In this document: positions 1 through 64,000 of the stretch, one piece after another
Position numbering within the stretch: the stretch's first letter is position 1
Layout of the letters: each line of letters begins with the position of its first letter
DNA from: Geosiphon pyriformis
Taxonomy: Eukaryota; Glomeromycota; Glomeromycetes; Archaeosporales; Geosiphonaceae
Assembly (NCBI GenBank): GCA_016748015.1
Contig: JAAOMT010000039.1
Coordinates: 15,933-79,932 of the forward strand
Length of the DNA stretch: 64,000 nucleotides
Direction of reading: 5' to 3'
The notes under the pieces: model-generated
The model's input: only the letters and a program-made list of their open reading frames with translations
The model's database searches: none
Told to the model about the DNA's origin: nothing
Program-made: the position numbers and the translations under genes

Positions 1-3000
1 CCTATTTGTTTCTTCGATTTCGAAGATTTGGTTTTATAAAAGTAAAATTTTACAATTAAGGTGATAATGTATAAGAAAGTCATAATAAACTCTAATAGTT
101 AAAATCTCTTATGGATTTTGAAGGAATTATCTTTAGGTTCAGAGGATACCATTTATATTAAAATCGATAAATATGTAATATGTGCATCAATGTTTTTGAT
201 CCTGTGACTTCATTTATGAAAATATTTTCTCAATATTGAAAGTGTCATCAAAACGGTTTTATATAAAGAGAGCTAAAACCCTTATTTTCTACCAAGCAAG
301 CAGTAAATCGAGCGCCTATTTTGACTTTTTTACTAATGAAAAAACTTTAATTTTTATCGACACCGGAAATTCATTTCCCCAATCTGAATATCTTATTTCT
401 TTATTTTAATTTGCTAGTACTCATCTCCCTTATCTTTTATGAAGTACCACTATCACCATAGAATTTTCCCGTTTCGTATTTAATACTGCCCGAGTTCGAA
501 GAAATGATATTTGGATTCTTCCCAGGCGACAAAAATATCTTAGAGCACCATTTATTTGAGTATCACAACCAGAAAAATATTCAAAGACTTTAACAGTCGG
601 CTCCACTTTGATAGAGTAGAAAATTAGGACCAAAATCAGCTGTTTCTTGATCCCAAAATGTAACGTATATTGATTATGTTGTTATGTTTTTATTGAGACC
701 AAATACGCTAATCCGAAGTCTCCATCGATTGTGGCAAAAGATCAATAATCCACAAAATTCTCTTTTAATTCAAGCTTTTCAAGCATTCTAGGACCAGATA
801 TTGGTTTTATGTTTTCGTTGGAATAGGCTCTAAATGCAAATTGAATGTATAATAATATTTTATTGAAAGTCCTAGTCAAAATATAAATACATATTGTATA
901 TTAACTTACATAGCATTAAAAACAATCCATTCTATTTGAAAAATAGAAATTTGTCAACTTCTAAGGAAATGTTGGATAATTCTTGTTAACAATCATTGAT
1001 CACAACGACCGTTATATACATCCTTATAAAGTGTTATGCATTATCAATATAAAGTTAAATTAAGAAGATTTTATCTTTAAGTGTTATTTAATAAAAATCC
1101 TTGAATTAATGTTCCATTTCACGAAAATAGTTTGCTTTGTTGTTTAGTACGATAATTCACTAAGAGATAGTTAGAGTTAAAAATATCAACGTGATAATTT
1201 CTATTCATATCTCCATTCATATTGAGAAACTGTGGCATTAGGTGTTAACTTGATAAAGGATAATAATAACCATTAACATCACCCACATGCGCACATTCAT
1301 ATGAAAGTATGATTGTTCTATCTGGTTGAACCAATACTTTATCCATACTTGAACAATATCACTCAAAGTCAATTTCGTATACCGTTTGATTCATTGTTGG
1401 CGATATAGAACTCTTGGTATTGGATTAAAATAAGCTAAAAACACCCAAATTATTAAAAGGTAATAATTAAAACAAATGTTTAAAAAAAACTGCTTCATAT
1501 TCATTTTGAATTTTTTTACTATTCTCCCAAAGTTTTTAACCTCTTCAACATTCGGACCTTTCGTAGTGTAGGCGATGCGAGAATGCTAAAAAATGGATAA
1601 ATCACAATTATTAATCAAATAATCAAATAAATGTGTTATAATTAAAGTAATAATAATAAAATACAGTTAATTTAAATATAAATACAAACATGAAATTTCC
1701 AAAAATTAATTTATCAAAAATAAATCTCCTAACTATATATACAATACTAGCTATGTGAACCTTCTCTTTTTATAATAATTTTATTCCCTATATCTTATTT
1801 AGGTTCATAAGAAGTGACATTTTATGCAGATATTTTCCCAATTCTTTTGTATTTGCTGTCAAAATATCTATTTTTATTTCTTATTTGTGGAAACTCAATT
1901 AAAAATGTAATATTCAACAAAAATATTTGTTTATCCTATTTCTCTAACCGAGAAACTAATTAAATTCTCTTTTGATTATATGTTCTATTTTCTACATGAA
2001 TTTAGTTACTTATATTATTTACCCATTTCGAAAATTTTTTTAATTCTATGATTAAAAATGTCAAAACAACTTGAAAAAGCAATCCAAACGAAAATAATAA
2101 AGACTTTCATTTCTAATTTTGATTTATCCTAAAAAAAGGTTGTTTCTTTGTCCCTCTGTTTGCATGCCTGAAATCTTCATTACTAAGAGCTTTCCACCAT
2201 CAACCAACCAACGAACCGAACAAATTGACTATTCAAAAAAAACTTGGGCTTGGAAAGATTTATGATCAGATAATCGTTGCCTACACAGATCGGTTATTAA
2301 CAACCAGTTTCGGATATGCTCACTTTATCATAATAAATAGTTTAAAAATTATTGATAGCCATGCAGCTATCATTTTATCAAACAGATAGAAGTAAATCTT
2401 AAAGTCTGTATTCCCAGCTTATTTTATTTCCTTTGACAAAAACCAATAACATCATATGCAATGATCTTACTATCTTATACACATCAACTAAGAAAAAAAG
2501 TGCTAAGAGCATCAGTACAAGCTGAAAATAGTATGATTATAGTTAGGACGAGTATAATTGTCCTATATAGTAAGTAATAAGTTTTTGACTTGAGAATTTT
2601 GAATCTTTCTATTTAATTATTTAATTTTGTAATTTCTCAATATGAATCCTCCAAATTTTTTTTAAATCAACCCTTTCATTAGAAGAATAATTTACAAGTC
2701 TAACCCTATTCGTAACCGACACCAAAAAACTAAAATTAATATGGCCCAATTACAATTTCTTTCTTTAGAAAACCCAACTTCATAAAACTCATTTTCTTGA
2801 GATGGGAGCAAAAACGAGGAAATGAACAGCAAAAGTCTTCATACAAGACAGCACCAAAATCGTAGCTTAATTTGGTGTTTTTTGATTATGATTAATTTTG
2901 AATAATTATTCGAGCTAAAAAATGTGAGTTCATGAAAAAATATGGATAATTAGCAATAGGTTTAAATAAAAATAAAATAGGATTTCATAGTTGATTTGAT

Positions 3001-4142
3001 TTCTAAAAAATAATTTAATTGTTTTTTAAAAACAATTTCACATTAAATGGTTAATACATCTAAATATTTTAAGCATGTAATGAAATTAAAAATAAATATC
3101 AAATTGATTTAGTAATTGTCAGAAATATTAATTTATTGATTGAAAAGAATGTGTGTGATTTTGAAAATTTTCTGAATTTAAATTTAATATACAAAGATAA
3201 CATAATATACATAAAAAATATTTTTAATTGAAAGCATTATATTTTTCATTCTTCTCAAATATCTTCTTTAATAAGCAAAAACAAATTAAAGTTTACTAAC
3301 TATACTTCTAAAATAGCAAATTGAAAATTTTATGCACAGTTAATTTATCTCTCAGAAACTGAAGGCTCTTATTCATCAACTTTTGATTCTAAATAAGAGT
3401 ATAGTGTCTTTTTGTTTTTGATTTTTAGTATCACCATTAAAAACAATATAAATATTAATAAAATTTAAAATTTAAAATAAAATTCACCTATATTTGCTAT
3501 TTTGAAATAATTTAAAATATTCACTAGCTGATTGTACTTATTTCGCTAATTTTTGATCTCTTTTACACTCTTTCAACAAAACTCTTGTTTTTATCAATTT
3601 AGCTTGATATTTTCTTCTAGAATGCCCAATTTCAAGTAATATTTTGTAAAATCTTAAGAAAAAGAGTAATAAACTATAAATTCGTGTTTTTGAAATGTTC
3701 TTGAATTTAATGAAATATAAATTTCAAAAATTAAAAACTATTTTCCCTAATCTTACTTATAAATATAATTTTCGAAATATTGAAATTAGGTAGAAGATTA
3801 CAAAAAATAAATTTCAAAAAATAGAATCGTATTAATTTATATTAAAACTATTTTCAAAAAAATTTTCAAAATCCTTTTCATTGATATTTGGCAAACAAAT
3901 TTTTGTATCAATAATATATTTACAGGAAAAATAAGAAACATAAAAAATTATTTGTTTTATTGTATATATTAAGTAACTACCACTTTTGTATAATTGTTTA
4001 TTGTGTAATTTAATTAAAAAACATTGTATTTTGCACTTTAGTTAACATTGTTACAGAAATCACGTTTGTCAAAGATGGATTGCTCACAAATTTACAAAAT
4101 ACATTAAAATAACAGCATTTAAAAATTAAAATACTCAAAAAT
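1..4142. other. AT-rich stretch without a supported gene
   Basis: No reading frame here shows a recognisable domain or coding-like composition. A 67-codon frame on the minus strand (430-633) has no family resemblance and is probably chance. The sequence is homopolymer-rich, with poly-A and poly-T runs throughout. I see no transposon ends, RNA gene or CRISPR-like array. Confidence 0.6.
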
Positions 4143-4690
4143 CTATAAATAACCATTCAAGCTTACTAAATAAATCCCAGTACATATTCGTCTTCCAACT
4201 GAAAATCTATAATGATCTCGATTTTGATAGGAACCTTTCGCTGAAATGGCAAAACGTTCTTTTGAGTCCATAAATCGATCTGGATTGAAAATATTGTGGT
4301 TTTCATATCGATTCTTATCCGAGTTCAACGCATAAATATTCATAACACAATGCTTGTATTTTTTGGAATGTGATATCCATATATGTATCATCTTGTTCAA
4401 GATATTTAAAAACAGCTTGGACCTAGAAAAAACAGAAGTATCATTCATTATTTTTGAAAATCACAAAGTTAAGCAATATTAAAAAAATGTTTCAGAACTG
4501 GAGGAGCCCAACGAAGAATTTCTTTAATGAGCGATTGGATATATAGAAGGGAACTAAAGTTGGATGTGATTGGCAAACTTTTATGTCCAACTACTCTCTC
4601 TAATTCCTCATGAGCTTTTTGTTGAAACTCTGGATTATTGGCTAACTGTGCAATAAGTCAATATATATTAGATGCCACAGTTTCCTTTTT
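4143..4690 (-). pseudogene. cytochrome P450 pseudogene, C-terminal part
   Basis: Two blocks of P450 sequence lie in order on the minus strand. The first (about 4490-4690) reads ETVASNIY, then a stop, then LIAQLANNPEFQQKAHEEL, and ends with the K-helix ExxR motif as KEILRWAPPV. The second (4143-4448) carries NIYALNSDKNRYE, FNPDRFMDSKERF and the haem-binding loop FSVGRRICTG, in which Cys would be the haem thiolate ligand. The segment between them is split over two frames, and an in-frame stop interrupts the I-helix side. The N-terminal ~300 residues of a normal ~500-residue P450 were not found upstream. Family assignment is firm. A functional enzyme is unlikely. The intact parent would have been a microsomal-type monooxygenase, substrate unknown. 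Confidence 0.85.
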
Positions 4691-5139
4691 TTTTATAAAA
4701 AATAATGGTTATAGCTCAATATTTTTTACAAAAGCAATTAAATTAATATAAGATGTTATTTAAAACATACTTTTCCTGCAAATAAAAAAGTTTCACACAG
4801 ATTAATCAAATAGAAAATTAAAATTCAAATGAACTTTGATAATTTTGGTCGAGCTTTTAAATTTCATTTGATTTTTCAATATGATAAGAATTCAAGAAAT
4901 TTTTTGATTATAAATATGATGTTTCCATTTTTTTAAAAAAAATTGTCACTTTATATAGAATTTATTGTACATATATATAATAAAACTTGAATATTCTATT
5001 TTTTAAAAAGTGCTTCATTAGTTTATATTTTACAATAAAAGTTTAAAAGGTATCAAATCATTGCCTCAATATTGGCTTGATATCAATATATGATAAACAG
5101 ATTTTTTAAAAAATTCAAAATGAAACTATTTATTTCTGT
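4691..5139. other. AT-rich spacer, nothing seen
   Basis: Between the P450 remnant and the dispersed repeat I see only AT-rich sequence, with no frame of coding character. Confidence 0.5.
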
Positions 5140-5144
5140 AATTA

Positions 5145-5565
5145 TCTTTGAAGTCTCGTGCAATTACCGGTTTCACTTAGTATCGTCATAATCCTAAAGG
5201 GAAAAAAAGGAATAGGTTTGTTATTTAAGCAGAAAACTAAAATACATTTAGTAGCAATTATATGATTAATATAAATCTTGTTATATCAAATCAATAATCC
5301 CAAAATTCTTAAAATTAAAAAACTAAAATCTTTTATTACAAATCAATTATTCAGTTGCTGCTTACGTGATAGAGTTAAGGCAAGTTGGATCATTAGTTGT
5401 TTTGACAATATTTTGGACAAAACTTGGTTGACTAGTTGACTTGGTAAGTTTACTACTTTCTGCCAAAAATTTTTTTTGGGTAAAACTTGATTTAATAGCT
5501 GGCTTGGCAAGTTTGCTGGTTTCTCGAGCAGTTGCTGAATTATTTTGCAGGTGAGTTGAAACGTT
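5145..5565 (-). repeat. dispersed repeat copy 1, degenerate two-exon coding relic
   Basis: This stretch resembles 16455-16830: the blocks tcgtgcaatta..ggtttcac and ataaatcttgttatatcaaatcaata recur at both places. On the minus strand both copies look like the end of one exon (Ser/Thr/Lys-rich here: SKLAKPAIKSSFTQKK and SKLTKSTSQPSFVQN), a GTAAG donor, then a TTTAG or CTTAG acceptor followed by GATTA. The Lys/Ser-rich segment is itself imperfectly repeated about 78 bases apart. I do not recognise the parent gene. It may be a decayed multicopy gene or a mobile-element fragment. Confidence 0.45.
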
Positions 5566-7518
5566 TTTTGTTAATTTTTGATCTAATTAAAAGATTTATA
5601 TTAATAACGTTATTTAAATAATCCGCTTTATTCATAGGATTCGTTTATATAGCTAAGCACATAAAATTTAAATATTTTCAATTAGATAGTATTTATTTAA
5701 AATACTATTTAGAATACCTGTGAAACATGGCAATGGATTTAACGAATTGAAAATCGAAAGAATTATAAAAGAAAAAAATTATCAAAAGATGCATCAAAAT
5801 CTTTAGACTTTTATTTATAAAAAATTTATTTTGAATCATTTTTAATCAAATTTTTGAAATTGCAAGTAAGTTTCTAGTTGAAGCTCTTTAAAAGCTTTTT
5901 TGATATTTAATTAGAATAAACGTTTAAGCAAGAGTGTTTTTTTTTTCAATTTTAAAGCTCTGTTTATATATGTGATTCCACCAAATATCTTTATTTTTTT
6001 ACTCTATTTCTTTGAAACTTATTTTAATCAAAATTTACTATTTCGAGCATAGGTTGAGATCGAAAATTGTGTTTAACAAGGGAACTAACATTGGTCTATT
6101 TACAAAATTATCACTTGGGCAAAATTAAAAAGTTGGTAATTGCTGTATATCAAAATTTAGAACAAAATCACATAGCATTATCTTCCCTTAATATAAACTG
6201 CCAGTTTTACTTTTCTAGTTCTACTAAACATTTAGTTTTTCATTAATATCCTAAATTTTCCACATAAAAATTCTTAAATGACGACGAGATTAAATACATT
6301 GCTCTTTTTACATGGTTCAATTATCAATAGTTTACAGACAGGTGGCACAAAATTTCAAAGATTTTCTCAAGATGGTAAAAAATTTCAAAGATTACAGTAA
6401 TATTAACAACCTTAAAATTATGCCTACGTGGTCACTTTTAATAAAAAGAGATTTGACTTTGTTTAATTTATTATTTAGTTAAAGAGCGACTTGAAGATTC
6501 GAAATGTATAACCTTATGGGTCGTTAAAAAGATCTTGCTAAAAACGAATGCTATACGGGGACGCATTATTGGACGGGGGCTACTTGTGTTAAAAATTGTC
6601 CTAAAATTATTATAATTAACCAAAAAATACTGATTATTTAAAAAGAAATAAATGATAGCTGTTGAAAATCTATGATTGATAAATGTTTTCAACGTCAAAT
6701 TATTCAGGAAATCAAAAATTTGATTCACCAAACTGAAAGCCACGACTTGGAGGAGGCAGTCTTTACTGGACGGAATACTAATCAATTAGAGACAACTCTT
6801 CAATTTATTAACTCGATGGTGAAATGGGTTAAAGAAGGTATAAAAAGAAAGGATTATGCCATCCATTGGTTTATGTTTTTTTATTTATTTAGTAATAAAG
6901 TTATAACGAAAAAAGTTACTTTTATTATGTATATATTGGGTAAAAAGAATTGTCATCTTTTTTATCTTGAAAAAATTAATGATAGACATTATTAAATATT
7001 GCAATCTGAATCGGGAAAAATTATGACTAGGAAAAAAAGCAAATTGAAATATCTGTATATAAATATTGGTTTTTTTTTTCCAGGTAAAAAATTTTATATT
7101 TGAGATTATCTATCAAATTATGCAATTTACAGACTACATTACTAAAGAACTTTTTTTTTAAAAATGGTTAATTTGTAAAAACTGTAATTTATAAATTTAT
7201 AACTGATTATAAATTTATAAATGATTATAAAATTACATATAAAATACAAGAAATATTAGGAATATCTGTGTCAAGGTAAACACTAGTCTTGATTAGCACA
7301 ATAAATGATTTAGGCATATCATAATTTATCATAACAAATAACAGTTTTGTTCCTGATCAGCCAAAAATCCAAGCATGCAAATGATAAAAATGAGTTTTTC
7401 TTATGTTTTCACAATATTTAGTTGATTTGTTTATAATTTGAATTTATTCTAGTACCGATGTATTTAACCTGCCATTAAAAACCTGAAAAGTTTAGAGATA
7501 TCGTTCAAGACAATTTTA
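5566..7518. other. AT-rich stretch, no supported gene
   Basis: A 107-codon frame (6672-6995, plus) and an antisense 104-codon frame (6471-6785) overlap each other. Neither has a motif I recognise, and both drift into AT-driven Lys/Asn/Phe/Ile composition. I do not annotate them as genes. The last few hundred bases presumably hold the promoter of the lipase-like gene. Confidence 0.5.
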
Positions 7519-9326
7519 ATGATGCTTTTGGTTACAGCAAAAAAAATATTTTTTCTAATCCCTAGACATGAAGTGCAAAAAAATAGTCCACTTTTAGATT
7601 TAAAAAATTTCTTAAGGTTTTCTCAAAATGTTAATACAACTAATATGAAAATTGCTTTACAAAATAGTTTAAAATCTATTTTTAATATTTTTCTCTTTGT
7701 TATTATAGCGATATCATTATTTTTTTTTATAAAGATAATTTTCATCGAATATTTTCTAAATACTAGTTCAAGTGATCTTCAAAGTAAATCGACTTTAATA
7801 GAACGTCGGGTCAAGAAGCTAAATGGAAAATATACTTCAAAAAAACACAATTTCTCTGAAAATAATTTATTTCCCCAATTCTTTGAAAATGACACTCCCA
7901 GTTCTTTAAATAATAGTATTTTCTTAAACTATACAATTTTTAAAACTCTTAACTTTTATGATCGCTTTTCAAAACTCAAAAGAAGAGACTTTTTGAATAA
8001 CCGAGACTTCACATCCTCTCCAGAAATTTCAGGCTCTTCTCTAAACTCACTTCAGTTATCGGTAGGGCCAGGTGCAAACAGACGATTAATGGATGACAGA
8101 GTTATTGGGGATCAAAAAATGATTGAAAATTTTGCCCAATTCGCATTTTATGCGCAAGAAGCATATTGTTTGGATGAGAATAATGGAAAATATGGTCCTG
8201 GTTTTTGGGGTGAGTATTTCGTGAAAATTTTGAGAAAGTGTTTTTTAGAAATCTGAAATAGTAAAGTACAAAAGAAAGGTTCTTTCATTTTAGATATCAA
8301 TTGCAGCTGACTTTTTCATCATTTAAAAAATATCATTTTTATTGATTTCATTTCTCTCACTTCAATTACCTAACTCCTCACCAGCCTACGCATTTCAACC
8401 AGATAAACGTTATTCAAATTTATCCATCCAATCGAAACAAAAAAATACAAAAGTAATAGTCTACTTTCGTGGAAACCCCATCGATCCAGAAAACTTGGTT
8501 TTTCGACAAAATGCTTTTGCTAGTTATCCTGGCGTTTCTGGCTCTTTTGTTGATATTGAATTGTATACAAAATTTCAAAATGGAAGTCCGGAATTGATAG
8601 AAAGGATTGAAGCGTTAGTACCTGTTAATATTGATAATAAGTGTAGTATTTTTCTAACAGGGCATGGAGAGGGTGGTGGTAGGTTAATAGAAAATTTTAA
8701 TTCTTAATTTTTTCATCAATCCATTGAAGAAAATTACTCCACAACTAAATCAAATTTTAATCTCAGCATTCGCAGTATTCACTGCACTAAAACTTCATGA
8801 TACTCGACTCAAACGCTGTTCAATATTCACGTACACCTATGGAATGCCACGATTTGGTAGCTCAATTTTCGCGTCTCATATAATCGCCACCTTAACTCAA
8901 ATTTTCCGTATAACATATAGCAATGATAATATACCCAGGCTCCAAATAGCTTCTAATGATCCACTTGATACTTTTGAACATCCCCCGACTGAGTATTGGA
9001 TTAGTGATGGCTCTAATTGTCAGTGTAGAAATACTCCTACTCCAGAGTACCCTTTAAATCCTTATTACGTCTATGAATGTCCCCCAATTAGGTTTGGTCA
9101 TTATGAAAACCCGGTTGGTATATATTTTTTTAATGAAAATAAATTTATGGCAAAAAATTTAAAGTTTTATTCTAAAAATTAATTTTTAATTTTTAATTTT
9201 TAATTTTTTCATAAGGATTGTAATTTAGGAGAAGAGTGGCTCGATGATTCAATCGTTGCTCCATCACATAATGGACCTTATTTCGGATACTTAATGGGTG
9301 TATGTCCAAAACCCATATTTGGATAA
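7519..9326 (+). CDS. membrane-anchored class 3 lipase-like protein, nucleophile Ser replaced by Gly
   Basis: Four exons give one frame of 480 codons: 7519-8209, 8385-8678, 8767-9113 and 9216-9326, all with GT-AG introns and compatible phases. A hydrophobic segment near residues 55-80 should act as a signal anchor. An alternative start at 7645 keeps it. The lipase fold begins at FAQFAFYAQEAYC, followed by KVIVYFRG, the nucleophile elbow TGHGEGG (where TGHSLGG is expected, so Gly325 sits at the catalytic Ser position), YTYGMPRFG, the Asp region SNDNIPRL (Asp382), HPPTEYWI, and the C-terminal His region SHNGPYFG (His462). The order and motifs match Rhizomucor miehei-type lipases. Asp and His are kept and Ser is lost, so a non-catalytic protein is likely. 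The exon 3 donor (GTTGGT) is the weakest call. Confidence 0.8.
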
Positions 9327-11129
9327 TTATTTTTGAGGAATTCTATATTTTGTAATTCATTTTTGTGAAATAATAAAGAATATTTAATTTATTTAAATGA
9401 ATTTTCATTTTTAGACTTGAATTTGGTTTTAGATATTTATTAAAATCTTTCTGACATTCTTATTTATATGATCATTTGTTTCGGAGAACTTTCAAAGATA
9501 ATTTTCAAAATTTTCAAAATCAAAACTAATCAATATGAAAACCTTCTTTTAATTTATAATATCACAATTCGAAAGATTTTAACGATGGAGATAGAATTTG
9601 AATTTTTTTTACGAAAACTGTTAATTTGAGTTTGTTTAATTTCTACTTGATCTAATTTTGCTCTTGTCAACATAAAAGCCGTTAGAATTTAAAATTCAAA
9701 TTTTTTTTTTTCAATTAAGATGTGGTAATAAATTTTTTTCTAATTCAAAATAATGAATTTTGAGATATAATTTATAAAAAAGTTTTTGTATGTGATCAGT
9801 TATTTAATAAAATAAAATAAAATAAAATTATATATTTTAAAACTATATTAAGTTCTTTTTAGTGTGATCTTTTCTTTTAACTCAATTACTAGAAAGTTAT
9901 GAGCAAAATATGGTACTATTGCTGCTAAAATTTGTGAAAGAACATGAAAAGTTTAGTTTTTATAATATATTATCGCTTGGCATTATATGAAGATTTAACA
10001 TAAAGAAATAAATCTTATCTTTAATAGAAACAATATTTTAACTCCCTAATTACCAAGTTTGAATTTAAGTTTGAGCAGCTCTAGATGAAAGGAATAATTT
10101 TGGTTTGGTAATCAAATGAACTTCAAGAAAAGACAGGATTATTAGATATCCGAATTTCAAATTTTTTTATACCAAATTTCAAAAGCACGAAGGAGTCGTC
10201 TGACAATTTAATTAAGTGGAACTTGATTTATCTAATTTTTTTATTGATCATGAGATTGGCACTGGTAAATAAAAGTTTTAAATTTTAAATTCAAATGAAA
10301 AAATGTGCAATTTGCTTTTGTTAAATAAATTTTTTAATGGAAATTTGATTTTAAATTAGTATACACAACTTTATCGGGAAATCATTGTAAATATGGTACC
10401 CTCTAGAGTTAAAATCGTATATATTTAAGATGTCGACATAAATTTGTCTGCCTATTGTATAACACATTCAAGCAATTTTTGTTTCCAAGATCATTATATA
10501 GATATTTATCTTTCACATGAATTATAATTTCTAAAATAAATTCAGTCTAACTAGTCTATTCTAGGTCTAATACTTTTACACATATATTTAAAAATTTATT
10601 ATATGATTCATATTTTATAAATTACTGTTTTCATACTGCTTTTAAGTATATTATATTGTCAATTTTATCAAAGAGATCTCTCAAAATTAAATTTAATTGT
10701 TTATTTTTTTCAATTTTAAAGGTGTAACATAATTTGAAATTTTAAATAAGATGTCAAAATAATTATAATTTTGCTTTTTTCTTTATAAAAGCTTTTATAA
10801 TACTCAAAATTAATATGATTTTTTTTAATGCTTAATTAAGAAATATTATATATTTTTAAAAAGTGGTATTTGTAATATTCTTGTAATTTTTAATTGTAAC
10901 ACTCTAAAAATAATTTGTAACAATAAGTTTAAACAATATAATTTATTGTAATGTTATCAACCTTTTTTAAAAGATTGGTTTTAATTAAACTTAACAATTT
11001 AATTCTGTGACTTATTTTATGAAACACAGTAATTGACAAAAATTTCTGGATTTTTTATGTTCATAAGCCTGCATAATTTTACAAATTTTAGCTTCATTTG
11101 AATAAAGTTTAAGGTTTTTAATTGTTTTA
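9327..11129. other. AT-rich intergenic stretch
   Basis: Nothing with coding character was seen. A short pentanucleotide run (aaaat repeated) lies near 9810-9830. The start of this stretch presumably contains the 3' UTR of the lipase-like gene. Confidence 0.5.
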
Positions 11130-11485
11130 ACTTGCTTGATTGGTCAGCTAACTCTTCAGATCTCGATCTAATTGAAAATTTGTGGGCTATTTTGAAACAG
11201 AGGTATAAAAAAGATTTAATATTTTGGATAAGTAATCATCATTAAATTGTAATTGATTTCAATCAATAATTAAAAAGATTGGAAGAGTTTAGATTTGAAT
11301 ATATTTTTATTTAGAGAATAACATTAAAGATCAATTAAAAGCTATTGAAAAATATGAACAAAAGATAGATTATTCGTTTTTTTATTGTTAGCTTTATATT
11401 AAATTTACGCTTGTTTAAATAAAATTTTATATGTTTTAACTTTGTGCATAAAAAAAATTAGGAAACTTTTGTCCACCACTTTAGG
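11130..11485 (+). mobile_element. Tc1/mariner transposase relic with one putative terminal end
   Basis: The plus strand reads DWSANSSDLDLIENLWAIL at 11140-11210, a degenerate form of the WPANSPDLNPIENLWxxLK block that carries the second catalytic Asp and the Glu/Asp region of Tc1-type DDE transposases. Further on, IKDQLKAIEKYEQK lies in frame pieces. The stretch ggaaacttttgtccaccact (from 11461) resembles a Tc1-type terminal inverted repeat. No matching left end was found. The N-terminal half is gone or unrecognisable. It is a dead fragment. Confidence 0.65.
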
Positions 11486-12049
11486 TATTCAAACCTCTCA
11501 TTGAAAAAAACATAAATTTTAATTTAAAATCAAAATTTTACAATAATTGATATATGCTGCAAATGTTCAAATTCTGAATTCTAAATATTTTCATACAAAA
11601 TTTTAACTTAACTAATGAATATTTTTATTGAAATTTTTCTACTGCTTAAATTGATGATTTATAAATAAATATTCATAAATTTTGTTATTATCTAATTTAA
11701 TATGTATTAAGCTTTTATTTCTTAAATATTGACTACTTGAATTTCTTAAATGGTTAACACTTATAAATTGTTAAATATAGTTATAAACGCGTGATATTAA
11801 TAACAATAGCGTTATATAAGAAATTTTGAGCTTTTTTAAGATCAAAATCAAAAATTTTTTTGTACATTACTTATCATAACTAATTATTCAAATAATAATA
11901 TTAAGAATGAATTTTAAAATTCTTTGGCTTAAATATTATAAAATATTCCCTTATTTTCTGATGAAACAGAATTTCTACTATTTCCAAATGCAATTAAATA
12001 TTGGTATAAAAGAAAAATGGCCAGTTTCGCCAAGACAAAAGATAATCTA
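11486..12049. other. AT-rich spacer, nothing seen
   Basis: No coding or structural feature is recognisable. A 61-codon minus-strand frame at 11929-12114 overlaps the next transposon relic and is not supported. Confidence 0.45.
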
Positions 12050-12375
12050 AAGTTTTTTTCATGGGGGTTTTTTATGTCAGAAAAAGCTAGCTTATTTTGT
12101 TTTCGATGTATCATAGATGTTTAGTTTTATATAAAAATTTTGCAACAGCATGTTGGAAATACTTGGAAAGAAAATCCTAAGCATACAAGTCGAGTATCTC
12201 TAACGTTTCTTGCGGAAAATGTACTCGAAGTTATTGAGTAACTGCCACGCAGTTTGGATCTAAATCATATTGAAAATCTGTGGGGAATCATTAAGTGTAA
12301 AAGAGAAAAACGAATGCCACAAAAATAAATGATTCGGAATAATATATGGTTGAAGAATGAAAATGTTGGAATAAA
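12050..12375 (+). mobile_element. Tc1/mariner transposase relic, copy A
   Basis: Decayed C-terminal transposase: NPKHTSRVS, FLAENVLEV, then LPRSLDLNHIENLWGIIK and EKRMPQK. These correspond to the DNNPKHTS (second Asp) and SPDLNPIENLW blocks of Tc1-type transposases. Stops and frame changes interrupt it. A closely similar decayed copy lies at 62775-62950 in the same orientation. Both share gctagct(t/c)..ttttgtttt, gtatcatagatg and ttttgcaacagcatgttgga. Confidence 0.7.
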
Positions 12376-12633
12376 TAAAATCAGTTGCTTTTAGCCTTTC
12401 CAACAATATATAATAAGTATTATTGCTTTACTTCAAAAATACAACCTGTTTGATAAAAACAAATTATTATAAAGGTATTTAAGATTAATATTAATGGAAT
12501 AATACAGTTATATAATAATTAATATTTATTTATTGAAAAATAAATATTCATATCAAATCAAAATTATCCCTTAAAAATTGTTACAACTTGCTCTTCTAAT
12601 TTATTTTAAAAATTTACAAATAATGAAGAATAT

Positions 12634-13045
12634 TGTTATGATTGAAACTTACTTTTTAGTTTTTACTTATTTACTTAGCCATATTTAGTCACATGTATTA
12701 GCCACTGATGTCATTAGGTAGCCACCCTATTTTTAGATGTGATCACTTACTTGATCCCTTTTCGAGAGTATATAAGTGAGACTTCCCAAAGCCGTAGAAA
12801 AACATTCACACTCAGATCAAAATCATTCAAAGCAAAGATCAATACAACGATGTCAACTCTTTTATTTCTTTTTCACTATTTTTTTTCCCTTTTCTTTTCT
12901 TGATTTGTATAATTGTTAAGTTTTTGTGAAGTATATTGAATAAACATTTACTGAAAAGTACAACTGATACCTGATATTGAATTCTAAGCGTACTGATGTG
13001 AGGCATAGAATTATACCAGTGTGTTATCTTTTGTTGACAGTACAG
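12634..13045 (+). repeat. possible solo LTR of a retrotransposon
   Basis: The stretch has LTR-like layout: it starts near tgttatgattgaaac, contains a good TATA box (gtatataagtgag, near 12769), a downstream purine-rich 5' region, and an aataaa signal near 12939. A short inverted motif follows (gaggcatagaattatacc). It is less AT-rich than its surroundings. I found no second copy, no clear target duplication and no internal coding region, so a stand-alone promoter-like fragment remains possible. Confidence 0.3.
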
Positions 13046-13909
13046 ACTATCCCTCTACCTTCAGATTCCTTTGTTACCTTTTAAAAAGAATAGCAACTGA
13101 GAATGATTTCGCACCTTGAATCCTTACTAATTCAATTTGCTCATTAAAGTTGAATTGCTCTTTGATTATTTTATTGCCATACAATAATACTCTCCCTTGC
13201 TATCTGTTAGCATGTTAAATCTGACCATAACAATATAGTGAATATGTTCTAAAATTTTGTCCATTATAGCATAAAATTGTATAACATATGTTGTCTAATT
13301 TATAGATGGTAAATTACCCACAAAATTATTATGCCTTAAATGATTTTTTGAACCTAATTTTTTTCTTTACAAATAATTCATTTTTTTAGAAAAAATTAAA
13401 TATTCCATTTATAGTATAGGTAATCTGTTATATACTCATAAAATAATATAATTATAAATGATAATGCTTTTAATTTTACATTTTAATCAATACCAACTTA
13501 GAAAAAATATTAAGCCATTTAATACAAAAAAACTATCTATATAAATTAATTCAATATTTTATTCCTTAATTATTACAAATAAATAATTACACCTTTCCAA
13601 AAGTAACACCTGATTTTTGTTATAAAAATCTAGACTTCAACGATTATTCGTTAATAAAATACTTTTATGTAATTAATACTTTTTTTACAAGTTCAAAGAA
13701 AATGTCATTTAAAAAAGCTTCATAGAGTAACACTCAGTCAGAATATATTAACGCTTAAAATAAATGAAATAAAATTGCATATCCAATTCGATCTCTTTAT
13801 TGTGCTTAGAGCAATAAGCTATAGAAGACTCTTAGTACAAATTCCCAAATAGGAGCGCTATTTGATACAAACTAAAAACATAGATGATTGGATTATATGA
13901 TACGAAGTT
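13046..13909. other. 3' flank of the first BTB gene
   Basis: No gene is seen. The part nearest the BTB gene (about 13750-13900) resembles the 3' flanks of other copies, for example agcaataagctatagaagactctta here against the reverse-complement-related block at 38660-38720 and caatagcctattgct at 41515-41535. Downstream sequence was therefore duplicated together with the genes. Confidence 0.5.
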
Positions 13910-15405
13910 TTACAATTTGATTATTTGAAAGACTTCATACTCCTCGACAGAGAAGTTTACTCTTTCATGTTCTGAATCAGGCATTATAGCGTGCTCATAA
14001 GAATTATCGCTTCGACAATAGCATCCAGACTTATTTTGAAAATCATCACCTCCCATTACAAGATTAGACTCGCCAAATTTAGGTCCATATTTAGAGGAAT
14101 AATTACCTCCATGTTCGACACTAAATTTGCTAAGTTTAGCATTTTCAGCTTTCCCATTTCCAAGGGAGAAAATAAAACTTCCATCTCCCTTTGATAAACG
14201 GCCACCAGAATGCCAAGATACTGGGTTATATCCGCCAATCAGTTGACCAGTTTCTTTCACTTTGATAACAGTGACTGTTGCTCGTTTATCATTACATAAT
14301 CGGTGAAAATCGGCTGGAGTGAATCCGTCTCGACTGCCTTGAAGTAACAAAGTAATTTTATATTCAAGTTGGTTTTGAAAAGGAGTATTCTCGTCTTTGT
14401 CCTCAATCCAGTGAAGAAGCTGTTTTAAATTATGTATTTCAAGAAGTTTTGTTCGTAATCGTAATGGCTGAGCGTCTACAGACGTTTGATGACTCCCCGG
14501 TACTAAATAATGATGTAAAAGATCCTCATATAAAGTTCCGGGCAAGATTTTTTCAAACGGTTTTACTTTGTAGTAGAAGTCAACGGAAGATATATGAAAG
14601 AAACGGATAAAAGGTAGAAATTCTTCAATTATCCCATTAAAGGCTTCAAAGTTTTCATCCGTCCAGTTAGAGATTTCTTTTATATCAATATTGTTAGCCA
14701 ATTTAGCAGCTCCCCATTCCACAACCTTTTCCCATATTTCAGCTTCTTGCAAATCAAAGAGATCTCTTTGTAGGAATGAAACTAAAGCACATTGATCAAG
14801 CGAGGTGAAATCTTGAGAGTTGAAGATCGCAGCTGGATTTCTAACAGCTATCTCGGTAAAGAAATCCTGTAGCTTTTTAAAGGATGGATACTTGTATGAT
14901 GTTTCACGTAAAGTGAGAAAATTTTCTTTCAACTCTTTTGCATGGTGTTCAATTAAGTAGTCTTCAAGGTGGTTAATGAGCTTTTCCAAAATGAGCTCTT
15001 CAGCGGCAACGATTAATTCTAAAATTTTAGGCACTTCGTATTTGTTAAGTTCTATTTCACCGCTATACATGTATCTAAACAAAAACCAAAAATATTAAAT
15101 ACTAGAAATAAAATACTAATAAATGTATATTGAACAAACTAAACTCACCGAAGTATCACCTCAAAAATTTGAGGAGAAATATTAGGTTCAGAAAAAAGAA
15201 TAATGCCATTTTCTCTTTGAACCAAATTACTAGAGAGAGCAGCGGCAAAATACGAGGATCTTGTTGCTAAGACCAACCCATGAGCGTGAAAAGTTATCGC
15301 ATTAGGTCCATTACCAACGGTAATTCTAACATCAGAACATTTTTGGTTATTCAATAGGCTCGCAAAATCGAAAGACAAATCGTGGAGGAGTTGTTGGGAT
15401 CCCAT
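13910..15405 (-). CDS. BTB-BACK-TLDc domain protein, intact
   Basis: Two exons, 15149-15405 and 13910-15074 on the minus strand, joined by a 74-base intron (GTGAGT..TTTAG), encode 473 residues. Domains in order: BTB/POZ (about residues 20-90; LLNNQKCSDVRITVG, FHAHGLVLATRSSYFAAAL), BACK (about 100-210; LINHLEDYLIEH, FFHISSVDFYYKVKPF) and TLDc (about 295-470; GSRDGFTPADFHRLC, IGGYNPVSW, FIFSLGNG, GPKFGESNLVM, VEEYEVFQI). BTB-BACK proteins often act as Cullin-3 adaptors, and TLDc is a fold linked to oxidative stress and V-ATPase regulation. The combination is strongly expanded in arbuscular mycorrhizal fungi. The substrate is unknown. The exon join is supported by the identical structure of the 39.9 kb paralogue. 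The upstream region is one arm of a palindrome. Confidence 0.93.
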
Positions 15406-15408
15406 GAA

Positions 15409-16451
15409 TATCCAGAAAGCAGTAGCTGAAAGAAGATTATCTTTTGCCCACTTGCTTATGTTTACCTTTAAAAAAAATCAATGAGACACGTATTAGAATC
15501 TATGACGCAGTCTCTCATATCTTAATCTGCAATTGATTATCACCGATAACAAGATTTTAGTCTAATTTTTTTGATTTTATTTATAAATTAAAAATACATA
15601 TATAAAAAAACTGGATATAACATTCAGAAACAAAGTTAAAAAATTGAATAAATTTTTGTATTAGCTAAAAACTAATATGTCGATTTTTTAGAAATAGAAA
15701 TAAGAATTTTATGCATTATATTGTTCTAAACAAATAAATTTATTTAATAAAATAAGTCATTAATGTTGGAAATTTTACTTATTCTATTTTTAAAAGTAAT
15801 TATTAACTTGGTTATCACTTTAACTATTAATCAAATTGTCAGTTGTCGATTTGGTTATTTACAAATAAACTTAAATGCAATAATTAAATCATATCTTATT
15901 ACGAATTTAAAAATAATTAAAGTTTGTCAAAATTAAATAAGTTGAGTATAGTTTTTAAAATTTTTTTAATATGAAAATATTAATTTAACATAGTATTGTT
16001 TAAATTTTTTATATAAAACCTAATAATATTAAAATAATTAAACTTAAATAGATAGCTTAACATCAAAATTACTAAACTTATTATTATTACAATTTTAATA
16101 AACTTAAGAATGATTTTTATTATAACTTATTTTTAAAAATAATAATTTTTATTTTTTATATATAATTATAGCCCAAATATAATATACTGCAATAATTCAT
16201 ATATATATATAAAGTAAATATCATGCATCCATTTGTTTACATTTAATTGATAATTCAGATCTGTTAAGATTATTCTAAATTAAAACATTAGTATTTACAA
16301 TTATATTACTAATATATTTAAAAGTCTTATAGCTTTTAATAATTTGCAAAGTTTTACTTTGCCATTTGAAAGATGATAGTAGCAATAGTGATGAAAAAGT
16401 GGCTTCGCAATAGTAGTGACAACACTAGAAATGTTTTGATATACTACTTGA
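15409..16451 (+). repeat. left arm of ~1 kb inverted repeat (palindrome)
   Basis: This arm starts just upstream of the 13.9 kb BTB gene (gaatatccagaaagcagtag) and matches the reverse complement of 16821-17729 almost throughout. Local gaps explain the different arm lengths, for example extra sequence near 15745-15800 and 16180-16230. Substitutions are few near the outer end. The matching includes the BTB promoter element, so two head-to-head BTB copies share a mirrored intergenic region. Confidence 0.9.
15447..15468 (-). promoter_or_regulatory. conserved upstream element with forkhead-like sites
   Basis: In gene orientation this reads AAGGTAAACATAAGCAAGTG followed by GG, about 42 bases before the ATG at 15405. 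GTAAACA is a forkhead-type core. The element recurs before four other BTB loci of this cluster at similar distance. Function is inferred from conservation only. Confidence 0.5.
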
Positions 16452-16454
16452 CAA

Positions 16455-16830
16455 TTTTCTTATGAGAGTCCCGTGCAATTATCAGTTTCATCTGGTATCG
16501 CCCTAATCCTAAGAAAAAGAAAGCAATGTGTTTTATTTATGCAAAAAACCAAAATATATATTATAGGAATTATATGACTAGCATAAATCTTGTTATATCA
16601 AATCAATAATTCCAAATTCTTCAAATTCAAAACCTAAATATTTTATAAATTGAATTCTTCATTTAAATATTTTTCTTATTCTATCAAATATAAAATCAAT
16701 TTTGCAGTTTTTACTTACAAGATGAGTCCTTAATCGATGCGAGATTATCTTGATTAAAAATTTGTTTGGTTGTTTTGAAAGCACCTTGCTTCTCTTTAAC
16801 TAAAGGTACTTTAGTCCAAGTAGTATACCA
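16455..16830 (-). repeat. dispersed repeat copy 2 in the palindrome loop
   Basis: The spacer of the palindrome holds a second copy of the degenerate coding relic seen at 5145-5565. On the minus strand it reads WTKVPLVKEKQGAFKTTKQI and NQDNLASIKDSSC, then a GTAAG donor and a CTTAG acceptor before GATTA. The two copies share exon-intron layout and the intronic block ataaatcttgttatatcaaa. The parent gene is not recognised. Confidence 0.45.
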
Positions 16831-17729
16831 AAATATTTCTAGTGTTGTCACTACTATTGCGCAGCTGCTTTTTCATCACTACTGCTACTATCATCTTTCA
16901 AATGGCCAAGTAAAACTTTGCAAATTATTAAAAGCTATAAGACTTTTGAATATATTAGTAATATAATTGTAAATACTAGTGTTTTAATTTAGAATAATCT
17001 TAACAGATCTGAATTATCAATTACATGTAAACTATTTGGGCTATAATTATATATAAAAAATAACAATTATTATTTTTAAAAATAAGTTGTAATAAAAATT
17101 ATTCTTAAGTTTATTAAAATTGTAATAATAATAAGTTTAGTAATTTTGATTTTAAGCTATCTATTTAAGTTTAATTATTTTAATATTATTAGGTTTTATA
17201 TAAAAAATTTAACAATACTATGTTAAATTAATATTTTCATATTAACAAAATTTTGAAAACTATGCTCAACTTATTTAATTTTGACAAACTTTAATTATTT
17301 TAAAATTCATAATAAGATATAATTTAATTATTGCATTTAATTTTTTTTGTAAATTTTACAAATTAAATTATTATTCACCAAAAAATTAAAATAAATTTAT
17401 TTGTTTAGAACAATATAATGCATAAAATTCTTATTTCTATTTCTAAAAAATCGACATATTAGTTTTTAGCTAATACAAAAATTTTATTCAATTTTTTAAC
17501 TTTGTTTCTGAATGTTATATCCAGTTTTTTTATATATGTATTTTTAGTTTATAAATAAAATCAAAAAAATTAGACTAAAATCTTGTTATCGGTGATAATC
17601 AATTGCAGATTAAGATATGAGAGACTGCGTCACAGATTCTAATACGTGTCTCATTGATTTTTTTTAAAGGTAAACATAAGCAAGTGGGCAAAAGATAATC
17701 TTCTTTCAGCTACTGCTTTCTGGATATTC
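16821..17729 (-). repeat. right arm of ~1 kb inverted repeat, ends at an assembly gap
   Basis: Reverse complement of the left arm (15409-16451). It runs up to and is cut by the run of N at 17730, at the position where the mirrored BTB start codon should follow. A copy of the shared promoter element sits at 17667-17688. Confidence 0.9.
17667..17688 (+). promoter_or_regulatory. conserved upstream element with forkhead-like sites
   Basis: Mirror copy of the 15447-15468 element (aaggtaaacataagcaagtg). It lies upstream of the truncated plus-strand BTB copy. The start codon it would serve lies in the assembly gap. Confidence 0.45.
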
Positions 17730-17749
17730 NNNNNNNNNNNNNNNNNNNN
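17730..17749. other. assembly gap (20 N)
   Basis: Twenty unknown bases, probably a placeholder length. By comparison with the paralogues the missing sequence should contain BTB exon 1, intron 1 and the start of exon 2, about 400 bases. Confidence 0.95.
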
Positions 17750-18490
17750 GAAGAGCTCATTTTGGAAAAGCTCATTAACCACCTTGAAGACTACTTAATT
17801 GAACACCATGCAAAAGAGTTGAAAGAAAATTTTCTCACTTTACGTGAAACATCATACAAGTATCCCTCCTTTAAAAAGCTACAGGATTTCTTTGCCAAAA
17901 TAGCTGTTAGAAATTCAGTTGCGGTCTTCAACTCTCAAGATTTCACTTCACTTGATCAATGTGCTTTAGTTTCATTTTTACAAAGAGATCTCTTTGATTT
18001 GCAAGAAGCTGAAACATGGGGAGCTGCTAAATTGGGTAGCAATATTCAGGTAGAAGAAAGCTTTAATTGGACAGATGAAAACTTTGAAGCCTTTAAGGAA
18101 ATAATTGAAGAATTTCTACCTTTAATCCGGTTCTTTCATATATCTTCTGTTGACTTCTACTATAAAGTAAAATCATTTGCAAAATATTTTACCCGAAACT
18201 TTATATGAGGATCTTGTACATCATTATTTACCAGGGAGTCATCAAACGTCTGTAGACGCTCAGCCATTACGATTACAAACAAAACTTCTTGAAATACATA
18301 ATTTAAAACAGCTTCTTCACTGGATTGAGGATAAAGACGAGAATACTTCTTTTCAAAACCAACTTGGATATAATATTACTTTGTTACTTTAAAACAGTCG
18401 AGACGGGTTCACTCCAGCTGATTTTCCCCGATTATGTGATAATAAAGGACCAACAGTCACTGTTATAAAAGTGAAAGGAACTAGTGAATG
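17750..18490 (+). pseudogene. BTB-BACK-TLDc pseudogene, 5' end lost in gap
   Basis: The reading starts directly after the gap at EELILEKLINHLEDYLIEH and continues through the BACK region. Damage: a small in-frame deletion at EAETWGAAKLG (paralogues have EAEIWEKVVEWGAAKL), a frameshift after FYYKVKSFAK near 18180 that continues as NILPETLYEDLVHHYLPG, a stop in LLL*NSRDGFTPADF (near 18392), and loss of all TLDc sequence after VIKVKGTS near 18490. It shares FFAKIAVRNSVAVFNSQDF with the 20.2 kb pseudogene, whereas the intact 13.9 kb gene differs there. The two pseudogenes are therefore closest relatives, facing tail to tail. Confidence 0.88.
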
Positions 18491-18699
18491 AACATATAAA
18501 AATAGAAAATCTATAAATGGTATGTGTCTTATCATGGATTGTTACCTTGTGCATATACATGTATAATTATTTTAATCAATTTTGTGTTATTGTGCTATGC
18601 AACTTGGCTGTCAATTATTTAATATTGATAAAATTTATTATTTTTAAATTTTCAGGCCAACGAACTTGAATTGTATTCAAAAATGACTTTTAGTAGTAA
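18491..18699. other. short AT-rich spacer
   Basis: Nothing recognisable was seen between the truncation point of the pseudogene and the duplicated flank. Confidence 0.4.
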
Positions 18700-20149
18700 T
18701 GAATAACCTTGAAATTATGTGTGCAAGGATAAAATATATTTCTGTAGGAAATATCAACTTAAAAAATGATCGATTAACTTTTTGGGAAAAATATTTTTCA
18801 ATAGATTTTTGTCCAATTGAAATAAATATGACATCTTTTTCAAGTAGTCTATCAGTGAAAAGATGTTTTTAAATTTTATTTTATAATATTTATATTAAAA
18901 AGTATCAAGTTTTTGCTGCGCGGCTTACGTGTAATAAATTCATTTCTTTTTTATAAGATTTTATTTAAAAGCTAGTTTCTCTAATTTTTACACATTTTTT
19001 GATTTAGAATATTGATCTAATTTTTGGTGATTTTAAAATAAAAATGTTCTTGATTTATTGAACAAAACTTTCAAAGCCTTGTTAAAACTACAGTTTCTAA
19101 ATCAGTTTTAAATCTTGAATCCAATTTAACTTGATTTATTCATAAAATCAGCAAAATACCATTTTTTTCTTGGTTAAATGCTTTTTTATAATCTAAGCCC
19201 ATCATATTTGAATATATTTTTTAGCCTAAATATTAAACTGACAATATATTCATTTTATATATTGAACCTGAATTAAATCTTAAAAATTGAAGTTTTCATC
19301 ATAAATAGATATTTTAGAATAACATAAATCTTTTAGGATTATTTAATATCTAATATTCATCAGAATTTAGCAAATAGGAAGTTAATGGATTGTTCTAAAA
19401 ATAAACTTTTTATAATCTGATTCATAAAAATCATTATAAGGATTGAATGAATAGCATGTTGATTGCTTAGCGATCATTTCTTGCTAATAAAGGAAAAACT
19501 CTTTTTATGCAAGATTTTATTGAAATAGTTAATAAACTGTTAAGCAGAATTACCTATTAATCTTTCAATCATGGTTCTGGATTGGGTTTGTTAGAATGAA
19601 TTATACAGCCATAAAAATAAAGATATTTTCAAGATAACCATGATTAAATCTTTGACGTCTCTTAATTCAAATTTTAAGTTTACTTTTTCAGATTATCTCT
19701 TCCATTTCCCGGTAGTTACCAAATACCATCGCCATTTATTTATATTAAATCTAAATTTACACTTTGAAGAGTGAACAGCTATAATCATGCGGAAACATGT
19801 AGAAGTGACTTTTCTAATGCCATTTAATGAATAACATGATAAAGAAAAAGATCTTGAAGCGTTTTATCGTTTAATATCTTCAAAAAGTGAACTCTAAGAA
19901 TTTTAAGTGAGCAATATGTTTATTTTTTTCCAAGTTCTAACTAATGTTCTTCAAAAAAAAGCTTCATATATTCAGAATGTTCTGATCATTAAAATAAATG
20001 AATATTACTTAATATCCATTCCACTATTTCCTATATACTTAGAGTAATAGGCTATAGAATACTTTGCTCGTGCAAATTTCTAAAATAAGAAGCCCTTTTC
20101 GATATAAACTTTAGAAAATATAAAAACTTAATTATTTGATTTATATGAA
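18700..20149 (-). repeat. duplicated BTB downstream flank, inverted relative to 41418-42780
   Basis: Read on the minus strand this non-coding stretch follows the 3' end of the 20.2 kb BTB pseudogene and matches the stretch after the intact 39.9 kb gene. Matching landmarks: tcgatcattttttaagttga near 18760 against 42718-42740, the block around aaactgacaatatattcatt near 19235 against 42285-42300, the block ending ggtaattctgc near 19545 against 42035-42050, and the aataaatggcgatgg block near 19730 against 41850-41885. Identity is moderate with many indels, so the duplication is old. Confidence 0.75.
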
Positions 20150-21459
20150 CTAAGTTTCATGTTTTCTAATTTGAAAAACTTCATACTCCTCGACAAGGAA
20201 GTTTACTTGTTCATTTTCTGAATTAGGCATTATCGCGTGCTCATAACATGTATCCTTTCCACAAGAGCATCCAGGCTTATTTTGAAAATCTTCACTTTTC
20301 ATTACAATACTAACCTCGCCAAATTTGGGTCCACCATTTCGGGCTATCAAAAGATCCATCCTCGGAAATAGATTTGCTAAATTTAGCATTTTCAGCTTTG
20401 CCATCTCCAAGGAAAAAAATAAAACTTCCTTTTCCATCCAACCAATCAACCCTAGAGTTCCACGATTGTGGGCTATAGCCGCCAATTAGCTGACCAGTTC
20501 TTTCACTTTTATTATACTTATTGTTGCTCCTTTATTATCGCATAATCGATGAAAATCCGTTGGAATGAATCCGTTTCGACTGCCTTGAAGTAACAATTTA
20601 AAATCATTTCTAAGCTGATCTTCAAAAGGAGTATTTTCGTCTTTGTCTTGAAATCTACATTATGCAATTGAAAAAGCATCGATTGAATATTTATTCGAAA
20701 ACGAAATGGCTGAGCGTCTACCGACATTTGACGACTCCCCGGTACCAAATAATGTTGTAAAAGATCCTCATATAAAGTTCCGGGTAAGGTTTTTTCAAAT
20801 GGTTTTACTTTGTAGTAGAAGTCAACGGAAGATATATGAAAGAACCGGATTCTCCTTAAAGGCTTCAAAGTTATCATCCGTCCAGTTAGAGATTTCTTTT
20901 ATATCAATCTTTTTAGCCAATTTAGCAGCTCTCATTCCACAACCTTTTCCCATATTTCAGCTTCTTGCAAATCAAAGAGATCTCTTTGTAAAAATGAAAC
21001 TAAAGCACATTGATCAAGTGAAGTGAAATCTTGAGAGTTGAAGACCGCAACTGAATTTCTAACAGCTATTTTGGCAAAGAAATCCTGTAGCTTTTTAAAG
21101 GAGGGATACTTGTATGATGTTTCACGTAAAGTGAGAAAATTTTCTTTCAACTCTTTTGCATGGTGTTCAATTAAGTAGTCTTCAAGGTGGTTAATGAGGT
21201 TTTCCAAAATGAGCTCTTCAGCGGCAACAATTAATTCTAAAATTTTAGACACTCCGTATTCGTCAAGATTTATTTCACCACTATACTAGAGAGAGCAGCG
21301 GCAAAATACGAGGATCTTGTTGCTAAGACCAACCCATGAGCATGAAAAGTTATCGTATTAGGTCCATCACCAGCGATAATTCTAACATCAGAACATTTTT
21401 GGTTTAAATAGGCTCCCAAAATCACGAGACAAATCGTGGAGGAGTTGTTGGGGCGCCAT
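20150..21459 (-). pseudogene. BTB-BACK-TLDc pseudogene, full length but broken
   Basis: Starts at an ATG at 21459 (MAPQQLLHDLS..) and ends at EEYEVFQIRKHET (20150). Breaks: a frameshift early in the BTB domain (FGSLFKPKMF where paralogues have LLNNQKCSDV); a deletion joining AAALSS directly to YSGEINLDEYGV, which removes the end of exon 1 and intron 1; a frameshift near 20935 (EKVVE|AAKL); a deletion after NWTDDNFEAFK that removes part of the BACK domain and joins to RIRFFHISS; and further frame changes near 20640 and 20350-20500 in the TLDc part. The 5' flank still carries the conserved promoter element (21489-21509), here with GTAGACA in place of GTAAACA. Confidence 0.88.
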
Positions 21460-21488
21460 GAATGTTCAGAAAGCAGTAGCTGAAAGGT

Positions 21489-21509
21489 TCACTTGCTTAT
21501 GTCTACCTT
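21489..21509 (-). promoter_or_regulatory. decayed copy of the BTB upstream element
   Basis: In gene orientation aaggtagacataagcaagtg. One substitution breaks the GTAAACA core, in keeping with the pseudogene behind it. Confidence 0.4.
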
Positions 21510-21559
21510 GTGAATCGCGTGTAGCAGAATCTATGGCATAATTGATTATCAGAGAAATC

Positions 21560-22544
21560 TAGAAATATCGAGTTATGTAATAAGAGTGTCAAATCGATGT
21601 TAAATTTCATTTTGACAATATAAAGCCAATACTCAAGTTTCATTATACATGTACAATAAATTCTAGTATAAGTGGCATTTTTTTAAGAATGTGCAGTAGC
21701 TATTGGGAGCTAGAAAATCAAAAAAATGGTCAAACAGCGCTGAAGAATGTTTATGTCCTGTGTGCATTATATTTTACAATCCAAAAATTTCTCGAATTCT
21801 TATCATATGAAATGCTATTTAATATTTAATCCTAGAGGAAAATTATCAGATTCATTGAAAAATCAATTTTCAATTGATATCTGTAAGCATATTTTTGTTT
21901 CTATTCGCAAAAGGGTAAACTATTGTTGGAGAAAGTTTTGGAAACTTATCAAAGAAGAATTTCATATGCTTGTGATTAAGGATTCTAATAAATTTATGAT
22001 ATATTTTCCCAGAAAATTTTCTGCATTAAGAATTCCGCATGGTATGGCCTTTCACACCATGAAGAAATTTAAGTATTATACGAAAAATTTCTTTCGAACC
22101 CACGGAAAATTCTTAAAATTGAAGACTTCCACCCCAAAATATTTTCTTCATTTCAAAAATTGGGTAAAAGGCTTTTCTTTCGCATATTTTAGCTCTGTAT
22201 AAATTTTCATGATTATAACCCTCATTCTTTAGCAATCAAATTTTCACAGAGGTTTAGTATGATATGAAAAATTATAAACTTATTCTTATTTAAATCCCAC
22301 TTAGAATCCCCTATATTAGAAATCCATTATCTACGTCAACTCAAAATCAGAACCTTGTTGACGACTGATAAGCGAAAAGATTTATGATTTGGAAGATTGA
22401 ATGTATATAACAAATCTTAGAAGCAGATAAGGAATTTAAGAATAGAATTTTTTTGACCGAATTTATCACAACTAACGATATTCCTCTAATATTAAAATTA
22501 TGGATCACTAAAATTTCCTGGCTCCTAAACTCTCAACCTCTCAA
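21560..22544. other. intergenic stretch, one unsupported 151-codon frame
   Basis: The open frame at 21747-22202 (plus) is longer than chance would usually give in this AT content, but it has no recognisable domain and a Lys/Phe-rich composition. I see no splice-linked partner exon. I leave it as an unproven hypothetical. Confidence 0.35.
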
Positions 22545-23487
22545 TCATCCTAACAAAGGAGCCGACTCGCCTCGTCGACCACGAATCCAACCCTTCAGGA
22601 AAGGCGTAAAGGAATATATTAAGGTCACCAAACTTAACCAGAAAGCAGTGATCCTAAACCCATCATAATCCTGTTTGACGGAAATTCCATACAACACATA
22701 TGCAAGGACCAAAGAGCCAACAATATCTCCCTTTCCAGCAACGTCGATATAACTTAGCGCAGTGAATTCGATAAAAATCAATGCCCCTGCTACAACCACA
22801 CGGACCCAAATGGCTGGTTCTTGGCCTCTAACAGCATCTGGAATGAACGCGGCAAAGAAAGAAATGAGGAGAGATTCGATTACCCAAGCGTGATAGACTG
22901 AAAAGGGAGCATGGATGAATATTTTATCAGCCAGATTTTCTGCTGGGTATTCATTTCTGATGTTGTAATAAGCGTAGGAAACTTGGAGAGTAAGAACGAG
23001 AAGGAACAAGAAGGCGATGATAGTATTGCCTTGTGAAAAAGCGATGAGAGCACCAGAACTGAAAAGTGTGATGCCGATAAAATGAAATTTCACTCCATCT
23101 ACCACAGTATTTTCTGCCGACTCAAAGAATTGATAAATTATTAAACCACCGAAAAGGATGCTTGTTAAAATAGAAAGTGTGTAAAATACGAATGGAGCTG
23201 GGGTAATGTAGGTAAGTGGATTATAATCTTCTTCATCTCTCTGTAACATGGTTGAAGAAAACGACTGGATTAGTTATTTGAATATTCATTTGCAAATAGA
23301 CCTTTTCTACCTCAATAGTTAAAAAAATAAAAGTTTTCAAAGTAATAAAAAATTATGATTTTCCTAAAGAGAATTCTTTCTGTATTCCTACCGGCCATAA
23401 ACCAAAATATGCATGAAAATGAACAACAAGGTATATAACATAGCTCAACACATTTGCGATTTGCAATAGACGAAGTTGATTTGCCAT
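22545..23487 (-). CDS. TspO/MBR-like multi-pass membrane protein
   Basis: Two exons on the minus strand (23392-23487 and 22545-23240) give 263 residues. Exon 1 supplies MANQLRLLQIANVLSYVIYL and the first membrane helix. The join (CCG|GTAGGA .. TTACAG|AGA) is in phase 0 and yields WPRDEEDYNPLTYITPAPFVFY. That stretch corresponds to the loop and FTPAGxxFxIWG-type start of helix 2 in TspO/MBR-related proteins, and HAPFSVYHAWV corresponds to their PFSLYxGWI motif. About six to seven hydrophobic helices can be seen, with a basic tail GWIRGRRGE. An alternative reading would start at an ATG at 23249 within the long exon but would lose helix 1. The family link rests on motif resemblance only, and the ligand is unknown. 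A transporter-like or tetrapyrrole/sterol-binding role is a guess from the family. Confidence 0.7.
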
Positions 23488-23549
23488 CTTGCCAATGTCT
23501 TGCTTTCTTCAACAAAGGTAAATCGTGAGAATTTATATCAAGAACACAA

Positions 23550-25240
23550 AAGGTAGAAGAGGAGGTGAAAAGAATCCCCGTTGATCTTTCTTATGATCTT
23601 AAATATTCAGTCAGGATACCATCATTGTTGTTAGTTTAAGACGTACACACCTATATACGGCTTGCATATTCGAGTATTGAGATTGCTAGTGAAAACGGGT
23701 TTTAACAGGTAATTAGTTGATTGTGATTAATTTCTTTATCGGTGTGTTAGATTGGCGGAACTTCCTAGAGATGGAAATGATATGATTGTCAATTTTTAAT
23801 TTTTTCATGCAAAAAGCCCTAAATGAACTCAAAAACCAGCCTTTATTTATTACAAAGAGTTGGACAAGTACTTTGGGGAAAAGTTTCAAATTGCATTTAT
23901 GATAAAATAAAAGTAATTGGTCCAGAAGCATGTTAACGAGAAGAGCTCCTAAGGCAACAATGATATTTGGATCATACCAGCCCCCGAGAATAGAAAGTGG
24001 CTCAGAAAAGTCATCGTGCCACCCGAGAAAATTTAGATATCACGAGATAAAAAATAAAATCTTTCGTTAAAGATCTATTTTTGTACGATAATTGTGCCAT
24101 TATTTTGATTCTAATTCAGACACTTCAGTTTGCGAGTAATTCTGCCAATATCACATGATTTTGAAGATAGTCTTGGGTTTGATTTCAGACAAATTTACGT
24201 AGAAGCTTTTTCTCTCTATTTCTCTGTCTTATCTCATTACTAAACTTTCCAACGATCTAGGATGAAAGATGTGAAGCATTGAGCTGTTGTATCTGAGGAC
24301 ATGAGTTCAGCATTATTCATCCCAAAAAAAGTATTCTCAGTAGGTGATGAACCAGATGATGACTCTCTAGAATCACTCGTTTGGGCCTGGAGAGTTCTTA
24401 GTAAGGAGGGATGTGAAAGCATGTTTCAGAGAAAGTACATACTGTGTATTAGTAACACTTTGATTTCACTCTTCTCAATAACTTGTTTTTACTTTGTATT
24501 GTCGATTAATTTTGTATTTTCAGCCTCAAGTTCGAAAACTCGAATAATTTCCCATACGTCTCTACCGCGACTGTATTGTGGCGTTCGCTTTTTACATATA
24601 ATTATAGAAACAACTTGGAGTCTGAATTTACGTATCGTGAAAATTATGTATTGCTACGCAGGAATTTTTTTTGCTAATTTATTAAACTACGGGTCAGGAA
24701 GAGGATCTTCTATCTTCAAATCCCGTTAAGCATGTGTCAAATCTGAAAGAATCGATACCTTCATTGGAGATATTCAAGAGATTGAATGAAAAACATTATC
24801 TTTTATTGTTTAGTGACTTATGCAATTAAATAACTTAATACTTATCTTGTATTATTTCATCTTTGGGCAAAATGCCCATACTACCAAGCGGTGAACACGA
24901 TGTCTTTTTTGATTCTAAGGTATTCTGCATCTAGAGATCCTCGAGAAATTAAACTATTGGGAAACTGAACCCTCCCTAAAGAAGAAACTCTAAATTAATC
25001 ATTGAAATCTTTTTCTATGCAATCTTCATAATACATCCAACACACTCCACAACATTTTGAAATACTGCTCCCATTAATTTTAAGGCTCTCGCTCACGTGA
25101 ATGATGGAATCCCACATTCGAACACAATTACAGTCTAATTCCTTTTGTACAATTTTTTGAGACCTAGAATGAATAGTGTTTAGGAATACCTTACGTCCAG
25201 CGTTTTCTTCTGGAGTTACAAATTCCAAATTAATTCCCGA
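23550..25240 (-). other. unresolved region with coding-like fragments
   Basis: Several minus-strand frames have more coding character than the surroundings: around 23860-24035 a run containing NFLGWHDDFSEPLSILGGWY then DPNIIVALGALLVNMLLDQ (one putative membrane helix); 24240-24422, a Ser-rich frame with TSDSRESSSGSSPTENTFFG; and 24995-25228 with Cys-rich CCGVCWMYYEDC. I could not join them by convincing splice sites, and I recognise no family. They may be exons of one gene or remnants. The opposite-strand frame at 24301-24729 is probably a shadow. Confidence 0.3.
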
Positions 25241-25762
25241 TTATCATCTTTAGTGTCATTTATGTGGTTAACATAAGGCCTATTTTCTGAAGGTTGGCAT
25301 AATTAAAATATGAACACCAATTTTGGTACAAATACCATTAATTTTAAACTTCGTTCGTATATAGCCACTCTTTTTGCAGGCACTTAGTCTAAAAAATTCA
25401 CCTTTATTGTTCTTAATACGTCTGAATACGATCTTCCATTATAACTCTGTTATTTATAGTAACCTCATTTTTTAAATTCGCCATTCGGATTACTATTAAA
25501 ATATTTTGCTCTAGGTATTATATGAAGACATTGCAAGGATGCATGGAAGAAATTATTGACCAAAGTCTCCCAAGTGCCACAATTAGAAAAATCACCAATC
25601 AAATTTATATCCTAAAGATACAGAAAATTGACAATATTAATTAAACCTAATTATCATTTTAAGACAAATGGTGCAACTATTCTTGTCAACTATTTCAATT
25701 AAAAAAAATTCCATTTAACCTTTGCCGGCATAACTTCTATCTTGTTAAAGGACACTCGAATT
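25241..25762. other. spacer before the 25.8 kb BTB locus
   Basis: No gene is seen. Unlike the other BTB loci I did not detect the shared 3' flank blocks here. Confidence 0.35.
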
Positions 25763-27250
25763 CTATTTCCTAAGTATTTGAAAAACTTCATACTCATGGA
25801 CGAAGAATTTCACCTCCTCATCTTCTGATCCAGGCATTATAACGTGCTGATAGGATGAATCCTTTTTACAAGAGCATCCTGGACTTTTTTGAAAATCATT
25901 ACAACGAAATTGAATACTATGATCACCAAAATTGGGACCATATCTTAAACTACCGTAAGGTCCACGTCCCCAACAAATTTGCTAAGTTCAGCATTTTCAA
26001 CTTTTCCATCGCCAAAAGAAAAAAGAAAACTTCCTTTTCCATCTATCCAACTGTCACGAGAATGCCAAAATTCTGGGTTATACCCTCCAATCAGTTGACC
26101 AGTTCCTTTCACTTTGATTATGGTAACTGTTGCTCCTTTGTTATCACATAACTGATGAAAATCGGCTGGAGTCAATCCGTCCTGACTGCCTCGAAGTAAC
26201 AAATTAAAATCATATCCAAGTTGGCTTTCAAAAGGAGTGTTTTTGGCTCTGCGCTGAATCCAGTGATCAAGCTGTCTTACATGGTTTATTCGAAGAAGCG
26301 CTGATGGAACACGTAATGGCTGAGCATCTTCTAAGTTTTGATGACTCCCCGGTACTAGATAATGGTGTAAAAGATCTTCATATAAAGTTCCGGGTAAAAT
26401 TTTTGCAAATGGTTTTACTTTGTAGTAGAAGTCAACAGAAGATATATGAAAGAACCGGGATTAAAGATAGCAGTTCTCCAATAGATTCCTTAAAGCCGTC
26501 AATGTTTTCATCGGTCCAGTTAAGAACATCTTCTATCTGAATGTTGTTTCCCAATGTGTCAACTCCCCATTCCATAATTTTTTCCCATATTTCTGATTCT
26601 TTCATATTAAGGTCATCCCGGGCTAAAATAGAGGTAAGAACATTTTGATCGAGGGAGGTGAAATCTTGTGAGTTGAAGATTACAGCTGGATTAATAGCAG
26701 CTATTTCGGTAAAGAAAGCTTGTAGCTTTTTAAAGGAGGGATGCTTATATGATGTCTCATGTGAAGTGAGAAAATTTTCTTTCAACTCTTCTTCATGTTG
26801 TTTAATTAGATAGTCTTCAAGGTGGCTAATTAGATCTTCCAAAATAAGCTCTTCAGCAGCAACAAGTAATTCTAGAATTATAGGCACTCCGTATTCGTCA
26901 AGTTCTATTTCACCATTGTATATGTATCTAGACAAAAATCAAAAAATATTAAATAGTAGAAATAAAATGAATAAATATATCCTAAGCAAACTAAACTCAC
27001 CGAAGTATCACCTCAAAATTTCGGGTGAAATATTAGGTATAGAAAAGATGATGGTATTTTCTTTTTCAATATAGTTACTAGACAGGGATGTAGCAAAATA
27101 CGAGGACCTTGTTGCTAAGATCAACAAATGAGCATGAAAAGTTTTGGTATTAGGTCCATCGCCAACGACAATTCTAACTGAGGCTATTTGATTATTCAAT
27201 ATGCTCCCGAAATCATAACACAAAGCCTGTAAGAGTTGCTGGGACGCCAT
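25763..27250 (-). pseudogene. BTB-BACK-TLDc gene with three single-base frameshifts
   Basis: The layout is that of the intact paralogues: exon 1 from ATG 27250 (MASQQLLQALCYDFGS), a short intron near 26935-27000, and exon 2 to the stop at 25763 (VFQILRK). Three one-base indels break it. In exon 1 a missing T in an A/T run turns EIFEVILR into EILR and a stop. In BACK an extra C (aatcccgg against aatccgg in paralogues) shifts LLSLIRFFHISS to LLSLIPVLSYIFC. In TLDc a shift at tttgttgggg moves SKF(W)GRGPYGSLRYGPNF out of frame. All other TLDc motifs are kept (GSQDGLTPADFHQLC, IGGYNPEFW, SPGCSCKKDSSYQ). All three indels lie in or next to short homopolymers, so sequencing error is a real alternative to pseudogenisation. 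Confidence 0.8.
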
Positions 27251-27296
27251 GAATGTCTAGAAAGCACAATTTCTAGGCTTTTATAATTCAAAATAG

Positions 27297-27318
27297 CCCA
27301 CTTGTTTATGTTTACCTT
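27297..27318 (-). promoter_or_regulatory. conserved upstream element with two forkhead-like sites
   Basis: In gene orientation aaggtaaacataaacaagtg then gg, about 47 bases before the ATG at 27250. It holds GTAAACA and ATAAACA side by side. The surrounding ~80 bases (ttccactac..gactcacagatctttt) also match the 39.9 kb gene. Confidence 0.55.
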
Positions 27319-27453
27319 GGGAAAAGATCTGTGAGTCATCGGTAGTGGAATATATGGCGCAGTCTCTTATCTGGTAATATGCATTGATCATTACAGTTAA
27401 AGACATTTCTTCTATTAAGGATTAACATTCAAATCGTTTCGTTTAAAATATAC

Positions 27454-28711
27454 AGTCTGGTAAGAAAAAAATTGGAAATATAAAAATAATTACTATGTCT
27501 TAACTAATGTACCAAATTACATAAAACAACTTTTATCAGAAAGTCAAATACCATATAATTTTATTAAAAAAAATTAATAGGAAATTCTTTCACCATTTGT
27601 CTTAATTATCATTTCACAACACCGCCTCATTGATCCTACTAAACTAATTAAGGTAGATTCAGGAATATCTTGTCACTCTTCCCCCATAAATCTCTCTAAT
27701 TCACTACGATTTTGAGGCATTCTTTTTTCTACATTCTTTTTAACAATAACCCAAAGTTTTTCTATTGGGTTTAAGTCGAGACTATTAGATGGCCACCCCA
27801 ACAAATCAGTTGTATTCTCTGCAATAAACTCTTTGGCAAGCTTGCTAGTATGCTTGGGGTTATTATCTTGTAGGAATCGCCAATTATCCCCCAGCATTGC
27901 TCTAATTTCAGGTAAGTGGTTATGAAGAATATCTATATAAAATTGAGCATTCATTATTTAAACAAAACAGAATACACTAGTCTTTCCTTTTTCGTAGAAA
28001 CCCCCCCCCCCCCCATGCGAGAATTTTTGTTCGATCTTTAAGCATAGGACGAATTGGTCGAGTACCTTTATGCCAACATTTTACCGTGTTTTGAAAAAGT
28101 TGAAAAGATGTTTCGTCAGTAAAAACTGTTCTTTTCAATCGTCGTTCAAGTGTTTTTTATAATTAAGGTTGGATAAATGGTTTTGAATAGTAACATAAAA
28201 AACATTTATTCCCTTCTTAGCCAACTTTATTGCTAAATATCTAGACAAATCTGAGGAATCTCTACGAATAATTTGCCCTAATACTTTCAAAGAATTTCCA
28301 ATAATTTTTCTTGGCCGACCATTACCACTCGCATGCTTTATTGTTCCTTTTTTTTGAGTTTTTTGAGGATATTATAGATTGTAGAAAGGGGTATATTTGT
28401 TTTATTCTGTATTTCTTTCACCTTTCATATTTCTTGCTTCCAAAAATGTAATACGACTTGCCATTGCATTTTTTGCTTTGAAGTCGACATTTCAAAGACA
28501 AGTTTTAAAAAAAACTATTAGTTAATATGTGAGAAAATGTTTTTAGAGCTCAGCCACTTACCTAATATTCTGTTTCCATTTTTACCGTCACAAAACTTAC
28601 CAAAAATGGTTAAATCAAACGCAATCTTAGTAGATTCATATTTTTCCAAACACAAATCGCTTTATAATATTAATATTTGTTTCAAGAGTAATTAATTTAC
28701 ACAACAGACTG
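27454..28711 (-). mobile_element. Tc1/mariner DNA transposon, decayed
   Basis: A 1258-bp element flanked by TA on both sides (27452-27453, 28712-28713), with short terminal repeats (cagtctgg left, cagtctgt as reverse complement of the right end). The minus strand encodes in pieces an N-terminal HTH part (MSTSKQKMQWQVV.., EIQNKTNIPLSTIYNILKK, ASGNGRPRKI), the first catalytic Asp block (RTVFTDETSFQLF, CWHKGTRPIRP), and from 27954 down to 27673 the C-terminal DDE half (DNWRFLQDNNPKHTS, WPSNSLDLNPIEKLWVIVK, EKRMPQN). Several stops and frameshifts, plus a run of 14 C at 28001-28014 inside the former WGGF-like motif, show that it is dead. Confidence 0.88.
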
Positions 28712-28713
28712 TA

Positions 28714-29597
28714 TGATATTAAAAGATAACTTTTTTTATATAAACAAAATTAAAGTGGTTGATTTTAAAAGAGCACCTTAACAATACTTGACAAGAGTAA
28801 GCCAAATAGATAGTTTTCGAAAAAAGTCATAACTTTAGCATATATCTATAAATTTTATTATAATGATAATTATTTACTAAAAAATAAAAGTAATTCGGCC
28901 TATGATATAAATCAACATTGTGTTGCTGAATATGACTTATATATAGTGTAATAAAAATCGTTAAGTGTTTTTATGGATTAAATATATAAGCTGATAATAA
29001 ATTTATGAACATTTAACAATTTTAAAAAATATGTGATTTCGAATGAATAAATTTTAGAAATTTATATACCATTAAATTAAATATCCAATATTAAATTTAT
29101 AAAAATCAAGTAATTGACAATTGAGGGCCAACAATTTATACGTACCTCCTTATCAGATGACCGTCAGATTTTTAAATGAACCCCTAACAGTTTAAGCAAA
29201 GATTCTTAAATGGTCCTGTTTACCTACAAATAGTTCCTTTGGCCATGTAGTTTAAAACTTGGTGCATCTAATCTTGATCAGAAAGATATAATTGAAAATG
29301 ATCCTTTTAACGAGGTTAAGTTTTTGATACTACTAAAGGCGATTCAATACAAAACAGGTTTTGAATTTTTGTGCAAAAAAATTTACACAGGAAAAAATTG
29401 CCAACTAAATTTAGAACAGCTCCAATTATAAAATGCCGTTTAAAAGATATCAACTGAACTATAAATCTACTAATTTATCTGGTTTGCAAGCCTTAAATAT
29501 TTACAAGATCTGAAATCAAAAATTTAACATTTCCGGATTATTTTTATATTCGCTGCCTATATTTAGGAAGATAGTTACCTTAACCTTCATACTATTT
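28714..29597. other. AT-rich intergenic stretch
   Basis: No coding or RNA feature was seen. It includes the 3' flank of the membrane protein gene that follows. Confidence 0.5.
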
Positions 29598-31364
29598 TCA
29601 ACTACGACTCGGTGACCTTGACGGTTTACTATTGCGTCGTTCGGCTGATCGTCCACGAGGGGGAGGTTCAAGGGCTAAAGGATTGTAAGATGTCTGATGT
29701 TGTGGTGATGAAGCGTGGTATAATGACATCGGATCAACATGACTTTGTTGAGCTGGAATAATAGGGGGGTATGATTCGGGACCTTGTAATTCGGCACCTT
29801 GCTGGTATCGTGGATATGATGGTGAGTAAAAACTTGGTTGAGATGGATATGAATCTGTTGTGGCGGTCGGGTAGGGTGGATATGGTTGTTCTTGAGGATA
29901 AAGTTGTTGGTATGATTGTGGTTGCGGAATTGGAAATGCTTGTTGGAATTGTTGAGAAGATGAATTTTGATGTTGCCATTGTTGCGGTGATTCTTGGTAT
30001 AATTCTTGCATTTGTGGCTGTTCCACTCGATGATGTGATTGTTGGATTGGCTGTTGTTGAGATTGCTGCTCAGGGTTTGAGTTTACTGAGGAGGGTCTAG
30101 TTCGTGGTCCACTAACAGCACCACTACCACTACCCTCAGACGAAAGTGAGTTTCCACGGCTTCGACCTTCAACTGATGGGGAAGGAGATTCACCACCTCT
30201 CCCTTTACGTAGCATACTACGCCGAAGTGATCCGGTTCCTTCACCAACACGTGCAGGTGATGATTCACGATCTTTTCGATAGATGCTTCTTTTAAGAGTG
30301 GTTGGAGTACGTTTCAAGGGACGTTCTACTATAGGATTATGCTCGATTTCATTTCCACCTAGGTCGATTTGTGTCATCGAAGCTGCCGATTCTTGAACTG
30401 ATTCAGTCGCATAAACGATACTATCGGTACTCTGATGATGTGAAACATTATCCAGACTTTCATGGTGAAGATCATATTCAGGGCTTGGCAAGTTTTGTTT
30501 AGATAATGTACTTTGTATCTGTGGTTGATGAGCGAGGATTCCACTTTCCATACTTTGATGATGTGAAATTGATTGTATCGGATTTTGATCTTCTGGAAAT
30601 CCACTAACATAAGCGTCCAATTTGGAAATATCAATTTGTCCAAAGGGTCCTTTTGTAGGTGTTGGAATCAAAATTGAATCCCGATTTGACATAATCTGTG
30701 CTCCGGTTGTATTTGTTTCAACATTCTCAGCATTAAAACTTGTAGTTTGGGCTACAAGAGAACCAGGTCGTGAGGATGGGCCTCGTGTTATAGTTGGGCT
30801 ATTGGTCGAGCGGCTTGTCGTGGTAGCTGAACGGCTCGATGAATTACTATAGGGTAGTTGATGATACAAATTGTCACTCGATTGTTGTATGCCTAGGATA
30901 TGATCCAAGGTTGCTGTAACATTTCCAGGTTTGGGGGGTTTTGATGAATTTCCCGCTGAGATTCGGTATCTACGAAGTCGATGACGTCTATAACATCCAA
31001 ATCCGAAGCTAACCACTAAAATCAAACCAATAATGCCAAGAACGATGCACACCAGATATGTAGCACCTGCTGATACGTTTTGTGTTGACTGAACTGTATC
31101 TGAACCAGTTGGTGGGTTAACTGCGGTAACAGCAGTTTTAGATGAAGTTCCAGTTGGTTTTATCGTAGATGATGTGGAAGGCATGGCTGTAGTGGAAGGT
31201 TTTGTTAAATTTTTGGCGCCATTATTATCAACTGAGTTATCGGAATTAGGGACATCATTTTCGTCATTTGAACTTGAATTATCGTTATTGTTGTTACTAT
31301 CAGAGCTTGATCCATTTGGAACACTATTGGGATTAAAATTTGAAGATAGTCGATTGGAACTCAT
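29598..31364 (-). CDS. single-pass membrane protein, Ser/Thr/Asn-rich outside, Gln/Pro-rich tail
   Basis: One long frame of 588 codons. Residues 1-100 are Ser/Asn/Thr-rich (likely O-glycosylated), a hydrophobic helix at about 104-127 (YLVCIVLGIIGLILVVSFGF) is followed by a basic stop-transfer stretch (CYRRHRLRRYR), and the ~450-residue cytoplasmic tail is low complexity, rich in Ser/Pro/Gln/Tyr, with Arg/Ser patches (RSMLRKGRGGE, RGRSAERRNSK). The architecture is that of fungal Mid2/Wsc-like cell-surface sensors or Axl2-like proteins, but no conserved ectodomain (WSC, cadherin) is visible. No signal peptide starts at this ATG. The frame just before it reads GILIIA after a TTTCTTAG acceptor, so a short upstream exon with the rest of a signal peptide is plausible. 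Function is unknown. Confidence 0.75.
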   Translation of the reverse strand: MSSNRLSSNFNPNSVPNGSSSDSNNNNDNSSSNDENDVPNSDNSVDNNGAKNLTKPSTTAMPSTSSTIKPTGTSSKTAVTAVNPPTGSDTVQSTQNVSAGATYLVCIVLGIIGLILVVSFGFGCYRRHRLRRYRISAGNSSKPPKPGNVTATLDHILGIQQSSDNLYHQLPYSNSSSRSATTTSRSTNSPTITRGPSSRPGSLVAQTTSFNAENVETNTTGAQIMSNRDSILIPTPTKGPFGQIDISKLDAYVSGFPEDQNPIQSISHHQSMESGILAHQPQIQSTLSKQNLPSPEYDLHHESLDNVSHHQSTDSIVYATESVQESAASMTQIDLGGNEIEHNPIVERPLKRTPTTLKRSIYRKDRESSPARVGEGTGSLRRSMLRKGRGGESPSPSVEGRSRGNSLSSEGSGSGAVSGPRTRPSSVNSNPEQQSQQQPIQQSHHRVEQPQMQELYQESPQQWQHQNSSSQQFQQAFPIPQPQSYQQLYPQEQPYPPYPTATTDSYPSQPSFYSPSYPRYQQGAELQGPESYPPIIPAQQSHVDPMSLYHASSPQHQTSYNPLALEPPPRGRSAERRNSKPSRSPSRS

Positions 31365-32222
31365 TGCTATAATGAGTATTCCTCTAAGAAAAAAGAGAAA
31401 TTACCAAAAAATGGAAATTCTCAAGGCGAACGAAATAAAACCGTTCAAAAGTAAATATTAAAAATTTTCAATTGTAAAAATCTATGACCATACAATTAAA
31501 TGAAAAACCAATTCAAAAGCGTAGGTTTTCATAATTATGATACCACTGAAAGCCGCGTACTAAATTACGATTTATCAAAATTGTGAGCCTAATATAAGTA
31601 GCTAATTAAATCGAAATAACTCAAATAACAACGAAGAGAAAATGCATACGACAGCACACCTCTAAAGGGGACTCTATGGGATCTTTTTTAGCTTAAGTTG
31701 ACAAAAAGACGAGGCTGTGTATAAAATTTCTTTGCCATATTTGCTTGTCAACACACGCGGTGCTTACTAGTTGTAAAGCCTCATATCTGGTTTGCATATT
31801 CTGAGTGGCAAGGTTTGTATGACAAATAGTGCTATTTATACAGGAAAGAGAATGATAAAATCGAGTTTCGTAATTTGATTTGGCTTGCAGGTACGATATA
31901 ATCGATATTTTTTGGACTATTTTCAAGCTTTAAATGCTAAATAAGGAAATTTTTTCACCTATAATACCGTTTCTCAGTTCATTAGATATTTCTTCTCTAC
32001 TGTGATGAAATTTCCTACGTGTAAATTTGTATGGAAAAATTCGAAGGAAAAAGTGAGTCAATCAAGAGGTAAAAATTACTTTAGATAAAAAAATTACAAG
32101 GAAAATATTTTATAAATTCTTTTTTTATTAATTTAAAGAAGGAAAATCAACATGAAATGAAGAAGAGAAATGTCTTACATCTACGCTAATATAATTTACA
32201 TATGAAGTTTGATTTTAAAATG
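31365..32222. other. intergenic region between two membrane-protein genes
   Basis: It likely holds the promoter of the 29.6 kb gene and possibly a first exon with its signal peptide; one candidate ATG (MKTYAFELVFHLI) lies near 31530 but the phase does not fit cleanly. A 77-codon frame at 31693-31926 is not supported. Confidence 0.4.
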
Positions 32223-32942
32223 TCACCCCTCAAACTCTGCATCAATTGGAGAACTAGGAGTTGGTGTCCCTTTTAAATGTGATGGGACAGGAATATCCGA
32301 TAAATCACGTCTTATACTTGGGGTTTTTACTTTTTTCCCGATTTTCACACCTTCTCCATTTTGTCCTTCTTTCTTCTCGGTTCGGTCGTCATTAGTATTT
32401 ACTTTCTTGTTATTCCAGTTAGCTGGATCCCCTTGCTCGAATTCAAACTCGTCAGGACTTTCTGACTGTTCATCATTGTAGCTTTTTCCTGGGTAATATG
32501 GTTGAAAATCTCGACCTCCTGGTGATGATACTACAACATATGGTGGCGCTTTTTCGTCTGCTGAAGTTTCATCGATGATATTTAAAAATTTGAGAGATCT
32601 AGAGCGAGGTAATTTTATTGCTATTTTTGCTTTCTGTCTTTTGCTGCGTATGAAGATAACGCATAAGGCTAAAACGGTTATCAAGCTTATTGATACTAAG
32701 ATACAAACTCGGATGAAGTCCTGTGTGGTCACGGTGGGATTTTTTTCGGAGTTTCGTATTATTGTCGAGGTAGCAAAGATTGAAATTGATGATGTTGAAC
32801 TTGGGTTTGTAAAACTAGTTATTAATTCTTTGTCAATAACTACCTTTGACAAATTTGCATCCCCAATTATTAGCTTAACACCAAAGAATAAGATCAAAAC
32901 AAGCAGACTTCTCCACCGCTTTTTGCCTAGAAAACCCATCAT
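32223..32942 (-). CDS. signal-peptide single-pass membrane protein
   Basis: A 239-residue frame with a clear signal peptide (basic start MMGFLGKKRWRS, then LLVLILFFGVKLIIG), a short ectodomain of ~50 residues rich in Ser/Thr/Ile, one membrane helix at about 78-100 (FIRVCILVSISLITVLALCV), a basic stop-transfer (RSKRQKAK) and an acidic/Pro-rich cytoplasmic tail (KAPPYVVVSSPGGRDF, SPDEFEFEQGDPANW). It is in the same orientation as the larger sensor-like protein at 29.6 kb, with ~860 bases between them, and the general plan is the same, though sequence similarity is not evident. No family is recognised. Two ATG codons open the frame, and either could be used. Confidence 0.75.
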   Translation of the reverse strand: MMGFLGKKRWRSLLVLILFFGVKLIIGDANLSKVVIDKELITSFTNPSSTSSISIFATSTIIRNSEKNPTVTTQDFIRVCILVSISLITVLALCVIFIRSKRQKAKIAIKLPRSRSLKFLNIIDETSADEKAPPYVVVSSPGGRDFQPYYPGKSYNDEQSESPDEFEFEQGDPANWNNKKVNTNDDRTEKKEGQNGEGVKIGKKVKTPSIRRDLSDIPVPSHLKGTPTPSSPIDAEFEG

Positions 32943-33048
32943 TGATCAAAATTGCTGGTGGTTAAAGTCAACTATTAATATCTACAAAATATCTGTCACT
33001 GCTATCCTTCATGAATTTAGAACTTGTGCTAATCCTTTCAATTTTTAA

Positions 33049-35012
33049 TCGACTAACATCCAAGGCATCTTATACCAACAATTACCCATTTTGGGTGTCT
33101 CGTTGTACTACTCTTGTCATGAGGCGGTGGTAAGTAGATTAAGTCTTTCTTGTTAATAGGCTTGTCTTGCTCTTTCGTAAATTTCTTTGAGATTTGATAT
33201 GATAACCAAATTCAAGGTATTTCATGCGGGGTTATCTAAAAAATTTAACGCATATTTTTACCTGATCAAACGTGGCTTTCGCATGAAATTTTAGATTTTA
33301 CCAGACATGGCTATGCTTAAACATTGTTATTAAGCCATGTTGGCAATTTTCAAGAGTACAAAATTCTAAGCCTCATTTTTGGTAAGATATTTAAAACCAA
33401 CTGGATTGAGCAGACCAACTCAGTGAGATTATTGGAATCAGGATTTTGAGGTGGAAGATCATATAACATATGAATGAGATTTCAAAACTTGCCTTGCTAT
33501 TCTAAATTGGATTCCAGTGTAAGGAGTGGCCGTGACAGATATATGCCTATCCAGTATCATTAATGAGAGTCACAGTATCAACTCTTGATTACTTACAGTA
33601 ATTTTCTAATGTAGAAATCTATGAACTTTGGAGATTTATTAATCCTTAATTTCTCTTATGAACGTTCAATTAGGCAAATGGTTCCTTATAATAGAAAAAA
33701 TAATGGGATTTTCATAATGTTATGTGTATTTTATTTTGATAGCTTAGTGTTTCTCGAAAACAGAAAAGTCGAAAAAGTCATGACCAAATCTCATACTTTA
33801 AGCCCAATTCATTGAAGCCACATTTTAAACAGGGTAAATTTAGGGTTATAATAAAGGAGAAAATACGGGAGGTTCGTGACCCATCTCATTCAAACTGAAT
33901 TTTATGGGCTTTAAATATTTTTGATGAACATATTTTTTGTAGGATCCTGAAGGAAACGTAATGTAAATATATGCTTATAACCAAATGCTTGTCTAAATTA
34001 TTGTGTTTTAATTGTAGGTATATGAAGCCAAATTCTGGACAAATTTTTAGTTCTCAATAATTTTTCCAGAGAGATTTTTTCTTGTAAGATTAATTATAAA
34101 TGATTTTGGACTAATAAAAAACTTAATTGGAATATTAGAATTTTTATAATTTATTAGCATTATCATTGCTATTTGAGTTATTGAGAAGTTCAAAATAGAT
34201 ATAAACGGATATTTTGTTGAGAGCATATTATTTTTTATTGAAAGGAGGCGTGCGTGTAAATGAGATTAATGTCAATTAAAAATACCTGGTATTTTCCAGA
34301 GATTCAGAATCATCAAAGTGTACCGAGTTATGAATATTTGGTAAGAAAAAATTTGATCACAAAATTTAAAAAATTTCGAAATTTGTATTATAATCTACAT
34401 TCCAATTTTTATTTACTTTCAATTGTCATTCGTTTTCTCCTTATTATTATTATTATTATTACATTATAGTATAACTTTATTTGGTATTTTTTGGGATATA
34501 AACTTTCATTAAATTTGTTTACAAATAACTTTATTCTCACACGCACATATTAAAGTAACAAGAAAATACATTTGTCTAAGGTAAAATAATTATTCAATCA
34601 TTAGTGTAACAAATTGGAAAATTTTAGCTTCCAAAATAAAAGATTTGATTTTTTGTTAATCTTTTATGTTAATTATTGGGGTCAATGGAAAAAAGTGAAA
34701 ACTGAAATTTTCAGATACCAGATCATATAAATATTTGTTACGTTTATATAATATAAATGTTTTTTTTTTAAAAATAACATGATTTTCTTGTTTGCCTTGC
34801 ATTTTTTAAAAATTTAAAAGGAAAGATTTCATCGTTTCAAAATTAATTTAGAATTTACAAAATTTATTTCTAAACATATTTTTATAACAATTTAGTCACC
34901 AGGATTAGAATGCTTTGGATGGCAAATTTTCAATCTATAAAGATTTTCCACGCTTGAAACTAGCAGTTTATTAAATTATTAGACTACAAAACAAAGACTT
35001 CAGCAGATTATC
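33049..35012. other. intergenic stretch, no supported gene
   Basis: Small frames at 33621-33815 and 34260-34469 lack motifs; the second ends in a (TTA)n run at 34441-34460 that encodes only Ile. It likely includes the promoter of the 32.2 kb gene and the 3' flank of the 35.0 kb BTB gene. Confidence 0.5.
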
Positions 35013-36672
35013 TTATAAGATAGTCCTATTTCTCACCAATCTGGGACTTTTCAAAGATCCTGGTACCACTTGAAAGACTTCATAATCATCCACAAAGAAA
35101 TTTACTCTTCCATTTGCAGCTTCCTCTAAAACAGGAAACTCATATGAGTTTGATTTTTTACAATGACATCCAAGTGTTGTTTGGAAATTATCGCTACACA
35201 AAGCCAAATCATGGCCTTTACCAAAAATTGGACCGTAGGAGGATGAATACGCAATTCCATCACCAGATTGGAATCTACTGATTTTAGCGTTTCTTGTTCT
35301 TCCGTCTCCCAAAGAAAAAATAAAACTTTCATCACCTTTGATCCATGGGTTACGTGGATCCCAGCTGACAGGGTTATAACCACCAATCATATTTCCAGAT
35401 CCCTTGACTTTGATGACGATTATTGTGGCTCCTTTTTTATCGCACAGACGATGAAAATCAGCTGGCGTGAAGCCATCTCTACTGCCACGAAGTAAAAGTT
35501 TTAGCTCATATTGAGATGTGGCTCTCGGAGGTGTCATTTTATCATTTCCTTCGATCCAAGCACTTATTCTACGTATATGCTTTGCTTTCAATAGTGTGGA
35601 AACAGAATTAAATAAGGAAGGTAATAAAGAGATCCTTCCAACTGGCATTGTTTGAGTAGAGTTTCGTGTCGATGGTGGTATACTTTGAGATGGAGGAAAT
35701 GAAGGTGAGGGCGAAATTCGATTTATTATCACAGAATTTCGGATAGAGTTTCCATCAACCAAAAAGTGACGCAGCAATTGTTCATATAAAGCCGCTGGCA
35801 ATATCCTTGCATATGGTTTGACTTTGAAATAAAACTCATCAGAATCCATATTAAAAAATCGAATCAACGGAATCAACTGTTTTAATGTCATTTGCAAATC
35901 ACTAAAGTCTTTTTGAGACCACGTTTTAACATTTTCTTTGATCGAGGGATTCTGAGCAATACCCCATCGTAGTATATTTTCCCAAATATCGACTTCATCA
36001 ACATCCAAGTCATCTCTCTTTAGCATTTCTAATAAGGACGTTTCTTGGAATGATATGAAGTCATCAGATTTAAACAAGATGGTTGGAAAACCTGTTAACA
36101 AATCTTTACAATAGTCTTGAAGTTTAGTGAAGGATGCAAAGAGGTAGGCGGTTTGATGAACGGCGATAAAATTTTGTTGAAGTGATTTTGAATAGTTTTC
36201 AATTAAATGATCTTGAATATAGTCGATAATTTCTTCAAGAAAAAATTCATCTGCTGCCACTAGTATGTTAAAAACTGTGATTAAATCAAGCCCCTCCAAG
36301 GAGATATTGCCACTATACAGATATCTAAATAAAAAAATAGATCGTAAGTAGAGTTTAAAAATGATGAGATATAAAAATGAAATTTATAAAGAATTCTAAA
36401 TAATTAATATACTTTAAAATAATTTCAAAAGTTTTGGGTGCCATATTTGGCTTCTTTATAATATACAAATTATTCTCACGTTTCACCCAATCATTCTTTA
36501 ATGCAGCCGCAAAATAAGGTGATCTAGCAACCAGCACAGCCAAATGAGCTTGAAACGTTTTCTTGTTCTGTTCCTCGCCAACAGTAATAATTGCATCATA
36601 GAAAACGTTACTTTCTAACAACGAAGTCAAATCTTGAGATAAATTAGCGAAAAAATTTTGATTTGGTGCCAT
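35013..36672 (-). CDS. BTB-BACK-TLDc domain protein, divergent intact paralogue
   Basis: Exons 36413-36672 and 35013-36324 on the minus strand (88-base intron GTATAT..TTTAG in the same position and phase as in the other copies) give 523 residues. BTB: LLESNVFYDAIITVGEE, FQAHLAVLVARSPYFAAAL. BACK: FFLEEIIDYIQDHLIENY, IRFFNMDSDEFYFKVKPY. A Ser/Pro-rich linker absent from the other copies follows (ISPSPSFPPSQSIPPSTRN). TLDc: LLLRGSRDGFTPADFHRLC, IGGYNPVSWDPRNPW, FIFSLGDGRTRNAK, YGPIFGKGHDLALCSDNF, VDDYEVFQV, with an extra basic tail. It lacks the promoter element shared by the other loci and is the most distant member. It is likely the older, independently regulated gene. Its role is probably a Cullin-3 adaptor, substrate unknown. 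Confidence 0.93.
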
Positions 36673-38245
36673 TATTTATCAATATTTCGTTATTGATATT
36701 TGCAGTTTTAGGGATTGAGTATTTCAATTTTCAAATAGTTGTGGAGTCTAGCTTCGAAGTATGTGTGAAATCAAGAAGATGGAAGGGCTTGTTTTGATTT
36801 TCAATTTTTTTTTGAAACATATTTGATTTATATAACTTTCGGCGATATAGTTTTTTATTTGCTTTAGGTAAAAAAAATATTATACTGTTTGGCTCTCTTC
36901 CTATCATTAAGTTGTGCAAATGACTATTTGGTTATAATGAATCGTTATCACACACTTAAAGATTGTACTACATTGGTGAAATGAAATTTAATATCATCTC
37001 GGGAAGCTCGCATTTGAATATTCTAAATGTAAATATTTTCAATTTTGCGAATTTTGAGCACTTCTAAAATTCTTTTCATGTGTGTTAAGTTCCTTTTATA
37101 GAATAAAATTTTTTTAATGCCAAAGCTTATAATTCTCACAGTATATATACAAATACAAATAAACTGAAATTAAAGAAAATTCAAATATCTTTAAATTTCA
37201 GTTCAGAGATGAGATTTTAAAAAAGTATTTCAAAGTGCAAATTGTTTCATTAATTTTTTTTCTAAACTTGAAGATTTTATCTGACCGTTGGCATGATAAA
37301 TTATGTAGTCTTTACCGAATATATTCTAAAAGAAAAGTTTTTCCATCATTTAAAAATGTCGGGTCTTTGCAAGCCGCAAATTTAATTTCACTTAATAGTC
37401 TAAACCATTCTTGAATCATTTCTTGTTTAATTTCCAATTTAAGAATTATTTGATTTGTGAAAAATTTGTTTCTTGATGAATTTTAATCAAGCTGAAACTG
37501 TTTGCTATAATCAGTTTTGGTTTTGTTTCCGAAATGTTTCGAAAACAATGTTCCACATGGTTCTAGATAGGAATTACATTTTTCACACACCCTGATTGCC
37601 ATGGGGTTTAACAAAGATGATCTACAGTCAAACTTATGTTTTCGAAATTTTTACGTAAGAGTAAATTTATGAGTATGGAAATTTTTTTATTTCAAGTTGA
37701 AATTCCTATATTCATTTTTTTACTTTCCCAGTATTAAGTATATGACGTTCAGAAAATTATTATATATATGCGGCAAAGAGTTGTACCAAGTCAGTTAAAT
37801 TTTTATCCCCTTGAATGAATTGTTGTATTGCTAAGAATCTGACTGATAAGTCTAGAAGATTCTTATAGATGATTAACTTTTGTGTATGAATGCAGGCACT
37901 ATTTTATATCGAGCATTTAGAAATTAAATTTTATCGAATTCCAAGATTTTAATAAAAAAGAACTTAATACAGTAGTTAAAGAACATCGGGATACTCATGG
38001 TAGACACTTATATTGGTATGGATCTTCCAACGAAATATTATATCTCAATGTTTACAACCTTGAAACTCTCGCAATAATAACCTTAATGTGAACTTGAACA
38101 TTAAAAAGTTTTTTCAATGAAAAGGAACTTTGTATTCTCTAAAAATTGCTAAAAAATTTATCTTTATATATCTTAAAATTTATATTTCAAATTTCAAGAA
38201 GCGTGTAACAATGATTAAATGTAAATGTGCATTTAAAAGTCACAA
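36673..38245. other. intergenic stretch, weak coding-like traces only
   Basis: No gene is supported. A minus-strand run near 37280-37440 (IKFAACKDPTFLNDGKTF) and a plus-strand run near 37970-38080 (VVKEHRDTHGRHLYWYG) have coding-like composition, but I recognise neither and each is short. Confidence 0.35.
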
Positions 38246-38602
38246 ACACTTATTGTTATCAAAGTAAAGGAGGTCGACTGATTGACAGCTAGTACACAAG
38301 AACCTTGGCATTCTCGGGGTGATTGGATAGAGAGAAAAAGAATTTTTATTTTTCCCTTGGAGATAGAAAGCTGAATGTGATAAACTTGAAAATTTTTGTT
38401 AGCGGATATGGACTATATGGTTACTCTAATTTGGCTCGTATAGTATTATAATAAAAGATGATAATTTTTAAAATAGCCTAGATGCTCTTGTCGAAAGGAT
38501 AAATTTTACAAACATTTTATAATGACTGGTTTAGAAAATTAAATAGTAGACTTCTTTGTGGAGGAGTATAAAGTATTTCAAATAATTAAAATAAAAAACT
38601 TA
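38246..38602 (+). pseudogene. BTB-TLDc relic, TLDc fragment only
   Basis: In the plus direction the fragments TIVIKVKE, EPWHSRGDWIERKR, FIFPLEIES and finally VDFFVEEYKVFQIIK appear in the order expected for the second half of the TLDc domain, across stops and frame changes. The middle (GPxFG..NDFQ) is replaced by AT-rich sequence. The 170 bases after it (cacataattcaatcagc.. to attttatttcatttattttaat, up to about 38750) resemble the 3' flank of the 13.9 kb gene. The locus is dead. Confidence 0.8.
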
Positions 38603-39189
38603 GTTTCACATAATTCAATCAGCTATGTTTTTAGTTTGTTTCAAATAGCGCCCCTAATTTGGAAATTTGTACTAAGAGTCTTCTATAGTTTATTACTCTA
38701 AGCATAATAAAAGGACTAAATTGGATATGTAATTTTATTTCATTTATTTTAATAGTTAGCAAGTTCTGAGAGAATTTTATTCTATGAAGTTATTTTTGAA
38801 GAATATTTTCTTAAAATTGTAGAAAAAAAAGGATTGCTTACATAAAAGTATTTTTTTGGTTCTTAGACATATTTATAAAATTTTATATAAGTTTTTTACA
38901 TTAAATCGGTAAAAGTTCAAACCAATGTAAGCTTTATAAGGGAGACCTCTGGAAATAATTCACAATTCAAATTTCAATTTATTAATTACTATTAATAATT
39001 GTGAAATATGATACAATTTGGACAATTTTCAAACAATTAGTTTGGATAATTCCAAACTCAACTATTTAATAATTCAAAGAACAATTGAATTACAGCCAAT
39101 AAAATCTTTTCACCATTATAAATAATTTCAAAATGGCTTTAACTTACAAGCTTTGTATCACAATTTCGGGTATTTTTTGAACACTCAGA

Positions 39190-39290
39190 ATTTCTTTAAT
39201 GTTAGGATTATGGTTGGCATCTAATACCAAAAATTTTCGTGCTCATTCGCAAATTTTAGCAGCAAGATCGCAAAAGAAGCTCGAGATATT
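39190..39290 (+). pseudogene. BTB domain relic
   Basis: A short run reads VRIMVG then, one frame over, SNTKNFRAHSQILAARSQKK. This matches VRIIVGDGxNTKTFHAHSPILAARSSYF in the BTB domain of the intact paralogues. It lies ~630 bases upstream of the intact 39.9 kb gene, in the same direction. Nothing else of the gene remains. Confidence 0.7.
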
Positions 39291-39833
39291 TAATTTTAAC
39301 AAAAAATAACTAGAAATATAATTTTTTATTTAGAAAGTAGAAAGTAGAAAATACATTCTTTTTTTTGAATTGTTTCAAATATTTTTAGTAAATATTGAAA
39401 TATTAGAGCTTTAAAAAAAATCTATTGTATTAAATTAAAATTTAATTAAACGTTATATTATTTTTTAAAATCGATAATTTATAAATTTCTTTATGTTAAA
39501 TTTGCAAAAAATGAAGTAAAAGGGATGTTAAAATTTAGCTTTTCAAATTTTAAGCAGTTGAACTAGTCTAATAAAATTTTTTAAAATAATTTAGGTCACG
39601 TTAGAGCTTTAACAAGTTAGAAAATTTTATTAGATAACACAGCTACCAATTTTTTAGGTAAATCGGATTCTTGTCTGCATTTTATATACACCCCTACAAT
39701 AAATATCTATAACCAGTCACGTATTATGTGTCAGCAAGAAAATGAGTTAACTACTATAATGATGAATTCAGATCAGAACAGATAAAAGATTCCGCCATAA
39801 ATTCCACTACTAGTGACTCACAGATCTTTTCAC

Positions 39834-39855
39834 AAGGTAAACATAAACAAGTGGG
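39834..39855 (+). promoter_or_regulatory. conserved upstream element with two forkhead-like sites
   Basis: aaggtaaacataaacaagtg followed by gg, about 66 bases before the ATG at 39921. It contains GTAAACA and ATAAACA in tandem, each a forkhead-type core. It is preceded by ttccactac..gactcacagatctttt, as in the 27.3 kb copy. Confidence 0.55.
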
Positions 39856-39920
39856 CGCAACGTAACTAGCTTTAAGCTGCTGAATTATAAAAACCTAAGA
39901 ATTTTGCTTCTTAGATATTC

Positions 39921-41417
39921 ATGGCGTCTCAACAACTCTCCCACGCTTTATCTCACGATTTAACGAGCTTATTGAATAATGAAATATTCTCTGATGTTAA
40001 GATTATCGTTGGTGATGGTCTTAATAATAAAACTTTTCACGGTCATTCGCCGATTTTAGCAGCAAGATCCTCTTATTTTGATGTAGCACTCTCTAATAAT
40101 TGGGTTAAAAGAGAAAATAAAACCATTATCTTCTCTAAGCCTAATATTTCACCACAAATGTTTGAGGTGATACTTCGGTAAGTTTAGTTTGCTTAAAATA
40201 TACTTGCTAATATTTTATTCATACATTTTATTATTGTTTTATCTAGATATTTGTATAGTGGTGAAATATCTCTTAAGGAATACGGAGTACCTAAAATATT
40301 AGAATTGCTTATTATCGCTGATGAGCTCATTTTGGAAAATCTAATTAACCACCTGGAAAGCTATCTAATTGAAAATCATGCCAAAGAGCTAGAAGAAAAC
40401 TTTGCCTCTTTGTATGAAATATCATTTATGCATGATTCGTTCAAAAAGCTGCAAGAATTCTGCACACAAATAGCAGCTAAAAGTCCAGCTATAATCTTCA
40501 GATCCCAAGATTTCACCTCCTTAAGTAAGAATTTTCTTTCCTCAATTTTGTCCCGCGATGACTTTATTATGGAAGAAATAGAAATATGGAAAAAGATTGT
40601 GGAATGCGGAGTTGCTAAATTGGGTAACAATATTAAGTTAGAAGAGATTCTTAACTGGACAGATGAGAATTTTAACGCCTTTAAGGAAATAATTGAAGGA
40701 TTTCTACCTTTAATCCGGTTCTTTCACATATCTTCTGTTGACTTCTATCACAAAGTAAAACCATTTGCGAGAATTTTACCCAGAACTTTATATGAAGATC
40801 TTTTACATCATTATCTAGTACCGGATAGTCATCAAAAGTCTGTAGATGCTCAACCATTACGATCAAATGTTGATTCAAAGCTTCTTCAGTTGCATAATGT
40901 GAGGCAGCTTGACCACTGGATCCAGGGCAAAGATAAAAATACTCCTTTTCAAAGCCAACTTGGAAATAACTTTAATTTGTTACTTCGAGGCAGTCGAGAC
41001 GGATTTACCCCATACGATTTTCATCGATTATGTGATTACAAAGGATCCACAATTAGTGTTATCAAAGTGAAAGTAACTGGTCAACTGATTGGCGGGTATA
41101 ACCCACAATCTTGGTCTTCTCGTGGAAAATGGTTAAATGGAAAGGGAAGTTTTATTTTTTCCCTTGGAGATGGCAAAGTTGAAAATGCTAAACTTAGCAA
41201 ATCTGTTAAAGAAAACGGACCTTTTGATAGCTCAATCCGTGGACCCGAATTTGGCATGTATAGTATTGTAATGAAAAGTAAAGATTTTCAAAATAACCCT
41301 GGATGCAATTGTAGAAAGGATTCATCATATGAGTACGCGATAATGCCTGATTCAGAAAATAAACAAGTAGACTTCTTTGTCGAGGAGTATGAAGTTTTTC
41401 AAATAAGAAAACTTTAA
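39921..41417 (+). CDS. BTB-BACK-TLDc domain protein, intact
   Basis: Exons 39921-40177 and 40247-41417 (69-base intron, GTAAGT..TCTAG) encode 475 residues. BTB: LLNNEIFSDVKIIVGD, FHGHSPILAARSSYFDVAL. BACK: LILENLINHLESYLIENH, FFHISSVDFYHKVKPF. TLDc: LLLRGSRDGFTPYDFHRLC, IGGYNPQSWSSRGKW, FIFSLGDGKVENAK, GPEFGMYSIVM, NPGCNCRKDSSYE, VEEYEVFQIRKL. Intron position and phase match the 13.9 kb gene. The gene carries the shared promoter element and is followed by the flank duplicated at 18.7-20.1 kb. It is likely functional. The expected role is an adaptor that brings a target to a Cullin-3 ligase, with TLDc of unknown partner. Confidence 0.94.
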
Positions 41418-42780
41418 ACTTAGTTTATACAATCAGTCAATTGAATCTTTATATTTCTAAAGTTTATAACAAATGGGACCCCCTTCATTGGATATTTACA
41501 CCAAAAGAGTCTTCAATAGCCTATTGCTCCAATCTCTACAATAAAGACACAGAATTAGATATGAAATATTATTTCGTATCCTGAATAGGTGTTACTTTAT
41601 GCAGTCTATTTTTTTAAAAAAATTTTAGAGATTATAACTATTCCTCTTTAAAACTTTTTCTTATAGAGTTTACCTTTTGAAAGTCAGTCATTTAGGTATT
41701 TTATCACAAGCTAAAAGCATAAAACGCTTAAAAAAAATTTTGTCGTTATTCAATTAGCTAAATAGCCTTAGAAAAGTCAGTTTTACACATTTGCGCTTGC
41801 TTATAGTTCTCTACTATTTAAAAGCGTAATTTTAGATTGAATAAAAATAAGTGGCGGCGACATTTAGTAATTTCTGGGAAATGGCGATGGAAAAGAATAA
41901 ATATTAAAAAGAAAACTTAAAACATAGAATCAAAAGACTTGACGTATAGGATTTCAATTATCTTAACTATGTATTTTTTATAGCTGCATAATTATTCTAG
42001 TAAGTCAATCGAGAACCGTGATTAAAAGCTTAATAGGCAATTCTGCTAAATCAAAATTTATTAAAGATTTTATTAAAATCTTTGCAATAAAAAAAGGTTC
42101 TTCTTTACAATTGTTTTTATTAACTAAAAGTATAATAAGTTTATTGAACAATTATTCTAGAATAATCTTTTAAATTCTTTACTTGTTAAATTCCGATGAA
42201 ATATTAAATATTACAAGAATCTTGAAAGTTTATACCAATTTTAAGATTAAACTAAGATTCAATTCAGGTGTATATAAAATAAATGTATTGTCAGTTTAAC
42301 ATTTTAAACCAAAAATATATTCAATAATGATTATAATAAAGCATTCAAACAAGCAAAAAACGGTTCAAAAATTTTTATTCAATTAATAAACGAAAAATTA
42401 GTTCAATATTCCAAATAAGCAAATGGGGTAAAAATTAAATTACGGAAAAAGGTATATGATAGGAAAACCAAGGGAAACTCGTTGAAATTGAACGTTTTAA
42501 AAGTTTATTCGGTCATTTATAGTTTTCAAAATGAGGGAATATATTAACTGTTAATAAAGAAATACAAAAGTCACATCGCAAAACTTTCAATGAGTTAATA
42601 ATTTTTATGATGAAACCTCAAGCCTTTGTGATTCAAAAACATCTCTTTAATGATAGAACACTTAAAAAATATATCGTTTGAACAATAAATTATTTAAAAA
42701 AATTGTTACTTAAGAATCGATCATTTTTTTTAGGTTGATATTTCTTACAACGTTCGATTTCCAGTATCACTCCTTTCTTT
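41418..42780 (+). repeat. duplicated BTB downstream flank
   Basis: Non-coding partner of 18700-20149 in inverted orientation (landmarks are given there). No gene is seen in it. Confidence 0.75.
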
Positions 42781-44763
42781 AAGCTCAACTCATCAAACAA
42801 TTTAATGAAGGCTTATAATGATATATTCAGCTATTTTTTTATATAATTTCAATCGTTTATTCAGAATATAAATTAATATTAATTGTTTGAAACAGTTTGA
42901 ATATCACTTTTAGATTTTTCCTAAATTCTTTACTTCATTTTATAAAGTTTTATGTTTTATTGACTTTTGATAAAACTAAATATTAGTGTATAAGTAATAT
43001 ATAAAAATAAGATAATGAAATTAAATAAAAAATTAAAAAGATTTTCTCTTGTTTACTTTATTTATTCATAAAAATCCTTTATATTCAATATCGTTTCGCT
43101 GCCTTTTTTTGATCAATGTTATTTAAATATTTTTAATTACCATAAATTAAAGAAAATTAATTTTTAATATTTCAACTTTGTTATATCAATGATTTAGAGG
43201 GTTTAATATCTTTATTCAAAATTTTTAAATGATACATTTGCTGTAAAGAATTTTCAGTCGCAATTTAAATTTAAACTCAAATGTAAGTTAAAAAGAAATG
43301 TAAGTGTTTGAAAAGAAAAACCAAAGTTAATAAGGCAAATACAATTAACAAATTTTTTTCATATTAACGAATAATATGTACTTAATGATGAAAGAATATG
43401 TTTATAATTCAGAGTTATACAATATAGTGTTTATATGATTTTTAAGTTTAGATATAACAAAATATTCATTAATAATTTTTAAATTTAACAAGTTTCATTA
43501 TATTTAGTAAATAATCATTGTAAAAAGCATTGTTCCTTTTAAAGTTCTAATTTGGATGATTAAACTTGAGTAATAAAAAGGAAAGAGGTTACTGATTGAT
43601 CCAAAAATAGTAGACCATTTTTTAAAATATTGAGAGATTATTTAAAGAAAAAAAGGAATTATATTTATAAATTCTAACTTCAAATGAAAAATAAGTGAAA
43701 TGGAAAATATCATAATTTAAAGATTAATTCAAGTTTCGGAAAAGTGGAATTATCCTAAAAAATTAAGAAGAAAAGCTTGAAATCTTTGCAAAATTATATT
43801 TTTTGCTTTAAAAAAGAATAGTAATTATTTTAAATTGAAAATTTTCATTAAAAAAGATGCAACTAAAATCATCGATACTAAAATCAAGTTTATGCTTGTA
43901 TCTTTACACATATAAAATTTTTATTTTTTCTGTCTTTTGTTATCATCACGATGATGAGTATTTTAAATAATGTCTATTTAAAAGTATGATTATTTAAATT
44001 TCAAAAATTTATCTTATAACCAGAAAAGCAGTATAAATCTTAGTTTATTTTTCAAAATTACAAAATTTTAATGTTCTGTTTATATATCACTGAAAATTTG
44101 AAAATATTAGATATCTTTTAAAAATTAATTTCTCCTAATCTAAAAGCAAAATGGTATGCAAGATATAGTAATACCAATGCAAATCTTTAAAATATTAAGA
44201 GCCTAAAAATAAATCTTTTATACTGAAAAGAATAGTGATATTTCACTAAAGGTTTTATTAAATAAAAAACTATATATCTTAAATAATGTCGAGTAAAAGC
44301 TATTAATGAGCATTTTTTATATTGGATCCTAAATATATATTTGGGGATTTTTAATTAAAGTCATTTTCAATACAAGGAACCAAAATTATTTTAATGTTTT
44401 TTCTATACAAATAGTATTTAAAAATACGAATTTCACATAAGAAATTTTAAAATTTTCATGCAAAAGAATTTTTTATTTTTCTTAATTTTTAAAGTTTCCT
44501 TCATTATTTCCTTGATTTATCATTTATAAGGATAGATTTTAAAAAAGACCATAATATTTAACCATTATATATTAAGATTATTAATTTATATGAAGAAATT
44601 AGACATAGTATTCTCTAGATATTAATCGTCTTTTTTTTGTCATATATTTGATTTAGCCAATGGCACATCCTGCAACGTGAATTGATTTACATGCAAGTAT
44701 ATGGATGATGAATGTAAAGTTATAAATTTTTATAAAATATAAATAAAAAAGCTTATTAACATA
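42781..44763. other. AT-rich stretch, nothing seen
   Basis: Very AT-rich with no frame of coding character and no structured repeat that I can detect. Confidence 0.55.
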
Positions 44764-45089
44764 GAGTCTGGGACAAAAAAAATGGAAATTATTATTTTTT
44801 AAAGATAAAAAATTTAATTATAAAATATATTACAAGTATTTTTTCAATTTTATATATATAAATAATTATTAAAAAATGGAATTTTTTTTTAGAAAAAGTT
44901 ATAAGTAAAAAAGTCATCATATTATTTTTATTAATTGTATAATCAATAATTATTAGACTTTAATAAAAATATAATTGTATATTATTAAGAAGCTTATAAA
45001 TAAGTTTACTTAATAATATTTATTAAAATAATTTGGAATATTTTTTTAAAAAATTCTATTTAGATTTCCATTTTTTTTGTCCCAGACTG
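44764..45089. mobile_element. Tc1/mariner-type MITE, 326 bp
   Basis: Terminal inverted repeats of 26 bases match at 25 positions (left end 44764-44789, right end 45064-45089; both contain agtctgggacaaaaaaaatg). TA flanks both sides (44762-44763, 45090-45091), as expected for Tc1/mariner insertion. The interior is AT-rich and non-coding. The ends resemble those of the decayed transposon at 27454-28711 (cagtctgg, then an A-rich run and ggaaa), so the same transposase family may have moved it. Confidence 0.88.
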
Positions 45090-45091
45090 TA

Positions 45092-46618
45092 ATAGCTTAG
45101 CCAATCAAATAATGCAAATCGTACAATACATTTTATTTTGAAAAACTAGCAATTTCGTTTAATTAATAAAAATTCATAATTTTAAAAAAACTCAAAATGA
45201 TTAATTTGTTGCAAAAAGCATTATGATATTAGAAAAATCAAAAAAAATAAAGAAATAAATAGTACTCTTTTTTAATTATTTTACCAAAATTTCCAAAAAC
45301 TTTAAAAGTTCTTATCAAGCAGAATTTAAATAATATTTATGATTATAATAAAACAGCTTTTTAATGAAAATTAAAATCATATAAGTTTTTTATAATATTT
45401 TATTGTTGATACAAAAAAAAAACAGAGTTATAATTCTTTTGTATTATAAAGTTACAAAAATTTTAAAAATTACTTTCTTTTTTATTTACAATACAATGTT
45501 TTAATATATATATATATATAGCTACTTCTCTGTATATTGTTATTCAAATAATACTACATGGATGCAATCAAAAATTTTTTACATTTATTACAAAAATTTA
45601 AAATTTAAATACAAAATTCTACCAAACTATTTTATTATTGTTGAGTAATATATATTCGAAAAAAAAACCCAATTATGTAATCCTAAATTTAATTAATTAT
45701 TTGTAAATTAATTATTTGGCACAAATAATAAAAATATTGTAAGTAAAATATTAAAATGGCTAATAATGTGTAAAAAGTACGTAAATTGTTTTTAATATAA
45801 AACATATAAGTATTGAATATATTTAAATAGTGATTGGATCGCACCATATGCAATGAAAAAAAGTAATAATAACTTTTTTTGTATTGGTAAATTTGATAAT
45901 AATAGTATAAATTTATTATCAAATTTATAAAAATCTAATAAAAAATATACTATTATATTATTAATAACTTCCAATTAATGAATTTCTATTTGCTAAAAAT
46001 ATTGTAAAATTGATTTTATTTTACAAATTAGAATTTTACTATTTAATAAAAAATTTATTGAAACTGTTGATAATGTAAAATATTTTAAAAATTTTACAAA
46101 TTGAAAATATTGAAAATATTGTAACCATTCTTATTCATTGAAATTTAAATCAAAAATATAATTCACCAATATCCATATTATAAAAAATGAAACAATAATT
46201 TTAACTCATATTATGATTTTTAAGTTCAAAAATATGCAAAAAAATGTTTTTTTTATTAAAAACAATTTTTTAAATAAAATTATTTAAATTAAATGTGTTA
46301 TTTTTTTTCAATTTGCAATTATTGATTGTTTTAATTTTTTTTAACACATATTATTAATTTTTAAACCGTTTTTTTATAAAAACTTGATTATTATTTTTAA
46401 AAAAATAATTTTAGATTTACTTTTTAAATATTCAACAAAAAAATTATTAAACCCAAAGTAAAATAATAATAATAATAATAATAATAATAGATGTTTTTAA
46501 AAAACAGTTAACATTATTTTAATTTATAATACTTAAAAAATATACTATAACTTATTAAATTTACATTAGCTATATATAATATTAACCAAGTTTGTGCTAA
46601 AGAATTGGTATTAAGCTA
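45092..46618. other. very AT-rich stretch with simple repeats
   Basis: Holds an (AT)n run at 45504-45520 and an (AAT)n run at 46461-46489. Two overlapping minus-strand frames at 45689-45974 are Tyr/Phe/Ile-rich by composition only and are not supported as genes. Confidence 0.5.
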
Positions 46619-47203
46619 CAGAGGGTGTCCAAAAGTTTCCGAACAAGATTTTATTTAACAATAATATTTATTTTTTTATAAAATAAAACAAAATAAACAA
46701 CACATTTATAATTTTATAGTAATTTTCTAAATTTTTCCATTAAGTGTTACTAAACGTTTAAGTCGGCGATATTTTTGGTGAGTAAATAAACGTGGACGTC
46801 CTGAACGAGGTCTTGAATCAATTGAACCAGTTTCTTTAAATCGTTTTATTGTATCCGAAACTGTTGTCAAGCTGCAATTGACTATGTTGGCAATATCACA
46901 ATATTTCTTGCCATGCTGTTGTAATAAGCATATAGTTTTATGTTGAGCAATCATTAATTCTTTTTTTGCTCCCATTTCGTTTTAATAAAAACGACGAAAA
47001 AATCTTATATGCGCGTTACATTTCATTTTTATAAAAAAAACGAGTATGAATAAAATCGATTATGCGCGTCGCGAAAAAACATTATACACGCGTGTTTAAA
47101 AAATAAAAAACGCGTAATTAAATAATTAACTAACTTAATTTAGTAATAAACTCGTGCTTTTCTAATTATTCAAGCATGTTCGGAAACTTTTGGACACCCT
47201 CTG
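46619..47203 (-). mobile_element. non-autonomous Tc1/mariner element encoding only an HTH domain
   Basis: A 585-bp element with 27-base perfect terminal inverted repeats (both ends start cagagggtgtccaaaagttt) flanked by TA (46617-46618, 47204-47205). One open frame inside covers the DNA-binding part of the transposase. No DDE domain is present, so this is an internal-deletion derivative. Perfect ends suggest a fairly recent insertion compared with the other elements here. Confidence 0.92.
46727..46975 (-). CDS. truncated Tc1-type transposase, helix-turn-helix domain only
   Basis: 82 residues starting MGAKKELMIAQHKTICLLQQ. The predicted first HTH continues with HGKKYCDIANIVNCSLTTVS and a recognition-helix-like DTIKRFKETGS, followed by the GRPR motif (SRPRSGRPRLF) that links the two halves of the paired-like DNA-binding region in Tc1 transposases. 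The second half and the catalytic DDE domain are missing. The frame is fully open within an element with perfect ends. It could bind the terminal repeats and act as a competitor of the full-length enzyme, but that is inference. It may equally be a passive leftover. Confidence 0.75.
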   Translation of the reverse strand: MGAKKELMIAQHKTICLLQQHGKKYCDIANIVNCSLTTVSDTIKRFKETGSIDSRPRSGRPRLFTHQKYRRLKRLVTLNGKI

Positions 47204-47205
47204 TA

Positions 47206-48067
47206 TATTGAAAATATAAAAATATGCTAAATCAATAACAGATAAGATTATAAAATTTCTCAAGTTATTTTTAAATTTTTACAAAAACAGAATTTGAATT
47301 TTTATTAAAAAAAAATTAATATATAATGAAGATCTGAAAATTATAAATTGTATTTAAAGTAATAATATTAAAAAAGTCTTATTATCAAATTCTATAACCT
47401 TAATATTAGGTAAGAATTTATTTTCAAGTATTATTTTTGTTTAATAGAATAAATAGTATATATTAAGAACATAGTTAGTTTAGTTTAATATTGTTTTAAC
47501 ATAATTTATATAACTGGTTATGTATAAAAATACATGATACATTTTTATAGTTATCTAAACTATAACTAAAATAAATAAAAGAACTTTATTTTTGTTAAAA
47601 CATAATATATAAAAATTACAACTAATTATAATATAAGCAAGTAATCTAAAAAATAATATTTTAATTAAATTTAATATTATTGAAAAAACCAATAATTTTT
47701 TGTTTTGTTTTGTCGAAGATGTCGTTCAACCATTGACTATTTTTATATTTAAATATTTCTTTTTTATTAAAATAATATTTTAATAAATTATAATAATGTT
47801 ATATTTGCCAGCTATTTTTAAATTATTTAAATAATTGTAATAAACAAAAAATAGAGTAATTTAATTATTCAATTTTTTAATAATTTGAACAATAAATTTG
47901 TTTTAATAATTTTTTGTACTTATTATTATTTTTTTCTGTTTTTATAAACAAAAGTATTGTTAATAAAAATTAATATTATATTAAACTTTATAATGTTAAA
48001 GCATTATAAAAAATGCACACCATTTAATAAATAAAATGCTTTTGCAATGCAGACAAAAACACTGAAC
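47206..48067. other. AT-rich stretch, nothing seen
   Basis: No coding or structural feature recognised. Confidence 0.5.
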
Positions 48068-50100
48068 TTAAACTACTATGAAAACCATTGAAGCAAAAAA
48101 TATTGAAATGAAAGTAGAAACATACTTTAAAAATGTTCCGTTTGATTGAAATGCAATTCCAAAAAAGATTGTGATGTCTAAACCAATAGCGATATTCAAC
48201 TCATTCTGAGCAAATAGAAAGCTTTCTTTAAACTGCGGTAGTTTTGTCTGAATTGTTTTTCTAGGAGATGAAATTTTAGCCCAAAATCTTGATACGATAT
48301 AGAAGTGACAACAGATATGCTCTAAATGAATTACTATTGTTTTGAAATCCATATTTGCACATTTAAGGTGATTCATTTTTTTCAATGTTAAATTGTCCTC
48401 GGCTCTGTTATGAAACTGAACTTTTTCTGAATATCTATTTGGGAACAAGCATGATTCTACTCTGTAGGTTGTCCTTTATCTGTTATGGTTGAAGGGATGA
48501 TTGCTCAGTTTCTGTTATGGATTGACAAGTCATGTCGCTTGTATTTTACAAGAAATAATAGCCAGATTTCTAGAATTGTGCATCCGACCTTGTTTTCCGG
48601 GAAGTTCATCTAACAATCAACCCCTGCAATAAACATTGAATTTTTATTTGATTTACAATATTGGATATTTGTTCTTTAATTTCACTAAAGCGAGAGATAA
48701 AAATCTTTTGAATTGATCAATTATGCAAAGGGAAATCAATTATACTGATTAGAATATTTGAATCTCTTTCTGACGAAAACTTGCAAATATAAAGGAAGTT
48801 GATACTTGGGTAAACAATTTACTTTAAAAAAGTGAACCTTCGCTTGTGATTCAAGACCTTTGTAATATTTCCATATTTGTAAGCAGTGGCAAACCAATTC
48901 TATGGTGTGTTTCAGCCCCCATTCTTGGTTCATACAAATGGAAATTTCCATACAAGGATGAGAAGGGCAGTTTATCAGAATATAAAAAGCTCGAGGTAAA
49001 CCATCCAATTCATGAATTCGAACGATTTGATTTTCAAGTTCTAACATTACAATACAGACTTACTGACACACAGTATTCCCTTTTTTTCTAGAGCCCCCAG
49101 CACATCCGTCGGATTATTTCAAAGATCCAAGGGGCAGCAGGCACGTTCAGATTACATAACGGTTCACGAATTCCCCATAAACAAACCAAAACTGGCATAT
49201 TTATTTTTCTGCCTTTGGTCTTGTTTTCTAAGTCTCCCTGGTTCCGGTTTTTTGGTGATCGGAAATTAAAAGATGCATCGGCGATCAACATAGCACCTGA
49301 TAATGACATTTCATAAATTGACATTCTAGAAAAGACCTGGGCGATCAACTAACAAGTTCGCACGGCAAATTTCTGAGTCCAACCTTAAAACGACAAGTAC
49401 TCAATGGATTTTAAGATTTCTGAGCAATTGAAAATGACCGATTTTGAAGAAGACGCAAAGTAATACCAATTATGCATTGTTACACGATGACGGAGAAACC
49501 TATTCTTTGAAATTTATGCACAATAATCATTCGACTTTGATGATCTCTATCCAAGATTGAATTTGAGGCTGAAATAGTTAAATGGCAACTTAGAATTCAT
49601 CGATAGAATAAAAAAAATGCTTCTCAGATTGCCATCTTTTCTGAAAATCTCTCCAACCCGAATGTGCTTAATTGATTGTGCGAAAATTTTTAGCCATCTT
49701 GAGTTGCTAGTGAAATTATCACCGATGAACGAAATCCTGCAATCCCAACCTGAAGTTATAATCGGGATTTGCTATTGTTTTTACCGACCTACAACGCCGA
49801 TTTTTAGTCAGCTCATTCTTGATCCTCGGTATTATCACTACATTTGGAGCTGCATGTATCGCGTTCGACGATCGTTATTATCAATTCTAATAAGTGCGTG
49901 TTTTGACCATCATGAAAAAAATTAAGCACTGAAAATCTTTTCTTTCTATCTTGTTTCTATTATAAAATTTCGATATTCTTGGTCACATGATAACTCATTG
50001 ATCATGTAGAAATTTTAACGAGGATCAGAAATTACATCTAATTTTACGATCTTCGAACGCAAAAACTGCAGGTTGATCGAAACCGTGATAATAATAAACA
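48068..50100. other. less AT-rich region with unresolved coding-like fragments
   Basis: Base composition is more balanced than in the flanks, and several frames look partly coding: minus 48068-48448 (126 codons, hydrophobic C-terminus ITIFFGIAFQSNGTFLKYVS); plus 48846-49091 (LGSYKWKFPYKDEKGSLSEY), then a plus run to about 49330 (SPQHIRRIISKIQGAAGTFR) in another frame; plus 49404-49460 (MDFKISEQLKMTDFEEDAK) before a GTAATA; and a run near 49770-49890 (IVFTDLQRRFLVSSFLILGI). No domain is recognised, and the pieces cannot be joined with confidence. A decayed gene or an unfamiliar multi-exon gene is possible. Confidence 0.3.
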
Positions 50101-50244
50101 GGGTACTTTTAAAATTTTAACACTTTTCCTTTTTTCAACAGATCTCACATCAAAAACCTTGGAAGACAAAGAAGACTACCAAGAGAAACACTGGCATTAA
50201 TTACCTTTAAATCAGCACCCACAACTTAACATATTTATTATACA

Positions 50245-51903
50245 ATGTTCAGGCTATTTTCACTCTTTGCGCACCGAAGTCATGATGACAATACTTCAAT
50301 AAGGACACCCCCCGAGAATCCATTAAGGCTTATATTACCTGCAGAATGTCTGCAAGAAGTTTTCAAATATTACGAAAATGACCCACATACACTTCGTTCT
50401 TGCTTATTAGTTGACCGTTATTGGTGTCAAAACGCTGTCGCAGTGCTTTACCGAAATCCGTTCGAGATCATACGCGAACCATCAGCCAAACTTATCCTCA
50501 CTTTTCTCAGCTTTCTTGACGATGATGTGAAAATAAAACTAGAAGAAAATGGTCTTGAACTCTCTTCTATGTTCACAAAAACTTCAATGCTAAACTATGC
50601 CGCGGTTTTAAGGACACTTTCGTATAAAGCAATCTACGATTGTGTTTTAAAAATTGTACCGCGCAACCATCCAAAATTTACACGACAATGGATGCGCGAA
50701 AAGTTTTGTCGAGTAGTGGTTGAAGAGCTTTGCAAATATTTTACCTTAAATTGCTTAATGTTGAATGAATTATCTTTCGACACAAAGAACATGACATTTT
50801 ATCCACCTGAAGTAAAAATAAAGTTTCCCGCACATCCAGGCGCCGGATTATTACTGCATCAGATTCGAAAATTCTCTTGTGGTGGAAAATACGACAAGGG
50901 TAATTTAATGAAAACCATGTCAAGAGTATGTAGAGATTTGCATACTCTCGAGTTGAATTTCAGTAGCCACGACATGTATGATCCGAAAAATGGTGATAGG
51001 ACAGAGACCAATCAGATGGGTGCTTTGATTCTAGCACAAAGAAGGCTTCAAAAATTTGTCATAAGAGGATCTTATTGTTTTTTATCGGATTTAATGCCAG
51101 CACTCGCCTCCCAATCTTCCTCGTTAACACATGTGGAATTTATACAAGTACTTTTCCAAAATTCGGACCCACTTGAAGTGGTTGCTTTATGTCAAAACTT
51201 GGAGACACTCATTTTCGATGATTGTAAATCCCTCACAAATGAGACATTGGCACCTCTGGCGAGAACTTCGTTTACTCGTCTCAGAAAATTAATTTTTAAA
51301 AATGCTCATCGCCGAGAGCTTCATAATTTGATCCCAGTAATTGAAAATACCAATGGAAGCCTTAGAGAAGTTCGATTCAGGCGACGAGAATTCCGCAATT
51401 CAGTTGTACGAGGCATACCAGATATGCCTCCAATAATTATGGAAACTGTGGCAAAGTCATGTCCGAAATTAATCACATTTGAGGGGCATATTGAGCAAGA
51501 AACAATGAGACCTTTAGTTTTACTTTTGGAAAATTGTTTAAGACTTAAAAGGTTGGCAATTTCTGTTGAAAGTCAATTCAATGAATTTTTCCGATCAAAA
51601 ATTGCTCTGCTCCTCCCAGTTACATTGTGTCATCTGACTATATCTTGGATGGGAAATTTTTCTGCAAGTGAATTGGACATATTCTTAAGGAATTGCCGTG
51701 TACCATTGGAGATTTTACAACTCACTACCTCTAGTCTGATCGATGATCAATTTCTCATAGCCATCATGCACTATGCAAGACGTACTGGTTCTCTCAAACG
51801 ATTAGCTTTATCACGTAATGCTCAAGTGACTGAAGAGGGAATCGAAAAAGCCCTTGCTGTGATTAACTCCGTTACAAAAACTGGCGAATATACAGAATGG
51901 TAA
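50245..51903 (+). CDS. F-box / leucine-rich repeat-like protein
   Basis: One uninterrupted frame of 552 residues. The N-terminal F-box (about residues 28-75: LILPAECLQEVFKYYENDPH, SCLLVDRYWCQNAVAVLYRN) should bind Skp1. The rest is a long solenoid of degenerate leucine-rich repeats (LQKFVIRGSYCFLSDLMPAL, LTHVEFIQVLF, LETLIFDDCKSL, LRKLIFKNA, LRLKRLAISVES, LEILQLTTSSLIDD, LKRLALSRNAQV) that would hold the substrate. The protein is likely a substrate receptor of an SCF ubiquitin ligase; the substrate is unknown. F-box LRR proteins of this length without introns are common in arbuscular mycorrhizal fungi. No frameshift or stop interrupts it. The start ATG follows a short AT-rich leader (tatttattatacaatg). 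Confidence 0.9.
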   Translation: MFRLFSLFAHRSHDDNTSIRTPPENPLRLILPAECLQEVFKYYENDPHTLRSCLLVDRYWCQNAVAVLYRNPFEIIREPSAKLILTFLSFLDDDVKIKLEENGLELSSMFTKTSMLNYAAVLRTLSYKAIYDCVLKIVPRNHPKFTRQWMREKFCRVVVEELCKYFTLNCLMLNELSFDTKNMTFYPPEVKIKFPAHPGAGLLLHQIRKFSCGGKYDKGNLMKTMSRVCRDLHTLELNFSSHDMYDPKNGDRTETNQMGALILAQRRLQKFVIRGSYCFLSDLMPALASQSSSLTHVEFIQVLFQNSDPLEVVALCQNLETLIFDDCKSLTNETLAPLARTSFTRLRKLIFKNAHRRELHNLIPVIENTNGSLREVRFRRREFRNSVVRGIPDMPPIIMETVAKSCPKLITFEGHIEQETMRPLVLLLENCLRLKRLAISVESQFNEFFRSKIALLLPVTLCHLTISWMGNFSASELDIFLRNCRVPLEILQLTTSSLIDDQFLIAIMHYARRTGSLKRLALSRNAQVTEEGIEKALAVINSVTKTGEYTEW

Positions 51904-52599
51904 TATGGCCTACCATGGTTGAAGTGTCGCCAAAAAATACCTCCATTTACTATTAATTCATTATTACTGTACAATATCGACAATTTCTCTCTCACCTCTT
52001 GTCGAATAATCCACTTAATTTTGACGTTTTGACGCGTCTTCTTATATATCTTCCCCACTTCCCCTTCTTTCAAACTATTATAAAAATAAATTACTTTTAT
52101 TATTTTGATAACTTACTTGGATAGAAATGACATTATCTTTTATAAAGTATTATAGTCTTTGTAAATTCCTCAGTCCTATGATAGTCGTTAATGTACGACG
52201 TCAAACAATTGGTCTTAGATTTCGCAAACTTTAATATTATCCGATCATCTTACCCATCATCATGACATTTATCATACAACTAGAAATCATAATTCAAAGC
52301 ATAAATTCATATCTTATTTTAGCATTTTAAAAAAAACCAAAATTGACGACAAAAAGCAAATAAATCGTATCTCAGTTAGAATACACTATTCGTCGTGCAC
52401 TCTAACCTTTAAAAGCGTCGATCGTTGTTTTTGACTACTGAAAACATTAAGGGTGCCTATGTTTACGATTAAAGATTATTTGTTACATTTGGAAATGACA
52501 TTCATCAACTTTTTTGCTATTGATCGATTTCCTTTTCCGGTTTGATCGATTTGCAGATATTGTATTTTCTAAAAATAAATAAGCATTTATAATTTGAAA
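51904..52599. other. 3' flank of the F-box gene
   Basis: No gene is seen. An 83-codon antisense frame (51822-52073) overlaps the F-box 3' end and is a shadow. Confidence 0.5.
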
Positions 52600-52890
52600 T
52601 AACTCAGTGGATAGATTGTAACATAAATAATAGAAAATATTAAGCATTGCTTTAATTATTATTTCTTGCATGGTCAGGTTTTATTAAGCAATGCCTAAAA
52701 AGAATCTCTATTTATCATAATTCCACAATTCCAGCAGTTGTACATGTTGAGCTCTCTAATTTTTTAGATAATAGATATTTTTGATTTCTCAGTTTTGATG
52801 ATTAAATATTGTTAAAAGCAATAATATGCCCAACAAAAGTATTTTTAAACAGCTTTTTAAATGATTTTCTTTGTCTTGCAATTTATCCTG
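52600..52890 (-). pseudogene. OrfB/TnpB (Fanzor-like) relic, C-terminal end, copy B
   Basis: This stretch aligns by eye with 58070-58390: gattgtaacac/ataa near the start, (t/c)tgcatggtca against ctgtatggtca, aattccagcagttgtaca against aattccggctgttgtaca, aagcaataatatgcccaaca against aagcgataatatgcccaaca, and tgtcttgcaatt. In the minus direction it keeps a zinc-ribbon-like LNMYNCWNCGIMINRD, equivalent to CxNC..xxDRDxNGAR of TnpB-type nucleases, but little else stays in frame. It is a more decayed copy than 58.1 kb, and its upstream part is AT-rich and unrecognisable. Confidence 0.55.
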
Positions 52891-53237
52891 TTTTTTTTTT
52901 GCATTGAGGAGTGCGCCCCAACTACCACCTAATAAAATATGAAACTCGTTAATTTATCATGTTTAATATTTTAAACAATAATATTCAATTAACAAATAAA
53001 AATATGTAAATATGTAAATTTACTTTGCGAATATAAAATAATATTATATTATATATATAATTAAGATTTTTACATAATTAACTATATAAATAAAATATTT
53101 TAAAGTCGTAAAAAAATATCATTAATTTATTCTTTATTTAAAAATAATCAAATGTTTTTTGAATATTCTTTTAAATTAAAATCAATTTTATTTTATTTGT
53201 ATTTCTTAAAATTAAAAGAATAGACAGTGGAAGGATC

Positions 53238-53255
53238 ACACTTTGTTAAAGCAAT
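53238..53255 (+). repeat. 18-base direct repeat, first copy
   Basis: acactttgttaaagcaat occurs here and at 54466-54483 in the same orientation, 1.2 kb apart, with loosely similar AT-rich sequence after it. It could be ends of a decayed element or chance. Confidence 0.4.
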
Positions 53256-54465
53256 AAAATAAAAATATTTAATTACAAAAGTAAGAAACTTACTTTTGTA
53301 ATTATTAATGCTGACAGAGAATGACACATGATAGGAGCAGCTAACGTGTGACCAGCCATCGGTGCGATTTTTAAATAAATAAGTATTTAAAATAATTAAT
53401 TTTTCTGTTAGTAAAATTGAAAAAATACCAATTAAAACATTAAATTATAACAGTTTAGCATTTTTTATTAACAATTACAAAACTAGTTTTCTATTTTCAA
53501 AAAATTAACAAATGCAATTTTTAAAATTAATAAAATTAATAAAATTGCTTATTAAATTGTTTTTATGTTACAATTTTTTGAATATCTTATATTACTTTTA
53601 CATTATTATTATTTTGCTATTTGTTAACATATTATTTTAATTTATAACAATATAAAAAATGTATAACTATTAAAATTAATTTTTCTATTATTTATAGTTA
53701 AATTTTACTAATAATAATAAATTTTTACAAAAGTTTTTTTAAATAAATTATTTTTGTATAATTTTGTTAAATTAAAATTAAAAATTAGAGAGATGTTTTT
53801 ATCAAATTGTAAGGCTATAAGTTTGGATCACTTAAGTTTTTTTTGTGTTTTTTATAATAATAACTAAAGCAATAATAAGAAAAAGCCAAAACAACCAAGA
53901 AACAATCTTTTTTTTTTTCTTAATATTAAAGTTAATTTTTATAAAATATTTTTATTATTATTTTAAAACTTGGTTTTTTTACATATTATTGGTTTTTTTT
54001 ATTTGCATTAATTATAATGTTTAATTCTTTTTTATCTATAAATAATAATTTTTTATTTTTAAATAATAACAATAATAATAATATATTTGTTAAGTAAATA
54101 TGTATTAGTATTTGGTTATATTATTTAATATATACAATTTTAATTAATTATTACTAATTTTAAAAACAAACAAACAATGTTTTTGCATGTGTTTTTATTA
54201 TTATTTAACCAAAAAATTGAATTAATAAAATAAATATAAAAAGTTTGTTTTTGGTATTTAATTTAATTCATTTAAGTAATTAATAATGTAATATTTTTAT
54301 AATTAATATATAATACTTAAATTGTATAAAAATAGTTGGTGGTTAAATAGTATTTGTTTTAATATTACAAAAATAAATAAATAATAATAATTAATTGTTT
54401 TTATCTAATTTTTAAAAATATTAATAAAATTTAAACTTTGCAAAAAAATTATTATCGATTGAACT
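53256..54465. other. extremely AT-rich stretch
   Basis: Poly-A/T and (TAA)n-like sequence with no coding frame of any length. Bounded by the 18-base direct repeats. Confidence 0.5.
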
Positions 54466-54483
54466 ACACTTTGTTAAAGCAAT
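54466..54483 (+). repeat. 18-base direct repeat, second copy
   Basis: Second copy of acactttgttaaagcaat; see 53238-53255. Confidence 0.4.
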
Positions 54484-54688
54484 GAAAAAAAATTATCATA
54501 ATAATAAGTTTTTAAATGAATCAAAAATACAATTTTAATTAAAAATATTATTATTGTTATATTTTATATTTAATTTGAATAATAATTAAAATATTATAAT
54601 ATATTACATATTTTTTAATTTATATAATGTATTTTAACTTTTAACAAAATAAAAAATATCTTGTATAAAACCATTCAAAAATTTCAAT

Positions 54689-54806
54689 TAAAAATATTAA
54701 AAAACATAAAAGTCTTTTCCAATTAAAAATTAAGACGCTATTTAAAAATATTAAAAAACATAAAAGTCTTTTCCAATTAAAAATTAAGACGCTATTTAAA
54801 AATATT
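54689..54806. repeat. 54-base tandem repeat, 2.2 copies
   Basis: The unit (containing aaaagtcttttccaattaaa and ttaagacgctat) repeats exactly at a 54-base offset: copies at 54689-54742 and 54743-54796, with the start of a third. Near-perfect identity implies a recent duplication or replication slippage. Confidence 0.9.
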
Positions 54807-55207
54807 ATTAGATTTAAATATTATAGTTTTGAAATTGAAGTAATTGATAAAAAAAACAATAATATATATTATTATTTAAAATTAGAATTATCAAAAAAAC
54901 TGATTTTTTAATATTATTAGTTCAGTTATTCTTGGACTTTCTCATATTAGCTATTTAATCAATGATTATTGCTCATCACGCACAGGAGTAAACATTTAAT
55001 TCCACAGATTATGGGATTTAGAGTCGTGTCCGTCTAGGTTTCACAAAATAATAACTCAAACAACCGTCTTGCCCAAGACAATCAAACATTTTCTTTAGGC
55101 GTCAGAAAAGGTAATAAGATACTTGAAACCCTGTTTAATCACAAGAGATTCTTTAAATAATTAACCCCCATGCCGTTTCGTTTCATGGTTCAATTAAATC
55201 TTTTGAG

Positions 55208-56350
55208 ATGAGTTTCTTGCGAAGTCAATCAAACTCTGCTACCCCCATTCAAACCACCACTTCCTTTTTACGCCGTAGCGGTAACGCACGCAATAACACA
55301 CTCACGGAGGAAGATGTATCGGAACGGGACGCTGAGGGTGAAAGACAACCAAAGCCACAGTTCAACTCTGAATGTTTTCGTAGGATGGAGTTGATGATTG
55401 AATTGTTAGTAGCAATTTTTTATGGTTACTATAGTTGACCAAAGTACGTTAATTAACTTCATCCCATTTTAACTAAACCTTTATGTGCGAATCTAGCACA
55501 AATCTTCGTAACCCAAGGCACTGTCCAAGTGGGGTTTATGTCATGCCAGCCGCTGATAACTTTCATAGTGAGTCTAGGGGATAGTGGGATATCTTTACGA
55601 TTTTTTTATATTAATATTGTTTCTTATTCATGCAATAGTGTGGTTCGGCGTCATTTTTGTCCACAAAGGATACTATAAAAATGGAGTATTTAAATTTCGT
55701 ATAATTATTCCCAATGAATATCCTTTGTCATCGAAAAATTTTTCATTCTTTGACCTGAGAATTGTACTTTCAACCTATAATTTCATTCCTTAACCCTAAA
55801 TATGTTTCTTTCATTACATACCCGGAAAAGCGACCTACTGTGTCCTTCATCGACAGTGATCTATTCCATCCACTGATTGATCCCAACACCGGCGCTTTTT
55901 CGTTGGCCCAGGAGTTTAGAGATTGGGCCCCGCACAAATATTACATTTTCCATATTCTTCATTATATCAAAAAGTCATTCAAGAAAATGGTGCTAGATAA
56001 TTTAGTCGAAAAGCATTGCCTCAATAAGAAGGCTTTCAGCACGTTTGTATATCAAAAATATTTAAATCTTCAAGAAATTTAGCGAGAGAACGACTAATTC
56101 CAGTTTCTAAATCTTTAGTTATCGTGATGAAATATATACATTCGACAAAATGGCAAAACAATGTGCCAATCTCTCAATTTCTGGAACCAAATTATATGAA
56201 AATCACATCGAGTCAAATGATGCAAGCTCCAAGAATGATTCAAACCCCATTCGTTTTACAAAGCTGGAGGGCGAGGATTTTCGTAAGCCGAAATTTATTG
56301 CATTTGTTTCTTTTTGCAACAGAATTTTTATTTACTGGTTTTCTTATCCT
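55208..56350 (+). CDS. ubiquitin E2-like (UEV, AKTIP/FTS-type) protein, exon joins partly unresolved
   Basis: Exons 55208-55404, 55497-55567 and from 55639 join cleanly (phases 2 and 1) and read MELMIEF|TNLRNPRHCPSGVYVMP, AADNFH|MWFGVIFVHKGYYKNG, FKFRIIIPNEYP. This is the N-terminal half of a UBC fold. The second half is at about 55810-56080: EKRPTVSFIDSDLFHPLIDP, NTGAFSLAQEFRDWAPHK, YYIFHILHYIKKSFKK, LDNLVEKHCLNKKAFSTF. Then in another frame LARERLIPVSKSLV, and Ser/Asp-rich sequence to ~56350 (SNDASSKNDSNPIRFTKLEG). The position of the catalytic Cys (after HPLIDPNTG) holds Ser/Leu, so it should be an inactive E2 variant. Close relatives by motif are AKTIP/FTS proteins, which work with Hook proteins in vesicle traffic. 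The joins near 55730-55815 and 56060 need an odd splice or a frameshift, so the gene may be damaged. Confidence 0.7.
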
Positions 56351-56929
56351 GATAATTTAATAGAGCTATTGGAAGAGCTTAAGAAGACTTATCTTGTAAC
56401 CCCGGTAATATATTTAATGCAATTCTTTGTTTTCAGTCAAAGCTAGCTGTGATGAAGTCACAAAAACTTACCGAATGGTCAATGTTCATTAAATCATAGG
56501 TGTCACCTGAGAAGGATAAGGAAAGGCTTACTCTTCCGTCAAGAAGGAGTTACTCTACTAATTCGATTCTTTGAGGATGAACGCTTTTAAAAACAAGTTC
56601 TTTTTATTTATAACATCGTACATGTATCTTCTATTCTTTGATCTTTCTTGAGTACAATAATTTTGTAATATAAAATAAATAAATTGAAATCTCCCAACTT
56701 TTAAGGCATTTTCGCAATTTCTCCTGTTAGCATGCTTTTAGTGTCAAATCCCATTTGAGAAATTGTGCTCGTTGATTAGATTCATTTTATCCAATGATGC
56801 CTATTGATTGTAAAGATCAAAGTCTACTCTTACAAGATTAAATTAAAAATTATGCGATCAATATGAATGAATAAGCGTAGAAAATTATTAGTGTGAGTTG
56901 TAACTCTGAAAATCCAAAAAAAATACCCG
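56351..56929. other. 3' flank of the E2-like gene
   Basis: No gene is seen. A poly-A-like aataaataaattg lies near 56671-56685. Confidence 0.4.
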
Positions 56930-57450
56930 CGACGCAACGCGCAGCACGACGTCTTGTCCTTTAAGAGTTTATTAGAAATTTTCAAAAAGAGCTAGCAGCG
57001 CGTGACTTGTCCTCCCAACATCAGGGCTTATTTCGAACTACACTCTCCTTTCTCCATGGCCTTTTCCAAAATGACAAGGCCATATTTTGATAAAACTTCA
57101 ACACTGATGCCACAAAGTTCATCAGGAGTTTCACTACGAATGGTTATACTCGATTCCTCATTTTAATCCGCTTACCAAGGCTTATTTGAAATCATTGCTT
57201 AATTCAGTGAATACTTTCAGTTTTTCCATGTTAACCCAGAATCCGTCCAATAATGAACTGTCAAGTGGTGTGAGAAACAAAAATCGATGAAGCCCCATTC
57301 ACCTTTGACGCTTATACTCCAGACAAAACAATTAAACCCGAGGATGCGAGTTCAGTAGATCAATTTTTAATGACGGAAATATTGGCACAGTCGATCCATA
57401 ACTAATACGGCAAATTTGGTCAATCTTTCACTTTCTGATGCCTTGAAAAA
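56930..57450 (+). pseudogene. decayed unidentified protein-coding gene
   Basis: Read across frame changes, the plus strand gives a long coding-like series: TQRAARRLVL, stop, EFIRNFQKELAARDLSSQHQ, GLFRTTLSFLHGLFQNDKAIF, two stops, NFNTDATKFIRSFTTNGYTR, then in other frames NPLTKAYLKSLLNSVNTFSF and EAPFTFDAYTPDKTIKPEDA then SSVDQFLMTEILAQS. Balanced composition and consistent order argue for a real former gene. I do not recognise the family. Two stops in tandem and at least two frameshifts make it a pseudogene unless some breaks are introns. Confidence 0.5.
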
Positions 57451-58069
57451 CATCACAATCGGGATCATTTGAAAATTGGAATATAATTGTTTTTTATATA
57501 CATCCAGCCTTTTTCTAAAAAACATTAGTATTATTTAAATGTTTTTTCGAGCAGTTGAAAAGATCACTTGTTAACACCAAATTCATTCTAAAGATATATT
57601 TTAATTTGCAATTCTGTAACTTAGCAGCTTGGAAGAATAAATCATTCAAGGTTTTAGCTAAAATACTGCAGAATAAACAATTATTAAACATATATATATT
57701 AATTGATATTGCTATTTTTTTATAATTTGATTCATTAAAATAAAATAAAAAATATAATGCAATTATTGGCAATATTTTACAAATTTATTTTCAAACTACA
57801 TAATAGCTTATTTATTTTATATTTTTGATAACAAGTAAAACAATTAAGACTTTCTATTATAATTGCTTTTCTTATTTTTAGTTTTGATAATTTTTTTTAC
57901 TTTTTTTTCAAGTAATATCTCTTTCCTTTTTATTAACACCTTATTTTTAAAACACCCAACAATTTATTTAAACCAGGTTTTTAACAATAAAAATTGGGAT
58001 TATCAAAATTCTTAGAAATTTGACTTTTAAAATTTCTTATTAAAGCTCAAATAATAGTTTAACATCGGA
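57451..58069. other. AT-rich spacer
   Basis: Nothing recognisable. An 85-codon minus-strand frame at 57515-57772 has no motif. Confidence 0.4.
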
Positions 58070-58990
58070 TGGATTGTAACACATCAATAATAGGCAATAC
58101 TAAGTATTACTATGTAACGCCTATTATTTCCTGTATGGTCACCGTAGGATCCCCCGAGCGCCACTTTCATCTCTATATTTAACAATCACACAATTCCGGC
58201 TGTTGTACACTTTGGACCCTCCAATTCTTTGATATCTAAGCTTCGTTCTGGATAATAACACGGATCCCCAATTCCTCGGCCTTGATGATCAGACGTTGTC
58301 AAAAGCGATAATATGCCCAACAAAGCATTTTACGAACCATTTTTCGTGTAATATTTGTTGTCTTGCAATTCACCATGTCCAACACTGTAAAAGGAAAAAT
58401 GACAATGGCGTCGAATTCACGGGTAAAGAATCCAATTGATTTCAGGTGAACTTCACTTTGCAAATGTATAACTTTTCACCGCATCTGAAAAATTACATTT
58501 CCAGTAGCCGGGCCATTTTATTCTTACGTTTTGAGGAGGATACTAATAACTTATCCTTTTGGAAGATGAGATAGTCCAAGTAATTACAAATGCAAACTAT
58601 AAATCCAATAGAACGTTCACCAATCTTGCCTACATCTTTCGTGGGAGAGTACCATATAAAAGGTATACGGATGCCGTGATAAATGGAGACTGCATGAAAG
58701 ATCCATCCGCTTGGGTTTCGCGGAGCTGTTTTTGTATCTCGTATACCTAGGTAAACTTCCACACGTTAGTTTTGCGAGAGTAGGCTAGCTTGTTATCTGA
58801 CATTATCTTGGAAAACCGGTCACCTATTATTATTCCTCTTTTTTTTCGAAAATGAAGAGGCCACAAAGCGTGCTTGCCATTATCCAGAATGGTAATAGGC
58901 TTGTAACTATGTGTGGTAAGCACCGACGGATTATGGAGATGAGTGATATAAAACCTGCTCCATGTGGATTTGAAAAATTTTGCGTACGAA
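58070..58990 (-). pseudogene. OrfB/TnpB (Fanzor-like) RNA-guided nuclease relic, copy A
   Basis: The minus strand keeps, in order and across frame changes, the marks of OrfB_IS605/TnpB-type proteins: a beta-rich segment (ITILDNGKHALWPLHF); the RuvC-I region AVSIYHGIRIPFIWYSPTKD, where family members have xSIDPGVRTFxxWY, so the catalytic Asp is Tyr (codon at 58679-58681); GKIGERSIGFIVCICNYLDY and SSSKRKNKMARLLEM; IGFFTREFDAIVIFPFTV; YYRF then (stop) QRLIIKAEELGIRVIIQNEA with the RuvC-II Glu (58242-58244); a stop replacing Tyr of NEAYTSKTC; loss of the first CxxC; then IGGSKVYNSRNCVIVKYRDE and SGARGIL with the RuvC-III Asp. Eukaryotic members are Fanzor nucleases carried by transposons. This copy is dead. 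The N-terminal limit is unclear and may reach beyond 59000. Confidence 0.75.
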
Positions 58991-60042
58991 TTGTCATTGT
59001 TTATCGCTGATCTTTTCGAGATCGAAATGATCGAGTGTGCTGATAAAAACGTTTGTCCCTTTTTGGTTCAGGTTTGAATTTTGCTAATTTATATTACGCC
59101 TAATCAGTAATCAATGCTTCATCGAAGCAAAATACCGAAATACACAACAGTTCACATGAACTTGCGCTTGCCCCATTTTGGAGTTTCTTGTCTTCGTGTT
59201 CATTAGCTCTCCTTCCCTGTAGTAGCAAATAAAAACTATATTGATGGCAAGAATATCTTGTGAAAGATGTATTGGAAGAGGTCGAAGGCAAAGCGGCAAA
59301 GCCTATCGCGATGGGTGATCACAATTTCCGAGACCATTGCGCGGCTTCTTTCTTCCAATAGGATCTTTAAGCCCTAATCGTTTGAAATTGATACCTGACC
59401 CGAGATCGCTGAGGAGTTCTTAGGTTGGAAATCGAGAGAGGAGGAGTTGTTTTTGTCGCTCGAGATCCTGTTTTTGCTTGTACTAGGCGTAGAAGTAAAG
59501 TTTCTTGGTGGTATCAGCATTTTGAGAAGTTTGTTCAGGAAAGGAGTATTTATTTTCGCGGTCAAGCATTACTAAGCAGGTTATTGGTATTTTTATTGAT
59601 GGCATTATTAAGCAAATCTTTCATCAGTTAGAATGTCTTTTAGATTTTCCTAATGTATCATTGATTGGTGCTACCAAACCCAGCCAATCCACAATAAGGA
59701 TGATGACATCTAAGCGGGAGTGTAATGTGACGCAACAGTTGACATAGGTTATAAACAGAGCATAGGATTGGTCCGCGGCACAAGAAGAGAGACAAATACT
59801 CAACTTATGTGTTTTAGACCTTATCATTTCTATTATAAAATCATCTCAATTCACACCCTCTGATCCTCGACGTTCCAAGGTTCACAACTAGCGAACACAA
59901 GGCGCTTTTGAGAAACTGGTTTCTTTCCTCCTTGGACAAAAGGCCACACTTCGAGCAGATTATTTATCATTCCTTTAATCTCAAACATCTTAACTATCCT
60001 TCTATAAAGTTACCTAGCTAAAGCGTAAAAATTTTCACAACA
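58991..60042. other. intergenic or unresolved stretch upstream of VAP
   Basis: Minus-strand frames at 59100-59299, 59374-59565 (Ser/Thr-rich, NFTSTPSTSKNRISSDKNNS) and 59624-59827 could include the decayed N-terminal part of the Fanzor-like gene or its host element, but no motif proves it. The last ~100 bases are the leader of the VAP gene. Confidence 0.35.
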
Positions 60043-61510
60043 ATGTCAGTTGACCTCGAACCTCCAAATCAACTCTCGTTTACTCGTATGTATGAAGTTC
60101 GATTGCTACCGAGACATATGTATATTTTGGTTTAGAGTACTTCAGATCAAGACTTTGTCGATATTTCTTTCACCTGATCCTGTACATCCAATGGTCAAAT
60201 TATTTTTTGTGCTAAATTCTCTTTAATTTTAGGGCCTTTTACACAAACTGTTAAAGAGTGTCTCACCGTGAGTAATCCTAATCATGAGCCTGTCGCTTTT
60301 AAGGTTAAGACAACTGCTCCAAAACAGTATTGCGTAAGGCCAAATTCCGGAAGGATTGAAGCTGGTCAAAGTGTTACAGTCCAAGGTAATTTCTATAGGG
60401 CGTCATCTACTTTTATATGTGTCAATTTATTATCTATGAAATTCTGGTATTGCAATAAATGTTATTTAAACTGTTTCCTTACTATTCTTAAATTTCATTT
60501 ACAATAGTTGTTCTTCAGCCCATGAAAGAAGATCCACCTCTCGACTATAAATGTAAAGACAAGTTTTTAGTGCAGAGTGTTGCTATCACGCCTGATCGGG
60601 AGACTTTAACTTTGCCTGAATTGGTTAGAAATAATATATACCTTAATAAGGTCATTGCCACATATTTCCTTTGATTAATCATAAAATTTTTACAGTGGGC
60701 CATAACGGAAAGACAATCAAAAGAGCTGATCAAAGAAAATAAAATTCGATGCATTTACCTTCCACCCCTTGCACCGAGTTTCCTTAATCATACTGCCGTT
60801 CAACCTTCTTCTTTACCATCTGGCTTCAATCCACCACCCTCACCGACCGAGCAATTTAGTGTTCCTGCCACCAGTATAGCTTCTGATTCAATGGTATATA
60901 TCATTCAAAATGTTTATAGCCTGCTTTAGAAAAACATACCCTTTAAAAGTGGTTTGTTTCTGCAATTTCTTTTTCACAGGCCAATTCCCCTGTTGATCGG
61001 CTGACGCACTCAAATTATTCCACAGTCAAGGAAAGTTCTGCTTCACCATTTGAAAAAAATCCGATTTCAAACGTTGAGCGCTCTTCAGCTCCAATGAACG
61101 TCACCAATGGGAATGATCATAATCAAATCCCCCCAACACCAACTTTTGTAGGCACATTCCCGAAAGATGAGAAAGAACACCATTTCAGATCCAAAAATAC
61201 CTACATCAGTGATGCTTCATCTGGCGTTGATGATGAAGCTACTCGTTTACGACGTCAATTAAATGAGGCACAAGAAGAAATAAAACGCCTCAATCATGTA
61301 GTTGAAAATTACAAGCAAGAATTGGATACTGCCCGTATGAGGCAGCGTAAGAGTGAGGAGGTCGCTGAAAAAGCTGGTAGAAATAGTTCTTCGGCTAATG
61401 CTGGTTTTGCTGTCCGAACACAAGAAAAAATTCCCGAAGGATATTATCCATTTGAATTTATTGTGGGTGCAGCTGTGGCCGCCTTTTTGTTTGGAGTTAT
61501 GTTTTTCTAA
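60043..61510 (+). CDS. SCS2: VAP / Scs2-type ER membrane protein (MSP domain)
   Basis: Five exons (60043-60085, 60233-60385, 60508-60623, 60696-60893, 60980-61510), all GT-AG with matching phases, give 346 residues. The N-terminal MSP domain (about residues 5-125) carries [20 protein letters not shown], the signature [20 protein letters not shown] and [17 protein letters not shown]. This surface binds FFAT motifs of lipid-transfer and other partner proteins. A Pro/Ser-rich linker follows, then a coiled coil at about 270-310 ([20 protein letters not shown]) and a C-terminal tail anchor ([21 protein letters not shown], given here split: [14 protein letters not shown]) that ends the protein. The full family layout is present, with no damage. 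It acts at ER contact sites with the plasma membrane and other organelles. Confidence 0.95.
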
Positions 61511-62774
61511 ACTAAGGTCGCTTAAAACAATGATGGGGAACAAATTTCAGGTACTTGGTTTTCCTTCTTGTTCTTTCGTATATGAGATTTGATTTATTTA
61601 TCGCTTCTAAAGATATCTTTTCCTTTGAGTTTCCCATAATTAATTGAACCTAATAATTTCATATTATTTCTAAGTAGGTAAATTCTATTTCTCACGAACA
61701 TTGGATATATGAATCGCTAGTCCTGAAACCTAGATATACAAAACTGAATCCCTGGGTTTTCTTCCTTACTTTCTCTTCATCTTTCTCATCACACATTATC
61801 ACGATGGCATGATTGCTTTGGACTTTCTGCTGATTAGTAATCTTAGCCTGTTAGAAATTAGGACGGGGTCTGGAATGTCTCTGCCTATGATCATTTTTGC
61901 TCCCTGGCTATAAACATTTTAAAAACTTTATTTTTGAAACCTTTTTAACATAATAGCATCCTCTCCCGCCTCTAATGCTGGTGTAGAAATTATATCGTAT
62001 AAAGGTTTAAATTACGTTGGACCTATATTCAATCCAGCTTTAATGTTTTATATGATATTCTTAACCATATATATTCACCTTTTTTCTCAAGCTGTTATAT
62101 TTCGCTTCAATCTTTTGTATTATTAGAAGTAACAGCAAGATTTCATTCTTTAAGTCTATCGAAGTTTTAGCCAAGTATTTAAAAAGCGGGGAATCTGCCG
62201 CGCCGAATTTGAGTGATGTATGATAGAATTTTAACAAGTTGATAACTTGTAACATTGGCTGGCTGAGCAATCACGGATAAAAACCATTCAAATAATTCTG
62301 TTTTTGAATCGATTAAAAAGTTAATAACTAAAATTTTTATTATCAATTGTATACGATTAAAATCAAAAAATCAAAAAATAATAACAATAATAAATTATTA
62401 TGAAAATGTTTAATTCAATATTTTATTTAAATTAATGATTATTATTATATCTAAAAAAATTCAAAATATTTTATTTTTACATTTTAATATTATAAAATTA
62501 AAAATTAATTAAACATTAAAATTAATTAACAGATTAGTGAATAGAATAATTCTATTTTGGAAACCTATGAAAATACATGTATTAGAAAAGATATTATTTT
62601 CGATTAGAATGATTTATATTTATTAAAGTCAAACCTTTTTCCAGCAAAAGCCTTCTTTTTACTAGATTCAAATTTATTTTGATCAGCTATAGTTTACAAA
62701 TGATCCTGATGAAATAGAAGATTCCAAAAACCAAAAGATCATGAAAATTTTTTGCATCGTATGAAAAGAAAAAC
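61511..62774. other. 3' flank of VAP and AT-rich stretch
   Basis: No gene is seen. The first ~500 bases are less AT-rich and may include the VAP 3' UTR. A 69-codon minus-strand frame at 62061-62270 is not supported. Confidence 0.45.
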
Positions 62775-62950
62775 TAGCTCGTTTTGTTTTGACGTATCAT
62801 AGATGCTGAGTGTTATGTTGAAATTTTGCAACAGCATGTTGGAAAGTTAATGGAATAGTTGGGAAAAAGTGACGCTTTCAAAAAGATAACAATCTCAAGA
62901 AAACAAGTCGAGTCGCTAGAAAATGTCCCTGAAGTTATTGACTAACTGCA
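62775..62950 (+). mobile_element. Tc1/mariner transposase relic, copy B
   Basis: Shares with 12050-12235 the blocks agctcgttttgttttgacg, tatcatagatg and ttttgcaacagcatgttgga. It encodes decayed AECYVEILQQHVGKL, DNNLKKTSRVA and ENVPEVID, equal to the region around the second catalytic Asp (DNNPKHTS) of the transposase. The DLNPIENLW block kept in copy A is missing here. It is dead. Confidence 0.65.
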
Positions 62951-64000
62951 AAATATGGTTTATCAATTCAGTTAGTTGAATTATCGAATATATCAATATA
63001 TTAATCATATGATTCCGTGCGATCTTCGTGAAACATATAAAACCAGCCTATATTTTGAATTTGGAGGTAGAAAATCTATCAAAAGATTTCGCAAACGGGA
63101 GCACTTTTAAAGTTACCCTAGCGAAGATTATTGTATTCCATCGACTAACACTTCATTTGTAGATTGGAATTTTTGAAGAAGACATTTTTAGCCCCAGGTT
63201 GTTTATAATGGAATTCGGATCACAAAAGTTTAAAAATAATGTTTTTCTAATAGTTGAGATCATTATATATTTGAAGTCTATTTTAAATTTTCACTGTAAT
63301 TAAATTCAGAAATCCAAAAAGTAAATTAAAAAATTGATACAAATTTGCATTCAAAGTGGTTTCTTATTTTTCAGCATTATTTTGTGCAACGCTTTGAAAT
63401 GAGAAAGTTAAAAAAAAATTTGGAATTTGGAATTAGATCGTAAATTTGCAAAAATTTATTTCAGAAAACACTGTTTTTACCCCCTGGAATTAGAGTATAA
63501 AATCTTGAAGATATTTCTACCATTTTTTTTTTGCAATCGAACAGATAAACCTTGCAAGAGAAAATTGAAATACTAAAAAATAAAAATTTATTGCAATATT
63601 TATTACTAAGGACAAATTTGTTCAATTAAAAGGTAACTTTTATATCCTGAATACTAAAAAAATATAGGCAAGATTTTTGCTCTTAAGATAGAAAAAATTG
63701 CCCAAAATTTTTATATTTTTTAATAGATGTATACGATTCGTTAAAAGAAATGCCGAGCAATCTTGCGGGTTCTTCAATTCTCGCAATAAGAATTTCTTGA
63801 GACCTTGAATACAAATTGGCTTCCATGATCATAAATTGGCCTCTTGATATGTAAATGGAATTTGAAAGTTGTCTTCTAATACAATTTTATAATAAATAAT
63901 GATGCAAATATTTGGCTTTTCCTGTATAAAAGCCCGCAACAAAATTAAACAATCACAAACATAGCAAAATGGGAAATTAAAGGTATTTTTGAATTAACAA
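62951..64000. other. AT-rich stretch to the window end
   Basis: No reading frame or repeat that I can support. Confidence 0.5.

Follow-up and report, generated by a model that had tools for sequence, protein, structure and literature searches.

Between positions 58067 and 59627 of the window (the whole 64,000-nucleotide stretch analyzed here) lies what is almost certainly an IS607-type transposon copy, now dead, with relics of tnpA and of a Fanzor2 nuclease gene (Table 1). The end sequences of its family match the window element at 91% (left) and 95% (right), and the last 29 nt of its right end are exactly the family sequence; both subterminal repeats of its left end are damaged. The nuclease DNA is 80% identical to the family majority across 58081-59207. 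The window copy can make neither protein. A preliminary description had recognized a Fanzor relic here, and that much stands, but the extent it gave was too small, and the recombinase half and the true ends of the element were missed. A second family copy, 5′-truncated and more decayed, occupies 52609-52891 (minus strand, right end at 52609), with 80% identity to the family right end and a protein piece matching at E 1.8e-5.

Table 1. Features of the decayed element and of its nuclease relic
Feature	Coordinates	Strand	Remarks
Whole decayed element, almost certainly IS607-type, 1561 bp	58067..59627	minus	59627 is the left end, 58067 the right end
Left end, non-coding	59546..59627	minus	Matches family left-end positions 3-66 and 81-95
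tnpA relic, IS607-type serine recombinase	59205..59486	minus	Pieces 59387-59486, 59263-59319, and 59205-59261; DNA match to family majority
Fanzor2/TnpB nuclease gene relic	58139..59207	minus	
Block ITILDNGKHALW	58896-58861	minus	Upstream of RuvC-I
RuvC-I block VSIYHGIRIPFIWYSP, including VSIYHG	58643..58690	minus	Catalytic Asp and Pro of DPG gone (IYHG)
Block FFTREFDAIVI	58430-58398	minus	
Block RLIIKAEELGIRVIIQNEA	58239..58295	minus	Relocated RuvC-II glutamate (QNEA), then gap over first CxxC
Second zinc knuckle and RuvC-III region	58145..58222	minus	
Block GGSKVYNSRNC	58222-58190	minus	Second zinc knuckle, one Cys lost
Block RDESGARGIL	58174-58145	minus	RuvC-III (RDESGARG)
Right end, non-coding	58067..58138	minus	Follows the stop; candidate transposase site and candidate scaffold of a guide RNA; conserved in the family
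Imperfect palindrome, 21-nt arms, 81% complementary	58086..58128	.	Two inverted TAWYGCYTAT copies

The six peptide blocks that the preliminary description had singled out each occur once in the minus-strand frames of the window and in the order it claimed. They span 58896-58145 and are spread over three reading frames, and for this reason we regard the window nuclease as a relic. One correction is that ITILDNGKHALW sits upstream of RuvC-I; RuvC-I is the VSIYHG block. Both losses that had been proposed are seen in comparison with the family: the RuvC-I Asp is gone (IYHG in the window vs IDPG in the majority), and the first CxxC falls within a gap of the window copy. The second CxxC pair is also one Cys short (NSRNC vs NCRNC in the majority), and the relocated Glu is retained, with the zinc-finger Cys that follows it deleted. 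Run on five window fragments by themselves, Pfam recognized no TnpB/OrfB domain, the sole match being unrelated and below cut-off (E 0.0054), and the window place is absent from the 67 places listed in a genome search with PF07282. A leave-one-out query, made of the majority protein pieces of 43 other genomic copies without the window copy, matches the window with a tblastn E of 2.35e-76 combined over the pieces, and the same pieces reversed as a control give no match at E<=1e-3. Judged by these sequence comparisons, the block match exceeds chance. The reading of this nuclease as a Fanzor relic draws its support from the family motifs, the consensus profile matches, and the leave-one-out match, with Pfam silent on the window fragments alone.

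The family majority was taken over 44 copies, including that of the window; the alignment excludes L059, which has an internal inversion, copies matching the reference over <1.1 kb or >2.3 kb, and L010, a duplicate of L017. The nuclease domain of this majority reads open, and without the window copy there is an open piece of 332 codons. Its motifs are IDPGVRT (RuvC-I), PPFE, NEAYTSKTCSQCG...CRNCG, and DRDENGARGI. The consensus nuclease matches PF07282 at 1.4e-21 and guided_TnpB at 4.7e-24, the latter below that profile's cut-off, and among 28 solved sequences the top match is the TnpB-like protein L79 (PDB 9b0l; E 6.8e-24), which we take to be of mimivirus origin. The majority has both the DPG at RuvC-I and a relocated glutamate that precedes the first zinc-finger Cys by six residues (NEAYTSKTC); Yoon et al. 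give DPG together with this glutamate (ExxxxxxC) as the mark of Fanzors (PMC10711439). The evidence points to a nuclease of Fanzor2 type because it travels with an IS607-type recombinase, and its best matches (L79, a Microcoleus phage protein, and a Trichormus plasmid TnpB) point the same way. Just before RuvC-III there are two sequence types, GGGATTGTGATAG and AAGCTTGTTATGG, with the same right end, so that at least two subfamilies are present.

The element has two protein halves, the recombinase followed by the nuclease. A 45-residue window fragment (59236-59373, minus) matches NCBIfam transpos_IS607 with E 7.1e-9 and 35.5 bits, which is below that profile's whole-protein cut-off of 110 bits, and matches Pfam Resolvase only at E 0.097. 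The consensus recombinase scores 121.6 bits against transpos_IS607, over the cut-off; we assembled this piece by eye from different frames of the consensus, so the score is no proof of an open gene. Its closest solved structures are IS607-type catalytic domains, e.g., those of ISC1904, ISC1926, and IS1535. Across the genome the IS607 TnpA profile finds 30 places, none over cut-off, with the window among them (E 5.5e-6), and Pfam Resolvase finds three over its cut-off, all with stops. Two open frames of the consensus overlap between the recombinase tail and the nuclease start, and the frames of IS607 elements often overlap (PMC6188088).

No N-terminal DNA-binding domain of TnpA was recognized by profile or in the upstream frames (a comparison from which three left-end loci were left out), and in 29 of the 30 places the TnpA profile match starts at position 49 or later. 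A TnpA without a recognized N-terminal domain may be a distinguishing feature of the family, but this is only a lead because just five of the 30 matches begin near the start of the catalytic domain (positions 49-54) and are hence informative. The one match starting near the beginning of the profile (positions 3-165), at L091 (G000 C328:97862-98338, minus), contains six stops and is perhaps an older IS607 element that retained the domain; Pfam gave no match on one L091 fragment. Recombinase matches with identical score and stops occur at the end of C310 and the start of C397 of G000, so the assembly may hold one locus twice.

The ends of the element are sharp. An alignment of 13 copies makes the right end visible, with unrelated sequence beyond it, and the genome has at least 40 matches to the family right-end sequence (40 of 69 candidates scored) and at least 42 to the left-end sequence (40 of 74 scored). 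Among ends selected because their match to the family sequence stops no more than a few bases short of the tip, 45 right and 25 left ends adjoin unrelated flanks. CC terminates 33 of these 45 right ends; the left ends start with CC in eight of 25 cases and with C followed by C or T in 12 of 25, against a CC background of 2% in the flanks. IS607 inserts at GG without duplication (PMC6188088). A G directly follows the right end in 32 of the 45 cases, and in IS607 the guide-RNA scaffold includes the fixed nucleotide on the right side (PMC10711439). Because the left-end signal is weak, we can only infer that CC/GG is the exchange dinucleotide.

The two ends have a repeat in common. In the family consensus the arms of the right-end palindrome are two inverted copies of TAWYGCYTAT, and the left end has two direct copies; in 20,000 mononucleotide shuffles of both ends at most one copy appeared, although the motif was picked after viewing the sequences. 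The window copy has whole TAWYGCYTAT only in its right end (two copies). As this 10-mer is common to the palindrome and the two left-end repeats, the palindrome is probably a transposase site, and IS607 elements have subterminal sites of this kind (PMC6188088). It is also plausible, from the sequence, that a guide RNA arises from the right end, and the palindrome might then be chiefly a folded guide-RNA scaffold and not a binding site for the transposase. We consider this less likely than not. The tail from stop to right end is ~72 nt, comparable with the 75-nt scaffold of SpuFz1 (PMC10432273), the right-end consensus folds with -21.5 kcal/mol (z -3.84), and right-end conservation is 0.899 compared with 0.868, 0.875, and 0.833 at codon positions 1-3, an excess over positions 1 and 2 of 0.027 (interval 0.001-0.050). 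Against this, both arms are copies of a 10-mer that the left end also has twice, and in a separate alignment left-end positions 1-72 and right-end positions 12-82 are equally conserved (0.811 each). Covariation in the hairpin is weak overall: in 35 of the 45 right ends (the other ten, left out, mostly have deletions within or next to the hairpin) two-sided pair changes fill 12 cells, a value reached in 22 of 500 shuffles, and for an alternative fold five cells, reached in 20 of 500. RNAalifold predicts no pair on the right ends, and Rfam gives no relevant match in seven loci at a permissive setting or in the window at the gathering threshold. A candidate long-range stem between the coding part and the tail was dropped because, by eye, the second sequence type at the same place does not keep it.

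The wide occurrence of Fanzor1 in fungi, within many kinds of transposon (PMC10432273, PMC3627910), raises the possibility that a classical eukaryotic DNA transposon, one with inverted repeats and target duplications, picked up a Fanzor1, and that the recombinase pieces belong to an unrelated neighbor. We find this very improbable, since recombinase, nuclease, and both ends recur together across the family and the hallmarks of such a transposon are missing: a search of 13 loci for the right end in reverse complement gave only weak scattered matches and no inverted terminal repeats, and the 13 copies with both ends have no target duplication (flank repeats average 1.0 base vs 1.7 for permuted pairs). 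In addition, Yoon et al. encountered no Fanzor1 in IS607 transposons (PMC10711439). Prokaryotic DNA contaminating the assembly, a thought prompted by best outside matches that are cyanobacterial, phage, archaeal, or bacterial, can hardly explain decayed copies on dozens of contigs with differing flanks, nor a window copy that adjoins eukaryotic genes (MSP, BACK-TLDc). The occurrence of these gene families in AT-rich DNA suggests that the host is an arbuscular mycorrhizal fungus, although an 18S rRNA pattern search gave no hit.

The IS607-type family to which we assign the window element is large and decayed, in agreement with the suggestion that this genome carries or carried a Fanzor family. 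All 67 PF07282 places are over cut-off, and a 200-aa nuclease piece has at least 162 matches (150 of 457 candidates scored). Searching with the window DNA gave at least 77 matches (40 of 126 candidates scored) and at least 39 further places, by our own count besides the window and with two adjoining C398 matches taken as one; the main match at each place is 68-78% identical to the window. The family probably exceeds 100 copies. The intact copies that might have lain elsewhere did not appear: none of the copies examined is intact, and among the matches listed the stop-free part never exceeds 127 of the 200 positions. Measured against their majority, the 44 copies show a mean difference of 15.1%, and the window copy one of 11.2% (1299 positions compared). 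The median number of frame-breaking indels per copy is 21, which is also the number in the window copy, and no copy has fewer than 10; of the substitutions, 44% are C>T or G>A, and these substitution and indel counts depend on the alignment. Codon positions 1 and 2 are more conserved than position 3 (difference 0.037, interval 0.021-0.053), so the protein was under selection during the spread of the copies. The family is apparently an extinct member of the known IS607-Fanzor2 kind.

Several copies are rearranged. L055 and L057 (1116 and 759 bp) and L065 and L071 (about 0.4 and 0.7 kb) are internally deleted short copies with left- and right-end pieces, and at L053/L059 (G000 C262:221798-223652) the inner part is inverted relative to both ends. 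At L066 and L067 the left end is represented, near oriented position 200, by its first 54-56 nt, which are 93-98% identical to the family sequence; neither locus shows a right end within 2.4 kb or a nuclease region matching the reference copy. As to an autonomous partner with the same left end, no transposase was seen by eye in the six frames of L065, L066, L067, and L071. Four further loci, L001, L003, L004, and L050 (G000 C354, C114, C250, and C354), form a separate, younger-looking TnpB/Fanzor-type family with 82-91% DNA identity, whose best solved match is also L79; the nuclease match of L001 contains a single stop, and L001 matches PF07282 at 2.5e-20.

Before its decay the element very probably coded on the minus strand of the window for TnpA and, downstream, for a Fanzor2 (TnpB-type) RuvC nuclease. 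TnpA would have mobilized the element in double-stranded form, with exchange at a dinucleotide shared by both sites, presumably CC/GG. As in known Fanzor/TnpB systems, the nuclease may have used as its guide a right-end RNA reading into the flank, and guided cutting of the matching site would have favored spread of the element. The family multiplied to dozens of copies and then decayed through substitutions and frame-breaking indels.

The IS607-type Fanzor2 elements of Acanthamoeba and giant viruses (ACa-1, ACa-2, ISvMimi_1/2; PMC3627910) also combine a serine recombinase with Fanzor2 and lack terminal inverted repeats and target-site duplications; in contrast, the family here is a large cellular one, decayed in every copy examined, and its TnpA has no recognized N-terminal DNA-binding domain. 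In the phage collection the best match is Microcoleus phage WOL31425.1, with 43% identity over the nuclease piece; it shares DPG and has SEAYTSKTC, but unlike the family here has no TnpA annotated alongside. In the plasmid collection the best match is the TnpB of a Trichormus plasmid, 40% identical across the nuclease piece. Cyanobacterial IS607 TnpBs with DPG and the relocated Glu (pro-Fanzors, PMC10711439) have the same nuclease features in prokaryotic or phage hosts, and our phage and plasmid matches agree with the cyanobacterial origin that Yoon et al. propose. A peptide-pattern search of viral contigs and prokaryote genomes gave no confirmed relative, whereas tblastn in phages and plasmids did yield some. 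Spu-1 of Spizellomyces punctatus, which carries the Fanzor1 SpuFz1, is likewise a multicopy fungal element with a conserved tail of ~75 nt from stop to right end, but its genes are full-length, inverted repeats are present, and a guide RNA has been observed (PMC10432273); we found none of these here.

Bao and Jurka list fungal Fanzor2 for four yeasts, and in that account the recombinase-bearing Fanzor2 elements are named from Acanthamoeba and viruses (PMC3627910). Fanzor2 is broadly present in fungi (Saito et al., PMC10432273) and Fanzor elements reach up to hundreds of copies (Yoon et al., PMC10711439), so neither a fungal host nor the copy number is new in kind. Full-text literature searches found no paper joining IS607 with Mucoromycota or mycorrhizal fungi and, for Fanzor with Rhizophagus or mycorrhizal, only a plant review. 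Here a bacterial-type serine-recombinase transposon with an RNA-guided nuclease appears to have multiplied in a large eukaryotic genome and later decayed. Dozens of relics whose ends survive keep, as fossils would, a record of Fanzor2 ends, repeats, and target preference, and they show where to seek living relatives with a testable guide RNA. One could go further and imagine a eukaryote-adapted IS607 lineage whose TnpA shed its N-terminal domain, whose palindrome was at once a site for the transposase and the scaffold of the guide RNA, and which reached 100 or more copies before becoming extinct in a fungus, probably an arbuscular mycorrhizal one; as a whole this combination is speculative, and we think it improbable. 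Elsewhere in the window, three genes with BACK and TLDc domains (13910-15094, 35013-36383, and 40197-41417) suggest a local expansion.
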